A DNA stretch of 64,000 nucleotides from an uncultured Lachnospiraceae bacterium (GTDB taxonomy: Bacteria > Bacillota > Clostridia > Lachnospirales > Lachnospiraceae). This document shows, piece by piece, positions 1 through 64,000 of the stretch; within the stretch, counting starts at the first letter, position 1, and each line of letters opens with the position of its first letter. Both the position numbers and the translations under genes were made by a program. Below the pieces are notes generated by a model. That model searched no databases. It was not told the origin of the DNA and saw nothing but the letters and a program-made list of their open reading frames with translations. Location of the stretch: the NCBI GenBank assembly GCA_902760415.1, contig CACWGK010000002.1:18005-82004 (forward strand). Reading direction: 5' to 3'.

Positions 1-776
1 GATTCCTCGTCTCCATCCTCATTCTTCCAGACGACCTCAAAAGGTGCCGCAACTCCACATAGATCTAGATAAAACAAGTTTTCCATATTTACACTAATGA
101 AGCGCGGTGTTTCGTAAGAATAATAGGGCTCTACAAGCTCCTTCAGCTGGTCCTCTGTTAATCCATTTACAGTATATATACTATAACCTTTGCTCTCCAT
201 CTCAGGACCATCCGATAGCAGTACAGGGTCCCACGAGTTAAATGATGTATGTGCATCATTTATCTCATGCAGTATACTTCTTACGCCACGAATTAACTCT
301 ATTCTCTTGACTGTATCCTTTGACTCAAAATCAGCCCTGACTTCCTCATACTTTGCCTGAACCTCAGTAGTCAGTCCATCTGCGAAAGATATATGATACT
401 TTCTCAGGTAGTCCATGACCTCCTCAAGTGTGTCCAGTGCCTCTTTCTTTGTAAGATCCGAATTCTCATAATAATGTATCGGTCTATTAGACTTGTGGCC
501 ATCACTATTCCAGTACGGGCAGGCATATGCAAAAAGTACACAAATAACCGTAAAAACACACGTAATAGTTACTGCAATTATCTTTGCTGCTTTCCCAGAA
601 AATGTCTTCCTAGCTAAAAGCAAAACAATCGCTATATCCACAACTGAAGCGATTATCATAATCCACTGTGGAAAATCCTTCCATATCAGCAGAATATTCA
701 GTGGAAATATGCCAAACACCAAAATATTAATAATTATAATAAGAACAACAGCGCCAACCTTTTTAAATCTATTCAT
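1..776 (-). CDS. Membrane-anchored protein with S41-peptidase-like N-terminal region (partial)
   Basis: The reading frame is open from an ATG at 776 to the window edge, so about 258 residues are visible and the C-terminus is missing. An AAGGA ribosome site lies 10 bases before the ATG. Three hydrophobic segments occupy roughly residues 8-100. They are followed by an extracytoplasmic region containing LHEINDAHTSF, which resembles the DxHTxF motif at the start of the S41 (C-terminal processing/tricorn-like) peptidase domain. The catalytic Ser/Lys would lie beyond the window. It starts 14 bases after the stop of the XRE-AbrB gene, so the two are probably co-transcribed with the acyltransferase. 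That the gene is real is well supported by sustained coding. The peptidase family is only tentative because the catalytic core is not visible. Confidence 0.6.
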   Translation of the reverse strand, partial: MNRFKKVGAVVLIIIINILVFGIFPLNILLIWKDFPQWIMIIASVVDIAIVLLLARKTFSGKAAKIIAVTITCVFTVICVLFAYACPYWNSDGHKSNRPIHYYENSDLTKKEALDTLEEVMDYLRKYHISFADGLTTEVQAKYEEVRADFESKDTVKRIELIRGVRSILHEINDAHTSFNSWDPVLLSDGPEMESKGYSIYTVNGLTEDQLKELVEPYYSYETPRFISVNMENLFYLDLCGVAAPFEVVWKNEDGDEE

Positions 777-790
777 AGTAGTTAATCCTT

Positions 791-1216
791 TTATTTTTTT
801 ACAGCATTCCTTATCATATTTGCCATATTAAGGAAATCCTTTGCTTTTATGATAGCCAATCCCTGAGACTCATCACCTAATACAACTAGTTGGTCACCGG
901 GTGATATATCAAAAAGTTTTCTCGCCCTTGCAGGTATGACTATCTGTCCCTTATCGCCAACAGTAACCATGCCGAAGAGGTGTTTCCCCTTCGGAGGAAC
1001 ATCTAGTCCCAAATTATCCTCTGGTTCATAGTTTGCCAGATCATCAAGAGACACACCGAAGAGCTCAGCGAGTAGCTTACACTTCTCAAGATCAGGAATT
1101 GTTTCACCGCTTTCCCACTTAGCGACCGCCTGTCTGGACACACCTACCGCCTCAGCTATATCCTCCTGTGTCATCTGATTTATCTTTCTAAGTCGAACGA
1201 GATTTTCATTAAACAT
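791..1216 (-). CDS. XRE-family HTH regulator fused to a SpoVT/AbrB domain
   Basis: A 141-residue cytoplasmic DNA-binding protein. Residues about 5-60 form a Cro/C1-type helix-turn-helix (MTQEDIAEAVGVSRQAVAKWESGETIPD is textbook XRE). Residues about 80-125 form a swapped-hairpin AbrB domain (VGDKGQIVIPARARKLFDISPGDQLVVLGD). Both halves normally bind DNA, so the protein may recognise two site types. A clean AAGGAG ribosome site precedes the ATG. It lies 4 bases after the acyltransferase stop and 14 bases before the S41-like gene, suggesting it regulates this short operon, possibly itself included. The function is inferred from domains; the target is unknown. Confidence 0.85.
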   Translation of the reverse strand: MFNENLVRLRKINQMTQEDIAEAVGVSRQAVAKWESGETIPDLEKCKLLAELFGVSLDDLANYEPEDNLGLDVPPKGKHLFGMVTVGDKGQIVIPARARKLFDISPGDQLVVLGDESQGLAIIKAKDFLNMANMIRNAVKK

Positions 1217-1220
1217 ATAT

Positions 1221-2330
1221 TTACTCCTTATTTTTCTGAACCTTCTTCTTACTGATTCCTAGTACTGCCCATCTGAAGAATGGAATCCTACTGATGATTG
1301 CATATAATCCATATCCGAATGCAAATCCTGCTACAAGACTGAGAAGGTAGCAAAGAGGTGCAGGCAGAATAGCATTCTTTGCGAAAACAAGTGCAACAGT
1401 AGATATTCCAAGATAATGGAATACGTAAAGTCCAAAGCTATGACTACTCATCCACTTTGTAAAACTGTTACTGAAGTCTCCAAATCTTGCCATACCAGCG
1501 AGCATTGCTATTGAGCCAAAATATGCACATGCTGCGTAGAGTGGTCCCCTGTTGACAGGCTTATCAGCATAGTTAGTTCCACCACGAACAATGAAGTTTA
1601 AAACTGCAAATGTAATAGAGAGCGCTACTCCGATTAAGATACATGCCACTGCATACTTCTTCAGCTTATCCATTACTTCTTCATTTGAAAATACATAGTA
1701 GCCCAGCATGAAGAATACAAAATATAAAGCAACTCTATATACCGCAATAATGGGTGCATTAAGTATCTGCGCAGCTCCCCAGATAGGGAAGAAGAAAAGA
1801 ATTATCAGCCAAAGCGGTGTCTTAGAACCAGCCTCAAGAAGTTTTCCCTTCTCTATCTTTCTTACAAGCACAAGCACCACGCTATATATCCAAAGAAGAT
1901 GAACGAACCATAGTACTCCACTTCCTGATGCGACCATAATGAGATACATAACAAACTTAGGAACGCCCATAGATACTAGTTCAGCTGCTCCATCAGACAG
2001 AGACATACTTACATATCCCTGTATAAACTGAAATACGAAAAGTCCGATTGTGGAAGGAACAAGAAGCTTAGTTGTTCTGCTCTTTATAAATTCCTTATTC
2101 GTATGCTTATCCAGATACAGTCTTGAGCTTATACCAGCTACAATAAAAAGTATTGGCATAAACCATGGATATACAAGATACTGGAAAATATCATAAGGCT
2201 GAAAAGTCAGCTTGGTAATCTGACCAATTCCTCCCCTAACACCTTCAGCATTGTACATATAAAATACATGGTATATAGCAACGATCACAACTGTAATCCA
2301 TCTAATGTTGTCTAAGTAATACTTTCTCAT
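1221..2330 (-). CDS. Acyltransferase 3 family membrane protein
   Basis: A 369-residue polytopic protein with about ten hydrophobic segments. The N-terminal motif LDNIRWITVVIVAIYHVFYMY carries the Arg and His typical of acyltransferase family 3 (OafA/YrhL-like), which O-acylates sugars of envelope polymers or small molecules. It is the first gene of a minus-strand unit with the XRE-AbrB regulator and the S41-like protein. The substrate cannot be read from the sequence. The family assignment is fairly secure from the N-terminal motif and topology. Confidence 0.8.
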   Translation of the reverse strand: MRKYYLDNIRWITVVIVAIYHVFYMYNAEGVRGGIGQITKLTFQPYDIFQYLVYPWFMPILFIVAGISSRLYLDKHTNKEFIKSRTTKLLVPSTIGLFVFQFIQGYVSMSLSDGAAELVSMGVPKFVMYLIMVASGSGVLWFVHLLWIYSVVLVLVRKIEKGKLLEAGSKTPLWLIILFFFPIWGAAQILNAPIIAVYRVALYFVFFMLGYYVFSNEEVMDKLKKYAVACILIGVALSITFAVLNFIVRGGTNYADKPVNRGPLYAACAYFGSIAMLAGMARFGDFSNSFTKWMSSHSFGLYVFHYLGISTVALVFAKNAILPAPLCYLLSLVAGFAFGYGLYAIISRIPFFRWAVLGISKKKVQKNKE

Positions 2331-2387
2331 ATCTATCCCACCTTTGCAACTATTATTAACATTTGGTTAATATTATTTTACAAACAA

Positions 2388-2427
2388 ATAAGGAAATGTC
2401 TACCAACTAAAGCAAACATTTCCTTAT
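2388..2427 (-). terminator. Putative intrinsic terminator after the sensor kinase gene
   Basis: A perfect 12-bp inverted repeat (arms 2388-2399 and 2416-2427) lies 45 bases after the sensor kinase stop. On the minus strand it is followed by a loose T-rich stretch (TTGTTTG), so it probably ends the kinase transcript before the acyltransferase unit. Confidence 0.6.
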
Positions 2428-2471
2428 GGTTTATGTTATATTTAGTTGCGTAAAGATAATAAGCCTTCCTT

Positions 2472-3854
2472 TTAGCTAATAGGAATCATAAGTGTAACTG
2501 AAAATCCTTCTGTATCACTATCACAGATAAGCTCTCCATTCATCTTTATCATAAGAGATTTCGCTATATAAAGTCCCAGTCCGCTCCCCTCTTTGTTAGC
2601 AGACTCCGCCTTCTTTCCACGATAAAACTTATTTGTTATAAGCTCCAGCTCATCCCTCGAGACGCCTGGACCATAATCCTTTATGACCATCTTAAGATAT
2701 TTATCGGTGATGCCATAAACTACATCTATCCTGGTACCGGCATACTTGTATGAGTTGCTAATGATATTTCCTATCACCTGACTCATTCGCTTATCATCAA
2801 TATTTATAATAATCTTTGGAAGTTCTGTTTCAATAACAAGTCCCTTTGAATCATTCTTCTTAATTATCTCACTAAGAATAGTGGACTCTTTATCACTACA
2901 GTTTACCTTAAATTCTCCCAGGTCATCCATTGTAGCCGAGAAAAGATCATTTACCAGACTATCTATCTGCTCAGCCTTCTTGTATATATTATCCAGCTTA
3001 TCCAGAATGTCTGTATCTCTCTGAAGCACCTGATCCTTTGACATATCCGTTTCAGACTCTGCCTTCTCAGGTTCTTCACTTATATACTTATTAAGCTTAG
3101 CTTCCAGAAGCTCTGTAGTAAGTTTAATGCCTGTTATCGGAGTTTTAAGATCATGGCTGAGGGACGCTATAAGTTCCTTCTCTTTCCTTTGAAGTTCTAT
3201 CTCTCGCTTCTTTGACTCCGCCAGTTCCTCTCGCATGATATCAAAGCTCTCCGTAAATGTTCCGAACATGTTACTCTTTTCCATCATCAGAGGCTCATCC
3301 AGTTTACCCTCTGCAACCTTCCCTGCAAAGGATTGCATCCTTTTAAACGGTTTAACGATAGTCTTATCAATGTATATACCATATATAACAGCACCAATTA
3401 AAAATATCAGAGCCATTACCACAAGTCCTAAAACAAGCTTAGCTTTAAATATTTTGAAGCCTTCCTCCGGAAGCTCAAGTATGATTACCGTTCCAAGTAT
3501 TCTTCCATCCTTTATCACATGCTTATACAGCAGTCTCCTTCTGCCGGCATCTTCCGCTGAATAGTTTCCTCCGCCAAAGATTTTCATGATCTTCTCTTCA
3601 GCTCCAGAAGATTTATAAACCTCTTTTCCATTATTATCTATGACAACAAAATCCACCCCATAGTCCTTTTCTCCAAGACTATCGGGTGAATTAAACTTTG
3701 CCTCAGCATCCTTAGTTATATCATTTAATATGAGTACATTCTCGCCATCTGCTGAAATGACCTCACTGGAATCACCGGATAATATCACAAAAAGGATGAT
3801 TCCAGTAATCATAAAAATGCCGAATATTAAAACAAACTTTGCGTAGTTTTTCAT
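2472..3854 (-). CDS. HAMP-domain sensor histidine kinase
   Basis: A 460-residue membrane sensor kinase. One transmembrane helix lies at about residues 5-27, an extracytoplasmic sensor region at about 28-140 and a second helix at about 142-165. A HAMP linker follows, then a HisKA dimerisation box (LIASLSHDLKTPITG, phosphoacceptor His near residue 235) and an HATPase domain with N-box-like and GSGLGLYIAKSL motifs. It starts 1 base after the stop of the response regulator, with a ribosome site inside that gene's end, so the pair is translationally linked. It would phosphorylate the adjacent OmpR-type regulator. The signal is unknown; the neighbouring serine hydrolase and FtsX-type exporter suggest envelope or antimicrobial stress, but this is only contextual. 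Confidence 0.93.
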   Translation of the reverse strand: MKNYAKFVLIFGIFMITGIILFVILSGDSSEVISADGENVLILNDITKDAEAKFNSPDSLGEKDYGVDFVVIDNNGKEVYKSSGAEEKIMKIFGGGNYSAEDAGRRRLLYKHVIKDGRILGTVIILELPEEGFKIFKAKLVLGLVVMALIFLIGAVIYGIYIDKTIVKPFKRMQSFAGKVAEGKLDEPLMMEKSNMFGTFTESFDIMREELAESKKREIELQRKEKELIASLSHDLKTPITGIKLTTELLEAKLNKYISEEPEKAESETDMSKDQVLQRDTDILDKLDNIYKKAEQIDSLVNDLFSATMDDLGEFKVNCSDKESTILSEIIKKNDSKGLVIETELPKIIINIDDKRMSQVIGNIISNSYKYAGTRIDVVYGITDKYLKMVIKDYGPGVSRDELELITNKFYRGKKAESANKEGSGLGLYIAKSLMIKMNGELICDSDTEGFSVTLMIPIS

Positions 3855-3855
3855 C

Positions 3856-4590
3856 TTATCCTTCTATCATATATCCAACTCCCCAAATGGTTTTTATAAC
3901 CTGAGGATTCTTTGGATCACTCTCGATCTTTTCTCTCAAATGACGAATATGAACGGCCAGCGTTCCTTCACCAATAAATTCATCATCCCATACATTCTTC
4001 AAAAGTTCATCTTTAGTAACAACTCGGTTCTTGTTCTCCAGAAGATAGATCAGCATCTTATACTCCATGGCTTTGAGTCTGATCAGGTCATCGCCTCTTC
4101 TAAGCTTATGAAGATTTGTATCAACAATGAGGTTTTCGGTAAGACTTAGACACCCTGAATTATCAACTATCCTGCTCACCTCTATACCACTTGATTTCAA
4201 GGCAAGCTCGGCATCTTCCTTTGCCTTCTCATATCTTGCAAGTATAGTCTTCACCTTTGCCAGTAAAATGCTGAGAGTATAAGGCTTTTTAATATAATCA
4301 TCTCCGCCAATATTCAGAGCTATGAGGACATCATCGTCACTGGTTCTGGCACTGATAAAAAGGATAGGCATATCATAGTTTTCTCTCACCTTCTTACAGA
4401 GATCGAAACCGGATTTATCCCCAAGATTAATATCGAGAAGAAGGAGTGACACCCGATTTTTCTCGAGAAAATCCACTGCCTCCTCGTAGCTATTCACATA
4501 TGTGGTTTTTATATCGAACATGTTGAAGTATTCAGCTGTAGATTGCGCGATCACTTCATCATCATCGATCATCAGAACCTTATAATCCAT
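3856..4590 (-). CDS. OmpR/PhoB-family response regulator
   Basis: A 244-residue two-component regulator. A receiver domain occupies about residues 1-120 (MIDDDEV acidic pocket, LLLLDINLGDKSG phosphoacceptor Asp, ISAR and KKPY motifs). A winged-helix DNA-binding domain follows at about 150-240 (ending HIRHLREKIE...TIWGVGYMIEG). I place the start at the ATG at 4590 rather than an upstream in-frame ATG at 4647: a GAGG ribosome site lies 6 bases before it, and the extra residues would overlap the terminator of the serine hydrolase gene. It is the first gene of a pair with the histidine kinase. Confidence 0.93.
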   Translation of the reverse strand: MDYKVLMIDDDEVIAQSTAEYFNMFDIKTTYVNSYEEAVDFLEKNRVSLLLLDINLGDKSGFDLCKKVRENYDMPILFISARTSDDDVLIALNIGGDDYIKKPYTLSILLAKVKTILARYEKAKEDAELALKSSGIEVSRIVDNSGCLSLTENLIVDTNLHKLRRGDDLIRLKAMEYKMLIYLLENKNRVVTKDELLKNVWDDEFIGEGTLAVHIRHLREKIESDPKNPQVIKTIWGVGYMIEG

Positions 4591-4626
4591 GCCACACCTC
4601 GCAACATTTAATAAAAAAATTATAAA

Positions 4627-4662
4627 GCAGAGGACTCCCTCTTTCAAGAACCAGTCCTCCGC
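4627..4662 (-). terminator. Intrinsic terminator after the serine hydrolase gene
   Basis: A 10-bp inverted repeat (arms 4627-4636 and 4653-4662, one G-T pair) is followed on the minus strand by a long T-rich tract (4611-4626). It lies 10 bases after the serine hydrolase stop and separates that gene from the response regulator. Confidence 0.85.
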
Positions 4663-4671
4663 TAAACCAGT

Positions 4672-6675
4672 TTATTCAGAAATGTTTATTGTATCCCCTG
4701 TCTCACCTACAAACATGATGTAACCATCCTTTGGCAGATGAATGACGTTACCATATTCTATCATATGCGTACTGTACTTAACCTTTCCGAACTTATCATA
4801 TACATAGACTGCGCTGTTATCAGGCCGTTCCAGACTGATGTTTTTGTTCGCCATAGAGTCATCTATATTAAACCATACAGCCTTTTCTGTTGTGAGGCTC
4901 ACTTCCTTAACATCAGCTGTGAAGCTCTCATTATCTGTAACAGGCACAACCGCCAGATCAGGTGATGAATGAGCTACTCCGGCATCATCAACATAAATAT
5001 CAAAGATATCTCTATTTCCGGAACTAGGAATAGTTGTAAATGCCTCCAGATGATTCTCATCAACTATTTTTAATATTCTGGACGCCATACCTGAATCAAT
5101 AACATAACCGCTATCTTCCAGTACCCTAATCTCAGTAAACGGAGTTTGATAAATCGCCGAAGAATACTTTTCAGATTCGACTGCATACTTCATGCCATCT
5201 CTTTCCTGCCATGCCTTTATAGCTTCTTCAGATACAGGATTAGGCTCCAGTTTTTCTCCTGAATATGTTCTATTACATCCATTTACAAGGCCACTCTGTT
5301 TTGAAACACTTTCCTCAGTAATATATACATGTCCCTCTGCCTCTACAAAATTAATACAGAAGTAGTCAGGATCAACCCTAAATTCTCCAGCTTCTATATC
5401 TCCTGTCACCCTTACAAATCCATTATCCGTATACATATAATATTCATCAGATGTACCTGCTCCAAGCATCTTGACAAGAGCATACTTCATATCAGGAAAT
5501 GTGATCTCAGCAGGAGTTCCATCCAGTGAATAATAACCTTCATACTTCTTATAAGAATCAGGAACTGTTTCCTTTAGTTCTACCTCTGGTGCGGTAGTCT
5601 CCTCTACTTCGATACCTTGCTCCTCGAGAACTATATTTGCAAGCGCTTCGGCCATAGCCATGTTATATCCACTACTTCCTCCCGAAGTAGTAACACATAC
5701 ACTCACTTCTTCGTCCGGCAGCACTAGAAGACCAGCATGATAATCCGTGTTGTCACCACCTTTATAGAGAGCTTTCACCCCCGCTTCTTCATACATAGGA
5801 ATATCTACCATATCCCAACCCAGACCGTTTTGGTCCATATAGTCCGGATCATATTTTAAATTGCCAGAAGCATCCGTTGTACTACTCCAAAGGGTTGCCA
5901 TCTCATTCTTACTACCTTCAGAAAGAAGTCTGTTATCGCCTTTAAAGAACGTACTTCCGAATTCGCAGGTATCTAACGCAGTTGAGTAAATTCCTCCGGA
6001 ACCAAAATCCATACTGTATTCTGTTTCATATCTGTTATTACTATCCGGGAAAATATCTGCAAGAGCCGGATTTCCAAATACATTTTTTGCAGTATATATA
6101 TTTTCAGCCCCGATCTTTCCTGCTATATTTTTCTCCACATAGTCTGTATAGCTCATACCGGAGACTCTCTCCACTAATAATTCAAGGAGTGTAAATCCAT
6201 CATTACAATAAGCCGCATATTCACCCGGATTCGCCTTAAGTCTCTGATTCTCCAGATTCTTAAGGGTGTTTTCCGTGGATACGGAAGAATTATCGCCATA
6301 AAGGTCAGAGTTTTTAAGAGATGAACCAAATATTCCAGACGTATGATTCATCAGCATCCTGACAGTGATATCCTTGTAACGTTCATCCGCCATCTTGAAG
6401 TCATCTATATAGTCTGTCACCGGCGCATCCAGATCCACCTTACCTTGTTCCACCAGCTGCATCACAGCTGTTGTTACATACACCTTACTAACCGAACCAA
6501 TGCAGTAAATCTGATCCGCATCACCTTCCGTCGCAACCTCCTGCACCTCACCCTCTGCCGCATATACAACCTCACTACTCCTATCATCCAACCCGGTTGC
6601 GCAGCTGATACCAGCAATCATTAATGAACACATTCCAATTGTTATAATTCTATTTTTTATATTCATATTATTCAT
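4672..6675 (-). CDS. Exported beta-lactamase-family serine hydrolase
   Basis: A 667-residue protein with a signal-like hydrophobic N-terminus (about residues 8-25). A class C beta-lactamase / PBP4*-type domain follows, with the catalytic SVSK tetrad (Ser-x-x-Lys) near residue 57, a YCN (Tyr-x-Asn) motif near 155, and HAGL in place of the KTG-like third motif. About 270 further residues form an all-beta C-terminal extension without a recognised motif. Proteins of this family act outside the membrane on peptidoglycan peptides, D-amino-acid peptides or esters. It has its own terminator and lies between a two-component pair and an ABC exporter. The substrate is unknown. Confidence 0.85.
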   Translation of the reverse strand: MNNMNIKNRIITIGMCSLMIAGISCATGLDDRSSEVVYAAEGEVQEVATEGDADQIYCIGSVSKVYVTTAVMQLVEQGKVDLDAPVTDYIDDFKMADERYKDITVRMLMNHTSGIFGSSLKNSDLYGDNSSVSTENTLKNLENQRLKANPGEYAAYCNDGFTLLELLVERVSGMSYTDYVEKNIAGKIGAENIYTAKNVFGNPALADIFPDSNNRYETEYSMDFGSGGIYSTALDTCEFGSTFFKGDNRLLSEGSKNEMATLWSSTTDASGNLKYDPDYMDQNGLGWDMVDIPMYEEAGVKALYKGGDNTDYHAGLLVLPDEEVSVCVTTSGGSSGYNMAMAEALANIVLEEQGIEVEETTAPEVELKETVPDSYKKYEGYYSLDGTPAEITFPDMKYALVKMLGAGTSDEYYMYTDNGFVRVTGDIEAGEFRVDPDYFCINFVEAEGHVYITEESVSKQSGLVNGCNRTYSGEKLEPNPVSEEAIKAWQERDGMKYAVESEKYSSAIYQTPFTEIRVLEDSGYVIDSGMASRILKIVDENHLEAFTTIPSSGNRDIFDIYVDDAGVAHSSPDLAVVPVTDNESFTADVKEVSLTTEKAVWFNIDDSMANKNISLERPDNSAVYVYDKFGKVKYSTHMIEYGNVIHLPKDGYIMFVGETGDTINISE

Positions 6676-6748
6676 GTTTTTATCCCTTTAATTTCACAGC
6701 ATATATCTATAATTTATTCTCGAGACCGTTTTGGGCCTCGGTTGATCA

Positions 6749-9280
6749 TTACTCCGTCATCAGCTCCGTAACCGAAATCTTCTTAACCTTTCCGGCTGAT
6801 ATATATGTTGTCACATATACATAAAGTGATATCAAAACTATCACGATTGGTACCCAGAAGAATCTGATATCAAAGACCGTTCCAAAGGCCATCTTTAAAA
6901 ATAACATCACAACCGGAAGTGCCAGAATTGTACCGGCTATGATAGCTGGTACTGCCACCGGCATCATCCTCACCACTATCTGCTTCCTTATATCCTTTGA
7001 AGTATATCCACAAGCCTTCTCTATACCCATGGCCTGTCTTTCCTTTTTGATAATGGATTCAATAAGGAAGTTCATAATGATAGATATTACGCCAACAATT
7101 ATGATCATCAATATTATAGAAAAAATCTGAGATATAACACTTAGACCACCCATTTGTGTATCCATCGTTTCACTAAATGAAGAAATCTCTGTAAGCTTAA
7201 ATTTCCCACTATCTCCGGTTATGATCTTATCGCCAACCTTTATGGCATAGCTCACATTACTAACTCCATATTTAGATTTAAGCAGAGCCATCTGTTCATC
7301 AGCCTTCGCTTTAATTCTTTCCTCGCGAGAGCCTTCTTCCTGAGACTTTTCAACTGTGTCTTCTACACTTCCATATTCTTCTGTCAATCTGTCCTTAAGC
7401 TCTGCCTCGCTAACACCATCCGCAGCATATACGAACACATAATTTAAACACTCTGAAGGGGACATAAATTGTTCAAAACCATCTAAGGTAAGATATCCAT
7501 CCATTCCACCGTTAATAAATACATTCGTCGTGCCTGATATGATAAAGCTTTTTTCTATATTGTTATATTTTAAAAGTACGCTGTCTCCAACACTTAGATT
7601 ATATTTCTCCGCCATACCGGTTCCTATCATAATTTCATTTTCATGAATCGGGAATCTACCCTCAGAAATATAGAGATTTTCCAGCTCATCATAGTCCTCG
7701 TAGGCAAAGGATTGAAATGTATCATTATCATTTCCATTTATACTGAATCCCATATTGGCTCTAAGAAGCACACACTTTCTCACATCTTCTCTAGTGGAGA
7801 TTTCCTGCATTACCGAATCAAAATCAGTTCCCTTATCAAATCCAACCATAAGCGCCTTTTCAACACCGGCGATATTAAGGAAAACCGCACCTCTGTCTCT
7901 AAAAATATCAGCCAGATAGATGCAAAATGTAATCACAAGGGAAGCTGCCACGATACATATAAAGAGTCCAACATTTTGTCTGGCATTTGCAAATAGCCCC
8001 TTAAATCCAAGTCTACTATTGATATCTGATTTTGTTTTATCAAGCGGAAATACATTTCTTCCGAAATGATGGGTTCTGATTCCTTTTCTGAAAGCCACAA
8101 CCGGTGGGTACTTCTTAATTTTCCGAGCTTTAAAGAGAGCGGTTATGAGAATTAAAAATATAAGTAATACCGCCGGAACAAGAAGAAGATAAACTTTTCC
8201 TGTTACAACAAAGTTATGACCTGTAAATACCTGCAATAGTCTTGTCATAAGCGGATCGGTCGACAGTATCAACACTCCTCCTATTATCACACCTATCATA
8301 CCAATTAGCAGATATTCATAAATGTATGCTCCCGATATCTCTCTTGATCTATATCCTAAGGCTTCAAGGACACCAATTGATTCCATCTGATCTTCAATAT
8401 CATTTGTAATTTTATGCCTTATCATAAAGATACACGAAACAGCAGTAACTAAAGATACAAATGCTATTATCGCCATTATTATATCTATAACAGATGTTGA
8501 CGCGAGTTTTTCAGTATAGTAATCATAACAAAATAAGAATAAAGATTCCCCGGATACATCTTCAAATTTCTTCTGAAAGTCATTAATAAGTTTTTCTTTT
8601 TCATCGTAGCTAGTGATAGTTCCATCCTTTGTATTGAAAGCAAGCATCTTATGTTCCGGAACTACCGCGCTCATCATATCGTAGTCTTCCTCAGTAAGGA
8701 CACATTTGATTCCATTACTATAACCTGCCGAAAGTCCTGACTCATAAAATCCAGCTATCTGAAATGGATAATCCTTACCACCGATTACCAGCATCAGTTC
8801 ATCGCCTTCAGAAAAATCCAAAGCATATTTCAGATAATATGGCACCCATATAGGATGTTCAAAGCTTTCAAGTTTTTCATCAGAAAGAGATGTTTTCTTC
8901 TCGAATTGTTCCAGTTTGCTTTCATCACCTTCATCTACAAACATGGCCTGAAACTGTGCTGAAGAACCATCATCCTTCCTATAGGAAACTGATGTTGAAG
9001 TATCAAACTGAAGTGAGTCAAAGACGAAGGTCTCAGTAACACGTTCGTCATCCTCGACTATTTCACCATACTCATTCTTATAGCTATTTCCGGGAAACAT
9101 AATCATATAGTCGTAGCTTCCTGTCTTCTCGAACATTTCATCAAACATCCTGTCGGCTTTTTCTATGTTAATGATACCGATTCCAAGAAGGGCCATGCTG
9201 ATCATAATAAGGAAGATTATGACGAAGGATTCCTTCTTGTGCTTTTTTATATTAAATAAAGATAATCGTAGTATTTTCAT
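6749..9280 (-). CDS. FtsX-family ABC transporter permease
   Basis: An 843-residue permease in a duplicated FtsX layout: an N-terminal membrane helix at about residues 15-35, a large extracellular domain to about 250, three helices at about 260-390, a further helix near 430, a second extracellular domain, and three C-terminal helices at about 725-835. This is the MacB/BceB-like 'mechanotransmission' class rather than a classic pore. It starts 3 bases after the partner ATPase gene, and together they would form the complete exporter. In Firmicutes such pairs extrude peptides or lipids, or sense antimicrobial peptides. The nearby kinase/regulator pair could be the linked sensor, but this is not shown by the sequence. 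Confidence 0.9.
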   Translation of the reverse strand: MKILRLSLFNIKKHKKESFVIIFLIMISMALLGIGIINIEKADRMFDEMFEKTGSYDYMIMFPGNSYKNEYGEIVEDDERVTETFVFDSLQFDTSTSVSYRKDDGSSAQFQAMFVDEGDESKLEQFEKKTSLSDEKLESFEHPIWVPYYLKYALDFSEGDELMLVIGGKDYPFQIAGFYESGLSAGYSNGIKCVLTEEDYDMMSAVVPEHKMLAFNTKDGTITSYDEKEKLINDFQKKFEDVSGESLFLFCYDYYTEKLASTSVIDIIMAIIAFVSLVTAVSCIFMIRHKITNDIEDQMESIGVLEALGYRSREISGAYIYEYLLIGMIGVIIGGVLILSTDPLMTRLLQVFTGHNFVVTGKVYLLLVPAVLLIFLILITALFKARKIKKYPPVVAFRKGIRTHHFGRNVFPLDKTKSDINSRLGFKGLFANARQNVGLFICIVAASLVITFCIYLADIFRDRGAVFLNIAGVEKALMVGFDKGTDFDSVMQEISTREDVRKCVLLRANMGFSINGNDNDTFQSFAYEDYDELENLYISEGRFPIHENEIMIGTGMAEKYNLSVGDSVLLKYNNIEKSFIISGTTNVFINGGMDGYLTLDGFEQFMSPSECLNYVFVYAADGVSEAELKDRLTEEYGSVEDTVEKSQEEGSREERIKAKADEQMALLKSKYGVSNVSYAIKVGDKIITGDSGKFKLTEISSFSETMDTQMGGLSVISQIFSIILMIIIVGVISIIMNFLIESIIKKERQAMGIEKACGYTSKDIRKQIVVRMMPVAVPAIIAGTILALPVVMLFLKMAFGTVFDIRFFWVPIVIVLISLYVYVTTYISAGKVKKISVTELMTE

Positions 9281-9283
9281 TTT

Positions 9284-10039
9284 TTACCATCCCATCCTCT
9301 CCAGAAACTCTGACAGCTTAGCTCTACGTTCTTTTACATCGTCCTCGCCGTAGGCTGGCATTTCGTAGTCGCCTACTACTCCACCGTCTCGAAGGTAGAG
9401 GACTCTTGTGCCGCGAAGGGCTGTCTTAAGGTCGTGGGTTACCATGACGATTGACTGTCCATTCTTATGTACTTCTGAGAAAATGTCCAGAACATCTTTT
9501 GATGATGCTGAGTTAAGCTGTCCTGTTGGCTCATCTGCGAAGAGTATCTTCGGATCATTTATTATGGCTCTTACGATTCCAACTCTCTGTGCTTCTCCAC
9601 CGGACAACTGATTTGGATATTTCTTCCAGTCTTCTTCTGATAGCCCCACCTTCTTAAGCAGGTCCTTAGCTTTCTGAACAAGTTCAGGTGAATTCTTTTG
9701 TACTATCAGCGCACCTGTAAGTACATTATCCAGAACTGTCTGATTCTCCAGGAGATATACACTCTGGAAGACGAAACCACAGTTGCCTCTTCTAAATACC
9801 GCAAGCTCATCATTTGAGTAGTCCTGAATCTCCGTGTCTCCGAAGAATACCTTTCCCATATTCGGTTTATCCATTCCAGACAAGGCATAGAGAAGTGTAG
9901 ACTTACCAGATCCTGACGAACCCATGATGATTGTGAAGTCACCTTCTCTTATTTCCAGATCTAAGTTCTTAATAACGTGTTGCTGCACGCCTCCATTGGA
10001 AAATGATTTACAAAGCTTTTCTGTTCTTAAAATATTCAT
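9284..10039 (-). CDS. ABC transporter ATP-binding protein (LolD/MacB type)
   Basis: A 251-residue ATPase with Walker A (GSSGSGKST), Q-loop (FVFQSV), ABC signature (LSGGEAQRVGI), Walker B (ILFADEPTG) and H-loop (VMVTHD), in the order of the LolD/MacB/BceA subfamily. It is the first gene of a two-gene operon with the FtsX-type permease. GGAG precedes the ATG. The leader contains an 81-bp long inverted repeat ending 21 bases upstream of the start codon, which may control entry into the operon. Confidence 0.93.
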   Translation of the reverse strand: MNILRTEKLCKSFSNGGVQQHVIKNLDLEIREGDFTIIMGSSGSGKSTLLYALSGMDKPNMGKVFFGDTEIQDYSNDELAVFRRGNCGFVFQSVYLLENQTVLDNVLTGALIVQKNSPELVQKAKDLLKKVGLSEEDWKKYPNQLSGGEAQRVGIVRAIINDPKILFADEPTGQLNSASSKDVLDIFSEVHKNGQSIVMVTHDLKTALRGTRVLYLRDGGVVGDYEMPAYGEDDVKERRAKLSEFLERMGW

Positions 10040-10059
10040 TGCTTTACTCCTTAAATAAA

Positions 10060-10140
10060 GAAACCATATATTCTACAATTCATTATGACAATCCATGCAT
10101 TCCCAGATTGTCATCTTATGGTTGTAGTATATATGGTTTC
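10060..10140. repeat. 81-bp long inverted repeat upstream of the FtsX-type ABC operon
   Basis: The outer arms 10060-10071 and 10129-10140 are perfectly complementary (12 bp). Pairing resumes in an adjacent segment and again at 10085-10093 with 10106-10114, leaving a loop of about 12 bases. On the plus strand it is followed by six Ts; on the minus strand by TTTATTT and then the ribosome site of the ABC ATPase. It could be a terminator for the CPBP gene, an attenuator in the ABC leader, or a regulator site. The remaining bases between 10141 and 10266 show nothing I recognise. Confidence 0.75.
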
Positions 10141-10266
10141 TTTTTTATCTTCTTTATCGAAGATTTATTAAATTCTTATCAAATTCTTAACTAATTTTTT
10201 AAACTATTCAGGTATCTGAAGACCTTATCTCAGAGTTGCATTTGTAAGTGCTTTTGATAGATTAGT

Positions 10267-11211
10267 CTATCCATTGTAGGTCTTTCCTTTTTCTCCTCTC
10301 ATCACCATCACAGCCATAATCACAGCAAAGATTACCATTGGAATCATTCCTAGTATGCCATTTGCAGCAGGTCCTAGAATCATCAGCTTACTTGCTTTTT
10401 CTTCAGCATTCATATTCCAAAAACTGAGCGGTACATTAGCCACTGCATTAAATACCCCATGCAAAAGTGCTGGGAACCATATACATTTTGTTTTATCATA
10501 AATAATCTCATGTAGCATTCCATTCACTATACAATTAATCGAGAAAACTATAAGTCCAAGTACAGGAGTACCAAGATAATTAGTGCCATATTCATATCCG
10601 CCAATTAGCATTATAGGGAAATGAAATGCCGCCCAGATAACTCCACCTATAATCCAGGTTGATACTCTTCCAAATCCTTTTCTAAGTTCCGTATAAAGAA
10701 AACCTCTCCAGCCGGCTTCCTCCCCAACTGCAACGAACATATTTATAAATCCGGCATATGTTACAGACGCAATCAATATAATTCCGGCATATAATCTAGG
10801 AGTAATACCCTGAGACTCAAGCTGCCCTATCATATCTACTCCCAAATCCTCACTCTGTTTTCTTAGATATGATGAAGCAGTAGAATCAAAAAGATCCGGA
10901 TAAAGAACATAAAACAGCACTGCTCCAAGTATTACAACTACTGCCGGAACAAGTATAGCCCAGAAAATCCATCTGACATTGCCCTTTAATCTCGGTTTCC
11001 ATCCCATACCTTTAAGCGTCTTATTCAAGATGAATGCAATCAAAAGAGGCACATACATAGCTATAACCATTCCGATTCTAAAAACACTATTTCCAGCCTT
11101 CCCCGGATTCTTCACATAATATATAGATACGGGTATCTCAATTGCCCATGCAATTATATATGTAATAACAACAAACTTTATAATTTTTTTCTTATCCATT
11201 TTATCGTTCAT
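10267..11211 (-). CDS. CPBP-family intramembrane glutamic endopeptidase (CAAX protease-like)
   Basis: A 314-residue protein with about eight hydrophobic segments and all three CPBP motifs: EEAGWRG (EExxxR), FHFP (FxxxH) and LLHGVFN (HxxxN/D). These form the active site of Abi/CAAX-type membrane proteases. It is the last gene of the GntR-controlled exporter cluster, 34 bases after the ABC-2 permease. In such clusters CPBP proteases may process or give immunity to exported peptides; no peptide precursor is visible here, so the role stays open. Confidence 0.88.
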   Translation of the reverse strand: MNDKMDKKKIIKFVVITYIIAWAIEIPVSIYYVKNPGKAGNSVFRIGMVIAMYVPLLIAFILNKTLKGMGWKPRLKGNVRWIFWAILVPAVVVILGAVLFYVLYPDLFDSTASSYLRKQSEDLGVDMIGQLESQGITPRLYAGIILIASVTYAGFINMFVAVGEEAGWRGFLYTELRKGFGRVSTWIIGGVIWAAFHFPIMLIGGYEYGTNYLGTPVLGLIVFSINCIVNGMLHEIIYDKTKCIWFPALLHGVFNAVANVPLSFWNMNAEEKASKLMILGPAANGILGMIPMVIFAVIMAVMVMRGEKGKTYNG

Positions 11212-11245
11212 TTTAGTTTCCTTTCTAGGTACCTAATACATTATG

Positions 11246-12877
11246 TCAACCAAATTTCTGAATATCAAATCTGCTTATCTTGCTATAAAATACCCAGCAG
11301 ATAGTACTCATAACTACTATATAACCAACGCTAAGTAAATGATGAGCCGACCCTGTCATTACTACTGCACCACCTGCAAAAAGAATAAGTGGAAGTACTC
11401 CAAGCATGCTGAGTCCTGTAGCCGCACCCTGCTTAACTACTTCTGTTTCATTTTCCCAGTTAAACTTAGGGAACTTCAGATTACACATCATTCCAAGAAG
11501 TACTGAGTAAAGAATTGCAAGTCCCGGTACTAATATCAACCAAAGCCTCTCAAGTGGCCCAGCATTTACAGTAAAGAGAAGTATTATCTCCATAAGTGCA
11601 TAGAACGGTGCCACAAAAATCAGATTGAAAAGTATCTTTGCCCCAAGAATATCCTTCGTACTAAGCGGCATGGTTCTTACTATCCACCAGTTCTTTCCTT
11701 CCATGGATACACTTGATGCTGTAAGTGTCATCACGCAGAAAACCAGGGCGAGCATATAAGGAATAGCATTTTCAAACTTCATATCTATCGGAAGTTCTCC
11801 TGCACTCTTCATGATCTTATCTATATCTACGAAGCCTAAAGCCACAGCAAATACTACTGCCATAACCGGACCAACTATCGTATTAGATACATATATTCCT
11901 GATGAAAAATATCTTGATGCCTCTTTCTTGATCAGAGCCTTCATCACAGATTCTTTCTTAAGCTCTGAGATGCTGTAATCTCTATGTGCCTCTGTAACAA
12001 AAAGTCTGCGAGAAATACCGAAGAAATATTTTCCAATTATCAAACTCGTCAGTATTATTACTGCTAGAGAAATGAGTGCATATACTGCAAGCTCAGCAAA
12101 GTCAGTATTTGTCAGCATTTCTCCCACTATCTTTACAGGAAGAAATGCATTCTCAAAACTAACCATCTTCTCACTGATCATACGTGAAAGCTCAGCATTT
12201 ATCTCTTCATTTAATTCTTTTCTCTCTGCAAGACTACTTACCGTTCCAACTCCTGCCTTAGATGAGATAATACCGCTTACTGCAAATGAACCTATAACAA
12301 CTACAAGCACAAGTATTACCTCGGTTAGAACCTTATGACGGTTCCTTGCTATAATTGCTGCAAAAATAATTCCAACCCATGCTGCTATAGCTGTTGGAAG
12401 TATAGGACTTACTATGCATACAGGAAGAATAGAGATATAAAACATAACTCCGCATCCTGTCTTGATACCATAAACAATCATAGAAGGGATGATTACAGCA
12501 AGTCCAACGATCAGATTATCAAAATACATTCTGAAAACTCTTGATGCTACTATGCTCTTTCCATCAATCGGAAGTGCTGATACCATTTCCAGATCACTTT
12601 CCCTGTAGATAGCAGCCTTTGCTCTATAGATTCCAACAGCCAGGTTAATCATTCCAGCGAGAGCAAAGTATAAAACTGGAATATACTTAGTAGCTCCAAT
12701 CTTCCCAAGAAGAATGCTCTGCATAACTACATATCCTGCAAGAAATAAGTACAGAACCAAGAGAACTCCAAAGAGAAAGCCCTTCTGCTTCTTTACTGCA
12801 GGATCCTTCACATGACGCAGTTCATTTATTCCAAGAAAATTAATTAATTCCATTTTTATAAGAGTACGAATATTCAT
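11246..12877 (-). CDS. ABC-2-type exporter permease
   Basis: A 543-residue polytopic protein with about twelve hydrophobic segments in two bundles separated by a long charged segment (about residues 205-250). There are no enzymatic motifs. It lies 44 bases after the ATPase gene, which it would pair with, and is followed by the CPBP protease. The arrangement GntR(YtrA)-membrane protein-ATPase-permease is typical of YtrA-regulated exporters in Firmicutes that respond to cell-wall-active compounds. The substrate is unknown. Confidence 0.8.
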   Translation of the reverse strand: MNIRTLIKMELINFLGINELRHVKDPAVKKQKGFLFGVLLVLYLFLAGYVVMQSILLGKIGATKYIPVLYFALAGMINLAVGIYRAKAAIYRESDLEMVSALPIDGKSIVASRVFRMYFDNLIVGLAVIIPSMIVYGIKTGCGVMFYISILPVCIVSPILPTAIAAWVGIIFAAIIARNRHKVLTEVILVLVVVIGSFAVSGIISSKAGVGTVSSLAERKELNEEINAELSRMISEKMVSFENAFLPVKIVGEMLTNTDFAELAVYALISLAVIILTSLIIGKYFFGISRRLFVTEAHRDYSISELKKESVMKALIKKEASRYFSSGIYVSNTIVGPVMAVVFAVALGFVDIDKIMKSAGELPIDMKFENAIPYMLALVFCVMTLTASSVSMEGKNWWIVRTMPLSTKDILGAKILFNLIFVAPFYALMEIILLFTVNAGPLERLWLILVPGLAILYSVLLGMMCNLKFPKFNWENETEVVKQGAATGLSMLGVLPLILFAGGAVVMTGSAHHLLSVGYIVVMSTICWVFYSKISRFDIQKFG

Positions 12878-12921
12878 TATTCAGCCTCCAAATCTTTCCA
12901 AGTCACTATCATAATTAATTA

Positions 12922-13629
12922 CTAAACACTCTCCATAAAGAGTTCTTCCAAGGACTCTCCATCCTTAACAACTTCATTCATCATTCCGCTTGTCAGAAGT
13001 TTTCCGCTCTTTATGATTGCCACCTTGTTACAGAGCTTCTCAGCAACTTCAAGTACATGTGTTGAGAAGAATATCGCACTTCCCTGCTCTGTCATCTCTC
13101 TCATTATCTCCTTCAGGATAAAAGCTGCTTTAGGATCAAGTCCTACAAAGGGTTCATCCATTATTAGGAGTTTCGGGCTATGAAGAAGTGCCGATATTAT
13201 AACCAGCTTCTGCTTCATACCATGAGAATATGACGATATCAGATCACCAAGAGAACCGGTAATCTCAAACTTATCTGCATATTCTGTAATCTTCTGCTCA
13301 CGCTCTGTGGCAGATACATTGTAGATATCTGCAACAAACTGAAGATACTGAATACCAGTCATAAATTCATATATATCAGGATTATCAGGGATATATGCTA
13401 TCCTCCTCTTAACCTCCATGGGATTATCCTTGATATTTATTCCATCAATTACGACTTCGCCCTTATCAAACTCGTGTATTCCAGTAATAGCCTTGAGAAG
13501 TGTTGTCTTACCAGCTCCATTATGTCCGATAAATGCGTAAATATCACCAGCTTCGACATTTATGGATATATCCCTTATTCCCTTATCTGTTCCTTTATAA
13601 ATCTTATCTAAGTTCTTTATAACTAACAT
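12922..13629 (-). CDS. ABC exporter ATP-binding protein (YtrB/CcmA-like)
   Basis: A 235-residue ATPase with Walker A (GHNGAGKTT), signature SYSHGMKQKL, Walker B (LLIMDEPFVGLD) and H-loop STH. The MxxSxGMKQK-style signature is characteristic of ABC-2 exporters. I start it at the ATG at 13629, preceded by GAGG at 8 bases; a longer in-frame start at 13683 would lie inside the operator palindrome. It is the first gene of a unit with the ABC-2 permease and CPBP protease, driven by a promoter that overlaps a GntR-type operator. Confidence 0.92.
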   Translation of the reverse strand: MLVIKNLDKIYKGTDKGIRDISINVEAGDIYAFIGHNGAGKTTLLKAITGIHEFDKGEVVIDGINIKDNPMEVKRRIAYIPDNPDIYEFMTGIQYLQFVADIYNVSATEREQKITEYADKFEITGSLGDLISSYSHGMKQKLVIISALLHSPKLLIMDEPFVGLDPKAAFILKEIMREMTEQGSAIFFSTHVLEVAEKLCNKVAIIKSGKLLTSGMMNEVVKDGESLEELFMESV

Positions 13630-13641
13630 ATCTTTTACCTC

Positions 13642-13708
13642 AAAACCGTGTATTGTTTGTATTATCTTTTGTAATACAAACAATACACGGTTTTTATCGT
13701 CTTGTCAA
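13642..13708 (-). promoter_or_regulatory. Promoter with overlapping GntR/YtrA-type operator for the ABC-2 exporter
   Basis: On the minus strand a -35 TTGACA (13703-13708) is separated by exactly 17 bases from a -10-like TATTGT (13680-13685). A perfect 22-bp inverted repeat (arms 13642-13663 and 13673-13694, 9-base spacer) covers the -10 and start region. Its centre, TTTGTATT-N9-AATACAAA, has the same arms and spacer as the palindrome before the GntR gene at 15613-15637. Occupation would block the polymerase, so repression is the natural reading. Confidence 0.85.
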
Positions 13709-13739
13709 GAAAAATCGAAACCAGGGTAAATCAAATAAA

Positions 13740-13775
13740 AAAGGCCGTGTATCAATCACATAGTACACGGCCTTT
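13740..13775 (-). terminator. Intrinsic terminator after the 476-residue membrane protein
   Basis: A perfect 12-bp inverted repeat (arms 13740-13751 and 13764-13775) is followed on the minus strand by TTTTTTATTTG. It ends the GntR/membrane-protein transcript and separates it from the ABC-2 unit, which has its own promoter. Confidence 0.9.
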
Positions 13776-13784
13776 GGAGGTTTG

Positions 13785-15215
13785 TTATTCAGATATATGT
13801 TCTACCACTTCATTATAAACTTTCTGAGTTTCTTCGTCACTCGGTGCATTTATATAATATTTCTTTCCATCAGCTCTGATAACTATATAAGCTTTTGTAT
13901 CTAAATCAAGAAATGATATACAACCACTTTCATCATCTATCGAATATTTTCCTTTATACTTCGGCTCCATATCATATCCACTCTCCTTGCGAAGCTTAAG
14001 ACTACTTGAGTCAGAACCTAAAGATATATCCTCTATATCACTTATAGAAATAGCGTAGTCATCCTTCATCTGATGACATATGACATTTCCATCTTCAACT
14101 CGAACTACCATCGGTGTCTGACTAAGCACTCCAATATATGCAAGCATGACAAATGTAAATATCACTAGAAGTATTGAGAAGGCACCTATAAATTTACCAA
14201 TCGGGTGCGCCATATTTACAGTAGATCCGACACCTACCCTCTTAGTAATATTCAGCCGCTTATCATCTGGATTATAATATATCTGTCCAAGTATCCAGTT
14301 ATCATCATCATCTATCTCAACTGAGGTTTCCTTCTTATACCTCTTCTCTATCTGTTTCTGTCTCTTGGCATAAATATATATTCCTATCATAATAGCAAAC
14401 ATATATACCGCATACACTGCAAGATACAAAATCTGATAATCCCATATACTCATCATTATCATCATAATGAGTATAATGGCAGTATTAATCCATGTGAACA
14501 AGACTATGAAGTCAGCCATATTTTTCTTTTTGGCTCTATTATAGTTAGCATTAATGTCACTATCCTCAGATATGACTTCATTTCTGATTCCATCCATCAT
14601 AAATGCAATAGGGATAAGCATAAGACTAATAAAGAGCAGTGCTCCAGTCATTCCTGTCATGAGCATAGCCTGGTATGTATGCTGTCCAGGAAGTAATCCA
14701 ACTAGCTTCACTACTCCTATACGCTCAAGAAGAGCTACTAAGAAGAATACTGTAGCAATAATACTAGGCACTATGATTCTTGATTTTTTAAGAGCATGAA
14801 TGGCTCCAGCACCTTTCAGGTCTGTATATACCACTCCTTTTTTCGAAGCAATTCCGAGTTCACGTTTTAGACTCTTCATCTCACTATTGCCCTTTGTAAA
14901 TGGGACTAACATCAGTACCAGATCAACAAAGACAAAAAATGACCATGCTATAAGTCTGATAGAAAAGTCAGGAATAAAACAAAAAAGCACCATAAGAATA
15001 AGAGAGATAATAAGCAGCCATTTTGCATATTTCCTGCAGGTAGATGCTATATCATCTACTCTTTCAGCCGCCTTCTCTTCCTTAAACTCAGCGCGATTTA
15101 GTACTCCAAATATATATTTCTTATCTCTCCACTTAGCTGGATACTCATAAAGATAAATGAATAAAATGCTTGGCACCATTATCACCAGCATTATAATATT
15201 AAACATTATACCCAT
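13785..15215 (-). CDS. Multipass membrane protein of the YtrA-type exporter cluster
   Basis: A 476-residue protein with about nine hydrophobic segments: one at residues 3-23, pairs at about 66-110, 150-205 and 235-280, and one at about 330-350. A C-terminal soluble domain of about 100 residues carries a beta-rich PH-like pattern. It resembles DUF1648/DUF5808-type proteins that often follow YtrA-family regulators, but I recall this only as a general association. It begins 19 bases after the GntR stop with an AGAAAGG ribosome site 8 bases upstream of the ATG, so the two form an autoregulated unit. The biochemical role is not known. Confidence 0.7.
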   Translation of the reverse strand: MGIMFNIIMLVIMVPSILFIYLYEYPAKWRDKKYIFGVLNRAEFKEEKAAERVDDIASTCRKYAKWLLIISLILMVLFCFIPDFSIRLIAWSFFVFVDLVLMLVPFTKGNSEMKSLKRELGIASKKGVVYTDLKGAGAIHALKKSRIIVPSIIATVFFLVALLERIGVVKLVGLLPGQHTYQAMLMTGMTGALLFISLMLIPIAFMMDGIRNEVISEDSDINANYNRAKKKNMADFIVLFTWINTAIILIMMIMMSIWDYQILYLAVYAVYMFAIMIGIYIYAKRQKQIEKRYKKETSVEIDDDDNWILGQIYYNPDDKRLNITKRVGVGSTVNMAHPIGKFIGAFSILLVIFTFVMLAYIGVLSQTPMVVRVEDGNVICHQMKDDYAISISDIEDISLGSDSSSLKLRKESGYDMEPKYKGKYSIDDESGCISFLDLDTKAYIVIRADGKKYYINAPSDEETQKVYNEVVEHISE

Positions 15216-15234
15216 ATCTTATGCCTTTCTAAAA

Positions 15235-15594
15235 TCAGTAGTACTCATCAACAAGTTTCAGTATATCCTTCTTCGATACTCCCGAAAGTCTTGCCTCCGA
15301 TACAATTCGCTTAAGCTCAGTCTTATTTTCTTCACTAAGCACACCTGACTTACTGATACTCTCTCTCACACGGGCACCATTTTTCCTGTCAGTTAATATA
15401 TACCCCTCAGACTTAAGCAACTGATACACCTTACTCACAGTCATGGTATTAATACCCATTTCAAGAGCAAGTGCCCTAACTGTCGGAAGCTGCTCTCCTG
15501 GCGCCAGTTCGCCACTCGAGATTCCGATCACTATCTGGTTTCGTATCTGCATATAGATAGGCACATCTGAATATTCATCTATCTTTATTACCAT
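15235..15594 (-). CDS. GntR-family (YtrA subfamily) transcriptional regulator
   Basis: A 119-residue regulator. The winged helix-turn-helix covers residues about 8-75 (VPIYMQIRNQIVIGISSGELAPGEQLPTVRALALEMGINTMTVSKVYQLLKSEGYI). Only a short C-terminal dimerisation tail follows, which is the YtrA hallmark as opposed to FadR/HutC. Its own promoter region holds the palindrome TTTGTATT-N9-AATACAAA, repeated before the ABC ATPase gene, so it likely represses itself and the exporter. The inducer is unknown; in relatives it is a cell-wall-active compound. Confidence 0.93.
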   Translation of the reverse strand: MVIKIDEYSDVPIYMQIRNQIVIGISSGELAPGEQLPTVRALALEMGINTMTVSKVYQLLKSEGYILTDRKNGARVRESISKSGVLSEENKTELKRIVSEARLSGVSKKDILKLVDEYY

Positions 15595-15656
15595 AATGCA
15601 ATCCCCTTAATTTTTGTATTGCTTGATATAATACAAAAGATACATCAGATTGCATT
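15595..15656 (-). promoter_or_regulatory. Operator region of the GntR regulator gene
   Basis: The palindrome TTTGTATT-N9-AATACAAA (15613-15637) lies just upstream of the ribosome site of the GntR gene. It is nested inside a second inverted repeat, AATGCAATC (15595-15603) with GATTGCATT (15648-15656). The inner palindrome matches the operator at 13656-13680 in arms and spacer length. I could not place a convincing -35/-10 pair. Confidence 0.75.
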
Positions 15657-15675
15657 TAATGTCAAATGAGTAACA

Positions 15676-17511
15676 TTATCTTTTCTTCATTTTTTTGTTT
15701 TGATACATTTTTTCATCGGCTCTTTGAATCATATCAAAGAACTCTTCTTCATCTTCTGGAATCTCTGATACACATCCTATACTTGCAGCGATTTCATATG
15801 GTTTATCCTTTTTTTGATTTAGACGTTCAAGCCTTCCGGCAATCTTCTTTCCAAGCTTTTCTCCAAATGAGTCTCCTATTCCTAGAACAACGAACTCATC
15901 TCCGCCAAATCGGCCACATATATCTCTTTTGCCACACGATGCACTTATAGCATCCGCAACACTCTTTATAGCATAGTCGCCTTCTGCATGACCATATGTA
16001 TCATTTATCTTCTTAAGACCATCAAGATCAACAAAGCATATGGTTACAAGCTTTTTAAGTTTTATGGCGTCTTTAAATACATAACTGGCATTCTTCTCAA
16101 AGCCTTTTCTGTTATATATCTTGCAGAGAGGATCCAGTACATTCAGCTTCGATATTCCTTCAAGTGCATTTCCAATACTCATGGTCATAGTATGACATAG
16201 CAAGCTTGTTATAGGAAAATCATCATTTTTGATAATATAATATCCTAGCACTCTCTGATTGAAATGAAGCGGAAGGAAGTAACTGATATTTCCACCTGTA
16301 GCAAGAGGTACAGGAAACAGCTGACTACTTGGGAACTTCTTAACAGAACTTCTATTTCCATCATTCCATATAAATGGAGCTGTCATTACTGGTGGATAAT
16401 CATCATTTTCTTCAATAGACGCTGTATTATATGTATCATTCCAATGATCAACAAGACATAGGCTGAAATCTTCGCACCCTATAGTATCTAGCATCTGCTC
16501 TATCGCTGCAGTGCACTCTTCTATATTCTCCGACATAGCAAGACCCGCTATAAGTCTATTAAGCATATGAACATTTGTATAAGTTCGTTCTATTCTTGCA
16601 TATGTATTTCTCTTAAACTCAAGTATGTTTTCAATCACATTATCTGTACAACCACAACTTTCCGTAAAGACAGGTTCTGCTTCAAGATATGTGCTCTTCG
16701 GCTGGCTCTCTCCATTCATTAATGAATATAGAATCTCACAGGCCTTAGTACCTGAATAAAATAGCGGTCTCTTTACTGTAGTAAGGACTGGATAAGAATT
16801 CTGTGCATTAAATGTATTATCAAAACCTGTTATCATAACGTCTTCAGGAATCTTATAACCCATTTTCTGAAGGCGGTTCATAGCTGTAAGAGCCATACTG
16901 TCATTTGCACATACAAAGACATCTGGCAGTGACATGCCAGACCTTTCAAAGTCTTCAAATGCCTTTATTCCATCGTAACTTCTAAAGCAGCCTCTAAAGA
17001 ATCTGTTTTCTTCATCGAATTCTATTCCATGCTCAGCTAATGCATCTCTGAAAGCTCTATATCTCTCGTTGGCTTCAGGATTAGCTATAGGACCAGAGAT
17101 AAAGTTAAAGACCTTTGCCCCATGCTCTTCTATCAGATGTTCTACCAGCTTCTTCATTACTGAATAGTTATTGATGCTGACATCATAGAAATCTTCATAA
17201 TCCTTGCATTCAAATACAACCGATGGAATCCCAGATTCTCGGACTCTATCAACTATCTTATTTCTGATACGTGGATTTGCAAATGTATTTGTAAGCAGCA
17301 GAGTTCCATCAAACTGTGAAAAATCAGGAAGATTATATATACTGAACTCTCCTGTATCAAACTCTTCGCTTTCTATAATTCCACCAAATGCAGCAAAATA
17401 AGATACATTTATATTATGTTGTCGGGCATATTCATTTATTCCAAGAATTATCTGATATGGATACTCTTCATCCATTCCAGAAACAACTGCTGCAACATTT
17501 TTAATACTCAT
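15676..17511 (-). CDS. LacI-like sugar-sensing domain fused to a GGDEF diguanylate cyclase
   Basis: A 611-residue cytoplasmic protein. Residues about 1-285 are a periplasmic-binding-protein-like fold of the LacI/GalR ligand domain (VAAVVSGMDEEYPYQIILGINEYARQHNINV; PDVFVCANDSMALTAMNRL; VMITGFDNT), but no helix-turn-helix precedes it. A GAF-like middle (about 310-440) leads to a GGDEF domain (about 445-605) with an intact FGGDEF at about 535-540, so c-di-GMP synthesis is predicted. No signal peptide or membrane segment is visible, so the ligand would be intracellular sugar. It is the last gene of the galactoside operon, 39 bases after the alpha-galactosidase, which suggests a galactoside or galactose signal. 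Confidence 0.88.
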   Translation of the reverse strand: MSIKNVAAVVSGMDEEYPYQIILGINEYARQHNINVSYFAAFGGIIESEEFDTGEFSIYNLPDFSQFDGTLLLTNTFANPRIRNKIVDRVRESGIPSVVFECKDYEDFYDVSINNYSVMKKLVEHLIEEHGAKVFNFISGPIANPEANERYRAFRDALAEHGIEFDEENRFFRGCFRSYDGIKAFEDFERSGMSLPDVFVCANDSMALTAMNRLQKMGYKIPEDVMITGFDNTFNAQNSYPVLTTVKRPLFYSGTKACEILYSLMNGESQPKSTYLEAEPVFTESCGCTDNVIENILEFKRNTYARIERTYTNVHMLNRLIAGLAMSENIEECTAAIEQMLDTIGCEDFSLCLVDHWNDTYNTASIEENDDYPPVMTAPFIWNDGNRSSVKKFPSSQLFPVPLATGGNISYFLPLHFNQRVLGYYIIKNDDFPITSLLCHTMTMSIGNALEGISKLNVLDPLCKIYNRKGFEKNASYVFKDAIKLKKLVTICFVDLDGLKKINDTYGHAEGDYAIKSVADAISASCGKRDICGRFGGDEFVVLGIGDSFGEKLGKKIAGRLERLNQKKDKPYEIAASIGCVSEIPEDEEEFFDMIQRADEKMYQNKKMKKR

Positions 17512-17550
17512 CTATATTTCCTTTTTTATGTGTCACAAACTTAAGGGTTA

Positions 17551-19962
17551 CTATATATTCTCAGCCTCCATAAAGTATAGACGTGCCTTATAGTCCGAGA
17601 ATACTCTTGTTTTCTCATTAAAACCTGTTCCACCATAAGCAGGCATGAGCTTAACTCCCGCATTCATTATAGCACAACCAAACATCTTAAGTGAATCTGC
17701 ATCACCATCTAGTTTGTAGTACTTCGCTACTAAGTTCTGCATAGCTGACCCCGGCTTTATATGTATCGGTGATACTGTATTTACCAGGTCGCCAAACTCT
17801 TTAATATTTACCTTAATCTCTCTATTATAGAAATGATAATATGTATCATCATCTAGTCCTGTTGCCCTAAAATACTGATACGGCATATTCGGAACAGCCT
17901 CTCTCTGAAGAATCATTCCTACAGCTTTCTTCTTATCTGGTGAAACAACTGTCCACTCGGTTATATTATCATCTGTATAGAAAGTTCTTCCCCTATATAG
18001 CTGGCCATATTGGAACACCTTTCGAAAGCTCTTATACTGCTGAATCTCTTCCCTTATAGCATCCAGTTCTTCTTTACTCATATCAGTGAGATTACATTCA
18101 TATCCCAGACTTCCAAATGAAGCAACAGCAAATCTTGTCTCAAGAGGTGTAACACGAAGTGTCTGATGATTAGGAACTCCAGACACATGCGCGCCCCAGC
18201 AGCACTGAGGATATCCGTAGCTATAACCTGTCTGAATACTTGCTCTTACGATAGCATCTGTATCGTCACTGCCCCAAATCTGCGGGAAGTAACTAAGTAT
18301 TCCAAGATCAAACCTGTTACCGCCTGATGCACACCCTTCAAAAAGTATATGAGGAAATCTTTCAGTGAGAATCTTCATACAACGATATAATCCCAGAACA
18401 TATCTATGAAGAACTTCTCCTTGTCGGTTCTTAGTTAGTAGCTGATCACTACTATCATTTGCAAGATAAGCTGAATACACATCCGTAATCGTACGGTTCA
18501 TATCCCACTTAACATACTCAATATTTGCCGACTCAAAAACCTTCGTCATAGAGTCTATGATATATTCCTGAACTTCAGGTCGTGATAAATCCAGGATCCT
18601 CTGATTTCGGCCTTCACTGTGAGGTCTATCAGGTATCTGTATAGCCCACTCCGGATGAGCCCTATAGAGATTAGAATCTACATTTACCATCTCAGGCTCA
18701 ACCCATATTCCAAATGACATTCCAAGCCTATTCACCTTATCACATAGACCTTTTATACCACCCGGGAGTTTCTTCCTATTCGCTGTCCAGTCTCCAAGAG
18801 AACGTGTGTCATCACTTCTCTCACCAAACCAGCCATCATCCATTACGAAGAGCTCTATACCAACATCACGCCCTGCTTTTGCAAGCTTAAGAAGTTTCTT
18901 CTCATTTATATCAAAGTACGCAGCTTCCCAGCTATTAAGAAGAATCGGTCTCTCCTTCTTCGCCCACTCTCCTCTTAATACATGGTTACGAATGAAGTTA
19001 TGTAAACTAATACTCATTCCATTAAAACCATTATTGGAAAATGTCATAACCGCCTCTGGAGTCTCAAAGTTCTCCCCTGGATCTAAAATCCATCCAAAGC
19101 CTCTAGGATTTATTCCCCATAGGATTCTTGTCTTTCCGAACTCATTTACTTCAGCAATCTCGGCATGATTGCCGCTATATATAAGATTGAAGCCATATAC
19201 CGCTCCACTATCTTCTGTGGTTGATGGCATAGATATCATAAAGAACGGATTCGCACTACTCGAACTCGTTCCAGTATAGCTGGAATTAATATGTTTTCCT
19301 GCCACCAGCGTCGTGTCCTTACGTGACATTTCTCTAGCCCACGCCCCGTTAAAGGTTGACATAATATATCCTGTTCCCTGCATATCTATCTGGGCAGACA
19401 TCATTTGTCTTATAGTAACTGGAGTCTCACTAAAGTTCTGCAGTCTGGCCGTCCTAGTTATAACATCCGTATCTTCGAATACATAGTAATCGAGGTATAG
19501 TCTGAGGGCATTATACTTATCGTACAGAACTATCTGAAGGTGATTACCTGTCGATTCCTCCAAATCACTCTTCTGTTTATTCGCATCAAGTCCATACGCA
19601 GATGGCATACAGTCAAGTTCCTGCTTCTCAGAATCGATAACATATGACTCGAATATAAAGTCAGAAGTCCTGCTTCCATCTGAATGCTCGATAACCAGAA
19701 AAGCCTCGCGGTTATCTCCCTTTCCTTCAAATGATGCTTCAAGACATACATTATTCAGAGTAAGCGCAGGATAATCAGGGCTATAAGCATTATTGTTGCC
19801 CACTATAAACTCCTGTCTCTCTATCAGACCATCCAGACTATCTACGACTCTAATCTTTTTGCCGTAGTATAGATGTTCCAAGTGGCCTGAATCCATAACT
19901 CTAAGCACATATGACGTCTTATCAGTATTCAGTACAAAGTAGCTTCTGCCATCTACTATCAT
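17551..19962 (-). CDS. GH36 alpha-galactosidase
   Basis: An 803-residue enzyme hydrolysing terminal alpha-1,6-galactose from raffinose-family oligosaccharides or melibiose. An N-terminal beta-supersandwich is followed by the GH36 barrel. The nucleophile motif YVKWDMNR lies near residue 485 and the acid/base motif GSDDTD near residue 565, both intact; FVMDDGWFGER and FEGCASGGNRFD are further family hallmarks. The length is close to the usual ~730-800. There is no signal peptide, so it acts on imported sugar. It sits 34 bases after the MelB-type symporter and before the sugar-sensing GGDEF gene. Confidence 0.95.
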   Translation of the reverse strand: MIVDGRSYFVLNTDKTSYVLRVMDSGHLEHLYYGKKIRVVDSLDGLIERQEFIVGNNNAYSPDYPALTLNNVCLEASFEGKGDNREAFLVIEHSDGSRTSDFIFESYVIDSEKQELDCMPSAYGLDANKQKSDLEESTGNHLQIVLYDKYNALRLYLDYYVFEDTDVITRTARLQNFSETPVTIRQMMSAQIDMQGTGYIMSTFNGAWAREMSRKDTTLVAGKHINSSYTGTSSSSANPFFMISMPSTTEDSGAVYGFNLIYSGNHAEIAEVNEFGKTRILWGINPRGFGWILDPGENFETPEAVMTFSNNGFNGMSISLHNFIRNHVLRGEWAKKERPILLNSWEAAYFDINEKKLLKLAKAGRDVGIELFVMDDGWFGERSDDTRSLGDWTANRKKLPGGIKGLCDKVNRLGMSFGIWVEPEMVNVDSNLYRAHPEWAIQIPDRPHSEGRNQRILDLSRPEVQEYIIDSMTKVFESANIEYVKWDMNRTITDVYSAYLANDSSDQLLTKNRQGEVLHRYVLGLYRCMKILTERFPHILFEGCASGGNRFDLGILSYFPQIWGSDDTDAIVRASIQTGYSYGYPQCCWGAHVSGVPNHQTLRVTPLETRFAVASFGSLGYECNLTDMSKEELDAIREEIQQYKSFRKVFQYGQLYRGRTFYTDDNITEWTVVSPDKKKAVGMILQREAVPNMPYQYFRATGLDDDTYYHFYNREIKVNIKEFGDLVNTVSPIHIKPGSAMQNLVAKYYKLDGDADSLKMFGCAIMNAGVKLMPAYGGTGFNEKTRVFSDYKARLYFMEAENI

Positions 19963-19996
19963 AAGCTATTCCTCTAACAGACTTTTAGTATAGTAT

Positions 19997-21415
19997 CTAT
20001 CCTCGAGCCTTTAACTCATCTGTAATCTCATTCATCTTCTCTTCAGTAAGAATAAACTTCTTCTTAAATATTACAATTGCTATAAAAAGACCAATAATTG
20101 GAATTATCGTCATAGTCATTCGAAGTCCCAGCTTTGAACTTGTAGCAACATTCTTAGCGAAGTCAAAGGCCTGCTCTGCCTCATCACTCGACTCTGCCTT
20201 CAGGTTATTAAGTGAAAGACAGATAGCTGCGATAAGAGCTGCAATACCTGATGCAAGCTTTACAACAAAGGTCTGCATCGAGAATATTACTGATTCATCT
20301 CTTCGATGATTCTTTAGATCACCATAGTCAACCGTATTTGCAAGGAATACCGTTGTTAGAACCTGAAGCACTCCATTTGCAGCAAATATAAAGAATCCTG
20401 GTATGAAGAGTATAAATACATTTGACATATTGATAAATGCTATGGCAAAGAGAACTCCGTATCCGATAATCGCGCTGGCGAGGCAGATATAGAATATCTT
20501 TACGTTGCTTGCGAATCTTCTAAGCAGCGGATAGAAAACCATCATAGATATAATCTGTATGGCACCACCGAACATATTGAATGTTGTGAAGCTGCTCTTC
20601 CAAGCTTCTCCGCCAAAATCATATTTAAAGAAATATATTACTAGATTCGAGGTAATATATATCGATGTATTGATAAGAACTATTGCGATTACTATGGTCA
20701 TAGCCTGATCGTTGGTGATAAGCGCTTTAAACATCTGACCAACTGAAGGTGAATCCATATCAACCGTAGCCTGTTCCTTTATATTTATGCAGGTTATCGT
20801 GATAAATATGACAAAAAGTACTGCAACTATAAGTGCAAACCACTTGAAACCTGCTATCTCCACCTGCTTTGCTGTGGCATCTGCACCAGCTATCGCTTTA
20901 CCGATAGCATTTACTATCATAACAGTAAAGATAGTAACAAGTGCCGATCCAACGCCTGCGCAGGAACGAGCCAGTGTCGTAAGTCCCTCACGTTCCTTTC
21001 CGGACTTCGTAAATGCTGGAATCATTGACCAGTACGGAATATCCATCATGGTATAGGTCACTCCCCAGAGGATATACGTAACTGCCGCATAAGCAACCAG
21101 TCCCTTAGCATCGAGGCTTGGTGGACAAGCAAACATAAGGAACAGAATCACTGCATTTGTGATAGTTCCTATCATTAACCAAGGGCGGAACTTGCCCCAC
21201 TTCGTCTTCGTCTTTGCAACAATAATTCCCATAATAGGATCATTAAATGCATCAAATACCCTCGCAATCATAAGTATGACGCCCATAGCGATTGCATTTA
21301 CCCCTAATACATCCTGGAAGTAATACAATACGTAGCTAGCTGAGAGCATGTAAACCATGTCTTTGCCTATAGCACCAAGGCCATAGGACACCTTCTCCTT
21401 TAATCGTAGCTCCAT
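19997..21415 (-). CDS. GPH-family (MelB-like) sugar:cation symporter
   Basis: A 472-residue transporter with twelve hydrophobic segments. The N-terminal SYGLGAIGKDMVY and the RVFDAFNDPIMG motif carry the two Asp residues that bind the coupling cation in MelB. MFS-like loop GKFRPWL is also present. It would import melibiose, raffinose or lactose-type galactosides with Na+ or H+. It lies between the beta- and alpha-galactosidase genes. The upstream spacer holds an inverted pair of palindromic repeats. Confidence 0.93.
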   Translation of the reverse strand: MELRLKEKVSYGLGAIGKDMVYMLSASYVLYYFQDVLGVNAIAMGVILMIARVFDAFNDPIMGIIVAKTKTKWGKFRPWLMIGTITNAVILFLMFACPPSLDAKGLVAYAAVTYILWGVTYTMMDIPYWSMIPAFTKSGKEREGLTTLARSCAGVGSALVTIFTVMIVNAIGKAIAGADATAKQVEIAGFKWFALIVAVLFVIFITITCINIKEQATVDMDSPSVGQMFKALITNDQAMTIVIAIVLINTSIYITSNLVIYFFKYDFGGEAWKSSFTTFNMFGGAIQIISMMVFYPLLRRFASNVKIFYICLASAIIGYGVLFAIAFINMSNVFILFIPGFFIFAANGVLQVLTTVFLANTVDYGDLKNHRRDESVIFSMQTFVVKLASGIAALIAAICLSLNNLKAESSDEAEQAFDFAKNVATSSKLGLRMTMTIIPIIGLFIAIVIFKKKFILTEEKMNEITDELKARG

Positions 21416-21444
21416 ATAATTCTCCTTATTCTCCCCCTGGAAAA

Positions 21445-21522
21445 TGAGTCACTTTGCACGTCCGACGTAACTGCTGACTCATTTTTGAGTCACCAGTTAC
21501 GTCGGACGTGCAAGGTGACTCA
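21445..21522. repeat. Inverted pair of GAGTCAC-type palindromic repeats
   Basis: Two copies of the element lie head to head between the beta-galactosidase stop and the symporter start. The left copy begins TGAGTCAC at 21445 and the right ends GTGACTCA at 21522. Each contains the core ACGTCCGACGT (or its complement) and GTAACT. The whole stretch can fold into one hairpin with arms of about 28 bases. Related copies lie at 48351, 55412 and 59427. Confidence 0.9.
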
Positions 21523-21530
21523 TTATTATG

Positions 21531-24038
21531 TTAACTAATTGTGAAGTCGATAGTAGTTGATTCTCCGTACTGTGGTGTGATAATCAGCTTTGCTTCACCG
21601 GTCTTTCCGATCGTCTTTACATAGGTCCCCCCCATTCCTCCTTGTAAGGACAATATACTTGGTCCAATTATCTCTATTGGTCCAACTGTTGATAGACATA
21701 TTGGATCATTGGCAAATGGAAGTACATTTCCATATTCATCCTTATCTAGAATACGAACAGCTGCAACATCATAGGATGTATCTTCTCTAAGATCAGTATG
21801 ATCTACTCTTACAGAAAGCTTCCTGCTTGTCATCGGAGCTATGGTAAGTTCCTTCACTATCTCGCCGTCCTTATAAGCTTCAAACTTATAAGTTGTCGAC
21901 TCACTTCCCCAATCTCCGACATACTTGTTGAAGTATGCTACTGCATCTGTAAGTGACATACGGTACTTCACACTTACGTATCCTGCCTTAGCCATCATTT
22001 TCTTGGACATACCGTAGAGTCCAACCCGGGCAACCTCATTTAGAAGAACCTTTAAATCCTCTGCCTGCTTTGCCGACATGCCTGGCTCACCTTCCAATAT
22101 GGCATCTCCTATATAATCATCAACCTTAATCGGTCCATGCAGAAGATTCTTATAAGATGAATCTGCCTGAGTATACTCCTTAATGAATCTTCCGTTCTTA
22201 TACATTTTTACACTATCAGCATTTGTGAGAATATAGACCTCGCCGCGATTGCTGCCAGGATGCTCTCCTATATCCATTGTGGAACTCACCTCAAGAACAG
22301 GCGTCTCCTCATGCTGAATGCTATATACATAAGACGCAAGCTTCGGATTTCGGAACATATCCATAACTCCGTGATAACAGATTCTGTCACCGCTTCCAAA
22401 ATCCTTATGTGTATTATAATCAAACAAACACCAGCCAAATGAACCAGCTATATCCGATTGATTTGCAACCTCATCTATAACATTTGCATGACGAAGCATA
22501 TGCTCCATACGATGTTCTTCCCAGTCAAAAGATTTTGTCGGATACATATGTCCGTTATATTCAGATACAAGATAAGGCTTATCTACATTTGACGTAACGT
22601 CAGCCTTCTTATCAACACCCCTATTATCGCCAGTATGTGAGAAGTCATTATAGGTATATACATCCTCTAGCATGCTGCCTTTCTTATAACAACGAACACC
22701 GCCTGTCTGACGACTTGGGTCAAGCTCTCTGCAGAGCTCATTTGTTCTGGTATAGAACTCGTCATCATCAACAGACTCATTTATACGAACACCCCAAAGA
22801 ACGATAGATGGATGATTTCTGTACTGAGTTACCATTTCTCTTAGATTGATCACTGCCTGGTCCTTCCATGCAGCATCACCTATATGCTGCCAACCTGGGA
22901 ACTCTGTAAAAACTAGAAGTCCCAGTTCATCACACATATCTATAAAATACTGTGACTGAGGATAATGAGATGTTCGAACTGCATTTAGTCCTAGTTCAAA
23001 CTTCATTATCTTTGCATCATTTTCCTGCATGGAGCGTGGCATAGCGTATCCAACATATGGATAACTCTGATGACGATTAAGACCTCTTATCTTAACCTTT
23101 CTACCATTCAGGAAAAATCCACTTACCTTAAACTGAGCTCTTCTAAATCCAATCTTTACAATCTTCTCATCTAGAACTGTTACTTCCTTCCCAGCTGCCT
23201 TCTCAGCACTGTCCGGAAGCTTAATAAGTTCCGTCTTAACCTCATATCTTACGGGATAATTAATATCCCACAGTGCTACATCGCCAGTTCTCGCAGGAAG
23301 ATCATAGATTATAGATTCATCATTTCCCAGTTCCTGCATTAATATCTCTCTATACGGAGCATTGTCAGAAGAAAACTCTTCTATGTTATGTAAACTACAT
23401 TTGCATGGACGTATAAACTGTCTAATGGCTAGTCCCGCCGAAGAACCACTGATTTTAATCTGCGAGGTTATCTGAGATGCCCTGACTCTCTCGAGCCCAT
23501 TCGCCTCATACTTTTCAGCCAGCTTGGTTGTGATAAATACGTCCTCTATATGTTGCTTTTCCTTAACCTCAATATAGACATCACGGTAGATTCCACCATA
23601 GGTCATATAGTCTATAACGAAGCCAAATGGAGGTACATTGAGGCTCTCTCTCGAATCGCAGCGAACAGTTATAACATTTTCCTCACCAAACTTAAGGTTA
23701 GGCGCAATATCAGCCGAAAATGCTGTATATCCCGATGCATGTTCAAGGACAAGAATCCCATTCACATATACCGACGCCATATGTGCAACACCTTCAAAGG
23801 TGAGTATTACAGCCTTACCCTCCCACTCCTTCGGAGCATTTAGGATACGCCTATAACCACTCACCATCTGATAATCCTTTTCATCAAAATAATGATATGG
23901 CAGCTCCTTTACCGTATGCGGCAAACGAACTAAAGCCATATCATTATCAGAAAAATCCGCCTTAAGCATTTCCTCAGAAAAATCTGGGGAAAACTTCCAG
24001 TCATCATTAATATAAAGTCTTTCTCCCATTAGTAACAC
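21531..24038 (-). CDS. GH2 beta-galactosidase/beta-glucuronidase-type enzyme
   Basis: An 835-residue enzyme with the GH2 order: sugar-binding jelly roll (about 1-170), Ig-like domain, TIM barrel from about 300 (RGLNRHQSYPYVGYAMP), and C-terminal beta domains. The acid/base Glu lies in GVRINES near residue 418 and the nucleophile in LVSEYNGH near 490. The Arg/His/Asn residues of the barrel start are also intact. There is no signal peptide, so it acts inside the cell. The start is a GTG at 24038 with GAGGAGG five bases upstream; the alternative ATG three codons later is too far from it. It is the first gene of the galactoside operon. Beta-galactosidase is the likeliest activity from context; glucuronidase or other GH2 activities cannot be excluded. 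Confidence 0.9.
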   Translation of the reverse strand: MLLMGERLYINDDWKFSPDFSEEMLKADFSDNDMALVRLPHTVKELPYHYFDEKDYQMVSGYRRILNAPKEWEGKAVILTFEGVAHMASVYVNGILVLEHASGYTAFSADIAPNLKFGEENVITVRCDSRESLNVPPFGFVIDYMTYGGIYRDVYIEVKEKQHIEDVFITTKLAEKYEANGLERVRASQITSQIKISGSSAGLAIRQFIRPCKCSLHNIEEFSSDNAPYREILMQELGNDESIIYDLPARTGDVALWDINYPVRYEVKTELIKLPDSAEKAAGKEVTVLDEKIVKIGFRRAQFKVSGFFLNGRKVKIRGLNRHQSYPYVGYAMPRSMQENDAKIMKFELGLNAVRTSHYPQSQYFIDMCDELGLLVFTEFPGWQHIGDAAWKDQAVINLREMVTQYRNHPSIVLWGVRINESVDDDEFYTRTNELCRELDPSRQTGGVRCYKKGSMLEDVYTYNDFSHTGDNRGVDKKADVTSNVDKPYLVSEYNGHMYPTKSFDWEEHRMEHMLRHANVIDEVANQSDIAGSFGWCLFDYNTHKDFGSGDRICYHGVMDMFRNPKLASYVYSIQHEETPVLEVSSTMDIGEHPGSNRGEVYILTNADSVKMYKNGRFIKEYTQADSSYKNLLHGPIKVDDYIGDAILEGEPGMSAKQAEDLKVLLNEVARVGLYGMSKKMMAKAGYVSVKYRMSLTDAVAYFNKYVGDWGSESTTYKFEAYKDGEIVKELTIAPMTSRKLSVRVDHTDLREDTSYDVAAVRILDKDEYGNVLPFANDPICLSTVGPIEIIGPSILSLQGGMGGTYVKTIGKTGEAKLIITPQYGESTTIDFTIS

Positions 24039-24119
24039 ACGAACCTCCTCGACTTATTTTTACGCTTATATTCTATAAATCTTACCCCCGAATATTAATT
24101 AACCTTACATAGTAAATAT

Positions 24120-24147
24120 AACATATATTAATCCATCTTGTCATCAA
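24120..24147 (-). promoter_or_regulatory. Putative promoter of the galactoside operon
   Basis: On the minus strand TTGATG (24142-24147) is followed after 16 bases by TATGTT (24120-24125), about 80 bases upstream of the GH2 start codon. It lies immediately after the stop of the small zinc-ribbon gene. The match is moderate and found by eye. Confidence 0.45.
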
Positions 24148-24149
24148 AA

Positions 24150-24296
24150 CTATCTCTTGTCCTTTATTTTTGACTCCTTGCCACAGTTAAGGCAAAGATA
24201 AACCTTTATTCCCATCTTGCCAGCAATACCACCAGCTTCCTTTACAGGCTCGATTCTTGTAGAACCACATTTAGGACATTTAATCATAGCTGCCAT
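24150..24296 (-). CDS. Small zinc-ribbon protein (48 residues)
   Basis: A 48-residue protein with a perfect AGGAGG ribosome site 7 bases before its ATG. It has two CxxC knuckles: CPKC at residues 7-10 and CLNC at 35-38, spaced as in a zinc ribbon, with a basic C-terminus (KESKIKDKR). It lies 12 bases after the stop of the large c-di-GMP protein and is probably translated from the same transcript. Such ribbons bind nucleic acid or protein partners; no function can be assigned. The strong ribosome site and paired Cys motifs make it a convincing gene despite its size. Confidence 0.85.
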   Translation of the reverse strand: MAAMIKCPKCGSTRIEPVKEAGGIAGKMGIKVYLCLNCGKESKIKDKR

Positions 24297-24308
24297 ACTT
24301 ATACCTCC

Positions 24309-27300
24309 TTACTTTCCATAAACACCTTTAATCAACCTGTCTTCAAACTCTTCCTTAGGAAGAGGTCTGTCATAGTAGAAACCCTGAGCATATATGCAGT
24401 TGTTTTCACGAAGAATAGCAAGCTGTTTTTCTGTTTCGACACCTTCTACTATACACTCAATTCCCATCTCAGTGGTCATCTGAATTACATGTTTAAACAT
24501 TATCTTGGATACGTCATCCATTTCCTCATCGCCCTCCGGCAGGAAACTCTTATCTACCTTGATAACATTCCAAGGTAACTCTCTGATAAGATTCAGAGAG
24601 GAATAACCTACTCCAAAATCATCTACTGAAGTAAAGATTCCAACATTCTGAAGTCCTGTAACTACTCTCTTAAGTTCACCAAATCCTACCTCAGCATTTG
24701 TCTCCGTAAGCTCAATCTCGATACAGCTATGTGGAACATTATGCTTATCAATAATCTTAAGCAGATTATCCACTAAACTCGGATTTGATAAATGTTTTCG
24801 AGAAAGATTTACTGATACTCTAATGCTCTTTCTTCCTTCATCGATCCATCTATTTATATCTTTACATGCATGGTCTAGCATATAGAAATCTAGCTTACAT
24901 ATATCATTCGTCTCCTCTAGCACTGGTATAAAAGCACCAGGACTTATCATCTCATCATTATGGAACCATCGACAAAGCGCCTCCGCTCCAATAAGCTCAC
25001 CAGTTCTTATATCCACCTTAGGCTGATAATATACTCTGAACTCTTCATTTCTAAGTGCTTCTGGGAATAACTGCTGAACCTTCATCGCACTCTCTCTATC
25101 TTCTATGAGCTTACCAGTATAGAATACTATGCTATCTTTTCCACCAGTTTGAGCAGCGTGGTAAGCTATATTAACCTTTTCCATAATATCGCCTACCAAT
25201 TTTACTTCTCCATCATATGGAATCTTATATACTCCAACAGTAGTTGATATACTAACTACCTTATTAGACTTCTCATCATATTCTACTTTAGTCTCAGTTA
25301 GATAAGAAAGAATCTGACTTATCTGACCCTTTGCACATATACCAGCAAAGTTATCACCACCTAGTCTGCAAAGACCACCTTTATCGCCTATTATTCTCTC
25401 TAGTTGCTGGAAATGACGTGACATCACTATATCACCCACCTCTTTGCCATGTTCATTATTAACCAAAGAGAAATGTTTCAGATTATATCTAAATGCTACT
25501 TTATCGAACATATACTCTTTATTCTGAGCAAAGTAACGTTGTATATATCTCATATTCTTGAAGCCGTCTGCATCATAATAAGTCAGCTCCTCTACCCTGT
25601 CTCTTAGTCGGTTTCTAACTATATAGTTAAGAGTTGAGCGCATAACAAGCGTAACACGTTCCTTTTCTCTATCACTAAGAGGTTTTTCATTCGGAGATAT
25701 ATATGCCTTCATGGTTGCTATAGTACCCACCTTATTCTCCGTACGTAAGGATATAATCTCCTCACCCTCTATACCAGTATCATAGCAACATAGTGTCTCT
25801 CCACTATTCTGTTGTTCTTCCAGTGCTGACTTATAGACTCTAGTTATAGCCATAGATAAACGATGCATTGCCGATATCTCTATAAGAAGCTTCTCAATTC
25901 TTGGAATATCTGGCCTTTCCATATGTGACATCGTATCAATCAATTGCTCAAACAAGGTATAAAATCTAGCATCATTTTCATATTCCTTAAGCCTAAGTAT
26001 AGTATCTCTTTCTTCACCGTCATGATATAACAGCTTATTATGCTTCATAGCATTATCAGCTCTCTCATATACATCCTGAACCATATGATCGAGCAACGAA
26101 TTATAATCAGACACTCCATAGGCAACAGTAGGAAGATTCTTCTCTCTATTAGACTCTTGAAGTTCATCAAAGAATCTAATCATCTCTTCCCTTCTACTAT
26201 ACGTATCACCTTCAAAAAGTACTAAGAACTTATCTCCACCTGTTCTATATACCTTACATCCTTTAAAGGATTCGGATAGAATACGGCTCACTCTCTGAAC
26301 CAGAGCATCGCCAGCCTCTTTTCCTTCTGTATCATTGACAATCTTTAATCCATTTATATCAGCAACAAGAATAGAAAATGATATCTTTTCCTTATTAGCT
26401 ATAGCATCATCCATTATCATTTCTTTCTGAGCAAATCCACGCCTATTTTTAAGTCCTGTAAGCGTATCGTAATTACCCATATCTAAAGCACCATCAAGTG
26501 CATCTTCAAACTGAAGTTCTCTTCTTCTTGTGGAATCTATATTTGCAACCGCTATAACTATATGATCATTATCCTCCTTTGGACGCACAGCAAAGAGCGT
26601 AACATACTGTGGGCGCCCATCAAGAAGCAGACGATAATTTATTATAAACTTTCCAGTCTGATTAAGTGTTTCTAGGAAGAAATCCTTCTGCATAGCAACA
26701 GCCATCATAGGATAATCATCAGCAAAGACTTGAGTTCTAAGATTCTTTTGAGTCTCCTCAAAGAAGTCTCTACCCTTTGTATCTATCTTAAGTCTGGAAT
26801 ATCTCTCACTTGATCTATATTCCATATATGCATTAGTCTTTGTATTAACCTGATATATTACTTCATACTGTTCAGCAATAGCTATAGCAACTTCATCAAA
26901 TATCAGACTCTCCTCTTTAATTGCTTCTTCTCTTTTTATCTGAGCATCTATATTTGTTAGACCAATAACCAGATGATTCTCATCATTTTTCGGTCTTACA
27001 ACAAGAATCGATACATACTTATACTCCTCGCCATAGAGCATACGTCCTGTGAAGGTAAGCGTTCCCTCCTTGGCAAGAATACTAAGTAAATGATTCTTCT
27101 CTAATATAGTAAGTGCTCTCTCTACATCATCCTTATGAATAAAGTTCTTTATTCCACCTGCTATATCACTAAAGAAGTCATCTCCAGTCTTACTTGTTCC
27201 AAGCTGAGCATATATGTCATTAGCTCTATACTGAGTATAATTATTTGTATCAATATCAATATAGTAGATAACCTCATAACGACTCGCAAGAGATCCAGCT

Positions 27301-28154
27301 ATATGACTATATACCTCTGCATCATCTTCCTGTCTCTTCTGCTCATCTATGTTACGAACGGCGATTACTATATGGTTATCATCATTTTCTTGTCTAAATG
27401 CTAAGATATTCAGATACTGTATTCTCCCATCAATAAGCTGACGATAAATGATTGAATACGTATCTTCCCTCTCAAGATTATGAAGAAGTCTGTCTCTATC
27501 CAGTTCTCGAATAAGCATACCACGATCATCTTCATATATATGAACCTGAATATCCTTATTAACTTTCTCAAAGAAGTTTTCACCACTTACATCTATTCCA
27601 AGATCCGAAAAAGTCTCACTCGAATAATACTCCGTGTAAGAACCTGTATTGATATCTATATAATATATGGCTTCAAACATACCTGCTAGAGACTTTGCAA
27701 TCTCGGAGTAGATTCTACTAATCTCCTTCTCCTTAAGACCAAGCTGCATCTCTTCATTTACATTTTGAACACCAATTACAATATCCTCACTACTAGCCCT
27801 TATTGTTTTAAGGAAATAGTACTGAGGTTTACCATCTATATTAAGTCTGTATCTAAGGGAAAATGATTTACCGTTCTCTAGTTTTTCGAGAACTCGAGAT
27901 TTTTTTAACTCTCTAAGAAAATATGGCTGATCTGCCGGCCATACTAATAAACGACAATTTGACTTAAGCTCCTCAAAGAAGTCATCTCCTTGGGACTTAA
28001 GAACCAGCTCCTTCTCACCGCACACAGCTGTATATTCCACATAACTGTCATCAGTATAATCAATGACATAAATGGAATCATAGTCATTAGCCAGCGCAAG
28101 TGCAAGCTCAGAAAAGGATGTTTTACGATTGCTTGTAATATCCTTATTATTCAA
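24309..28154 (-). CDS. Tetra-repeat sensor protein with two degenerate GGDEF domains and an EAL phosphodiesterase
   Basis: A 1281-residue soluble protein. Four tandem sensor repeats of about 135 residues begin near residues 24, 160, 295 and 430. Each opens with a pattern like FEAIYYIDINTGSYTEY, contains a GxDFFE segment and ends with HIVIAVxNID, a PAS-like arrangement. Two GGDEF-type domains follow: the first ends in GGDKF and the second in GGDNF, each lacking the catalytic Glu, so neither should make c-di-GMP. The C-terminal EAL domain (from about 1030) keeps EAL, VNLS, ELTE, VDDFGVG, KVDK and EGVE, so c-di-GMP hydrolysis is predicted. There are no membrane helices, so the signal is cytoplasmic. 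It is followed by the zinc-ribbon gene. Confidence 0.9.
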   Translation of the reverse strand: MNNKDITSNRKTSFSELALALANDYDSIYVIDYTDDSYVEYTAVCGEKELVLKSQGDDFFEELKSNCRLLVWPADQPYFLRELKKSRVLEKLENGKSFSLRYRLNIDGKPQYYFLKTIRASSEDIVIGVQNVNEEMQLGLKEKEISRIYSEIAKSLAGMFEAIYYIDINTGSYTEYYSSETFSDLGIDVSGENFFEKVNKDIQVHIYEDDRGMLIRELDRDRLLHNLEREDTYSIIYRQLIDGRIQYLNILAFRQENDDNHIVIAVRNIDEQKRQEDDAEVYSHIAGSLASRYEVIYYIDIDTNNYTQYRANDIYAQLGTSKTGDDFFSDIAGGIKNFIHKDDVERALTILEKNHLLSILAKEGTLTFTGRMLYGEEYKYVSILVVRPKNDENHLVIGLTNIDAQIKREEAIKEESLIFDEVAIAIAEQYEVIYQVNTKTNAYMEYRSSERYSRLKIDTKGRDFFEETQKNLRTQVFADDYPMMAVAMQKDFFLETLNQTGKFIINYRLLLDGRPQYVTLFAVRPKEDNDHIVIAVANIDSTRRRELQFEDALDGALDMGNYDTLTGLKNRRGFAQKEMIMDDAIANKEKISFSILVADINGLKIVNDTEGKEAGDALVQRVSRILSESFKGCKVYRTGGDKFLVLFEGDTYSRREEMIRFFDELQESNREKNLPTVAYGVSDYNSLLDHMVQDVYERADNAMKHNKLLYHDGEERDTILRLKEYENDARFYTLFEQLIDTMSHMERPDIPRIEKLLIEISAMHRLSMAITRVYKSALEEQQNSGETLCCYDTGIEGEEIISLRTENKVGTIATMKAYISPNEKPLSDREKERVTLVMRSTLNYIVRNRLRDRVEELTYYDADGFKNMRYIQRYFAQNKEYMFDKVAFRYNLKHFSLVNNEHGKEVGDIVMSRHFQQLERIIGDKGGLCRLGGDNFAGICAKGQISQILSYLTETKVEYDEKSNKVVSISTTVGVYKIPYDGEVKLVGDIMEKVNIAYHAAQTGGKDSIVFYTGKLIEDRESAMKVQQLFPEALRNEEFRVYYQPKVDIRTGELIGAEALCRWFHNDEMISPGAFIPVLEETNDICKLDFYMLDHACKDINRWIDEGRKSIRVSVNLSRKHLSNPSLVDNLLKIIDKHNVPHSCIEIELTETNAEVGFGELKRVVTGLQNVGIFTSVDDFGVGYSSLNLIRELPWNVIKVDKSFLPEGDEEMDDVSKIMFKHVIQMTTEMGIECIVEGVETEKQLAILRENNCIYAQGFYYDRPLPKEEFEDRLIKGVYGK

Positions 28155-28236
28155 ATGTAACCCCCGAAAATAAGTAAGAAATACCCTATCTACTTATTTC
28201 TATTATAGCCTATATATACATATATTGCCATCAAAA

Positions 28237-28271
28237 AAAGTGACATTTACGTGATATGTAAATGCCACTTT
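28237..28271 (-). terminator. Intrinsic terminator of the V-ATPase operon
   Basis: A 14-bp inverted repeat with one mismatch (arms 28237-28250 and 28258-28271) is followed on the minus strand by seven Ts. It lies 30 bases after the subunit D stop. Confidence 0.92.
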
Positions 28272-28301
28272 AGTCATTACAATATAATCAGTATATCATG
28301 A

Positions 28302-28961
28302 TTATTCTTTATCTTTATAATGATGTGCCTCTTCAAGCATCATTGACTTAACCTTCATCAGACGCACCTGAGTACTTCTCTCATTTTCGTCAAGCTTCAT
28401 GGTTATATACTTAATGCTTTCCTGAGTTTCAGGAATGATAACATGCTCTAAAGCATTAACTCTACGTCTGGTCTTCTCTATCTCAGCAGCCATAAGCTGA
28501 CAAGACTTCTCAACCTCTGCAAGCTTAAGCATATCAGGGAAAACAGCCGCCAGTGAATCAACGGCGCCATCCAGATCTCCAGAGGTAAATGCAAAACCGT
28601 ATGAGTATATATCATTCTCATCAGGTGTTCTTGTCTTAAAATCAAAGACAGGAATATCGACACTCATTACATTCTTCTTATCTTGAACCAGAGAAACCTC
28701 CTGCTTAGGAGCCATAAGAGCTGTACGAAGAGTCTGTTCAGACATACCAGCCTTAGCAAGTACAAAGTTCTTGTTAGCTGCATCAATACCCTTCTCAACC
28801 TTTTCACGAAGTTCCATATTAACCTTAACAAGTTCAAGGAACTCACGCATCAGCTCGTCTCTCTTATCCTTCAGAAGTCTATGACCCTTTACAGCAGTAT
28901 TCAGTTTCTTCTTTAACCGAGTTAATTCCATTCGTGTAGGAATTACTGTTTGTGTTGCCAT
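28302..28961 (-). CDS. ntpD: V-type ATPase subunit D (central stalk)
   Basis: A 219-residue mostly helical protein. The N-terminal MATQTVIPTRMELTRLKKKLNTAVKGHRLLKDKRDEL and a long C-terminal helix form the antiparallel coiled coil that rotates inside the A3B3 head. The length fits the family (~200-215). It is the last gene of the nine-gene V-ATPase operon, in the same place as in the Enterococcus hirae ntp operon. It couples ATP hydrolysis or synthesis to rotation of the K ring. Confidence 0.95.
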   Translation of the reverse strand: MATQTVIPTRMELTRLKKKLNTAVKGHRLLKDKRDELMREFLELVKVNMELREKVEKGIDAANKNFVLAKAGMSEQTLRTALMAPKQEVSLVQDKKNVMSVDIPVFDFKTRTPDENDIYSYGFAFTSGDLDGAVDSLAAVFPDMLKLAEVEKSCQLMAAEIEKTRRRVNALEHVIIPETQESIKYITMKLDENERSTQVRLMKVKSMMLEEAHHYKDKE

Positions 28962-29054
28962 AATTATTCTCTTTCTATATGTTTACACCGCGGTGAGCCC
29001 CGAATGGAAGTACTGTGAAATCCCTATGCTGCTCACTCGTGGATACACTTTATT

Positions 29055-30419
29055 TTAATAGTACTCATCAAGGAACTTATCGTTGATTCGCTTCAGTTCT
29101 GAACGTGGAAGTATACGGAGTAACTCCCATCCAATATCCAAAGTTTCCTGAATATCACGGTCTGCCTGATAGCCCTGGGATACATACTTCTTCTCAAACT
29201 CTTCTGCAAACTTAGCATAGAGAAGATCGATATCTGTAAGCGCAGCCTCACCGAGGATTACCATCAGTTCCTTAGCTTCTTTACCACGTGCATATGCTGA
29301 GAAAAGCTGATTCATAGTAGCAGCATGATCTGCTCTAGTCTTTCCTTCACCGATACCCTTATCTTTAAGACGCGACAGTGAAGGGAGAACATCGATAGGT
29401 GGTGTAATACCCTTTCTGTAAAGCTCACGAGAAAGAATAATCTGTCCCTCTGTGATATATCCTGTAAGGTCAGGGATAGGATGTGTCTTATCATCCTCTG
29501 GCATAGTAAGGATAGGAATCATAGTGATAGATCCGTTCTTACCACGCTGACGTCCTGCTCTTTCATACATTGTAGCAAGGTCAGTGTACATGTAACCAGG
29601 ATATCCACGACGTCCAGGAACTTCCTTACGTGCAGCAGATATCTCACGAAGTGCATCAGCGTAGTTAGTAATATCTGTCATGATAACAAGTACATGCATA
29701 CCCTTTTCGAAGGCAAGATACTCAGCAGCTGTGAGGGCCATACGAGGTGTTGATATACGCTCAACAGCAGGGTCATTTGCAAGATTTATAAAGAGGACTG
29801 TTCTGTCGATAGCTCCACTCTCACGGAAGGACTCTTCGAAGAAATGTGCCTCCTCAAATGTGATACCCATAGCAGCAAATACAACGGCGAAGTCTTCATC
29901 TTTACCTTTAACCTTTGCCTGACGGGCAATCTGTGCAGCAAGCTGCGCATGTGGAAGTCCTGAAGCTGAGAATATAGGAAGCTTCTGTCCTCTAACCAGT
30001 GTATTAAGTCCATCGATAGCAGATACACCTGTCTCGATAAACTCTGATGGATATGCTCTAGCTGCTGGGTTCATAGGAAGTCCGTTGATATCCATACGAG
30101 CGTCTGGAAGTATCTCTGGACCACCATCTATAGTACGTCCAAGTCCGTCAAAGACACGGCCAAGCATATCTCCTGATACACCAAGCTCAAGTGAACGTCC
30201 AAGGAACTTTACCTTACTACTCTCAAGGTTGATACCTGTAGCACTATCGAAAAGCTGAACTAATGCATTACTGCCATCTATCTCAAGAACTTTACAACGA
30301 CGCTTTTCGCCATTTGCAAGCTCTATCTCACCCAGCTCGTCATACTTTACATTCTCTACATCCTTTACCAGCATAAGTGGGCCGGCAACTTCTTGTATAG
30401 TACGATACTCTTTAGGCAT
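29055..30419 (-). CDS. ntpB: V-type ATPase subunit B (non-catalytic head subunit)
   Basis: A 454-residue protein with the A/B ATPase fold. [16 protein letters not shown] is the N-terminal beta barrel, [15 protein letters not shown] replaces the Walker A loop of the catalytic subunit, and [21 protein letters not shown] is a B-subunit hallmark. The ATG overlaps the end of subunit A by one base at 30419. Three copies alternate with subunit A in the head. The length and motifs are standard. Confidence 0.97.
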
Positions 30420-32191
30420 TAGTCTTCCTCCTTTCCGATAAGTCCTGATATCTCACGGATAAGTGCATCATGCACTTCCTTATATCTCTCGTCAATATTT
30501 TCCTCTAATGTATACTTATAACGTCCGATATCCTCACGAACCTTCATGGCTACGATATCATTTATATTCGCACCATCCTTAAGTGCCTTAGCACTCTCTT
30601 CGTAGAAGAGGTATACAAGCTTCTGCATGTAGAACTGCTTCTGCATAGAGGTATATGTATCTATCTCGTCAAATGAGTTCTGATGGAGGAAGTCCTCACG
30701 AATAGAACGTGCTGCTTCCATCTTAAGTCTATCCTGAGGTGAAAGTGCATCCATACCTACCATCTTAACGATCTCGTTGAGGGATGCTTCTTCCTGAAGA
30801 AGACTCATAAGCTCCTGACGTGTCTTCATCCAGTCTTCGTTGACATTTTCATCGAACCAGCCCTTTATCTCATCAAGGTAGAGACTGTAACTGTTCAGCC
30901 AGTTAATAGCTGGGAAATGTCTCTGATATGCCAGCTGTGCATCAAGGGACCAGAACACCTTTACGATACGAAGTGTTGCCTGTGATACTGGCTCAGATAT
31001 ATCACCACCTGGAGGTGATACTGCTCCGATAGCTGAAAGAGCACCCTCTCTCTCATCGCTACCAAGACATACTACGTGACCAGCTCTCTCGTAGAACTGT
31101 GCAAGACGAGAAGCAAGATAAGCAGGATAACCTTCCTCACCAGGCATCTCTTCAAGACGACCTGACATCTCACGAAGTGCCTCTGCCCAACGGGATGTTG
31201 AATCAGCCATAAGTGCTACTGAGTAACCCATATCACGGAAGTATTCAGCAAGAGTGATACCTGTATAGATAGATGCCTCACGGGCAGCAACAGGCATATC
31301 TGATGTGTTAGCTATAAGGATAGTTCTCTTCATAAGTGACTCGCCTGTACGAGGATCCTTAAGTTCAGGGAACTCGTTCAGAACGTCGGTCATCTCATTT
31401 CCACGCTCTCCACATCCAATATATACTACGATTTCAGCATCTGCCCACTTAGCAAGCTGATGCTGGATAACTGTCTTACCAGAACCGAAAGGACCAGGAA
31501 CTGCAGCTACACCACCCTTAGCTATAGGGAAAAATGTATCTACTACTCTCTGTCCTGTTATAAGCGGCTGACGAGGTGGGAGCTTCTTAGCATAAGGACG
31601 TCCCTTACGTACTGGCCACTTCTGCATCATCATCAGATCCTTATCGCCATCTGCAGTTTCAACTACTGCTACTGTATCAGTTACTGTAAATGAACCGATC
31701 TGTATAGACTTGATAGTTCCCTCTACTCCATATGGAACCATGATACGCTGTGTTACAACTTCAGTTTCCTGAACTGTACCTATGATATCACCAGCAACTA
31801 CCTTATCTCCAACCTTAGCTGTGGCTACAAAATCCCATTTCTTCTCTCTATCAAGTGATGGAACCTCAACGCCTCGCTCCAGCAGATTTCCGCCAGTTAC
31901 TTCCATAATCTTTGTAAGAGGTCTCTGTATACCATCGTAAATGGAACCCATAAGACCAGGTCCAAGTTCTACTGATAGAGGAACCTCTGTTGACTCAACT
32001 GGTTCACCAGGACCAAGTCCAGCTGTTTCCTCATAAACCTGGATTGATGCCTCGTCACCGTGCATCTCTATAATCTCACCGATAAGTCTCTCATTACTAA
32101 CACGAACAACGTCGAACATATCAGCATCACGCATGCCCGTAGCTATAACCAGAGGTCCGGCAACCTTTTTAATCTTACCTACTACTCCCAT
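30419..32191 (-). CDS. ntpA: V-type ATPase subunit A (catalytic)
   Basis: A 590-residue catalytic subunit. It has a P-loop ([13 protein letters not shown]) near residue 235, the A-type 'non-homologous' insertion region, the GER box ([16 protein letters not shown]) and the conserved [27 protein letters not shown] segment. It hydrolyses or forms ATP in the cytoplasmic head. It lies 69 bases after subunit F and overlaps the subunit B start by one base. The length is normal for bacterial A subunits. Confidence 0.98.
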
Positions 32192-32260
32192 GGAGCTTTA
32201 TTCTCCTTTCATCTCATTTGCCTAGAGATTTTGTTAATGAGTTAAACCCTTAACAAATAT

Positions 32261-32587
32261 TTACTCGCCGAAGAGGATATCACTTCCGACCGCCTGTTCA
32301 ACAGAACGACGAACAGCCTTGATTCCATCTCCTGTATTTCCCTTCACACCTGGTATCTGAATGATTGCAGGTGTCATAACTTCCTTATATTTTTCAATCT
32401 GCTTCTCTGTAAGTGCAGCTAATTCCTCAGTAATATAGATAATTCCATATCCACTAGATGCAAGATTCTTAAGTGTTCTTACTGCATCCTCCTGTCCTTC
32501 AACAGGAAATGTACTAAGTCCCAGGGAAGCAAATCCATAGATACTATCATAGTCGCCTATTACAGCAATCTTATTCTCATCATCCAT
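32261..32587 (-). CDS. ntpG: V-type ATPase subunit F
   Basis: A 108-residue Rossmann-like protein (IAVIGDYDSIYGFASLGLSTFPV; YGIIYITEELA; PAIIQIPGVKG) matching the small central-stalk subunit F (NtpG in E. hirae). Its start overlaps the end of subunit C by 8 bases, indicating translational coupling. It regulates the D-F rotor. Confidence 0.93.
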   Translation of the reverse strand: MDDENKIAVIGDYDSIYGFASLGLSTFPVEGQEDAVRTLKNLASSGYGIIYITEELAALTEKQIEKYKEVMTPAIIQIPGVKGNTGDGIKAVRRSVEQAVGSDILFGE

Positions 32588-33551
32588 ACATCTTCCTTAC
32601 CCTTTCCGAGATAACATCATCACTGAATCCATTTGCCTTTGCAGTCATAATGATTCGTGCTGTTCTTATCTCATTTTGCTTAGCTAGGAAAAATGCAACT
32701 ATAGGTCCACTAGACTGTATATTTGTCTTCTGATTCATAAGGGTGCTCATTACATAATCATCGCACCATTTTTCAAATGCAGAAAATGAATCCTTAAGTG
32801 CTTCTACTGCCTGGTTGTAACCAGCCCTGCTAAGGAATTCATATACCGCCTCTCGATTTGTTGCTGCAGCTACAGCCAGTTGTTTAACATCAAACTTTCT
32901 ATTTGGTGCCAAAGCATCCTGAATCATACTAAGTGGTCTCTTGGTATCTGCCGCTCTAACTGCTATCTTAATATCAGAAATGACAACCTTAGTCTCTGCG
33001 TAATCAGCAAGGAACTTGTCCTTTGTTGTTGCAGCTTCCTTCTCTATCGCATCAAGACATGCTCTATCTATCATAACATCAAGACGCTGACCGTCTTGTG
33101 TGGTTAACATAAGATCTAATGCCTTTTCAGCCACAACTGCCATATCTTGAGGGAGTTTTTCAAAATCCTTATCTCTAATGATATCCATCAGTACCTTCTT
33201 GCCATACTTATCATGTTCATAGAAGGCCTGACTATCATCAAGACCTGTACAGACTTCTTTTATAGCAGCCTTAAGATTGTGATAAACTTCCTGTATAAAG
33301 AGTGTATCTATAATCTTCTCATCTACACCAAGAGTCTTCAGCAGTTTCATCTGCTTCTCTTCCTCTTCAGAAAGAACCTTTTCCATGTCAGGATCTAATG
33401 ATCCATCTCCCCAGCCCTTTTCTGTAAGGTAAGATAAAACCTCTTTCTCACTCTTCATTCCAACCATGGTCTGGACATCAGCATCATTTAGAAGTGTTTT
33501 CTCTTTAGCACGGATACAGGCAACTGCGTAAATGTAATCCGCATCTCTCAT
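32580..33551 (-). CDS. ntpC: V-type ATPase subunit C (AC39/d type)
   Basis: A 323-residue all-helical protein of the V0D/AC39 family. It begins RDADYIYAVACIRAKEKTLL and contains the family's repeated helical pattern (VAEKALDLMLTTQDGQRLDVMIDRACLDAI). It forms the funnel between the central stalk and the membrane K ring. It follows subunit E by 21 bases and overlaps subunit F. Confidence 0.92.
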   Translation of the reverse strand: MRDADYIYAVACIRAKEKTLLNDADVQTMVGMKSEKEVLSYLTEKGWGDGSLDPDMEKVLSEEEEKQMKLLKTLGVDEKIIDTLFIQEVYHNLKAAIKEVCTGLDDSQAFYEHDKYGKKVLMDIIRDKDFEKLPQDMAVVAEKALDLMLTTQDGQRLDVMIDRACLDAIEKEAATTKDKFLADYAETKVVISDIKIAVRAADTKRPLSMIQDALAPNRKFDVKQLAVAAATNREAVYEFLSRAGYNQAVEALKDSFSAFEKWCDDYVMSTLMNQKTNIQSSGPIVAFFLAKQNEIRTARIIMTAKANGFSDDVISERVRKMYG

Positions 33552-33572
33552 ATCTTCGTCTCCTATTTAAGA

Positions 33573-34166
33573 TCATGCCCAAAGCATTTTGTTTACTATA
33601 TCTACTAGTTCTTCTTCATTTTCTTCAAACAAAGCATCAAATGAAGAATTAATTTCTATATTTCCATACTTAAGGATAAATCCACCGTCTATATTCACAG
33701 TCTCTTTTGATACATCAAGCATACCACCGTTCTTTGTAGCTACAGCCTGTGCTGACTTCTCAAAATCTTCTGGCATTCTAGCTAAATCCTTTTCATTAAA
33801 AAGAAGGATTCCCTTATCTGCCTGAGACTGTTTCTCTAATAACTTTAATAATGTATCGAAATATTCCTTTGTTTCCAAATGAAGAAGCTTTTCCTTAGCC
33901 TTACTAAGAACTCCATCTATTATCTCCTGCTTAGCATTTAGCATGATCAGCTTTTCTGCCTGTTCGCATTGAGACTGAGTTTTCTTATCTTCCGAAGCAA
34001 GCTTACGACTTATCTTCTCATCAGATTCAGCTCTGATTACATTACATTCTTCCTCAGTCTTAGCCTTCAGAGACTTGGCAGCTTCTTCAGCAGCAGAGAT
34101 AATTCCGGCAGCTTCTTTATCAGCTTCAAGGCTTATCTCCTTAGTAATGCTTTCAATACCAGCCAT
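33573..34166 (-). CDS. ntpE: V-type ATPase subunit E (peripheral stalk)
   Basis: A 197-residue protein with a charged N-terminal coiled coil (ISLEADKEAAGIISAAEEAAKSLKAKTEEECNVIRAESDEKI) and a C-terminal globular domain, typical of the vATP-synt_E family. I start it at the ATG at 34166, preceded by AAAGGAG at 6 bases. The frame stays open for another 201 bases upstream, but that stretch is a run of hairpins and encodes an atypical Arg/Ser-rich leader. It pairs with the 102-residue G/H-type subunit. Confidence 0.93.
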   Translation of the reverse strand: MAGIESITKEISLEADKEAAGIISAAEEAAKSLKAKTEEECNVIRAESDEKISRKLASEDKKTQSQCEQAEKLIMLNAKQEIIDGVLSKAKEKLLHLETKEYFDTLLKLLEKQSQADKGILLFNEKDLARMPEDFEKSAQAVATKNGGMLDVSKETVNIDGGFILKYGNIEINSSFDALFEENEEELVDIVNKMLWA

Positions 34167-34203
34167 ACTGGGCTCCTTTCTACTCTTATTATTTAAATAC
34201 GAA

Positions 34204-34400
34204 TTGCTCCGCTTCGCTGTGCCATATCTTCTTCGAAGATATGCAGGATTTGCTCTGCAAATCTTGATTCTGCTTTTGCAGAATGCATCCTTCGGATCCT
34301 CGATTATTTCATAATCGAGGTCTGTCCTCGCAATTCGAAACAGTATTCGTGCTGTTTTAACCAACATAAATCCATCGTGCTATGCAAGCAAGCTTGCTCG
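34204..34400. repeat. Array of back-to-back short perfect hairpins in the V-ATPase operon
   Basis: The 254-base gap between subunits K and E holds consecutive small perfect palindromes: 34224-34242 (8-bp arms), 34247-34263 (7-bp arms), 34267-34284 (7-bp arms), 34287-34297 (4-bp arms), 34298-34320 (10-bp arms), and a further one near 34384-34400. Three have TTC loops (GAA on the transcript). No gene, promoter or T-tract terminator is evident here. Confidence 0.85.
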
Positions 34401-34420
34401 CACTCTGTATTTAGTTGGTA

Positions 34421-36920
<2,500 letters not shown>

Positions 36921-36936
36921 AGTTACATCCGCCTTT

Positions 36937-37245
36937 CTATATTATCTTACTTATTACAGCATCTATAGCTTCATTTTCCTTTGCCTGCATGCTCTCTTTC
37001 ATTTTCTGAGCCTTGCCTTCGGCATCGACCTTAGCCTGCTGGATAGCTGCTTCTCTATCAGACTCCATCTTACGGAGCTTCTCGAGATGATCAGCCTTAC
37101 AGCCTTCTTCAGCTTGACGCTTCATCTCCTCAGCTTCTTCGATTGAAGCCTTACGGATATCATCAGCCTTTGCTTTAGCTGACTGAAGTTTTTCAGCTGC
37201 GTCTTTTTCAGCTACTTCAACTGCTTTCATAGCCTCACTTATCAC
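36937..37245 (-). CDS. ntpF: V-type ATPase G/H-type peripheral stalk subunit
   Basis: A 102-residue protein that is almost wholly a charged coiled coil (VAEKDAAEKLQSAKAKADDIRKASIEEAEEMKRQAEEG). It corresponds to NtpF of E. hirae, which pairs with subunit E in the peripheral stalks. The start is a GTG at 37245 with AAGGAG 9 bases upstream; the first internal ATG would be about 24 bases from that site. It is the first gene of the V-ATPase operon, with a TATAAT promoter about 85 bases upstream. Confidence 0.88.
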   Translation of the reverse strand: MISEAMKAVEVAEKDAAEKLQSAKAKADDIRKASIEEAEEMKRQAEEGCKADHLEKLRKMESDREAAIQQAKVDAEGKAQKMKESMQAKENEAIDAVISKII

Positions 37246-37330
37246 GGCTTATATCTCCTTTTCAGGTACTTTGTCGGATATTCTAGAGATACAATATATC
37301 TAGTATTCCCACGAAAACCCAACGAAAACT

Positions 37331-37359
37331 ATTATACTAATTTTAGCGTTTTAAAGCAA
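37331..37359 (-). promoter_or_regulatory. Promoter of the V-ATPase operon
   Basis: On the minus strand a perfect TATAAT (37331-37336) lies 17 bases from TTGCTT (37354-37359), giving a leader of about 80 bases to the GTG start of the first V-ATPase gene. Between this and the divergent promoter at 37459 the sequence is AT-rich and shows no other clear signal. Confidence 0.75.
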
Positions 37360-37458
37360 CAAGACATTTACGTTAAATTGTAAGAAAAAATGACAAAAAA
37401 ATGCTAGTGTATAAACTCACATATATTCGTATAATATAGTTCAGTTTGGGGAATCAAT

Positions 37459-37487
37459 TTGAAAAAACATCTCTTTTGAGTTATCAT
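37459..37487 (+). promoter_or_regulatory. Promoter of the AraC-family regulator gene
   Basis: TTGAAA (37459-37464) and TATCAT (37482-37487) are separated by exactly 17 bases, about 65 bases upstream of the ATG at 37554. It is divergent from the V-ATPase promoter. Confidence 0.7.
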
Positions 37488-37553
37488 ATACTCGGAGATA
37501 AAAATGTATTATTTTACGATTAAAGAAATATTTTTCGGAGGGTGCTTTTTTAT

Positions 37554-38489
37554 ATGGGAGACGTAAAACCTTGGGAAAATGTTCCAGATAAATGGAAACA
37601 ACCATCAAAAGAGTTCGAAGGACGTGTTGTTCACAACAAGAAGGAGCTTGTAAATTACAGCTCTTCTTCACATATTCGTATATGGTACAACAATCAGGCT
37701 GAAGGATACGAGATGCATTCTCACGATGCCATGGAAGCCTTTATATGTATTCAGAATAACTACGAAATACACGCCAACAACCACGAATACAACTTAAAAG
37801 AAGGCGATATTCTATTCATTCCGCCAAATATGCTTCACGAATATATTAACGATAAGGTTGGAGTTCGATTTATATATCTTATAGAAATGAATAACTTCTT
37901 CAATTCTAGGGATTATAAGAGCATCGAGCCGCTCTTCTTCAATGCATTTCTATGTAATGAAGAGACTTGTCCAGACATTTATAGTGAAGTATATAAACTC
38001 TTTATGGATATGAACTCTGTATACTTTACCAACGCAAACTTCTGGGAGACAACGGTATACAGTAAAATGTATCAGATCTTCGTAGCTATCGCGAAGCATT
38101 CAGAGAATCTGGTTAAAAATGAGACTAACAGTACATCACAGTCCATTAACAGAATCAATTCACTGCTCCGTTATGTAGATATCAATTATTCAGAAGAAAT
38201 ATCTACAGAGCAGGCCGCTGAATATACTGGATTTTCTAAGTTCCATTTTATGAGGTTATTTAAACTTCAGACTGGATATACATTCCACGATTATTTAACA
38301 CTTAAGCGTATACATATCGCTGAAGAATTGCTTGTGACCGAGAAACCTATAACAGATATTGCATTCCAGACTGGTTTCAATACTCTGCCATCCTTCTGTA
38401 GGGCCTTTAAGAAGTATACAAACTATTCTCCTAGCGAATATAAGAAACTAAGACTATCATCAAAAGCTTCAAATCATACAAACGTTTAA
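37554..38489 (+). CDS. AraC-family regulator with an N-terminal cupin sensor
   Basis: A 311-residue regulator and the only clear plus-strand gene. Residues about 40-150 are a cupin-type ligand domain (HSHDAMEAFICIQNNYEIHANNHEYNLKEGDILFIPPNMLHEY). The C-terminal hundred residues form two AraC helix-turn-helices (STEQAAEYTGFSKFHFMRLFKLQTGYTFHDYLTLKRIHIAEELL; ITDIAFQTGFNTLPSFCRAFKKYTNYSPSEYKK). I choose the ATG at 37554, about 11 bases after GGAGGG; a GTG four codons earlier overlaps that site. It lies tail to tail with the sugar ABC importer, which it likely activates in response to an imported sugar. Confidence 0.93.
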   Translation: MGDVKPWENVPDKWKQPSKEFEGRVVHNKKELVNYSSSSHIRIWYNNQAEGYEMHSHDAMEAFICIQNNYEIHANNHEYNLKEGDILFIPPNMLHEYINDKVGVRFIYLIEMNNFFNSRDYKSIEPLFFNAFLCNEETCPDIYSEVYKLFMDMNSVYFTNANFWETTVYSKMYQIFVAIAKHSENLVKNETNSTSQSINRINSLLRYVDINYSEEISTEQAAEYTGFSKFHFMRLFKLQTGYTFHDYLTLKRIHIAEELLVTEKPITDIAFQTGFNTLPSFCRAFKKYTNYSPSEYKKLRLSSKASNHTNV

Positions 38490-38505
38490 ATAAATAAAAA
38501 AAATA

Positions 38506-38538
38506 ATAGCCACGGAAGTTTTGCTTCCGTGGCTATTT
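38506..38538. terminator. Bidirectional intrinsic terminator
   Basis: A strong inverted repeat (arms about 38506-38519 and 38525-38538) has Ts on its right and As on its left, so it can end both the plus-strand AraC gene and the minus-strand importer operon that converge here. Confidence 0.92.
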
Positions 38539-38564
38539 TAATACTTTTAACCCCACATGTATAA

Positions 38565-39455
38565 TTAACCTTTAACTCCACCAAGGGCTACGCCCGCAAT
38601 AATATATTTAGAAAGTACCAGATATACTACAATAAGTGGCAGAACTGTAAGGGTTAGTCCCATGTATACAGAACCGAACTCGGTCTTGTAAATATCACCT
38701 CTAAGAAGTGATACCATGATAGGCATTGTGTACTTCTCTTTGTTTGTAAGAAGTACAAGTGGTGTGAACAGATTGTTCCAGTTACTAACGAAGCAGAAAA
38801 TTGCCTGAGTAGCTATAGCTGGTTTCATGATAGGGAGAACTATCGTATTAAATATTCTGAACTCACCTGCACCATCAATTCTCGCAGCTTGGACAATCTC
38901 CATAGATAAAGTAGGATACAAATACTGTCTCATGAAGAATACCGTTGAAGGAGCAGCGATGGCTGGAAGAATAAGCATTGATAACTTATTTGTCATTCCG
39001 ATCTTATAAACCATCTGATAGAAACCTATCATTGTTACCTGTGCAGGTATCATCATAACTCCGACAATAAAACTGAAGAATGCTTTCTTAAGCTTCCAGT
39101 CATATGCTACCATAGCATAAGCTGTCAAAGATGAGAAGTATACTGTTAGGAGGGTCGCACCTACTGATATGATAAGTGAGTTGCCAAGTCCTACAAGAGG
39201 ATTGAAAGACTTTCCTGTCAGTATCTTAAAGTTATTAACCATGTAGGAAGATGGTATCAGAGACAGCGCATGCTGCTGAATCTGAGTTGTTGACCTAGTT
39301 GAGTTTACAATCATTACCCAGAATGGAAGTACACTAAGTACACTAAGGAATATACAAACTACATGAATTACAACCTTCATTCCATGATGTGCTTTAGGTC
39401 TATTCTGCTTTGGTACACTATCATAAGAGAGTGTTTCAGGTGTTGCTGTTGCCAT
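38565..39455 (-). CDS. Sugar ABC transporter permease (MalG/AraQ-like)
   Basis: A 296-residue permease with six hydrophobic helices and the EAA-loop region MEIVQAARIDGAGEFRIFNTIVLPIMKPA that docks to the ATPase. It belongs to the carbohydrate uptake-1 (CUT1) family for oligosaccharides. Its ATG overlaps the stop of the partner permease as TAATG. It is the last gene of the operon binding protein-permease-permease. No ATPase gene is present, so a shared MsmK-type ATPase elsewhere must serve it. Confidence 0.93.
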   Translation of the reverse strand: MATATPETLSYDSVPKQNRPKAHHGMKVVIHVVCIFLSVLSVLPFWVMIVNSTRSTTQIQQHALSLIPSSYMVNNFKILTGKSFNPLVGLGNSLIISVGATLLTVYFSSLTAYAMVAYDWKLKKAFFSFIVGVMMIPAQVTMIGFYQMVYKIGMTNKLSMLILPAIAAPSTVFFMRQYLYPTLSMEIVQAARIDGAGEFRIFNTIVLPIMKPAIATQAIFCFVSNWNNLFTPLVLLTNKEKYTMPIMVSLLRGDIYKTEFGSVYMGLTLTVLPLIVVYLVLSKYIIAGVALGGVKG

Positions 39456-40426
39456 TATGCAGCACCCCCTTTCTTAGCGTAGCTTTTTCTCTTTTTACCA
39501 CTTGTTGTTCCATATCCATCATCTCTCTCTCTAAGTAAGAAGAACAGAATTGATGAGAAGAACATGATTATGATAAACATGATCATAGAAGCAGCTGCTG
39601 CTCTATTATACATATAGCTTCCGCTGAAAGCCTGATTGTAAATGAATACACTGGCTGTTGTTGTTGCGTTGTCCGGTCCACCAAGCATGAAAAGCTTTGG
39701 AATATCGAACATATTCAGACCACCGATAAGGGAGGTAACCAGTGTGAATAACATAATTGTTCTTATGTTAGGAAGTGTGATCTGGAAAAATACCTGAGTC
39801 TTATTTGCTCCATCTACTTCGGCAGCATCGAATATCTCAGGATCGATACCCAGAACACCAGATATAAGTATAAGCATGGTATAACCATACCACATCCAAA
39901 ACTGGATGAATGCAACAATTCCTCTACAGAACGATTTGCTGATAGGGAAATTGATTGGTTTGTCGATTAACCCAAGTGTTGTCAGAATATCCTGAGCAGG
40001 ACTTGTAGGATAATCAAAAAGCGATTTGAATAGAATAGCTATTGTAGCCGCAGTAATAATGTTAGGCATATATATAAGTACTTTATATAAGCCCTGTCCT
40101 CTGATATTCCATCTTCTGTCCGTAAACCATGCTGTGAGAAGTAATGCTAATAAAATCTGTGGAAAAAAGTTTACCAACCAGATTGTGAACGTATTCTTCA
40201 AAGCATTCCTGAAAGACGGACTTGTTAGAATAGTCTGGAAATTAGCAAAAGGATTGTCTAGAATGTGCACTTCAGGAGTAATAACACCCTGCATATTGGT
40301 AAATCCAATCACAACTGTATATAATATTGGATAAAGTTGGAAAATAAGGTAGGCTACGACAAAAGGAATACTGAAAATATAACCATATTTCGAGTATCTA
40401 ACCTCGCTATGTTTTTTCTTCTTCAT
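39455..40426 (-). CDS. Sugar ABC transporter permease (MalF/AraP-like)
   Basis: A 323-residue CUT1 permease with six helices. FDAAEVDGANKTQVFFQITLPNIRTI is the EAA loop. It heterodimerises with the downstream MalG-like permease, to which it is joined by a one-base stop/start overlap. A hairpin lies in the 101-base gap after the binding-protein gene and probably keeps permease expression below that of the binding protein. Confidence 0.93.
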   Translation of the reverse strand: MKKKKHSEVRYSKYGYIFSIPFVVAYLIFQLYPILYTVVIGFTNMQGVITPEVHILDNPFANFQTILTSPSFRNALKNTFTIWLVNFFPQILLALLLTAWFTDRRWNIRGQGLYKVLIYMPNIITAATIAILFKSLFDYPTSPAQDILTTLGLIDKPINFPISKSFCRGIVAFIQFWMWYGYTMLILISGVLGIDPEIFDAAEVDGANKTQVFFQITLPNIRTIMLFTLVTSLIGGLNMFDIPKLFMLGGPDNATTTASVFIYNQAFSGSYMYNRAAAASMIMFIIIMFFSSILFFLLRERDDGYGTTSGKKRKSYAKKGGAA

Positions 40427-40455
40427 CTCTAACCTCCAACCCTTATTAGTATTAT

Positions 40456-40489
40456 TATGGGATGGTGGGCGTTAACCCATCATCCCATA
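40456..40489 (-). terminator. Hairpin between binding-protein and permease genes
   Basis: A 14-bp near-perfect inverted repeat (arms 40456-40469 and 40476-40489) has no T-tract on the minus strand. It is more likely an mRNA-stabilising or partial-termination hairpin than a full terminator. Confidence 0.65.
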
Positions 40490-40527
40490 GTTTTAATTGT
40501 TAATTTAAATATTTAGTACTGAGCGTA

Positions 40528-42003
40528 TTACTCAACTGTTACTGCAAGGTTATCAGCAACCTGCTGCTTGAAGTCAGCGATAGCTGTATCTCTGTCCTTC
40601 TCACCTGCTGTGTACTGACGTACCTGATCTCTCCAGTATGTATTGATTGTCTCATCGTACTGTGTAAGGTTCTTACCATTTGCATAGCTGTTAGCCTCAC
40701 CAAATACGTCGAACATATTCTGGCCGCCAAGGAAGTCAAGTGTACCATCGGACATATCCATAACTGTAGCTGAAGCTACGCAGTCCTTTGTACCGCCTTC
40801 ACCATTAAATGTACCGTTAGCCCACATATACTGAAGACCATCTTCTGTACAGTTAAGTGTGATCCAGTCAATAATCTGTCCAATAGCTTCCTTCTTATCA
40901 GAATCCTTGTTAGCAAGTACCCAAGTACCGCCCCAGAAGAATCCGATAGGAGGTGCACAAACTGCCCAGTCACCGTATGTACCTTCACCAACAGCCTCGC
41001 CACCACAGTTAGGAGCAAGTGTATAGTTGATGAGCCAAGCTGGTCCGAAGAAACCGAAGATTTCCTTCTCGCCTTCGCCCTTCATATCAGCGAACCAAGC
41101 ATCTGACCAGTCCTGAGTATCATTATGATAATTGTTATCCTTAAGCTTCTTTGACTCATCAAGGAAAGCTTCTCTCTTAGGATCTATGTTAAGCTTACCA
41201 TCAACAACCCAACCTGTGTCTGAGCTGTTCTCGATAGCGTGCCACATATCACCATCACCAGAAACGATACCATAACCCTTACCCTTAAGAGTCTCAGCTG
41301 CCTCATAGAACTTATCCCAGTTACCTGAACCAGAACCAATGATTTCAGCGATCTCTGCAGGATCATCTGTACCGAAAGCATCCTTAGCGATTGAACGTCT
41401 GTAGATGAAAGCACCACCAGTAGCCTGATATCCAAGACCAACTACCTTACCTGATTCTGGGTTAGTTCCGATATCAACTGTGTACTGTGCAATCTTAGCT
41501 TCATCGATCTCAGCCTGAGTATCGATACCAAGATCATCGTAAGGACATGCATATGATGACATATCGCCCTGTGTATACTTCAGAACGAAAGCTGCCTCTG
41601 CTGCATAGATATCAGGAGCATCTTCTCCACCAGCTGCAAGAGCCTGGTCAAGTGCTGGCTGATAAGCACCATCAGTTGTAGCAATGATTGTTTCCTTAAT
41701 CTCATACTTGAAGTCTGGATGTGTCTCCTTGAACTTCTTGATCATGTTAGGAACCTCATCTGTGAATGCCCATACATTGATAGTCTCACCCTCGCCTGTT
41801 GACTCGCTAGATGCTGTATCGTCTGAAGCAGTATCATCAGAAGATGTGTCTGCATCGTCAGAAGCTGCTGTAGTAGCCTCTGTAGCTGAATCGTCAGAAC
41901 TTGTGTCTGTGCTTGTGTCACTAGAGCTTCCGCATCCAGTAACCATTGATGCTACCATAGCTGCACTAAGAGCAACAGCAGCAACACGTCTCATTTTTCT
42001 CAT
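40528..42003 (-). CDS. Sugar-binding lipoprotein of the CUT1 ABC importer
   Basis: A 491-residue extracellular solute-binding protein. The signal peptide ends in a lipobox (MVTGC), and a long Ser/Thr/Asp-rich linker (about residues 25-70, near-repeats of TSSDD) tethers the domain. The mature part has the family-1 binding fold (EGETINVWAFTDEVPNMIKKFKETHPDF). The sugar is unknown. The AraC neighbour, the adjacent mutarotase and xylulokinase genes, and a weak copy of the pentose-island motif upstream point to arabino- or xylo-oligosaccharides. Confidence 0.92.
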   Translation of the reverse strand: MRKMRRVAAVALSAAMVASMVTGCGSSSDTSTDTSSDDSATEATTAASDDADTSSDDTASDDTASSESTGEGETINVWAFTDEVPNMIKKFKETHPDFKYEIKETIIATTDGAYQPALDQALAAGGEDAPDIYAAEAAFVLKYTQGDMSSYACPYDDLGIDTQAEIDEAKIAQYTVDIGTNPESGKVVGLGYQATGGAFIYRRSIAKDAFGTDDPAEIAEIIGSGSGNWDKFYEAAETLKGKGYGIVSGDGDMWHAIENSSDTGWVVDGKLNIDPKREAFLDESKKLKDNNYHNDTQDWSDAWFADMKGEGEKEIFGFFGPAWLINYTLAPNCGGEAVGEGTYGDWAVCAPPIGFFWGGTWVLANKDSDKKEAIGQIIDWITLNCTEDGLQYMWANGTFNGEGGTKDCVASATVMDMSDGTLDFLGGQNMFDVFGEANSYANGKNLTQYDETINTYWRDQVRQYTAGEKDRDTAIADFKQQVADNLAVTVE

Positions 42004-42058
42004 TTTTAAATCCTCCTCTTAATACTTTAAAAACCGTCTGCATGAGTGCACATACATC

Positions 42059-42083
42059 GACAACAAATTGTTTAAACATAAGC
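42059..42083 (-). promoter_or_regulatory. Weak copy of the pentose-island motif
   Basis: This stretch shares an 11-base block (CAAATTGTTTA on the plus strand) with the site at 49159-49183, but the right half is one base shorter and the -35-like hexamer is not convincing. It lies 56 bases upstream of the binding-protein start. The rest of the 393-base gap holds the terminator at 42241 and the inverted repeat at 42298. Confidence 0.35.
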
Positions 42084-42240
42084 AATAATGACCAAATAGT
42101 ATACATTATTTAGTAGAAATTACTTACATCAAAACTACTTATTGTCGCTGACTACATGTATTATAGTAAAAATTGCACAATAATACTTAACAAAAAATGC
42201 CATAGTTTTAACAAAATGTGCTATTTTCGAAAAATTGAAC

Positions 42241-42267
42241 AAAAAAAGAGGGTAAACACCCCCTTTT
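42241..42267 (-). terminator. Intrinsic terminator after the mutarotase gene
   Basis: A 9-bp stem (arms 42245-42253 and 42258-42266) is followed on the minus strand by a run of Ts. It lies about 130 bases after the mutarotase stop and separates the pentose operon from the CUT1 importer. Confidence 0.8.
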
Positions 42268-42297
42268 CATTGGTTAAAATGTGTAATACATTTGTAA

Positions 42298-42375
42298 CAT
42301 TTGAAAGTTGAGGTCAAGAGAAAATATGTATAAAACGCCCTAAAGCTCGCTTTAGATTGCCTCAACTTTCAAATG
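42298..42375. repeat. 78-bp element with perfect 16-bp terminal inverted repeats
   Basis: CATTTGAAAGTTGAGG (42298-42313) is repeated in inverted orientation at 42360-42375. The 46-base interior holds a second small perfect hairpin (CTAAAGC/GCTTTAG). The block CCTCAACTTT recurs once more at 42389. It lies in the 3' region of the mutarotase gene. Confidence 0.85.
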
Positions 42376-42396
42376 CTAAATTTTTAAGCCTCAACT

Positions 42397-43452
42397 TTAT
42401 TTAACAGAAAACTTATAGATACTCTCTGCATGATAATGCTCATCCGCATCAAATATAGGCGAATTAACATCTCCTTCAGGAATAAAGTTCATAGCATTTG
42501 GTATATACTGTGGTTCAAGACACATTCCAGAACGGAAATGATAATCAAATCCACCCTTACCCTTCTGGTCACCAATAAAGTTACCAGAATAGAACTGTGT
42601 ACCTGTCTGATCTGAGAAGAGGTCCATTACTATTCCACTCTCTTCAGCATATACATTTGCAAAATGTCTAAGCTCACCAGCATCGCCATTTATCACAAAG
42701 TTGTGATCATAACCGCCTACATAAGTTTGCTGAACATCGCCTTTATTAATATCCTGACCAATACTCTTTGGAGTTCTAAAGTCAAATACAGTTCCTGCAA
42801 CAGGGGCATTTTCCTCTGTAGGAATAGCTTTCTTATCTATTACAGGATTATAATAATCACTATCAAGTGTAAGTATATGATTCTCGATATTTCCCTTATA
42901 ATGACCATTCAGATTAAAGTACATATGACTTGTCATATTTATAACTGTCTTCATATCTGATACTGCATCATAAGTAATCTTAAACTCATTATCCTCACTT
43001 AGCGAGTAAGTAACAGTCATTGTTACATTTCCAGGAAGTCCCTGCTCCTTATCATTTGACTTGCAGATAAATGAAACTGAACTAGGATCATCCTGTGGAA
43101 GACAAGTCCACATCTTTTTATCTACGCCATTAGGGCCACTGTGAAGATTATTATCATTATCATTCTGTTCCATCTGATATACTACGTTATCGATAGACAC
43201 TCTACCGCCCTTGATACGGTTTGCATTTCTTCCTATTATAGCGCCAAAGAATGTATCGCCATCTTCATAAGACTTTATATCATCATATCCCAGCTGAACG
43301 TCTCTTGCGTTGCCTGTCTTATCAGGTACTAAGAGTCTTACAACTGTTGCACCAAAATCAATAATGGTTGCTGACATTCCTTTTGAGTTTTCAAGAGTAT
43401 AGGCTGTTACTACGGAGCCATCTCTTGTCTCCCCAAACACCTCTTTCTTCAC
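42397..43452 (-). CDS. galM: Aldose 1-epimerase (mutarotase)
   Basis: A 351-residue enzyme interconverting alpha and beta anomers of aldoses. It has the GalM motifs NRIKGGRV, a FNLNGH segment with the catalytic His, YDHNFVI and a C-terminal Glu region (SGMCLEPQYIPNAMN). There is no signal peptide. It is the last gene of the run that also encodes xylulokinase, 23 bases downstream of it. In this setting it would supply the right anomer of arabinose or xylose to the isomerase. Confidence 0.93.
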   Translation of the reverse strand: MKKEVFGETRDGSVVTAYTLENSKGMSATIIDFGATVVRLLVPDKTGNARDVQLGYDDIKSYEDGDTFFGAIIGRNANRIKGGRVSIDNVVYQMEQNDNDNNLHSGPNGVDKKMWTCLPQDDPSSVSFICKSNDKEQGLPGNVTMTVTYSLSEDNEFKITYDAVSDMKTVINMTSHMYFNLNGHYKGNIENHILTLDSDYYNPVIDKKAIPTEENAPVAGTVFDFRTPKSIGQDINKGDVQQTYVGGYDHNFVINGDAGELRHFANVYAEESGIVMDLFSDQTGTQFYSGNFIGDQKGKGGFDYHFRSGMCLEPQYIPNAMNFIPEGDVNSPIFDADEHYHAESIYKFSVK

Positions 43453-43475
43453 TTTAAAATACCTCCATCTGGATA

Positions 43476-44933
43476 TTAATCATAAAGCCCCTTTACTGTT
43501 GGGTAAAGCTTCTTGAACTGCTGATACTTCTCCTCATACTTAGCTACAAGCTCAGCATCTGGCTCAACTACTTCTACTACATTTACAAGGCTCTTAGCAG
43601 CTGTTATAACATCTGAATATCTTCCACAACCTACTGCTGCAAGGATAGCACCACCAAGTGCAGGACCTTCATCATTCTTCTGAATCTCAAGCTTAATGTT
43701 CATAACATTTGCAATAATCTTTCTCCAGAGAGGGCTCTTTGCACCACCACCGCAGATGTTAGAAACCTCAATCTTGATTCCAAGAGATCTTGCAACTTCC
43801 ATAGAATCCCTAAGACCAAATGCTACGCCTTCGAGAACCGCCTGAACCATATCTTCTCTTGTTGTATCCATACTCATTCCAAGGAATCCAGCTCTTACAA
43901 GAGGATTGTTATGAGGTGATCTCTCGCCCATAAGATATGGCATAAAGAATACATTATTCTCGCCAAGCTTATTAATTCCAGCCTGGTTTGCAGCGTAATC
44001 TGTATCACGAAGGATTTCATCCATCCACCACTTATTACATGATGCTGCAGAAAGCATACATCCCATAAGATGGAATCCACCATCAGCATGTGCAAATGAG
44101 TGAAGTGAGTTCTTATCATCAACTGAGAACTTATCATTTGAAATGAAAAGTGTACCAGAAGTTCCAAGAGACAGATTACATCCACCCGCTCCAACAGTTC
44201 CTGTACCAACAGCTGCTGCTGCATTATCTCCTGCACCTGCAACAACCTTAAGTGTACCAGTAATACCAAGCTCTGATGCTATCTCTGGCTTAACCTCACC
44301 AACTACATCAAAACTCTCATGAAGCTCTGGCATCTCTACATTTGAGATTCCGCAGATTTCAAGCATTTCCTTAGACCAGCACTTATTCTTTACATCCATA
44401 AGAAGCATACCTGATGCATCTGAATAATCTGATACATATGATCCAGTAAACTTATATACAATATAGTCCTTTGGAAGCATGATCTTCTTAATCTTAGCAA
44501 AGTTGTCAGGCTCATTATCCTTAACCCACAGTACCTTTGGAGCTGTGAATCCTGCAAATGCAATATTACCTGTATACTCTGAAAGCTTATCCTTACCTAT
44601 TACAGTATTAAGATACTCTGTTTCCTTCGTTGTACGTCCATCATTCCAGAGAATAGCTGGGCGGATAACATTATCATTTTCATCTAAGATTACAAGACCG
44701 TGCATCTGGCCACCGATACCGATACCATCTACTGTCTTATCTGGCATATCAGCAAGGAGCTTTCCGATACCTTCCATAGTTCCCTTGTACCAGTCTTCTG
44801 GATTCTGCTCTGACCAGCCTGACTTAGGGAAGCTTATAGGATACTCAACGGATACTGTCTTAAGTATCTCACCATCATTACTCATAGCTAATAACTTAAC
44901 TGCTGATGTTCCTAAATCTACTCCAATAAACAT
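43476..44933 (-). CDS. xylB: Xylulokinase (FGGY family)
   Basis: A 485-residue sugar kinase with FIGVDLGTSAVK at the N-terminus, IGGQMHGLV and ILWNDGRT substrate-side motifs, the catalytic Asp in AGAGDNAAAAVG, and the ATP-binding GGGAKSPLW. The QMHGLV signature separates xylulokinases from ribulokinases. It phosphorylates D-xylulose to D-xylulose-5-phosphate. I place the start at 44933, with GGAGG 11 bases upstream; the upstream ATG six codons earlier contains the ribosome site itself. No xylose isomerase gene is in the window. Confidence 0.93.
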   Translation of the reverse strand: MFIGVDLGTSAVKLLAMSNDGEILKTVSVEYPISFPKSGWSEQNPEDWYKGTMEGIGKLLADMPDKTVDGIGIGGQMHGLVILDENDNVIRPAILWNDGRTTKETEYLNTVIGKDKLSEYTGNIAFAGFTAPKVLWVKDNEPDNFAKIKKIMLPKDYIVYKFTGSYVSDYSDASGMLLMDVKNKCWSKEMLEICGISNVEMPELHESFDVVGEVKPEIASELGITGTLKVVAGAGDNAAAAVGTGTVGAGGCNLSLGTSGTLFISNDKFSVDDKNSLHSFAHADGGFHLMGCMLSAASCNKWWMDEILRDTDYAANQAGINKLGENNVFFMPYLMGERSPHNNPLVRAGFLGMSMDTTREDMVQAVLEGVAFGLRDSMEVARSLGIKIEVSNICGGGAKSPLWRKIIANVMNIKLEIQKNDEGPALGGAILAAVGCGRYSDVITAAKSLVNVVEVVEPDAELVAKYEEKYQQFKKLYPTVKGLYD

Positions 44934-44974
44934 GAATATAATAACCTCCATTTTTTAAAATTTTGAGTAACAAA

Positions 44975-45006
44975 GGGTAGGCTCTGTCAGGTGACAAAAC
45001 CTACCC
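44975..45006 (-). terminator. Intercistronic hairpin between the isomerase and xylulokinase genes
   Basis: A GGGTAGG/CCTACCC stem (44975-44981 with 45000-45006) with an inner TGTCA/TGACA extension is followed by a weak T-rich tract on the minus strand. It is probably a partial terminator or processing site. Confidence 0.55.
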
Positions 45007-45039
45007 TCAGCCCCTGTTAAGTGTTTATCTTATCGCAAA

Positions 45040-46521
45040 TTATGCGAATGGGTTCTCTGACTTATATAAAGTTCCTGCTGGATGGTTGTAATCAATCTCA
45101 TCAAACTTAACACCGAGATACTTAAATGTATCAAAGAGAGCCTTTCCATTATGATGGAATGTAATAGCTGCATGGTGTGGATAGTTCTTCTGAACGAGTA
45201 CGTGACGATAGAAACGTCCCATCTCAGGAATAGCGAAGATTCCGATAGCACCGAATGATCTTGTTCTTACAGGAAGGATCTCACCTTCTGCAACGTAAGC
45301 ACGAAGCTTACCATCAGATGTGCTCTGAAGTCTGAAGATTGTAGCCTCACCTGGGATAAGATCTCCCTCAAGAGTACCATTAGTAACCTCTTCTGGAAGT
45401 GTACGAGCCATGATCTTCTGGTTCTTCATCTCGCAGAATGCAAGCTTATCTGTTGCTGTGTTACCACAGTGGAATCCCATAAATGTATCTGTAAGCTTAT
45501 AATCATAAGCGAACTTACCCTTGATCTCATCATTGTACATATCCTTTGGAACTGTATTGTTGATATCAAGAAGTGTAACTGTATCCTCACTTACGAGCTG
45601 ACCAATGTACTCTGAAAGAGCTCCATAGATATCAACCTCACAAGATACAGGAATACCATCCTTTGTAAGACGGCTGTTTACATAGCAAGGAACACACTTG
45701 AACTGTGTCTGGAATGCTGGCCAGCACTTACCTGCAATGATAACATTGCTTCTGCTACCCTTGTGTGCATCTACCCAATCACGAAGTGTAAGCTCATACT
45801 GAGCAAGTCTTGAAAGGATTTCTGGCTTCTTGTTACCAGAACCAAGTTCCTTAGCCATATCATCAACAACTGCAGGGATTCTCTCGTCACCCTCATGCTT
45901 GTTAAATGCTTCGAAAAGATCAAGTTCTGAGTTCTCTTCAATCTCAACACCAAGATTGTAAAGCTGCTTGATAGGAGCGTTACATGCAAGGAAGTCCTGT
46001 GGACGAGGACCAAAGCTTATGATCTTAAGATCATTAAGAGCGATTCTTACTCTAGCTACAGGTAAGAACTCCTTGATCATATCTGCACAATCTTCTGCAT
46101 CACCAACTGGTACCTCAGGGATGAATGCACGAAGGTTACGAAGCTTAAGGTTGTAGCTTGCATTAAGCATACCACAGTAAGCATCTCCTCTGTCATCAAG
46201 AAGGCTGTCACCAGACTCCTCTGCTGCAGCGATAACTGCTGATGGTCCCTGGAACTCCTTGATAAGAAGTGTCTCACTTGACTCTGGACCGAAGTTTCCA
46301 AGATATACTACAAGAGCATTTACGCCTGCTGCATTAACATCAGCAAGAGCTTTTCTCATATCTACTTCATTCTCGATAGTAACTGGACACTCATAGATGT
46401 CACCATACTTTGCCTTATAAGCAGCAACTACTGCTTTTCTTCTTCTCTCTGAAAGACTCATTGGGAAACAGTCACGGCTAACTGCTACAATTCCGAGCTT
46501 AACTTCAGGTAAATGATTCAT
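45040..46521 (-). CDS. L-fucose/L-arabinose isomerase-fold sugar isomerase
   Basis: A 493-residue protein of the FucI-like family (COG2407-type). The N-terminal KLGIVAVSRDCFPMSLSERR and the C-terminal beta domain (GEATIFRLQSTSDGKLRAYVAEGEIL) fit this fold. GFHCGNT and HHAAITFHH are candidate metal/substrate loops. It is not a canonical AraA (PF02610) or XylA. It sits between transketolase and xylulokinase in an operon whose island also holds ribulokinase and AraD, and no other pentose isomerase is present. I infer it converts L-arabinose (or another pentose) to its ketose. True L-fucose use is unlikely, since no fuculokinase or fuculose aldolase is seen. A good ribosome site (AAAGGAGG) precedes the ATG. 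Confidence 0.8.
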   Translation of the reverse strand: MNHLPEVKLGIVAVSRDCFPMSLSERRRKAVVAAYKAKYGDIYECPVTIENEVDMRKALADVNAAGVNALVVYLGNFGPESSETLLIKEFQGPSAVIAAAEESGDSLLDDRGDAYCGMLNASYNLKLRNLRAFIPEVPVGDAEDCADMIKEFLPVARVRIALNDLKIISFGPRPQDFLACNAPIKQLYNLGVEIEENSELDLFEAFNKHEGDERIPAVVDDMAKELGSGNKKPEILSRLAQYELTLRDWVDAHKGSRSNVIIAGKCWPAFQTQFKCVPCYVNSRLTKDGIPVSCEVDIYGALSEYIGQLVSEDTVTLLDINNTVPKDMYNDEIKGKFAYDYKLTDTFMGFHCGNTATDKLAFCEMKNQKIMARTLPEEVTNGTLEGDLIPGEATIFRLQSTSDGKLRAYVAEGEILPVRTRSFGAIGIFAIPEMGRFYRHVLVQKNYPHHAAITFHHNGKALFDTFKYLGVKFDEIDYNHPAGTLYKSENPFA

Positions 46522-46554
46522 TGTTTGTTATCCTCCTTTAATTGAACAATACTT

Positions 46555-47493
46555 TTACATATTTGATTTAATCTGCTCATAAATGCCATCAGCATCGAGC
46601 TTATATTTCTTTAGTAACTCTACTGCAGGACCTGACTCTCCAAATGTATCTCTAACTCCAATACGATAAAGAGGTGTCTGGCACTCTTCTGCAAGTACTT
46701 CAGCTACTGCACTACCAAGTCCACCGATTATAGAATGCTCCTCAGCTGTGAAGATCTTCTTAGTCTCCTTAGCTGCCTTTACAACTATATCCTTATCAAG
46801 TGGCTTGATTGTATGCATATTGATAACTCTTACGCTAACTCCGTCAGCTTCAAGTTTCTCAGCTGCCTTAAGTGACTCACCAACTTCAAGTCCAGTTGCG
46901 ATGATTGTGATATCACTACCATCCTTAAGGAGAACTCCCTTACCAACTTCAAACTTGTAATCAGCATTGTCATTGATTACTGGAACAGCAAGACGTCCAA
47001 ATCTCATATATACAGGACCGTCTATCTCATATGCAGCCTTAACTGCTGCCTTTGCTTCAATATCATCTGAAGGATTGATGATTGTCATGCCTGGTATAGT
47101 TCTCATAAGAGCTATATCTTCATTACACTGATGAGAAGCACCGTCCTCACCAACAGAGATACCTGCATGTGTAGCACCAATCTTTACATTTAAATGTGGA
47201 TATCCGATAGAGTTACGAACCTGCTCGAAAGCACGTCCAGCTGCAAACATTGCAAATGTACTTGCAAATGGAACCTTGCCACATGTAGCAAGTCCAGCAG
47301 CGATACCCATCATATCTGCCTCAGCGATACCACAATCTATATGTCTCTCAGGAAATGCCTTCTTGAAAGTTCCTGTCTTTGTAGCAGCTGCAAGGTCAGC
47401 ATCAAGAACAACTACGTTATCCTTCTCTTTACCGAGCTCTACGAGAGCATTTCCATAACTATCTCTTGTCGCAATCTTTACTACGTCTGCCAT
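46555..47493 (-). CDS. tkt: Transketolase, C-terminal subunit
   Basis: A 312-residue protein comprising the pyrimidine-binding and C-terminal domains of transketolase (HIDCGIAEADMMGIAAGLA with the cofactor Glu; GATHAGISVGEDGASHQ; KIFTAEEHSIIGGLGSAVAEVL). It forms the active enzyme with the N-terminal subunit, whose stop it overlaps as TAATG at 47493. The pair transfers C2 units in the non-oxidative pentose phosphate pathway. Confidence 0.95.
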   Translation of the reverse strand: MADVVKIATRDSYGNALVELGKEKDNVVVLDADLAAATKTGTFKKAFPERHIDCGIAEADMMGIAAGLATCGKVPFASTFAMFAAGRAFEQVRNSIGYPHLNVKIGATHAGISVGEDGASHQCNEDIALMRTIPGMTIINPSDDIEAKAAVKAAYEIDGPVYMRFGRLAVPVINDNADYKFEVGKGVLLKDGSDITIIATGLEVGESLKAAEKLEADGVSVRVINMHTIKPLDKDIVVKAAKETKKIFTAEEHSIIGGLGSAVAEVLAEECQTPLYRIGVRDTFGESGPAVELLKKYKLDADGIYEQIKSNM

Positions 47494-48320
47494 TACTCAG
47501 TCACCTCCAAATCCTTTAATGCTTGTTCAAACTCTTCATCATTTGGAGCCTTTCCATGCCATCCGCACTGGTTCTCCATAAAGGATACACCCTTACCTTT
47601 AACTGTCTTAGCGATGATAGCTGTTGGCTGACCCTTAGTTGCCTTTGCTTCATTAACGGCAGCTTCGATCTCATCGAAGTTATGACCATCAATGTTAATT
47701 ACATGGAAGCCAAATGCAGCGAACTTCTCATCTATTGGATAAGGTGAACATACCTGATCAATAGGACCGTCTATCTGAAGATTGTTGTTATCTACGAATA
47801 CTGTAAGATTGTCAAGCTTTCTAGATGCTGCGAACATAGCAGCTTCCCAAATCTGACCTTCCTGAATCTCACCGTCACCACATATTGCATATACTCTGTA
47901 ATCAGAGTTATCAAGCTTAGCGTTAAGTGCCATGCCGACTGCTGCAGATAGGCCTTGCCCCAGGGATCCGGATGACATATCAACGCCTGGAATATGCTTC
48001 ATATCCGGATGTCCCTGCAGGTAAGAACCCGTGTGACGGAGGGTTGTTAAATCAGAGGTTGGAAAATAACCTCTGTGAGAAAGAACTGAATATAGCGCAG
48101 GAGCAATGTGGCCCTTTGAGAGAACAAGTCTGTCTCTATCAGCCTTCTTAGGATTCTGCGGATCAATATTCATCTCCTCAAAATAAAGGTAGGTAAGAAT
48201 GTCTGCTGCAGAAAGTGATCCACCTGGATGACCAGACTTTGCACTATGAACAGCTGTAACGATACCCTTACGAACCTCATTTGCCTGTTTCTTAAGTTCT
48301 GCTTTTCTTTCCTGATTCAT
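47493..48320 (-). CDS. tkt: Transketolase, N-terminal (TPP-binding) subunit
   Basis: A 275-residue protein with the thiamine-diphosphate-binding GDGEIQEGQIWEAAMFA...NNLQIDG motif and SGHPGGSLSAADILTYLYF at the N-terminus. The split transketolase form is common in Clostridia. It is co-translated with the C-terminal subunit. A palindromic repeat lies in the gap upstream, after the transaldolase gene. Confidence 0.95.
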   Translation of the reverse strand: MNQERKAELKKQANEVRKGIVTAVHSAKSGHPGGSLSAADILTYLYFEEMNIDPQNPKKADRDRLVLSKGHIAPALYSVLSHRGYFPTSDLTTLRHTGSYLQGHPDMKHIPGVDMSSGSLGQGLSAAVGMALNAKLDNSDYRVYAICGDGEIQEGQIWEAAMFAASRKLDNLTVFVDNNNLQIDGPIDQVCSPYPIDEKFAAFGFHVINIDGHNFDEIEAAVNEAKATKGQPTAIIAKTVKGKGVSFMENQCGWHGKAPNDEEFEQALKDLEVTE

Positions 48321-48350
48321 TTTTCTTTATCCTTCTCGAAATATTGTGAA

Positions 48351-48379
48351 GAGTCACCAGCGCATAAGACCAGTGACTC
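48351..48379. repeat. GAGTCAC-type palindromic repeat
   Basis: A hairpin with GAGTCAC (48351-48357) and GTGACTC (48373-48379) arms, flanked on one side by Ts, lies between the transaldolase and transketolase genes. It has the arms of the elements at 21445 and 59427 but lacks the ACGTCCGACGT core. Confidence 0.75.
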
Positions 48380-48392
48380 ATTTGTCGTCTAA

Positions 48393-49046
48393 TTACTCAC
48401 CGAATACTTTCTTGTAATCTGCCTGGAACTTCTCAATACCCTGATCTGTAAGAGGATGCTTTGTCATCTGCTCAATTACAGCATATGGTACTGTAGCGAT
48501 ATCTGCACCTGCAAGTGCACACTCTGTTACGTGTACTGTATTTCTGATAGATGCAGCGATGATTTCTGTCTCAAGACCATAGTTATCAAAGATCTGAACG
48601 ATATCTTCAATAAGGTTGATACCTGGCATAGAGATATCATCAAGTCTTCCAAGGAATGGTGATACATATGTTGCACCTGCTCTAGCAGCCAGAAGAGCCT
48701 GGTTTGCTGAAAAGATAAGTGTAACATTTGTCTTGATACCTTCTGCAGAAAGAACCTTAACTGCCTTAAGACCTTCAACTGTCATAGGAATCTTTACGAC
48801 CATGTTTGGATGAATAGCTGCGATCTCACGACCTTCCTTAATCATTCCCTCAGCATCAACTGTAGTAGCCTTAACCTCGCCACTGATAGGTCCATCAACG
48901 ATTGATGTAATCTCCTTGATAACCTCATTAAAGTCTCTGCCTTCTTTGGCAATGAGTGATGGGTTTGTAGTAACGCCACAAATAACCCCCATGTCATTTG
49001 CCTTTCTAATGTCGTCTACATTTGCTGTGTCAATAAAAAACTTCAT
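48393..49046 (-). CDS. tal: Transaldolase (short TalC/fructose-6-phosphate aldolase-like form)
   Basis: A 217-residue class I aldolase-fold enzyme: [39 protein letters not shown] at the N-terminus, the Schiff-base Lys in MVVKIPMT near residue 84, and [15 protein letters not shown]. It moves C3 units in the non-oxidative pentose phosphate pathway. Fructose-6-phosphate aldolase has the same fold, but transaldolase fits the neighbouring transketolase genes. It is the first gene of the run tal-tktN-tktC-isomerase-xylB-galM and has a copy of the pentose-island motif upstream. Confidence 0.93.
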
Positions 49047-49073
49047 TTTTTACCCTCCGCATAATAATTTTTT

Positions 49074-49137
49074 GTCCCTTGTGTTTTACACTGCCATAAG
49101 AACTTCACTAATGCAGTATCATAATAACACAAGGGAC
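49074..49137 (-). promoter_or_regulatory. Long inverted repeat in the transaldolase leader
   Basis: Perfect 12-bp arms (49074-49085 and 49126-49137, GTCCCTTGTGTT) enclose a second stem (49090-49094 with 49113-49117). On the minus strand no T-tract follows, so it is not a terminator for rightward genes. If transcribed it would form a large leader hairpin just before the GGAGGG ribosome site. A TATGAT box (49118-49123) lies inside it, so it may instead be a DNA operator. Confidence 0.7.
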
Positions 49138-49149
49138 TATCTTTAATCT

Positions 49150-49183
49150 TCTCAAATGTTGTCAAATTGTTTACAAAAGTTGC
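49150..49183 (-). promoter_or_regulatory. Pentose-island motif upstream of the transaldolase operon
   Basis: The 25-bp block 49159-49183 (core TTTGTAAACAA on the minus strand, ending TTTGACAA) lies 3 bases upstream of a -35-like TTGAGA (49150-49155). The same block and spacing occur at 61409 and 62566. Confidence 0.75.
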
Positions 49184-49198
49184 TACTTGGCCTTTTAA

Positions 49199-50257
49199 TT
49201 ACTTAGTAAGAAGCTTCTTTTTCTTTGATATAACCACCGACTGAATAACAAGGAAAATGCATAACATAGCAGCTATTGTGATACCCGTCCACCAAGCCTG
49301 ATCAAGTCCTGCTGATGATACGATATTTTGAATTGTAGATAGTGACAGAACACCAAAGAATGTTCCAATAATATTACCTACACCACCTGTCAGCATGGTA
49401 CCTCCAATAATAGATGATGCTATCGCATTCATTTCCATACCACTTGCGTGTGAAGCAGAACCAGAACCAACATGCATGAAATATACAAAACCAGCGATAC
49501 CTGCAAGTATGCCACAGATAAGATGTGATAAGAATCTGGTTCTTCTTACATTTATTCCTAGCATAAGTGCACTTTGAGCATTTCCACCTACCGCGTAGAG
49601 ACTTCTACCCAGCTTAGTCCATCTAAGGATTATGAAAAATGAAATAACCACAAGTATTGCTACTATTACGCCTATCTCTACGTAAGCATTTACGTAGTTT
49701 CCAAGCTTGTTGTATGATCCAAAACCTGGCACTATCACTCTCGTATCCTTCAGGTTAACAAATGCTTCATTTTCGACGTTAAATGGAGCTGTATGAACTA
49801 TAGTTGTCATACCTCTTGCAAAGAACATTCCCGCCAATGTAACAATGAAAGGCTGAATATCCAGATAAGCTACAAGGAATCCCTGCACTACTCCAAAGAC
49901 AACTCCGATTCCGATTGCTATTGCAATAGCTCCTATAATGCTTCCGCCATGGAAGTCAAGGTATACAGCGCAGCTCATACTTACGAGAGCAACCACTCCA
50001 CCGACAGAGATATCGATACCTCCACAGATCATTACTATGGACAGTCCGACTGAAGTGATGATAAGCGCTGCATTTGCATTTAAAATATTGAAGAAGGTTT
50101 GTGGTTTGAGGAAGCCTTGTCCCTGAAATACTATGGCTCCGAGATACATAAGGAAAAATACAACTATGGTTATTGTAAGCAGCAGATTAGTATCGCTGGT
50201 TCTTCCAAACCATTTGGTGAACTTAGATCCAAAGCCTGTCTTATTCTTCTCGTTCAT
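49199..50257 (-). CDS. Furanose-type ABC transporter permease (YjfF-like)
   Basis: A 352-residue permease of the CUT2 family (BPD_transp_2) with about ten helices. GLSIVMICGGIDISVGGVVALVSM is the family's signature, and ALMLGINVRRTRFLSHLICGILAGIAG the ATPase-docking loop. Two different permeases with one ATPase is the arrangement of the YtfQRT-YjfF galactofuranose system. It lies 1 base after the partner permease. In this island L-arabinofuranose is the likeliest cargo. Confidence 0.9.
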   Translation of the reverse strand: MNEKNKTGFGSKFTKWFGRTSDTNLLLTITIVVFFLMYLGAIVFQGQGFLKPQTFFNILNANAALIITSVGLSIVMICGGIDISVGGVVALVSMSCAVYLDFHGGSIIGAIAIAIGIGVVFGVVQGFLVAYLDIQPFIVTLAGMFFARGMTTIVHTAPFNVENEAFVNLKDTRVIVPGFGSYNKLGNYVNAYVEIGVIVAILVVISFFIILRWTKLGRSLYAVGGNAQSALMLGINVRRTRFLSHLICGILAGIAGFVYFMHVGSGSASHASGMEMNAIASSIIGGTMLTGGVGNIIGTFFGVLSLSTIQNIVSSAGLDQAWWTGITIAAMLCIFLVIQSVVISKKKKLLTK

Positions 50258-50258
50258 A

Positions 50259-51335
50259 TTAAGCCACCTCCTTTACAGCCTGCTTTACTGTTAATTTACC
50301 CCAGAGCTGAGACAGTTTCTTTCTCACTACCGGAGTACTTAGTACTACAAGAACGATAACTACCACTGCCTTATATGCAGAAAGCGCTTCTGAGTTAACA
50401 TTCATTTTATAAAGCGTTGTTGTAAGGAACTGAATTACATATGCTCCAAGAATAGATGCTGTCATATTGAACTTACCGCCGCTAAGTGCATTTCCGCCTA
50501 GAGCTACAGCAAGGATTGCGTCCATCTCAATATCCTTAGCAATAACTGAATAGTTGATTGTTGAGAGACGGCTGACCTTGATAAGTCCAGCTACAGCTAC
50601 ACAGAGACCAAGTATCACAAAAGTGAGGAACTTGATAAACTGTGGATTGATACCATTTAGTCTCGATGAACTTCCATTGATACCAACCGCCTGTGTATAT
50701 AGACCAAGGGTTGTAAACTTAAGTACCAGCATGATAACTATCACGCATATCATAGCTATGAAAAATGGAGTTGGAATCGGAATACCTGGAATATATCCTC
50801 CGAAATATCCAAATGATGGTTCACTAATAATTGGAAGTTCGTTGTTGTTAATCCAGGCTGCTATCGAGCGACCTGCGGTAAAAAGAATCAGCGTTGCAAC
50901 CATCGGCTGTATCTTGAAGTAAGCAACAAGGATTCCGTTAAATGCACCGAAGAGCATTGCAACTACGCAAGCTACAAGGAATGCAACAATGATAGGTGCC
51001 TGAAGAGTATCTGGTCTTGAATTATTTCCACAAAGAACTCTCAGTATTACACTACCAGCTATCGCTATAGTTGCACCAACGGATATATCCTGTCCGCCGG
51101 ATGCAGCTGTAACAAGAGTCATACCAATCGCAAGAATTGCAAGCTCTGAACCATAGTCCAGAATAGTTATAAGATAACCTGAAAGAACAGGATTTCCAGC
51201 ACTATTAGTTCCAAGAGTAATCTTGAAAAATGATGGATCAACTATCAGATTAAATATCGCAAGAGCGATGATTGCTGCTATAGGAATAAGCAACTGCTTA
51301 TTAAATGATATCTTTTTAGTCTTCGTACTAGCCAA
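50259..51335 (-). CDS. Furanose-type ABC transporter permease (YtfT-like)
   Basis: A 358-residue CUT2 permease with about ten helices; ILAIGMTLVTAASGGQDISVGATIAIAGSV and SRLNGINPQFIKFLTFVILGLCVAVAGLI are family motifs. I favour a TTG start at 51335, because GGAGG lies 8 bases before it. A GTG three codons upstream (51344) would sit directly on the ribosome site. The gene overlaps the end of the ATPase gene by 8 bases, so translation is coupled. Confidence 0.88.
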   Translation of the reverse strand: MASTKTKKISFNKQLLIPIAAIIALAIFNLIVDPSFFKITLGTNSAGNPVLSGYLITILDYGSELAILAIGMTLVTAASGGQDISVGATIAIAGSVILRVLCGNNSRPDTLQAPIIVAFLVACVVAMLFGAFNGILVAYFKIQPMVATLILFTAGRSIAAWINNNELPIISEPSFGYFGGYIPGIPIPTPFFIAMICVIVIMLVLKFTTLGLYTQAVGINGSSSRLNGINPQFIKFLTFVILGLCVAVAGLIKVSRLSTINYSVIAKDIEMDAILAVALGGNALSGGKFNMTASILGAYVIQFLTTTLYKMNVNSEALSAYKAVVVIVLVVLSTPVVRKKLSQLWGKLTVKQAVKEVA

Positions 51336-52887
51336 CGCTCTCACCTCCTTCTTCTGAACTTTCTGCTATCTCTTCTTGTTTTCCACCAGCTATAGTCTTC
51401 ATGATTCCACTTTGAGTTAGTTCATCACCACTTAACTCACCGACAACTTTTCTGTCACGCATTACTACAAGTCTTGAGCAGGTTCGTAGCATTTCATCTG
51501 TCTCTGAAGAAATAAATGTTATACTCATTCCTTCTGATGCAAGTTTTAATACTAGCTTCTGAATATCCACCTTGGTACCAACATCGATACCTCGAGTTGG
51601 CTCATCAAGGATAAGATATTCAGGATGCATGAGCAGCCATCTTGCTACTATAACCTTCTGCTGATTACCACCGGAGAGGGATTTGATTGGCGTATCTGCA
51701 GAAGCTGTTTTGATATCAAGAAGCTTTATATACTCATCTGCTAGCTTGTATGTTTCAGCCTTTGAAAAAGGCTTAAAGAAGCCACGTAAAACCTGTGCGG
51801 CAAGTATGATATTTTCTCTTACCGATAGATCACCGACTATTCCATCGACTTTTCTATCTTCAGGAAGATAAGCTATTCCTTGCTTCATAGCATCTAGAGG
51901 TTTAGATATCTTAACCTCTTTTCCATTCTTTTTAACCTTACCCTTTATTACTCTATCAGCACCAAAGATTGCTCTTACGCATTCGCTTCGACCGGATCCA
52001 AGAAGTCCTGTAAATCCATTTACTTCTCCCTTCCTTATGAAGAAATCAAATGGCTTTATACCAGCATCTGACTGAAGTCCTTTAGCTTCAAATACAGGTA
52101 CTTCATCTCCCTTATCTTCGTATACGACTGATTCTTCTTTGATGTCTGACAGATCATCAAGTTCTTTTCCAAGCATCTTTGAAACCAGTTCTACTCGTGG
52201 GAGATTTTCTATCTCGTACTCGCCAACCAGCTTTCCATCTCGAAGAACAGTTATCTTGTCACATACTTCATAAACCTGATCCAGGAAATGAGTAACAAAG
52301 ATTATTCCAACGCCTTTAGACTTAAGATCATTCATAAGTCCAAAGAGCTTACGTACTTCACTGTCATCCAGAGACGAAGTCGGCTCATCTAAGATAAGAA
52401 CTTTACAATCCATATCCACCGCTCTTGCTATAGCAACCATCTGCTGAACAGCCAGTGAACATGTTGCCAGCTGCTGAGTAGCCTTAGCTGGAATATCTAG
52501 CGACTTCAGTATCTTATCGGCATCTTCATTCATCTTCTTCCAGTTAGTGATGCTGCCCTTCGTTCTTCCGATAAACATATTTTCTGCCACAGTCAGATTC
52601 GGACAAAGTGTAATCTCCTGATACACTGTGCTTATGCCAAGGTTCTGAGCATCCTGTGGCGAATGTATATGAGCTTCGCCTTCATTTCCTTTAAGGTATA
52701 TAGTTCCTTCTTCTTTTTCGTATACTCCTGTGATGACCTTGATCAGAGTAGATTTACCAGCTCCATTTTCACCCATCAATGCATGGATTTCGCCTTCACA
52801 CAGAGTAAAGTCTACATTTTGAAGGGCCTTAACACCTGGGAAGGTCTTATATATATTATGTAGTTCTAAAACCGCATTTTCCTTCAC
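51328..52887 (-). CDS. Furanose-type ABC transporter ATPase (YtfR/RbsA-like, two ATPase domains)
   Basis: A 519-residue fused double ATPase. The first half has Walker A GENGAGKST and a VQQMVAIARAV signature region; the second has a degenerate Walker A (GLLGSGRSE), signature LSGGNQQKVIVARWL and DEPTRGIDVG, as in RbsA/MglA/YtfR. The start is GTG at 52887 with GAGG 7 bases upstream. A terminator-like hairpin separates it from the upstream binding-protein gene, so ATPase levels should be lower than those of the binding protein. Confidence 0.95.
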   Translation of the reverse strand: MKENAVLELHNIYKTFPGVKALQNVDFTLCEGEIHALMGENGAGKSTLIKVITGVYEKEEGTIYLKGNEGEAHIHSPQDAQNLGISTVYQEITLCPNLTVAENMFIGRTKGSITNWKKMNEDADKILKSLDIPAKATQQLATCSLAVQQMVAIARAVDMDCKVLILDEPTSSLDDSEVRKLFGLMNDLKSKGVGIIFVTHFLDQVYEVCDKITVLRDGKLVGEYEIENLPRVELVSKMLGKELDDLSDIKEESVVYEDKGDEVPVFEAKGLQSDAGIKPFDFFIRKGEVNGFTGLLGSGRSECVRAIFGADRVIKGKVKKNGKEVKISKPLDAMKQGIAYLPEDRKVDGIVGDLSVRENIILAAQVLRGFFKPFSKAETYKLADEYIKLLDIKTASADTPIKSLSGGNQQKVIVARWLLMHPEYLILDEPTRGIDVGTKVDIQKLVLKLASEGMSITFISSETDEMLRTCSRLVVMRDRKVVGELSGDELTQSGIMKTIAGGKQEEIAESSEEGGESVG

Positions 52888-52946
52888 GACTTCACCTCAT
52901 TCTTAATTCATTTTCTATCTCTAGAAGGGATTATTCTCAAAGTAAA

Positions 52947-52973
52947 AGGGTGCAACATTAAATGCTGCACCCT
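52947..52973 (-). terminator. Hairpin between binding-protein and ATPase genes
   Basis: An 8-bp stem (arms 52947-52954 and 52966-52973) is followed on the minus strand by TTTTACTTT. It is a likely partial terminator allowing excess expression of the binding protein. Confidence 0.75.
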
Positions 52974-52990
52974 CCCAAAGTTTCCTAAGA

Positions 52991-54022
52991 TTAGATACCG
53001 TAGTTATCTACATCTTCCTGTGTAATAGTAGATGCATCGAAGCCTTTTTCTTCCATTATGATTGTCTTCTCTGAAAGTGTTTCGCCCTTCTCAAGCTTCT
53101 TTATTACATCATCAATGTAGCTAGCCTGGAATGGATTACACTGTCCATCATAATTCCAGTTTCCTGCCTTAAGCTCTTCAAGTGCCCACTTGTTGCAGTC
53201 AAATCCCATAACTACTACGTCTTTTCCAACACCGTGTGAGATGTTGGCCTTATCAAGTGCCTCAACTGCACCCTTTGCCATATCATCATTCTCAGCATAG
53301 ATTACATTGAAACTCTCACCTGAATCGATAACTGACTGTACGATCTGCTGTGCTTTCTCAGCATTCCACTCAGCTGTCTGCTGTGTAACTATCTTCCAGT
53401 TATTTTCCTTTGCAAGTGTATCAAGAGCTCCTGATCTACCCTGCTGAGCTGCAGAACCCATAACACCCTGAAGATGAATTATGTTGTATTCACTAAGGTT
53501 CTGATCCTTGAGCCAGTTTGCAGCTGTCTCGCCTTCTTTATCCATATCTGATACGATTGAAGCTGCATAGAGACTTTCATCCGCATCAATAGTACGGTCG
53601 AAAAGAATTACCTGTATTCCTGCATCCTGAGCATCCTTGAGAACGCTGTCCCAACCTGATGTATCAGCTGCAGAGAGGAGGAGGTAATCAACGCCGTCCT
53701 GGATAAACTTCTGAGCCGCTGTAATCTGCTCATCATTTTTTAAGCTGTATGAAAATGATGCATCATAACCATTTTCTGCACAGAACATTGCTTTAAGATC
53801 CTTGTCATTAGCTGTACGATATCCAGACTCATTTGGATCGTTGTTGATGATACCAACTTTAATTGTTCCACCGCTTGAGCCAGAATCAGCAGTTGCAGCA
53901 GTATCACCACTTCCTGAATTACCTGAATCTCCAGATCCACTTGCTCCGCCACAAGCTGCAAGGCCAAGTGCCATAGTTGTAGCCACAACAGTTGCTAAGA
54001 CTTTCTTACCGAATCTCTTCAT
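52991..54022 (-). CDS. Furanose-binding lipoprotein (YtfQ-like)
   Basis: A 343-residue periplasmic-binding-protein fold (type I). The signal peptide ends in a lipobox (LAACGG). The mature domain has YtfQ-type features: VGIINNDPNESGYRTA, DGVDYLLLSAADTSGWDSVLKDAQDAGIQVILFDRTID, VIYAENDDMAKGAVEAL. The start is the ATG at 54022 with GGAGGG 8 bases upstream. It is followed by the ATPase and two permeases, so it is the transport receptor. L-arabinofuranose or a related furanose is inferred from context. Confidence 0.92.
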   Translation of the reverse strand: MKRFGKKVLATVVATTMALGLAACGGASGSGDSGNSGSGDTAATADSGSSGGTIKVGIINNDPNESGYRTANDKDLKAMFCAENGYDASFSYSLKNDEQITAAQKFIQDGVDYLLLSAADTSGWDSVLKDAQDAGIQVILFDRTIDADESLYAASIVSDMDKEGETAANWLKDQNLSEYNIIHLQGVMGSAAQQGRSGALDTLAKENNWKIVTQQTAEWNAEKAQQIVQSVIDSGESFNVIYAENDDMAKGAVEALDKANISHGVGKDVVVMGFDCNKWALEELKAGNWNYDGQCNPFQASYIDDVIKKLEKGETLSEKTIIMEEKGFDASTITQEDVDNYGI

Positions 54023-54104
54023 TAGAAAAACCCTCCATTTCACTTTGTACTTTCCGGAATCCTCATTCCAGAAGTTTTCGTTTTCTTTGATGATACTACT
54101 ATAA

Positions 54105-54245
54105 CAAAGTATGGAAGGTTTTTATACAGAATAAAATATTTTATTTTTTCAAATATTTATTATAAGATTTTATCTGATTTTTAATATAAATGTTAGATAT
54201 ATATTATTTTTTAGATATTTTATTATTTTTACGTTTTTTTATTTT
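54105..54245. other. Extremely AT-rich intergenic segment
   Basis: About 140 bases between the two binding-protein genes consist almost wholly of A and T, with only scattered G or C. It contains many possible -10 boxes, but I cannot single out a promoter. No gene or clear hairpin is visible. Confidence 0.7.
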
Positions 54246-54256
54246 CAGTGAGATTT

Positions 54257-55342
54257 TTAATACTCACGTGAATCTAAGATTGACTGTGTAAGCGGCGTTA
54301 TATCATATTCTTCGCCATTTATCGTAACACTTTCTACAGTGTTATCTGCTGCAAATGCACTCTCTTTTACATATGTATATTTATTATATTCCGTGCCTCC
54401 TTTAACTGCTTTTACAAGTTTTTCAACCTCTTCTCCCTGAAGCGGATTACATTCAACATCAAGTGCGATTTTCCCTTCAAGAACCTTAGTAAGACCCGAG
54501 TGTGCCGCATCAAATGATATCACTAAAATGTCTCCATTTAATATATCTGTTCCTGCTGTCTTTCCTGCCTCTTCTATCGCTTCGATAGCGCCGATTGCTT
54601 CGTTATCATTTTCAGCATAGACAACATTTATATCAGGATGCTCTGCAAGGAGATTCGCCATAACCTCTTTACCTTTTGCCTGAGTATAATCGGCTGGCAC
54701 CTGCGCTATTAGGTTCCACCCATTCTTTGCACTGGCTTCTACGATTCCATTTGTTCTTCCAATCTGAGCAGTGGCACCTAGGGTTCCCTGAATATCTACC
54801 ACAACAAGTTCTTCTGGTTTTATCCCCTTCGCCTCCGTGTAACTCTTAAGCCATTCACAGGCCACCTTCGCTTCCTTAGAGAAGTCCGATCCTATCCAGG
54901 CAGTTACGAGCGAAGTGTCATTCACCTTAACCTGTCTATCTACGACAACTACTGGAATACTCGCATCTTTTGCCTCCTGAAGCACAGTATCCCAGCCCGT
55001 CTCCATAACAGGAGCAAGAACTATACAGTCAACCTCCTGCTGAGTAAAGTTTCTTATAGCGATAAACTGCTTATCCTGCTTCTGCTGAGCATCATCAAAC
55101 ATTAGTTCAAACCCATTCTCTCTTGTGAGACTGTTTTTTATGGACTCCGTATTAGCAACACGCCAATCAGACTCTGCTCCCAGCTGAGAAAAACCAACAG
55201 TAATCAGTTCATCCTTCTGCTGAGTAGAAGCTTCATCAGCCGACGACTCTCCACAACCAGAAAGCCCCATCAAACTAGACAAAATTAAAGCTCCCGAAAG
55301 TAAGCAGGTACATATTCTCTTTTTCAAATAACTTCTCTTCAT
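54257..55342 (-). CDS. Second YtfQ-like sugar-binding lipoprotein, likely a sensory receptor
   Basis: A 361-residue type I binding protein with lipobox LSGCGE and YtfQ hallmarks (VGFSQLGAESDWRVANTES; APVMETGWDTVLQEAKDASIPVVVVDRQV; IQGTLGATAQIGRTNG). It is closer in motif to E. coli YtfQ than the transport copy downstream. It follows the YesM-type kinase and YesN-type regulator genes in one run, with no transporter of its own. That layout matches three-component systems in which a lipoprotein hands sugar to a sensor kinase (XylFII-LytS in clostridia). A role in sensing furanose sugars is inferred. Confidence 0.88.
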   Translation of the reverse strand: MKRSYLKKRICTCLLSGALILSSLMGLSGCGESSADEASTQQKDELITVGFSQLGAESDWRVANTESIKNSLTRENGFELMFDDAQQKQDKQFIAIRNFTQQEVDCIVLAPVMETGWDTVLQEAKDASIPVVVVDRQVKVNDTSLVTAWIGSDFSKEAKVACEWLKSYTEAKGIKPEELVVVDIQGTLGATAQIGRTNGIVEASAKNGWNLIAQVPADYTQAKGKEVMANLLAEHPDINVVYAENDNEAIGAIEAIEEAGKTAGTDILNGDILVISFDAAHSGLTKVLEGKIALDVECNPLQGEEVEKLVKAVKGGTEYNKYTYVKESAFAADNTVESVTINGEEYDITPLTQSILDSREY

Positions 55343-55378
55343 ATCTTATATTTCTTTTCTAAAGGACCTTCGACCTTC

Positions 55379-55560
55379 TATCTTAACGCAGCCTGCCCTC
55401 ACAGGCACACTTGTGAGTCACTTTTACGTCGGACGTAGGGGGGACTCATATCTTAACGCAGCCTGCCCTCACAGGCACTCTTGTGCCTGTAAGGCACCGC
55501 TGCTTGATGGTCGCTCCGCTCCGCAAGACTACTTCGTAGTCTTGGTCTGGGGTGACTCAT
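55379..55560. repeat. Composite repeat region after the sensor kinase gene
   Basis: A 37-bp direct repeat with one mismatch occurs at 55379-55415 and 55449-55485 (period 70 bp). Each copy contains a GCCTG/CAGGC hairpin. Between them lies a GAGTCAC element with core ACGTCGGACGT. To the right are a perfect hairpin with TTC loop (55525-55543) and a GTGACTC arm that runs into the kinase stop codon at 55557. Confidence 0.85.
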
Positions 55561-57029
55561 TTTCGTGGGATTCGAACTGTGACGGTGGTGCCTTCGTTGT
55601 ATGTACTTTCCACCGTTATGCCGTAGCCCACTCCATACATCATTTCAATACGTTTTTGTACATTTGCCATACCAAAGCCACGCTGTTCATCTAGAACTAT
55701 CTCTCCTGAGATTAGACCTCTCAGTCTCTCAAGTTCTTCATCTGTCATACCTATTCCAGTATCCTTAACACGGAATACCATAATATCGCCGCCGCTATCA
55801 CTTGATCTTTCCAGACGGCCTTCTACGCGGATCATACCACCACCACGCTTGTTTTTTATACCATGATATAACGCATTTTCTACAATAGGCTGCAAGGTGA
55901 GCTTCTGTATATGATTTTCATATATCGCTTCATCTATATCTATCTCATAGTCCAGAATATCCTGATAACGGTACCTCTGAATCTCGAGATAATTCTTCAC
56001 ATGTTCTCTTTCTTCCCTGACAGTAATCTCGCTCTCTCCCTTGCTCAGTGAGATTCTGAAGAAGCTAGACAGCTCCTGAATAACCTGAATTGCCTTCTGA
56101 TTTTCTCCCGCTTCCGTCATCCAGATTATAGCATCCAGTGTATTATATAAGAAATGAGGATTTATCTGTTCCTGAAGAAGTCTAAGCTCTGCATCCTTGG
56201 CTATTTCCTGCTCGCGGTGGATATCTTCTATAAGAGTCTCAATCTCTTTAACCATGCTGTTAAAACTCTCCGCCAGAGTCCTCATTTCATCATCTCGATC
56301 AGGATGATAGGATACAGTAAAATCTCCGCTGGCAAACTTCTCTGTCATTCCAACAAGTTCTGTAATTGGTTCTGTAATTCTTTGGGATAATCTCTTAGAT
56401 AAAATGTAAATTACAATAAGAATTATTATAAGAACTAGAATTATTATTCTAATAGTAGATAGAAGACTCCTTGCAACCTGACGTCGCAACATTTCCATGT
56501 TATGCGCTTCATCGTAAATGTACTTCTGAATATCATCTTGAATAAGAGACGTAAGAGTTCGAATATTCATATCTAACATCTCCATATTCTCGTCGTAATG
56601 ACCGCCCTCTTCAACATTTTCGAGAATATCATCAACTCTGGCATCAAGGATTCCAAGAAGCTTTATAAGAGCATTAAGATCACTTCGGACATTTTCCTCC
56701 GTGGTCTTATCACGAAGATTTTCAAAATGTTCAGTCGCATCACTAATAAGCGCCTTTGGATCCTCACCCTCTAGCTTTTCCTCAGCATCAGTCCAGTTAG
56801 CCGATCCCGTAATGATACGATACATCATCTCATCCATCGAGGACTTAAAGCTCATATTATATTCATTTGCGCTAGTAATATTCCGTACAAGCAGATCGTA
56901 TTCCTGGTAGAATCCGTACAGCCTGATTACAGCGATACTAAAAAGGATTATAAGAGGAATAACGCATATCCATATGTACTTGATCAGCTTGGACTGAATC
57001 TTGCTGCTTCTCTTCTTTTTTACGTTCAA
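55557..57029 (-). CDS. YesM-type sensor histidine kinase
   Basis: A 490-residue membrane kinase. A helix at about 18-38, an extracytoplasmic helical sensor (about 40-185) and a second helix (about 190-212) precede a HAMP linker. The His_kinase box QINPHFLYNTLDAIIWM (phosphoacceptor His) and an HATPase with IVENALYHGIKNK and FGMANVQKRI follow. The helical extracellular part lacks a sugar-binding fold, consistent with input from a separate binding lipoprotein, and one is encoded next downstream. It starts 4 bases after the response-regulator stop. Confidence 0.95.
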   Translation of the reverse strand: MNVKKKRSSKIQSKLIKYIWICVIPLIILFSIAVIRLYGFYQEYDLLVRNITSANEYNMSFKSSMDEMMYRIITGSANWTDAEEKLEGEDPKALISDATEHFENLRDKTTEENVRSDLNALIKLLGILDARVDDILENVEEGGHYDENMEMLDMNIRTLTSLIQDDIQKYIYDEAHNMEMLRRQVARSLLSTIRIIILVLIIILIVIYILSKRLSQRITEPITELVGMTEKFASGDFTVSYHPDRDDEMRTLAESFNSMVKEIETLIEDIHREQEIAKDAELRLLQEQINPHFLYNTLDAIIWMTEAGENQKAIQVIQELSSFFRISLSKGESEITVREEREHVKNYLEIQRYRYQDILDYEIDIDEAIYENHIQKLTLQPIVENALYHGIKNKRGGGMIRVEGRLERSSDSGGDIMVFRVKDTGIGMTDEELERLRGLISGEIVLDEQRGFGMANVQKRIEMMYGVGYGITVESTYNEGTTVTVRIPRK

Positions 57030-57033
57030 AGTC

Positions 57034-58671
57034 TTACGAGTCCTTCTTCATACGGCGGTATTCTTTCGGCGACATACCGATAGTCTTCTTAAATATATAA
57101 CTAAAATAATGCGGATCTTTGTATCCTACTTCAAATCCTATCTCAGAGGTTTTCATGGATGTACAAGTAAGTAGATCCTTCGCATTGTCCATTCTAACTT
57201 TCGTCAGGTAATCTATAAATGTCTCTCCAGTTTCTTTCCTGAAGATTGCACTGAAATGATTTGAACTGACATTTACATATGATGCAACTGTCTGAAGTGA
57301 CATTTCATCATTTTTATACTGAGCCTTAATAAACTCTCTGGCCTTATCAATAATCTCGGTATACTTCTTGTCCGACACTTGATTTCTATATTCTATAAGC
57401 ACTTTAAGGATTCTAGTGATGTAGTCCTTCGCCTTATCCACCGAGTCGACAAATCTTACAGGATCACTGAGCTCTCCCAGAATAGAAGCCGCCTTCTCAC
57501 GGCTAACATTCATGCTATCCAGAAATGCCATTCCACTGATAAGCGCCTCCATCAGAACATACTGACAGAACAGCCTCGACTCCATCGCTTCTTCACCGAG
57601 ACTTGAAAAATACTCAGATACAAGATCGTCAATCTCAACTAGAGTACCATTTCTAAGGAAATGAAATATGGTCTTCTGAGACACCATCTTTATATCTATT
57701 CCACCGATATCAAGCACGTTGCTATTACCATTTTCACCATAGAAGATAAAGCTCTCATCCAGCATATATCTCTCAGCAAATCTCTTACTAGCATCTCTAT
57801 AAGATGAGTTTACGTCACGGATTCGCTCTACTGGTTTTCCTATGGAAATGAAATAAATCCAGTCGGATTTGGTTGACATAATCTCTTTAATGATATCTAT
57901 TCCCTTCTGCGTATTCTGGTTCATATCATTTAAAGAATCAGACTTTTCTAAGAAGCAGAGAACATCGCCAACCTGCTCATAGAGATATACATTAGGACTT
58001 TTAGAGACTGTCTCTCTGATCCTGCTATATATTTCCTCACTAACGCCAGAGTACTCAGCAACATCGAACTCTTCTTCAGCTGGAACTCCCGCCTTATTCT
58101 TCGGAAATGCTTGAAAAAGCACTATTGAATAATAAGCAGCAGTTATATCTATGCCAAGTTCTCGCCCCTGTTCGAGCGACTCCTGCATAGAAAGCTTTCC
58201 ATCTATCATGTCATGAATAAACTTCTGCTTAGCCAGAGTCCTGATTTCTTCCATATCACGAAGATACTTATCCTTCGCTAGTTCGTCCTGCCGCTCCACA
58301 TTTATAGCATCAGCTATCTTTCCGAGCTCTGTAAGTAGATTTTCACCAGACACAGGCTTTAATATATATTCTTCCACGCCAATAGAGATAGCCTGCTTTG
58401 CATAGTTAAAATCATCATAACCACTCAGCACAACTATCTTAATATTGGGGATTTCCTTCTTAACCAGACGAGACAATTCAAGTCCGTCCATAAATGGCAT
58501 ACGAATATCCGTGATCAGGATATCCGGCCTTGCTTTAACGATCTTCGGAAATGCCATTTCTCCATCTCCAGCTTCGCCAACTAGCGTATAGCCATTCGCT
58601 TCCCAATTCACGGATTTCTTTATTCCCTCGCGGATTGCATATTCATCTTCTACAAGAAAAACCTTAATCAT
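57034..58671 (-). CDS. YesN-type response regulator with AraC DNA-binding domain
   Basis: A 545-residue regulator. The N-terminal receiver (VFLVEDEYAIREGI; DILITDIRMPFMDGLEL with the phosphoacceptor Asp; VLSGYDD; YILKPV) is followed by a long helical linker (about 125-430). Two C-terminal AraC helix-turn-helices end in DAKDLLTCTSMKTSEIGFEVGYKDPHYFSYIFKKTIGMSPKEYRR. It lies 35 bases after araD and is co-transcribed with the kinase and sensory lipoprotein. It is my candidate for the activator that binds the 25-bp motif found at three promoters of the pentose island. Confidence 0.95.
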   Translation of the reverse strand: MIKVFLVEDEYAIREGIKKSVNWEANGYTLVGEAGDGEMAFPKIVKARPDILITDIRMPFMDGLELSRLVKKEIPNIKIVVLSGYDDFNYAKQAISIGVEEYILKPVSGENLLTELGKIADAINVERQDELAKDKYLRDMEEIRTLAKQKFIHDMIDGKLSMQESLEQGRELGIDITAAYYSIVLFQAFPKNKAGVPAEEEFDVAEYSGVSEEIYSRIRETVSKSPNVYLYEQVGDVLCFLEKSDSLNDMNQNTQKGIDIIKEIMSTKSDWIYFISIGKPVERIRDVNSSYRDASKRFAERYMLDESFIFYGENGNSNVLDIGGIDIKMVSQKTIFHFLRNGTLVEIDDLVSEYFSSLGEEAMESRLFCQYVLMEALISGMAFLDSMNVSREKAASILGELSDPVRFVDSVDKAKDYITRILKVLIEYRNQVSDKKYTEIIDKAREFIKAQYKNDEMSLQTVASYVNVSSNHFSAIFRKETGETFIDYLTKVRMDNAKDLLTCTSMKTSEIGFEVGYKDPHYFSYIFKKTIGMSPKEYRRMKKDS

Positions 58672-58706
58672 GTAACCTCTACAATATCACCCGAACCTTA
58701 CTTCAA

Positions 58707-59402
58707 CTAATTCTGGCCATAATATGCATTTTCTCCATGCTTACGGAAGAAATGCTTATCTCTGATGCAGTCAGGTGCAGTCTTAACATTTGGATTAATA
58801 AGCTCTGTCTTAAGAGCCATCTTAGCAACCTCTTCAAGAACTACTGCATTATGTACAGCCTCAGCAGCATCCTTGCCCCATGTAAATGGACCATGATTCG
58901 TACAAAGAACACCAGGAGTATACATTGGATTTAATCCTCTCTCATCAAATGTCTCGATGATAACAAGACCTGTATTCTTCTCATATGCCTCATCTATCTC
59001 TTCAGGTGTAAGACTTCTAGCACAAGGAATCTCCCCATAGAAATAGTCTGCATGAGTTGTTCCATATAAAGGAATGCTTCTTCCAGCCTGAGCCCAAGAA
59101 GTAGCTTCAGGACTATGAGTATGAACTACACCACCGATATCTGCATATCTCTTATAAAGTTCCAAATGAGTAGGTGTGTCAGATGAAGGCTTATACTTAC
59201 CTTCAACCTTATTACCCTCAAGATCCATTACTACCATGTCATCAGGAGTCATCGTATCGTAGTCAACTCCACTTGGCTTAATAACGAAAAGACCAGCTTC
59301 TCTATCAATTCCACTAACATTTCCCCATGTATAAGTAACCAGACCTCTCTTAGGAAGCTCCATATTAGCTTCAAAAACCTTAATCTTTAATTCCTCTAAC
59401 AT
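58707..59402 (-). CDS. araD: L-ribulose-5-phosphate 4-epimerase
   Basis: A 231-residue class II aldolase-family enzyme converting L-ribulose-5-phosphate to D-xylulose-5-phosphate. [27 protein letters not shown], the metal-binding [13 protein letters not shown] and [16 protein letters not shown] are characteristic of AraD, and the length matches. It lies 63 bases after the ribulokinase-like gene, separated by a palindromic repeat, and upstream of the two-component genes. Its presence is the strongest sign that the island handles L-arabinose. Confidence 0.95.
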
Positions 59403-59426
59403 CTTTCTCTCCTTCTATCTTCAAAA

Positions 59427-59463
59427 TGAGTCACTTTGCACGTCCGACGTAACTAGTGACTCA
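59427..59463. repeat. GAGTCAC-type palindromic repeat
   Basis: TGAGTCAC (59427-59434) and GTGACTCA (59456-59463) arms flank the core ACGTCCGACGT. The whole is bordered by AAAA and TTTT, so it also has the form of an intrinsic terminator in either direction. It touches the ribulokinase stop codon. The sequence is nearly identical to the left copy at 21445. Confidence 0.9.
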
Positions 59464-59465
59464 TT

Positions 59466-61067
59466 TTATAATGTGTTGATTGCTGCTGTCTCTAGACTAT
59501 ATGCTGAAGTAAATGTCTTCATGAAATCATCAAATCCTTTGATTTCTTCTGGGGTGGCTGTTATAGTAGTTCCCTCTTCACCACCGAAGATAGTTCCATT
59601 TAGAAAGTCCGCAAGTGACTCAGAACCAAGAACATCTCCACCAGTCTTCATAAGATAAAGTGCAAGTACTGCCATTCCCCAAGCACCGCCTTCACCAGCA
59701 GTCTCCATTACTGTGATAGGACCTCCTGTAGCAGCTGACATGATTCTCTGACCAACCTCCTTAGTCTTAAAGAAGCCGCCATGTCCGAAAAGCTTGTCGA
59801 CCTTAACGCCCTCATCTCTAAGAAGAATATCAAGTCCAACCTTAAGTGTGCTGACTGCTGAATATAAATGAAGTCTCATAAAGTTTGCAAATGAGAAATC
59901 AGCATTTACCTTTCTTGCAAATACAGGTCTTCCCTCATCAAACCCAGTAACTGGTTCACCTGAGAAGTAGTTAAATCCCATAAGTCCACCACAATCAGGA
60001 GCACCATCTAATGCAGCTGTGAAAAGTGTAGTATATAACTTATCTGTATCTACAGGAGCACCTATAGCTTCGCTGTACTGCTTAAAGATATTAGCCCATG
60101 CATTTATATCTGATGTACAGTTGTTACAATGCACCATAGCTACATCATCACCAACTGGTGTTGTAACAACATCTATCTCTTCATGAAGAGTGTTAAGTGC
60201 ATGTTCCATAACAACCATGGCAAAGATTGAAGTTCCAGCAGATACATTTCCTGTACGTACTGCAACACTATTTGTAGCAACCATTCCTGTTCCAGCATCA
60301 CCCTCAGGTGGACACATAGGAATACCAGCCTGAAGATTACCACTCACATCAAGCTTTGCAGCACCTTCAGCAGTAAGTGTACCAGCTGACTCACCAGCGA
60401 GTCTAACTTCTGGAAGGATTCCTCTTATATTCCAAGTAACACCCTTCTGCATAAGGATCTTATCATACTTATCCAGATACTCTTCGTTATAATTTCTTGT
60501 CTTACTATCGATAGGGAACATACCAGATGCATCGCCTACGCCAAGCACCTTCTCACCTGATAACTGCCAATGAATATATCCAGCAAGAGTTGTAAAGAAA
60601 GCTATATCCTTTACATGATCCTCTTTATTCAGAATAGCCTGATGAAGATGAGCTATACTCCATCTCTGTGGGATATTGAAACCAAACTCCTGAGTAAGCT
60701 CCTTAGCAGCCTGCTCTGTGATAGTATTTCTCCAAGTTCTAAATGGAACAAGCAGATCACCACCTTCATTAAAGGCCATATAACCGTGCATCATAGCACT
60801 AAATCCTATAGCGCCTGTTGTCTTGATTACAGTGTCATACTGCTCTTTAACATTTTTAAGAAGATCAGCATAAGCATCCTGCAGACCATTCCATATCATA
60901 TCAAGACTATAAGTCCATACACCATTTTCAAACTGGTTCTCCCAGCCATGTCCACCCTGAGCAAGAGGCTTACCACTTTCATCAACTAGCACAGCCTTGA
61001 TTCTTGTAGAACCAAACTCTATTCCTATTGCAGTCTTTCCAGCCTCAATAATCTCTTTAACTCCCAT
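59466..61067 (-). CDS. araB: FGGY-family kinase, probable L-ribulokinase
   Basis: A 533-residue sugar kinase: AIGIEFGSTRIKAVLVDESG at the N-terminus, FSAMMHGYMAF, a PPEGDAGTGMVATNSVAVRTGNVSAGTSIFAM central region holding the candidate catalytic Asp, and TAGEGGAWGMAVLALYL near the C-terminus. These motifs differ from classic AraB and resemble, from memory, the second ribulokinase type of clostridia (AraK). Its place next to araD supports L-ribulose as substrate. It has its own promoter (61108-61135), and a structured RNA candidate lies upstream. The exact subfamily is uncertain. Confidence 0.8.
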   Translation of the reverse strand: MGVKEIIEAGKTAIGIEFGSTRIKAVLVDESGKPLAQGGHGWENQFENGVWTYSLDMIWNGLQDAYADLLKNVKEQYDTVIKTTGAIGFSAMMHGYMAFNEGGDLLVPFRTWRNTITEQAAKELTQEFGFNIPQRWSIAHLHQAILNKEDHVKDIAFFTTLAGYIHWQLSGEKVLGVGDASGMFPIDSKTRNYNEEYLDKYDKILMQKGVTWNIRGILPEVRLAGESAGTLTAEGAAKLDVSGNLQAGIPMCPPEGDAGTGMVATNSVAVRTGNVSAGTSIFAMVVMEHALNTLHEEIDVVTTPVGDDVAMVHCNNCTSDINAWANIFKQYSEAIGAPVDTDKLYTTLFTAALDGAPDCGGLMGFNYFSGEPVTGFDEGRPVFARKVNADFSFANFMRLHLYSAVSTLKVGLDILLRDEGVKVDKLFGHGGFFKTKEVGQRIMSAATGGPITVMETAGEGGAWGMAVLALYLMKTGGDVLGSESLADFLNGTIFGGEEGTTITATPEEIKGFDDFMKTFTSAYSLETAAINTL

Positions 61068-61107
61068 TTCTTTTTAACCTCCATTAATTCTTACTCGTAA
61101 CAAATCA

Positions 61108-61135
61108 TAGATATGTCTATTCTACCACCTGTCAA
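61108..61135 (-). promoter_or_regulatory. Putative promoter of the ribulokinase operon
   Basis: On the minus strand TTGACA (61130-61135) and TATCTA (61108-61113) are separated by 16 bases, about 40 bases upstream of the start codon. It lies downstream of the terminator at 61197, so the kinase operon need not depend on read-through. Confidence 0.6.
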
Positions 61136-61195
61136 AGTTTTGGAAAATCAATTTTTTTCTTTATTTTGTATGTTTTTTTACGTTAAAAAACAAAA

Positions 61196-61371
61196 GAAAA
61201 AACGAGGCTAACTAAAACCTCGTTTTTCCTTTATACACTTATCAAATACTCCCAAAGGAAGGGATGTAGCTTAGGAAACTACCAGTGAAAATCTAAGTAA
61301 TTAATAACACCCCTGTCATACAAATACTTTTAACCTTCACATGGTCTATAATCGTTTCCTTCACTGAAGCT
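61196..61371 (-). ncRNA. Structured RNA candidate between GH43 and ribulokinase genes
   Basis: A promoter-like pair (61377-61405) would start an RNA near 61371. Six nested helices can be drawn by hand: 61367-61372/61267-61272, 61354-61359/61274-61279, 61342-61345/61281-61284, 61336-61340/61285-61289, 61325-61329/61295-61299 and 61314-61319/61304-61309, closing a GGGG loop. An intrinsic terminator follows (arms 61197-61207 and 61218-61227). No reading frame or known riboswitch motif is evident. It could be a free small RNA, including a 6S-like RNA, or a leader/attenuator of the ribulokinase operon, whose start codon is about 130 bases beyond the terminator. Confidence 0.6.
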
Positions 61372-61376
61372 ATAGT

Positions 61377-61433
61377 AACATAGGTTTTCTAGAAAGACTT
61401 TTCAAAAATTGTCATTTTGTTTACAAATAATGC
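61377..61433 (-). promoter_or_regulatory. Promoter with pentose-island motif ahead of the structured RNA
   Basis: The 25-bp motif (61409-61433; core TTTGTAAACAA on the minus strand, ending AAATGACAA) lies 3 bases upstream of TTGAAA (61400-61405), which is 17 bases from TATGTT (61377-61382). The arrangement is the same as before the GH43 gene at 62533-62590. Confidence 0.75.
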
Positions 61434-61485
61434 TCATATTTTAGTTTTTATATCAAAAATATGCGTTTCTAGAATTAAACCTTAT

Positions 61486-62469
61486 TTACTTCTGATGATC
61501 ATAAGGATGAATAGTTTCAATAGTACCATCCTCAGCAATATTAAGCTTTGTATACTTAACAGTTCTCTTATGAGCACAGCCACCTGACATCTCAGCGTCA
61601 TGGTAGAACAGATACCACTCACCATCGATTTCAACGATAGAATGATGTGTTGTCCATCCAATAACTGGCTCCATAATTCTGCCTCTATATGTAAATGGGC
61701 CTGCAGGATTATCACCTTCAGCATAGCAGAGATAATGTGTTGTACCTGTAGAATATGAAAGATAATACTTACCGTTGAACTTATGTACCCATGGTCCCTC
61801 GAAGTATCTTCTATCCTCATCGCCAGCCTTGATAGGCTCACCATTTTCGTCAAGGATTTCAATCATCTTAGGTGTAGTCTTAAATGCTGTAAGATCTTCA
61901 TTAAACTCAGCAAAAATTGGGCCAAGTGACTTATCATCGCCTTCTGGACGTCTCTCATCTGGATTAAACTTTCCTGACTGCCACATCTCGAGCTGTCCGC
62001 CCCAAAGTCCACCATTATAGCAATAGATTCTTCCATCATCATCAAGAAGAACTGCTGGATCTATACTGTAGCTACCCTGGATATAATTCTCCTGAGCAAC
62101 AAATGGGCCAACAGGTGAATCAGATACAGCAACACCTATACGGAATATATCATCCTTATCCTTTGCAGGGAATACAAGATAATACTTATCATTTACCTTA
62201 ACAGCATCAGGTGCCCACATCTGTCTAGAAACCCATGGAACATCCTTCTCATGAAGAGCAACACCATTATCTACGCATGGGCTATCAAGGGAATCCATAG
62301 AAAGGACATGATAATCCTCCATTCTATACTGCTCGCCGTCATCATCTTCTTCCATATCTATATCCATATCATGTGATGGATAGATATAAATCTTACCGTC
62401 AAATACATGTGCTGATGGATCTGCTGTATAAATATGCTCCACCAATGGCTTTCTTTCATTATCTCTCAT
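61486..62469 (-). CDS. Cytoplasmic GH43 arabinofuranosidase/xylosidase
   Basis: A 327-residue five-bladed beta-propeller glycosidase. The catalytic base Asp is in TADPSAHVF, the pKa-modulating Asp in YSIDPAVLLDD, and the acid Glu in YFEGPWVHK, all intact. No signal peptide is present, so it acts on imported oligosaccharides, releasing L-arabinose or xylose. The length fits a single-domain GH43 without the extra C-terminal beta sandwich of beta-xylosidases. A promoter with the pentose-island motif precedes it. The precise linkage specificity cannot be read. Confidence 0.9.
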   Translation of the reverse strand: MRDNERKPLVEHIYTADPSAHVFDGKIYIYPSHDMDIDMEEDDDGEQYRMEDYHVLSMDSLDSPCVDNGVALHEKDVPWVSRQMWAPDAVKVNDKYYLVFPAKDKDDIFRIGVAVSDSPVGPFVAQENYIQGSYSIDPAVLLDDDGRIYCYNGGLWGGQLEMWQSGKFNPDERRPEGDDKSLGPIFAEFNEDLTAFKTTPKMIEILDENGEPIKAGDEDRRYFEGPWVHKFNGKYYLSYSTGTTHYLCYAEGDNPAGPFTYRGRIMEPVIGWTTHHSIVEIDGEWYLFYHDAEMSGGCAHKRTVKYTKLNIAEDGTIETIHPYDHQK

Positions 62470-62532
62470 AATGCCCCTCTTTTCTTAAGCGATTAACCGC
62501 TTTGTCTTCTTATTCTAATACACAGTAATATT

Positions 62533-62590
62533 ATCATAAAGATATTTGCTAATACTTTTCATATCTTGCGATTTTCTTTACAAATGTTGC
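62533..62590 (-). promoter_or_regulatory. GH43 promoter with pentose-island motif
   Basis: The 25-bp motif (62566-62590; core TTTGTAAAGAA, a one-base variant) lies 3 bases upstream of ATGAAA (62557-62562), which is 18 bases from TATGAT (62533-62538). A start near 62526 gives a leader of about 57 bases, which holds a small palindrome (AAGCG/CGCTT at 62487-62502). Confidence 0.75.
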
Positions 62591-62608
62591 CATAATAAGC
62601 AAAAGCGA

Positions 62609-63649
62609 TTAAAAACATTTCTTCTTATGTTCCTGGTTACAGGAATCAAGACGATCACATTTGTAGCAGATTTCATTACTACTAAATCCTTCTTCAAAAA
62701 AGCTCTTTACATTATCTAGAGTTGTATCTGCAATATTTGTAAGAGCTTCCTGCGTAAGAAATGCCTGATGCGAGGTTACGATAACATTTGGCATAGAGAT
62801 AAGTCTGGCCAAAATGTCATCATTCACTATATGATTCGAATAATCATGGAAGAAAACATTTGATTCCTCCTCATATACATCAAGACAAGCTGCACCAATC
62901 TTACGCTGCTTAATTCCCTCAACAAGAGCCTCAGCATCAATAAGAGCACCTCTTGACGTATTGATAAGAACAACCCCCTTCTTCATCTTATCTATAGAAT
63001 CTGCATTTACCATATGATGATTTTCATCTGTAAGTGGGCAATGAAATGATATGATATCACTACGCTTCCAAAGCTCATCAAGTGACACATAATCTATACC
63101 ACTACCTTCAGCCGGAAACTTATCATAGGCAATGATATTCATACCAAATCCTCTACATATATCAATAAATATACGTCCAATTTTACCGGTACCAACAACA
63201 CCAACAGTCTTACCATGTAAATCAAATCCAGTAAGTCCATTAAGGCTGAAATTGAAATCCTTTGTACGTATATATGCTTTATGGATTCTTCTAACAGAAG
63301 TAAGAAGAAGTGCTATAGCATGCTCGGCAACAGCATAAGGCGAATAAGCCGGAACACGAACAACATGAATCTTCTCATATGCATAACTAATATCTACATT
63401 ATTATAGCCTGCACATCTTAAAGCTATAAGTTTAACATTCATCTCAACCAGCTTATCAATAACTTCTTTATTTATATCATCATTAACAAATACGCATACA
63501 GCATCATATCCGTCGGCCAAACGGACCGTATCCTCAGAAAGTCTGGTCTCAAAATATGTGATATCATATTCATTCTTATTATTAGCTTTAATAAAAGAAT
63601 CTCTATCATAATCCTTAGCATCAAAAAAAGCTATTCTTATATTACTCAT
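62609..63649 (-). CDS. D-2-hydroxyacid dehydrogenase (D-lactate dehydrogenase-like) with Cys-rich tail
   Basis: A 346-residue NAD-dependent enzyme. The Rossmann motif GVVGTGKIGR lies near residue 150; the catalytic Arg is in NTSRGALID, the Glu in DVYEEES and the His in SHQAFLTQEAL. RCAGYNNVD is typical of D-lactate dehydrogenases. The C-terminus extends about 20 residues beyond the usual end and carries four Cys (CYKC...SC...KKKCF), looking like a small metal knuckle. It would reduce pyruvate to D-lactate, regenerating NAD+ during sugar fermentation. It stands alone, between the tRNA terminator and the GH43 promoter. Confidence 0.9.
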   Translation of the reverse strand: MSNIRIAFFDAKDYDRDSFIKANNKNEYDITYFETRLSEDTVRLADGYDAVCVFVNDDINKEVIDKLVEMNVKLIALRCAGYNNVDISYAYEKIHVVRVPAYSPYAVAEHAIALLLTSVRRIHKAYIRTKDFNFSLNGLTGFDLHGKTVGVVGTGKIGRIFIDICRGFGMNIIAYDKFPAEGSGIDYVSLDELWKRSDIISFHCPLTDENHHMVNADSIDKMKKGVVLINTSRGALIDAEALVEGIKQRKIGAACLDVYEEESNVFFHDYSNHIVNDDILARLISMPNVIVTSHQAFLTQEALTNIADTTLDNVKSFFEEGFSSNEICYKCDRLDSCNQEHKKKCF

Positions 63650-63703
63650 CTTCTAAGTTCTCCTTTTTTAAATAGAAATGAAATGAAAACTAAAATATAA
63701 AAC

Positions 63704-63743
63704 AAAAAAAGTTCTAAAATGGAATTATACCATTTCAGAACTT
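63704..63743 (-). terminator. Intrinsic terminator after tRNA-Trp
   Basis: A 14-bp stem with one mismatch (arms 63709-63722 and 63730-63743) is followed on the minus strand by seven Ts (63704-63710). It begins 12 bases after the tRNA. Confidence 0.92.
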
Positions 63744-63754
63744 CTTTTTCAATT

Positions 63755-63825
63755 CAGGGGGTAAGGGAATCGAACCCCTTCCAAAGGTTTTGGAGACCCC
63801 TATCATACCGGTAGACCAACCCCCT
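63755..63825 (-). tRNA. trnW: tRNA-Trp (CCA anticodon)
   Basis: A 71-base cloverleaf read on the minus strand: a 7-bp acceptor stem (AGGGGGT with ACCCCCT, G discriminator), an anticodon arm GGGGT-CTCCAAA-ACCTT giving anticodon CCA, and a T arm with GGTTCGATTCC. The 3' CCA is not encoded. It begins only about 6 bases after the T-tract of the rRNA terminator. Confidence 0.97.
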
Positions 63826-63836
63826 ATTTATAAAAA

Positions 63837-63860
63837 ACTCGATCTATAAATAGATCGAGT
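63837..63860 (-). terminator. Intrinsic terminator-like hairpin between 23S rRNA and tRNA-Trp
   Basis: A perfect palindrome with 11-bp arms (ACTCGATCTAT and its complement) and a minimal loop is followed on the minus strand by six Ts, directly ahead of the tRNA. Confidence 0.85.
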
Positions 63861-63939
63861 ATTTAATACTTTTATTGTACTTTCAAAACTTCATACAGTT
63901 AATACTTTTATCAAGACCTTACGTATCTTCCTAAATCTA

Positions 63940-64000
63940 GGAAAAGCTCACGACCTATTAGTACTCCTCAGCTTAACATGTTACCATGCTTACACCCAGA
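63940..64000 (-). rRNA. rrl: 23S rRNA, 3' end (partial)
   Basis: Read on the minus strand, the segment matches the conserved 3' end of bacterial 23S rRNA (GGTGTAAGCATGG...TTAAGCTGAGG...TACTAATAGGTCG...GAGCTTTTCC). Only about 60 bases are inside the window. No 5S gene follows before tRNA-Trp. Confidence 0.93.

Follow-up and report, generated by a model that had tools for sequence, protein, structure and literature searches.

Our results suggest that the gap between the GH43 and ribulokinase genes in the window (i.e., the whole stretch of 64,000 nucleotides from an uncultured Lachnospiraceae bacterium that was analysed here) probably encodes a stand-alone, terminated RNA that acts as a pentose-regulon sponge of a conserved trans-acting sRNA. 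The computed basis of this reading is a promoter with a terminator, a complementarity to the sRNA, the conservation of this complementarity and its recurrence in untranslated regions (UTRs) of the regulon; expression, pairing in the cell, titration, the order of pairing and the direction of the relationship (sponge and not target) are what we infer from it. The original prediction of a structured RNA at this place is confirmed as an observation, and its striking part is the complementarity to another sRNA, not the fold; this complementarity had been missed because it is not visible from the window alone. The function of the window RNA most likely lies in its sequence complement.

The gap has a size of 418 bases, between GH43 (61486-62469, minus strand) and ribulokinase (59466-61067, minus strand), and its minus strand displays a promoter-like stretch, then a folded stretch of ~180 nt with a GGGG loop and then a strong terminator. 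The features of the locus are the following:

61394-61436, minus strand: pentose-regulon promoter motif upstream of the candidate sponge RNA, with two GCAA-type direct repeats ~21 bases apart (matrix score 22.4), kept at two orthologous loci
61372-61378, minus strand: -10 box TTACTAT of the candidate sponge RNA, read in the sequence, with the same box at the orthologous loci and in many GH3 promoters of relatives
61193-61371, minus strand: candidate stand-alone sponge RNA of ~180 nt, proposed from its fold, its conservation in three species and its complementarity to a conserved sRNA
61358-61365, minus strand: first copy of the anti-sRNA seed, AGTGAAGG, conserved in three of three species
61310-61340, minus strand: main anti-sRNA site, an exact 19-nt linker complement running on to CAGGGG, predicted to pair with both single-stranded parts of the sRNA
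61310-61313, minus strand: GGGG of the apical loop, facing the CCCCC of the sRNA (fold, three-species consensus and complex prediction)
61274-61291, minus strand: 3' arm of the hairpin in which the anti-sRNA site is sequestered in the free RNA (fold and three-species consensus)
61193-61232, minus strand: intrinsic terminator with a 17-pair stem followed by a U-rich tail, conserved at the orthologous loci
59466-61067, minus strand: ribulokinase araB, the downstream neighbour (Pfam FGGY, FGGY carbohydrate kinase)
62551-62593, minus strand: pentose promoter motif of GH43 (score 36.9)

Transcription of the candidate sponge RNA would be expected to start near 61371-61365. The promoter motif, said in the original prediction to be common to the gap, GH43 and tal, was assessed with a matrix derived from GH3 loci of other species (21 distinct promoter windows) and scanned over the 64 kb. 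Only four pentose sites emerged, upstream of GH43 (36.9 bits), tal (32.0), the sponge RNA (22.4) and a sugar ABC transporter (18.6), so that all three sites of the claim score far above the background (1.3 for the next-best site of the window and -3.9 for the best of five block shuffles). Moreover, no open reading frame of at least 80 aa was found within the gap on either strand, which, together with the promoter motif and the intrinsic terminator, is what would be expected of a stand-alone small RNA gene. An AraC-type regulator (37542-38489) and a response regulator/kinase pair (55557-58671) are candidate binders of the motif by their position only. At the end of the window (63755-64000) lies a tRNA gene on the minus strand, and this end also presumably resembles ribosomal RNA sequence.

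The fold of the RNA including its terminator (z -4.9) was better than in 200 of 200 shuffles, and the nested helices, the GGGG loop and the terminator of the original prediction stand at fitting coordinates. Without the terminator the signal is modest (z -2.3, with 3 of 200 shuffles equally good), and the equivalent terminator-less stretches at the two orthologous loci gave z values of -0.4 (AC2031) and -4.3; much of the structural signal is carried by the terminator. Covariation, the check that had been proposed, is weak for the structure, with 1 both-sided pair of 51 in three homologues, which are too few; at the level of sequence, GTGAAGGTTAAAAGTATTT (19 nt) and, one base on, TATGACAGGGGTGTT remained unchanged in all three species, while the 3' arm varies. 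In the predicted fold of the free RNA, common to the three species, the anti-sRNA site is sequestered in a hairpin with GGGG in the loop. The 5' side holds two copies of one seed (AGTGAAGG at 61365 and GTGAAGG at 61340), each able to pair with the same 3' arm, and the two mutually exclusive folds claimed earlier trace back to these copies competing for one arm; no evidence for a switch between the folds was found.

A DNA search recovered the window RNA locus in 3 of 117 genomes, namely the window's own, G005 (AC2031) and G042 (taken as NE2001, with which its sRNA stretch is identical). The isolates AC2031 and NE2001 therefore appear to carry both RNAs, NE2001 by way of this identical sRNA sequence. 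At the Rfam gathering score, the only hit in the window is a tRNA and the window RNA has no match; hits up to an E-value of 10 stayed far below the cut-off (STnc240, mir-627, L20 leader and others), and no riboswitch or leader class reached the cut-off for the gap RNA. The claim of an own pentose-type promoter and a terminator without a known class is thus upheld, which agrees with the option, named in the original prediction, of a small RNA that would be induced along with pentose genes. The suggestion of a 6S-like RNA was not borne out by Rfam, as the 6S covariance model gave no gathering-score hit in the window and no 6S entry occurs among the 16 weak hits around the gap. The partner sRNA likewise has no Rfam match at the gathering score, and RoxS/RsaE, a family that we take to have an Rfam entry, was not among its five hits up to an E-value of 10. 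Both RNAs are new to Rfam, and no publication on this pair was found in literature searches, whose reach into subscription papers was limited.

When the window RNA was searched against its own genome, a second place appeared (C10:9886-9917, 91% identity over ~30 nt), and 38 of the 117 genomes searched (own included) contained a match, most of them at a similar place. This place corresponds to a separate RNA gene of opposite sense:

C10:9851-9957 of the window's own genome, G000 (= L002:1466-1572), plus strand: partner sRNA gene

It is laid out as a -10-like box, GCCCCCUG, a hairpin, an unpaired linker AAUCAUAUAAAUACUUUUAACCUUCACUAAU and a terminator, with two single-stranded parts (a 5' CCCCC tract and the linker of ~31 nt) flanking the short hairpin. 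In 29 aligned sequences, 30 of the 31 linker columns are invariant, partly by choice since these sequences were found through the linker. The helices, by contrast, show compensatory variation: both sides have changed in 10 of 28 pairs, with 37 such cells compared to 9.3 in shuffles and a score that none of 500 shuffles reached, a test that kinship of the sequences can inflate. In addition, 97% of cells are paired vs 43-57% when the alignment is slid (no slid version reaching the score), and G-U pairs of the first hairpin with G on the 5' side agree with this strand. A covariance model detected the sRNA with at least 54 bits in 54 of 61 genomes of the genus, the seven others comprising one weak extra match and six genomes without any. 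The 22-nt linker word is kept within two mismatches in 41 of the 61 genomes; the remaining 13 sRNA-bearing genomes have a more diverged linker, yet all of them retain the 12-nt seed UUAACCUUCACU in place. Altogether, the partner appears to be a genuine RNA gene. Outside the genus, it is clear in two further genera of a 397-genome family sample, where the model gave ten matches: two in the genus, two clear ones elsewhere (G233 and G174) and six remaining, among which G406 (45.5 bits) is possibly a divergent copy and five look like chance on reading. Besides the sRNA itself, no second linker site within three mismatches was found in the two other sRNA-bearing genera (two genomes).

The promoters of the sRNA did not show the pentose motif (best matrix score 1.4). 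Upstream of the sRNA (e.g., in L002 and L018), many species share a word like TTTGATA..A.TT.GCA..TTTTTGTAG that gives no pentose-matrix score and is possibly the site of another regulator. In L002 (562-1302 and 1677-2903), L078, L079 and L080, the sRNA lies between histidine-kinase-like and AraC-like regulator genes, both named by resemblance. L079 and L080 (G003 and G031) carry a variant without the 5' CCCCC tract and the hairpin, in which the -10-like box abuts the linker; in G048 (L078/L171), the linker has one change (UUUUGACC) and a row of near-copies of the terminator hairpin lies downstream of the sRNA.

The complementarity between the two RNAs is extended. Indeed, GTGAAGGTTAAAAGTATTT (61340-61322) is a 19-nt exact complement of the linker, G at 61321 forms a G-U pair, and TATGACAGGGG extends the match; beyond the sRNA hairpin, CAGGGG pairs with CCCCUG, so that the predicted duplex leaves this hairpin standing. 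Complex prediction found the same arrangement in the three species owning both RNAs, with gains over the free RNAs of -24.5, -29.3 and -21.3 kcal/mol, whereas 150 random window stretches of similar length averaged -5.6 (sd 2.9, minimum -14.4). Over both strands of the window, the best linker duplex falls at the window RNA (-37.6 vs -21.2 at the next unrelated place), and in each of the three species the duplex z is about -10, reached by none of 100 shuffles. The calculations thus place an extended pairing on an unpaired part of an sRNA encoded elsewhere, and the pairing site is conserved with its partner in relatives, both in the three species with both RNAs and as recurrent sites in regulon UTRs.

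Searching the 64 kb on both strands for linker complements of at least 11 exact nt returned three places only, the window RNA (19 nt), the 3'UTR of a sugar ABC permease (13 nt, at 38552) and the tal leader (11 nt, at 49113), all of which fall in transcripts assigned to pentose-type promoters:

49103-49113, minus strand: tal leader site, an 11-nt exact complement of the sRNA linker (tal promoter motif at 49186-49144, score 32.0)
38540-38552, minus strand: 3'UTR site of the sugar ABC permease (38565-39455), a 13-nt exact linker complement directly before a terminator-like hairpin
42224-42182: promoter motif of the sugar ABC transporter (matrix score 18.6)

The last two would be linked by one transcript spanning 42182-38500. 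The tal and permease matches count only by their location, since the number of places is unremarkable next to shuffled linkers (a mean of 1.55 exact matches of at least 11 nt per window, and 9.5% giving one of at least 13 nt); what is remarkable is the assignment of all three to pentose-type promoters. Among the 3'UTRs of permease orthologues (at least 87% identity, the window's included), 14 of 21 readable ones contain at least 11 exact bases and 7 have no site, compared to 0.5% of 600 random stretches and none of 7 distant permeases; 30 permease loci had been fetched, the flank being too short in G045 and G044 and a second G053 copy being left out. The part of the linker complement that is used differs between the window clade and the others, being shifted with partial overlap (GGTTAAAAGTATT or TTAGTGAAGGTTAAA), and the 3'UTRs of G021, G026 and G050 (the last two among the 14) hold three to five seeds before the terminator.

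In relatives, such sites occur from one to six times in some GH3 leaders. A duplex z of -6 or below, which none of 100 shuffles reached, was found for 10 of 31 GH3 leaders, four of these ten having three to six seeds; the other 21 lie above -6, of which 20 are above -3.5. The tandem-seed pattern was counted 19 times, spread over 8 of 61 genomes, and the reversed pattern never, adjacent seeds being often 20 to 25 bases apart. Moreover, GGGG begins within 5 nt downstream of 9 of the 12 distinct long sites, as predicted by the CCCCC past the sRNA hairpin. Note that related genomes are non-independent and that fewer events must therefore lie behind these site counts; the stand-alone RNA, the GH3 leaders and the permease 3'UTR are distinct from one another in location. 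In the genus, the 12-mer AGTGAAGGTTAA has 97 matches vs 23 for the reversed word, and 26 isolated matches lie outside sRNAs and arrays. Among 20 of these that were examined, 7 are permease 3'UTRs and 13 are others, mostly within coding sequence and with no shared gene seen, and one of the six further isolated matches is in a GH3 leader. Against the start regions of the window, the sRNA gave weak hits only: the best pentose hit of its 5' part is the GH43 start region (-16.0, fourth of 47 overall), not kept in NE2001. The GH43 ribosome site AGGGGCATT (62470-62480, minus strand) matches AAUGCCCC of the sRNA of the same genome over 8 pairs, which is also lost in NE2001.

We propose that the window RNA is probably transcribed upon activation of the pentose regulon. 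Its GGGG loop would be presented first to the CCCCC tract of the sRNA; pairing would then spread via CAGGGG, skip the sRNA hairpin and continue through the linker (~31 pairs), opening the sponge hairpin. During pentose use, the sRNA would likely be titrated or degraded and its targets freed. Other transcripts of the regulon (the ABC-permease 3'UTR, the tal leader and, for some relatives, GH3 leaders bearing as many as six seeds) would join the sink. We favor the sponge reading because of the wide distribution and conservation of the sRNA, the absence of the pentose motif from its promoter, and the location of the complements in a non-coding RNA and at UTR positions that are often distant from the ribosome site; this reading implies that pentose induction would lower the amount of free sRNA. 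The wider proposal, in which a pentose-induced non-coding RNA, leaders and a transporter 3'UTR jointly sink one conserved sRNA across the regulon, is more tentative, and we hold it to be nearly evenly balanced, on the doubtful side.

The sites could also be ordinary sRNA targets, with pairing altering the decay of pentose UTRs (by cleavage or by end protection) and the window RNA being a by-product or an extra target. The sites in 5'UTRs and just before 3' terminators, where duplexes could guide or block nucleases, would suit this explanation, as would the tal leader site; however, the window RNA seems non-coding, is terminated before araB and holds the window's longest exact complement, and arrays of three to six seeds are more than one-to-one targeting needs, which makes this explanation unlikely. 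An attenuator of araB, a riboswitch and a 6S RNA are each less likely than a sponge. For a leader in which the sRNA or a ligand, once bound, would alter terminator read-through into araBD, as the original prediction envisaged for the ribulokinase operon, speak the shared strand, the terminator before araB and the competing folds of the 5' side. Yet araB, matched in 48 of the 61 genomes of the genus, does not need the window RNA, since 27 of 29 other araB upstream regions (some shortened by contig ends) are without it. In addition, a promoter-like site (61146-61119, consensus match only) lies between the sponge terminator and araB, NE2001 lacks the short stem-loop between the hairpin and the terminator, and no riboswitch or leader family reached the cut-off. 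From the absence in these upstream regions and the promoter-like site, we judge that the window RNA is not an araB leader and would exert no cis control of araB; read-through control is very improbable, and a new riboswitch or leader-attenuator class is still conceivable.

Two further explanations concern the nature of the repeated motif itself. The plus strand of the gap resembles the sRNA minus its hairpin, and the changes among 27 distinct sites show no G-U-compatible bias (A to G 16, A to T 28, A to C 9), as would be the case if the element were a second copy of the sRNA gene on the plus strand, similar by descent and not as an antisense. In contrast, the promoter motif and the terminator suit the minus strand and the pentose regulon, the conserved sRNA hairpin is precisely the missing part, the part of the linker complement found in permease 3'UTRs shifts from clade to clade with partial overlap, and the plus-strand fold of the gap gives a z of only -1.5; we regard such a copy as extremely improbable. 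Least credible is a protein-binding site in DNA or RNA instead of RNA-RNA pairing: the 20 to 25 bases between many adjacent seeds could reflect such a site, but in GH3 leaders the motif follows the -10 box and belongs to the transcribed sequence, the GGGG next to 9 of 12 long sites is predicted by the CCCCC of the sRNA, and the complement of the motif lies within a conserved and covarying sRNA gene.

Taken as a sponge and its partner, the findings describe two RNAs without an Rfam family, a conserved sRNA of a rumen genus (also present in two further genera) and its likely sponge, together with a set of anti-sRNA sites, often tandem, in mRNAs for hemicellulose use, whose place differs between species and which include arrays of three to six seeds. 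If the regulon-wide proposal is true, the level of pentose transcription would itself set the amount of free sRNA, and bacteria would have an equivalent of competing-RNA networks that was rebuilt at loci differing between species. Since isolates appear to carry both RNAs, joint titration of an sRNA by the mRNAs of one pathway is testable in fibre-digesting bacteria.

To our knowledge, bacterial sponges are encoded at a single locus and carry one or a few sites. By kind, the window RNA is a sponge RNA, and the regulon-wide spread of the sites, often in tandem, is its unusual part. Like RoxS/RsaE, C-rich sRNAs of Firmicutes, the partner sRNA has a C-rich tract, but it matches neither that family nor any other of Rfam. 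RosA and the chb/ChiX sponge are precedents for the sponge reading. RosA of Bacillus subtilis is described as a stand-alone RNA of ~229 nt that sponges RoxS and FsrA; it has its own promoter and terminator, and its G-rich regions pair with C-rich ones in a metabolic sRNA; its control is carbon-linked, its counterpart RsaI being described as 'also' CcpA-regulated (PMC8216469). The window RNA resembles RosA in its own promoter and terminator, its predicted G-rich to C-rich pairing, its Firmicute host and its presumably carbon-linked control, and differs in a long two-part match (~31 pairs, 19 of them contiguous and exact), in its partner sRNA, in its pentose-regulon promoter and in the recurrence of its sites in the mRNAs of that regulon. 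The chbBC spacer, as presented in the review PMC8383071, is a chitosugar-induced sponge of ChiX, intercistronic in an enterobacterial operon mRNA; it would share with the window RNA the titration of an sRNA by a sugar-induced transcript, whereas the latter is free-standing and accompanied by sites in several UTRs. SroC, a released 3'UTR-derived sponge of GcvB tied to an ABC-transporter transcript according to the same review (PMC8383071), parallels the sponge sequence linked here to an ABC-transporter transcript through the permease 3'UTR, while the window RNA, unlike SroC, has its own promoter.
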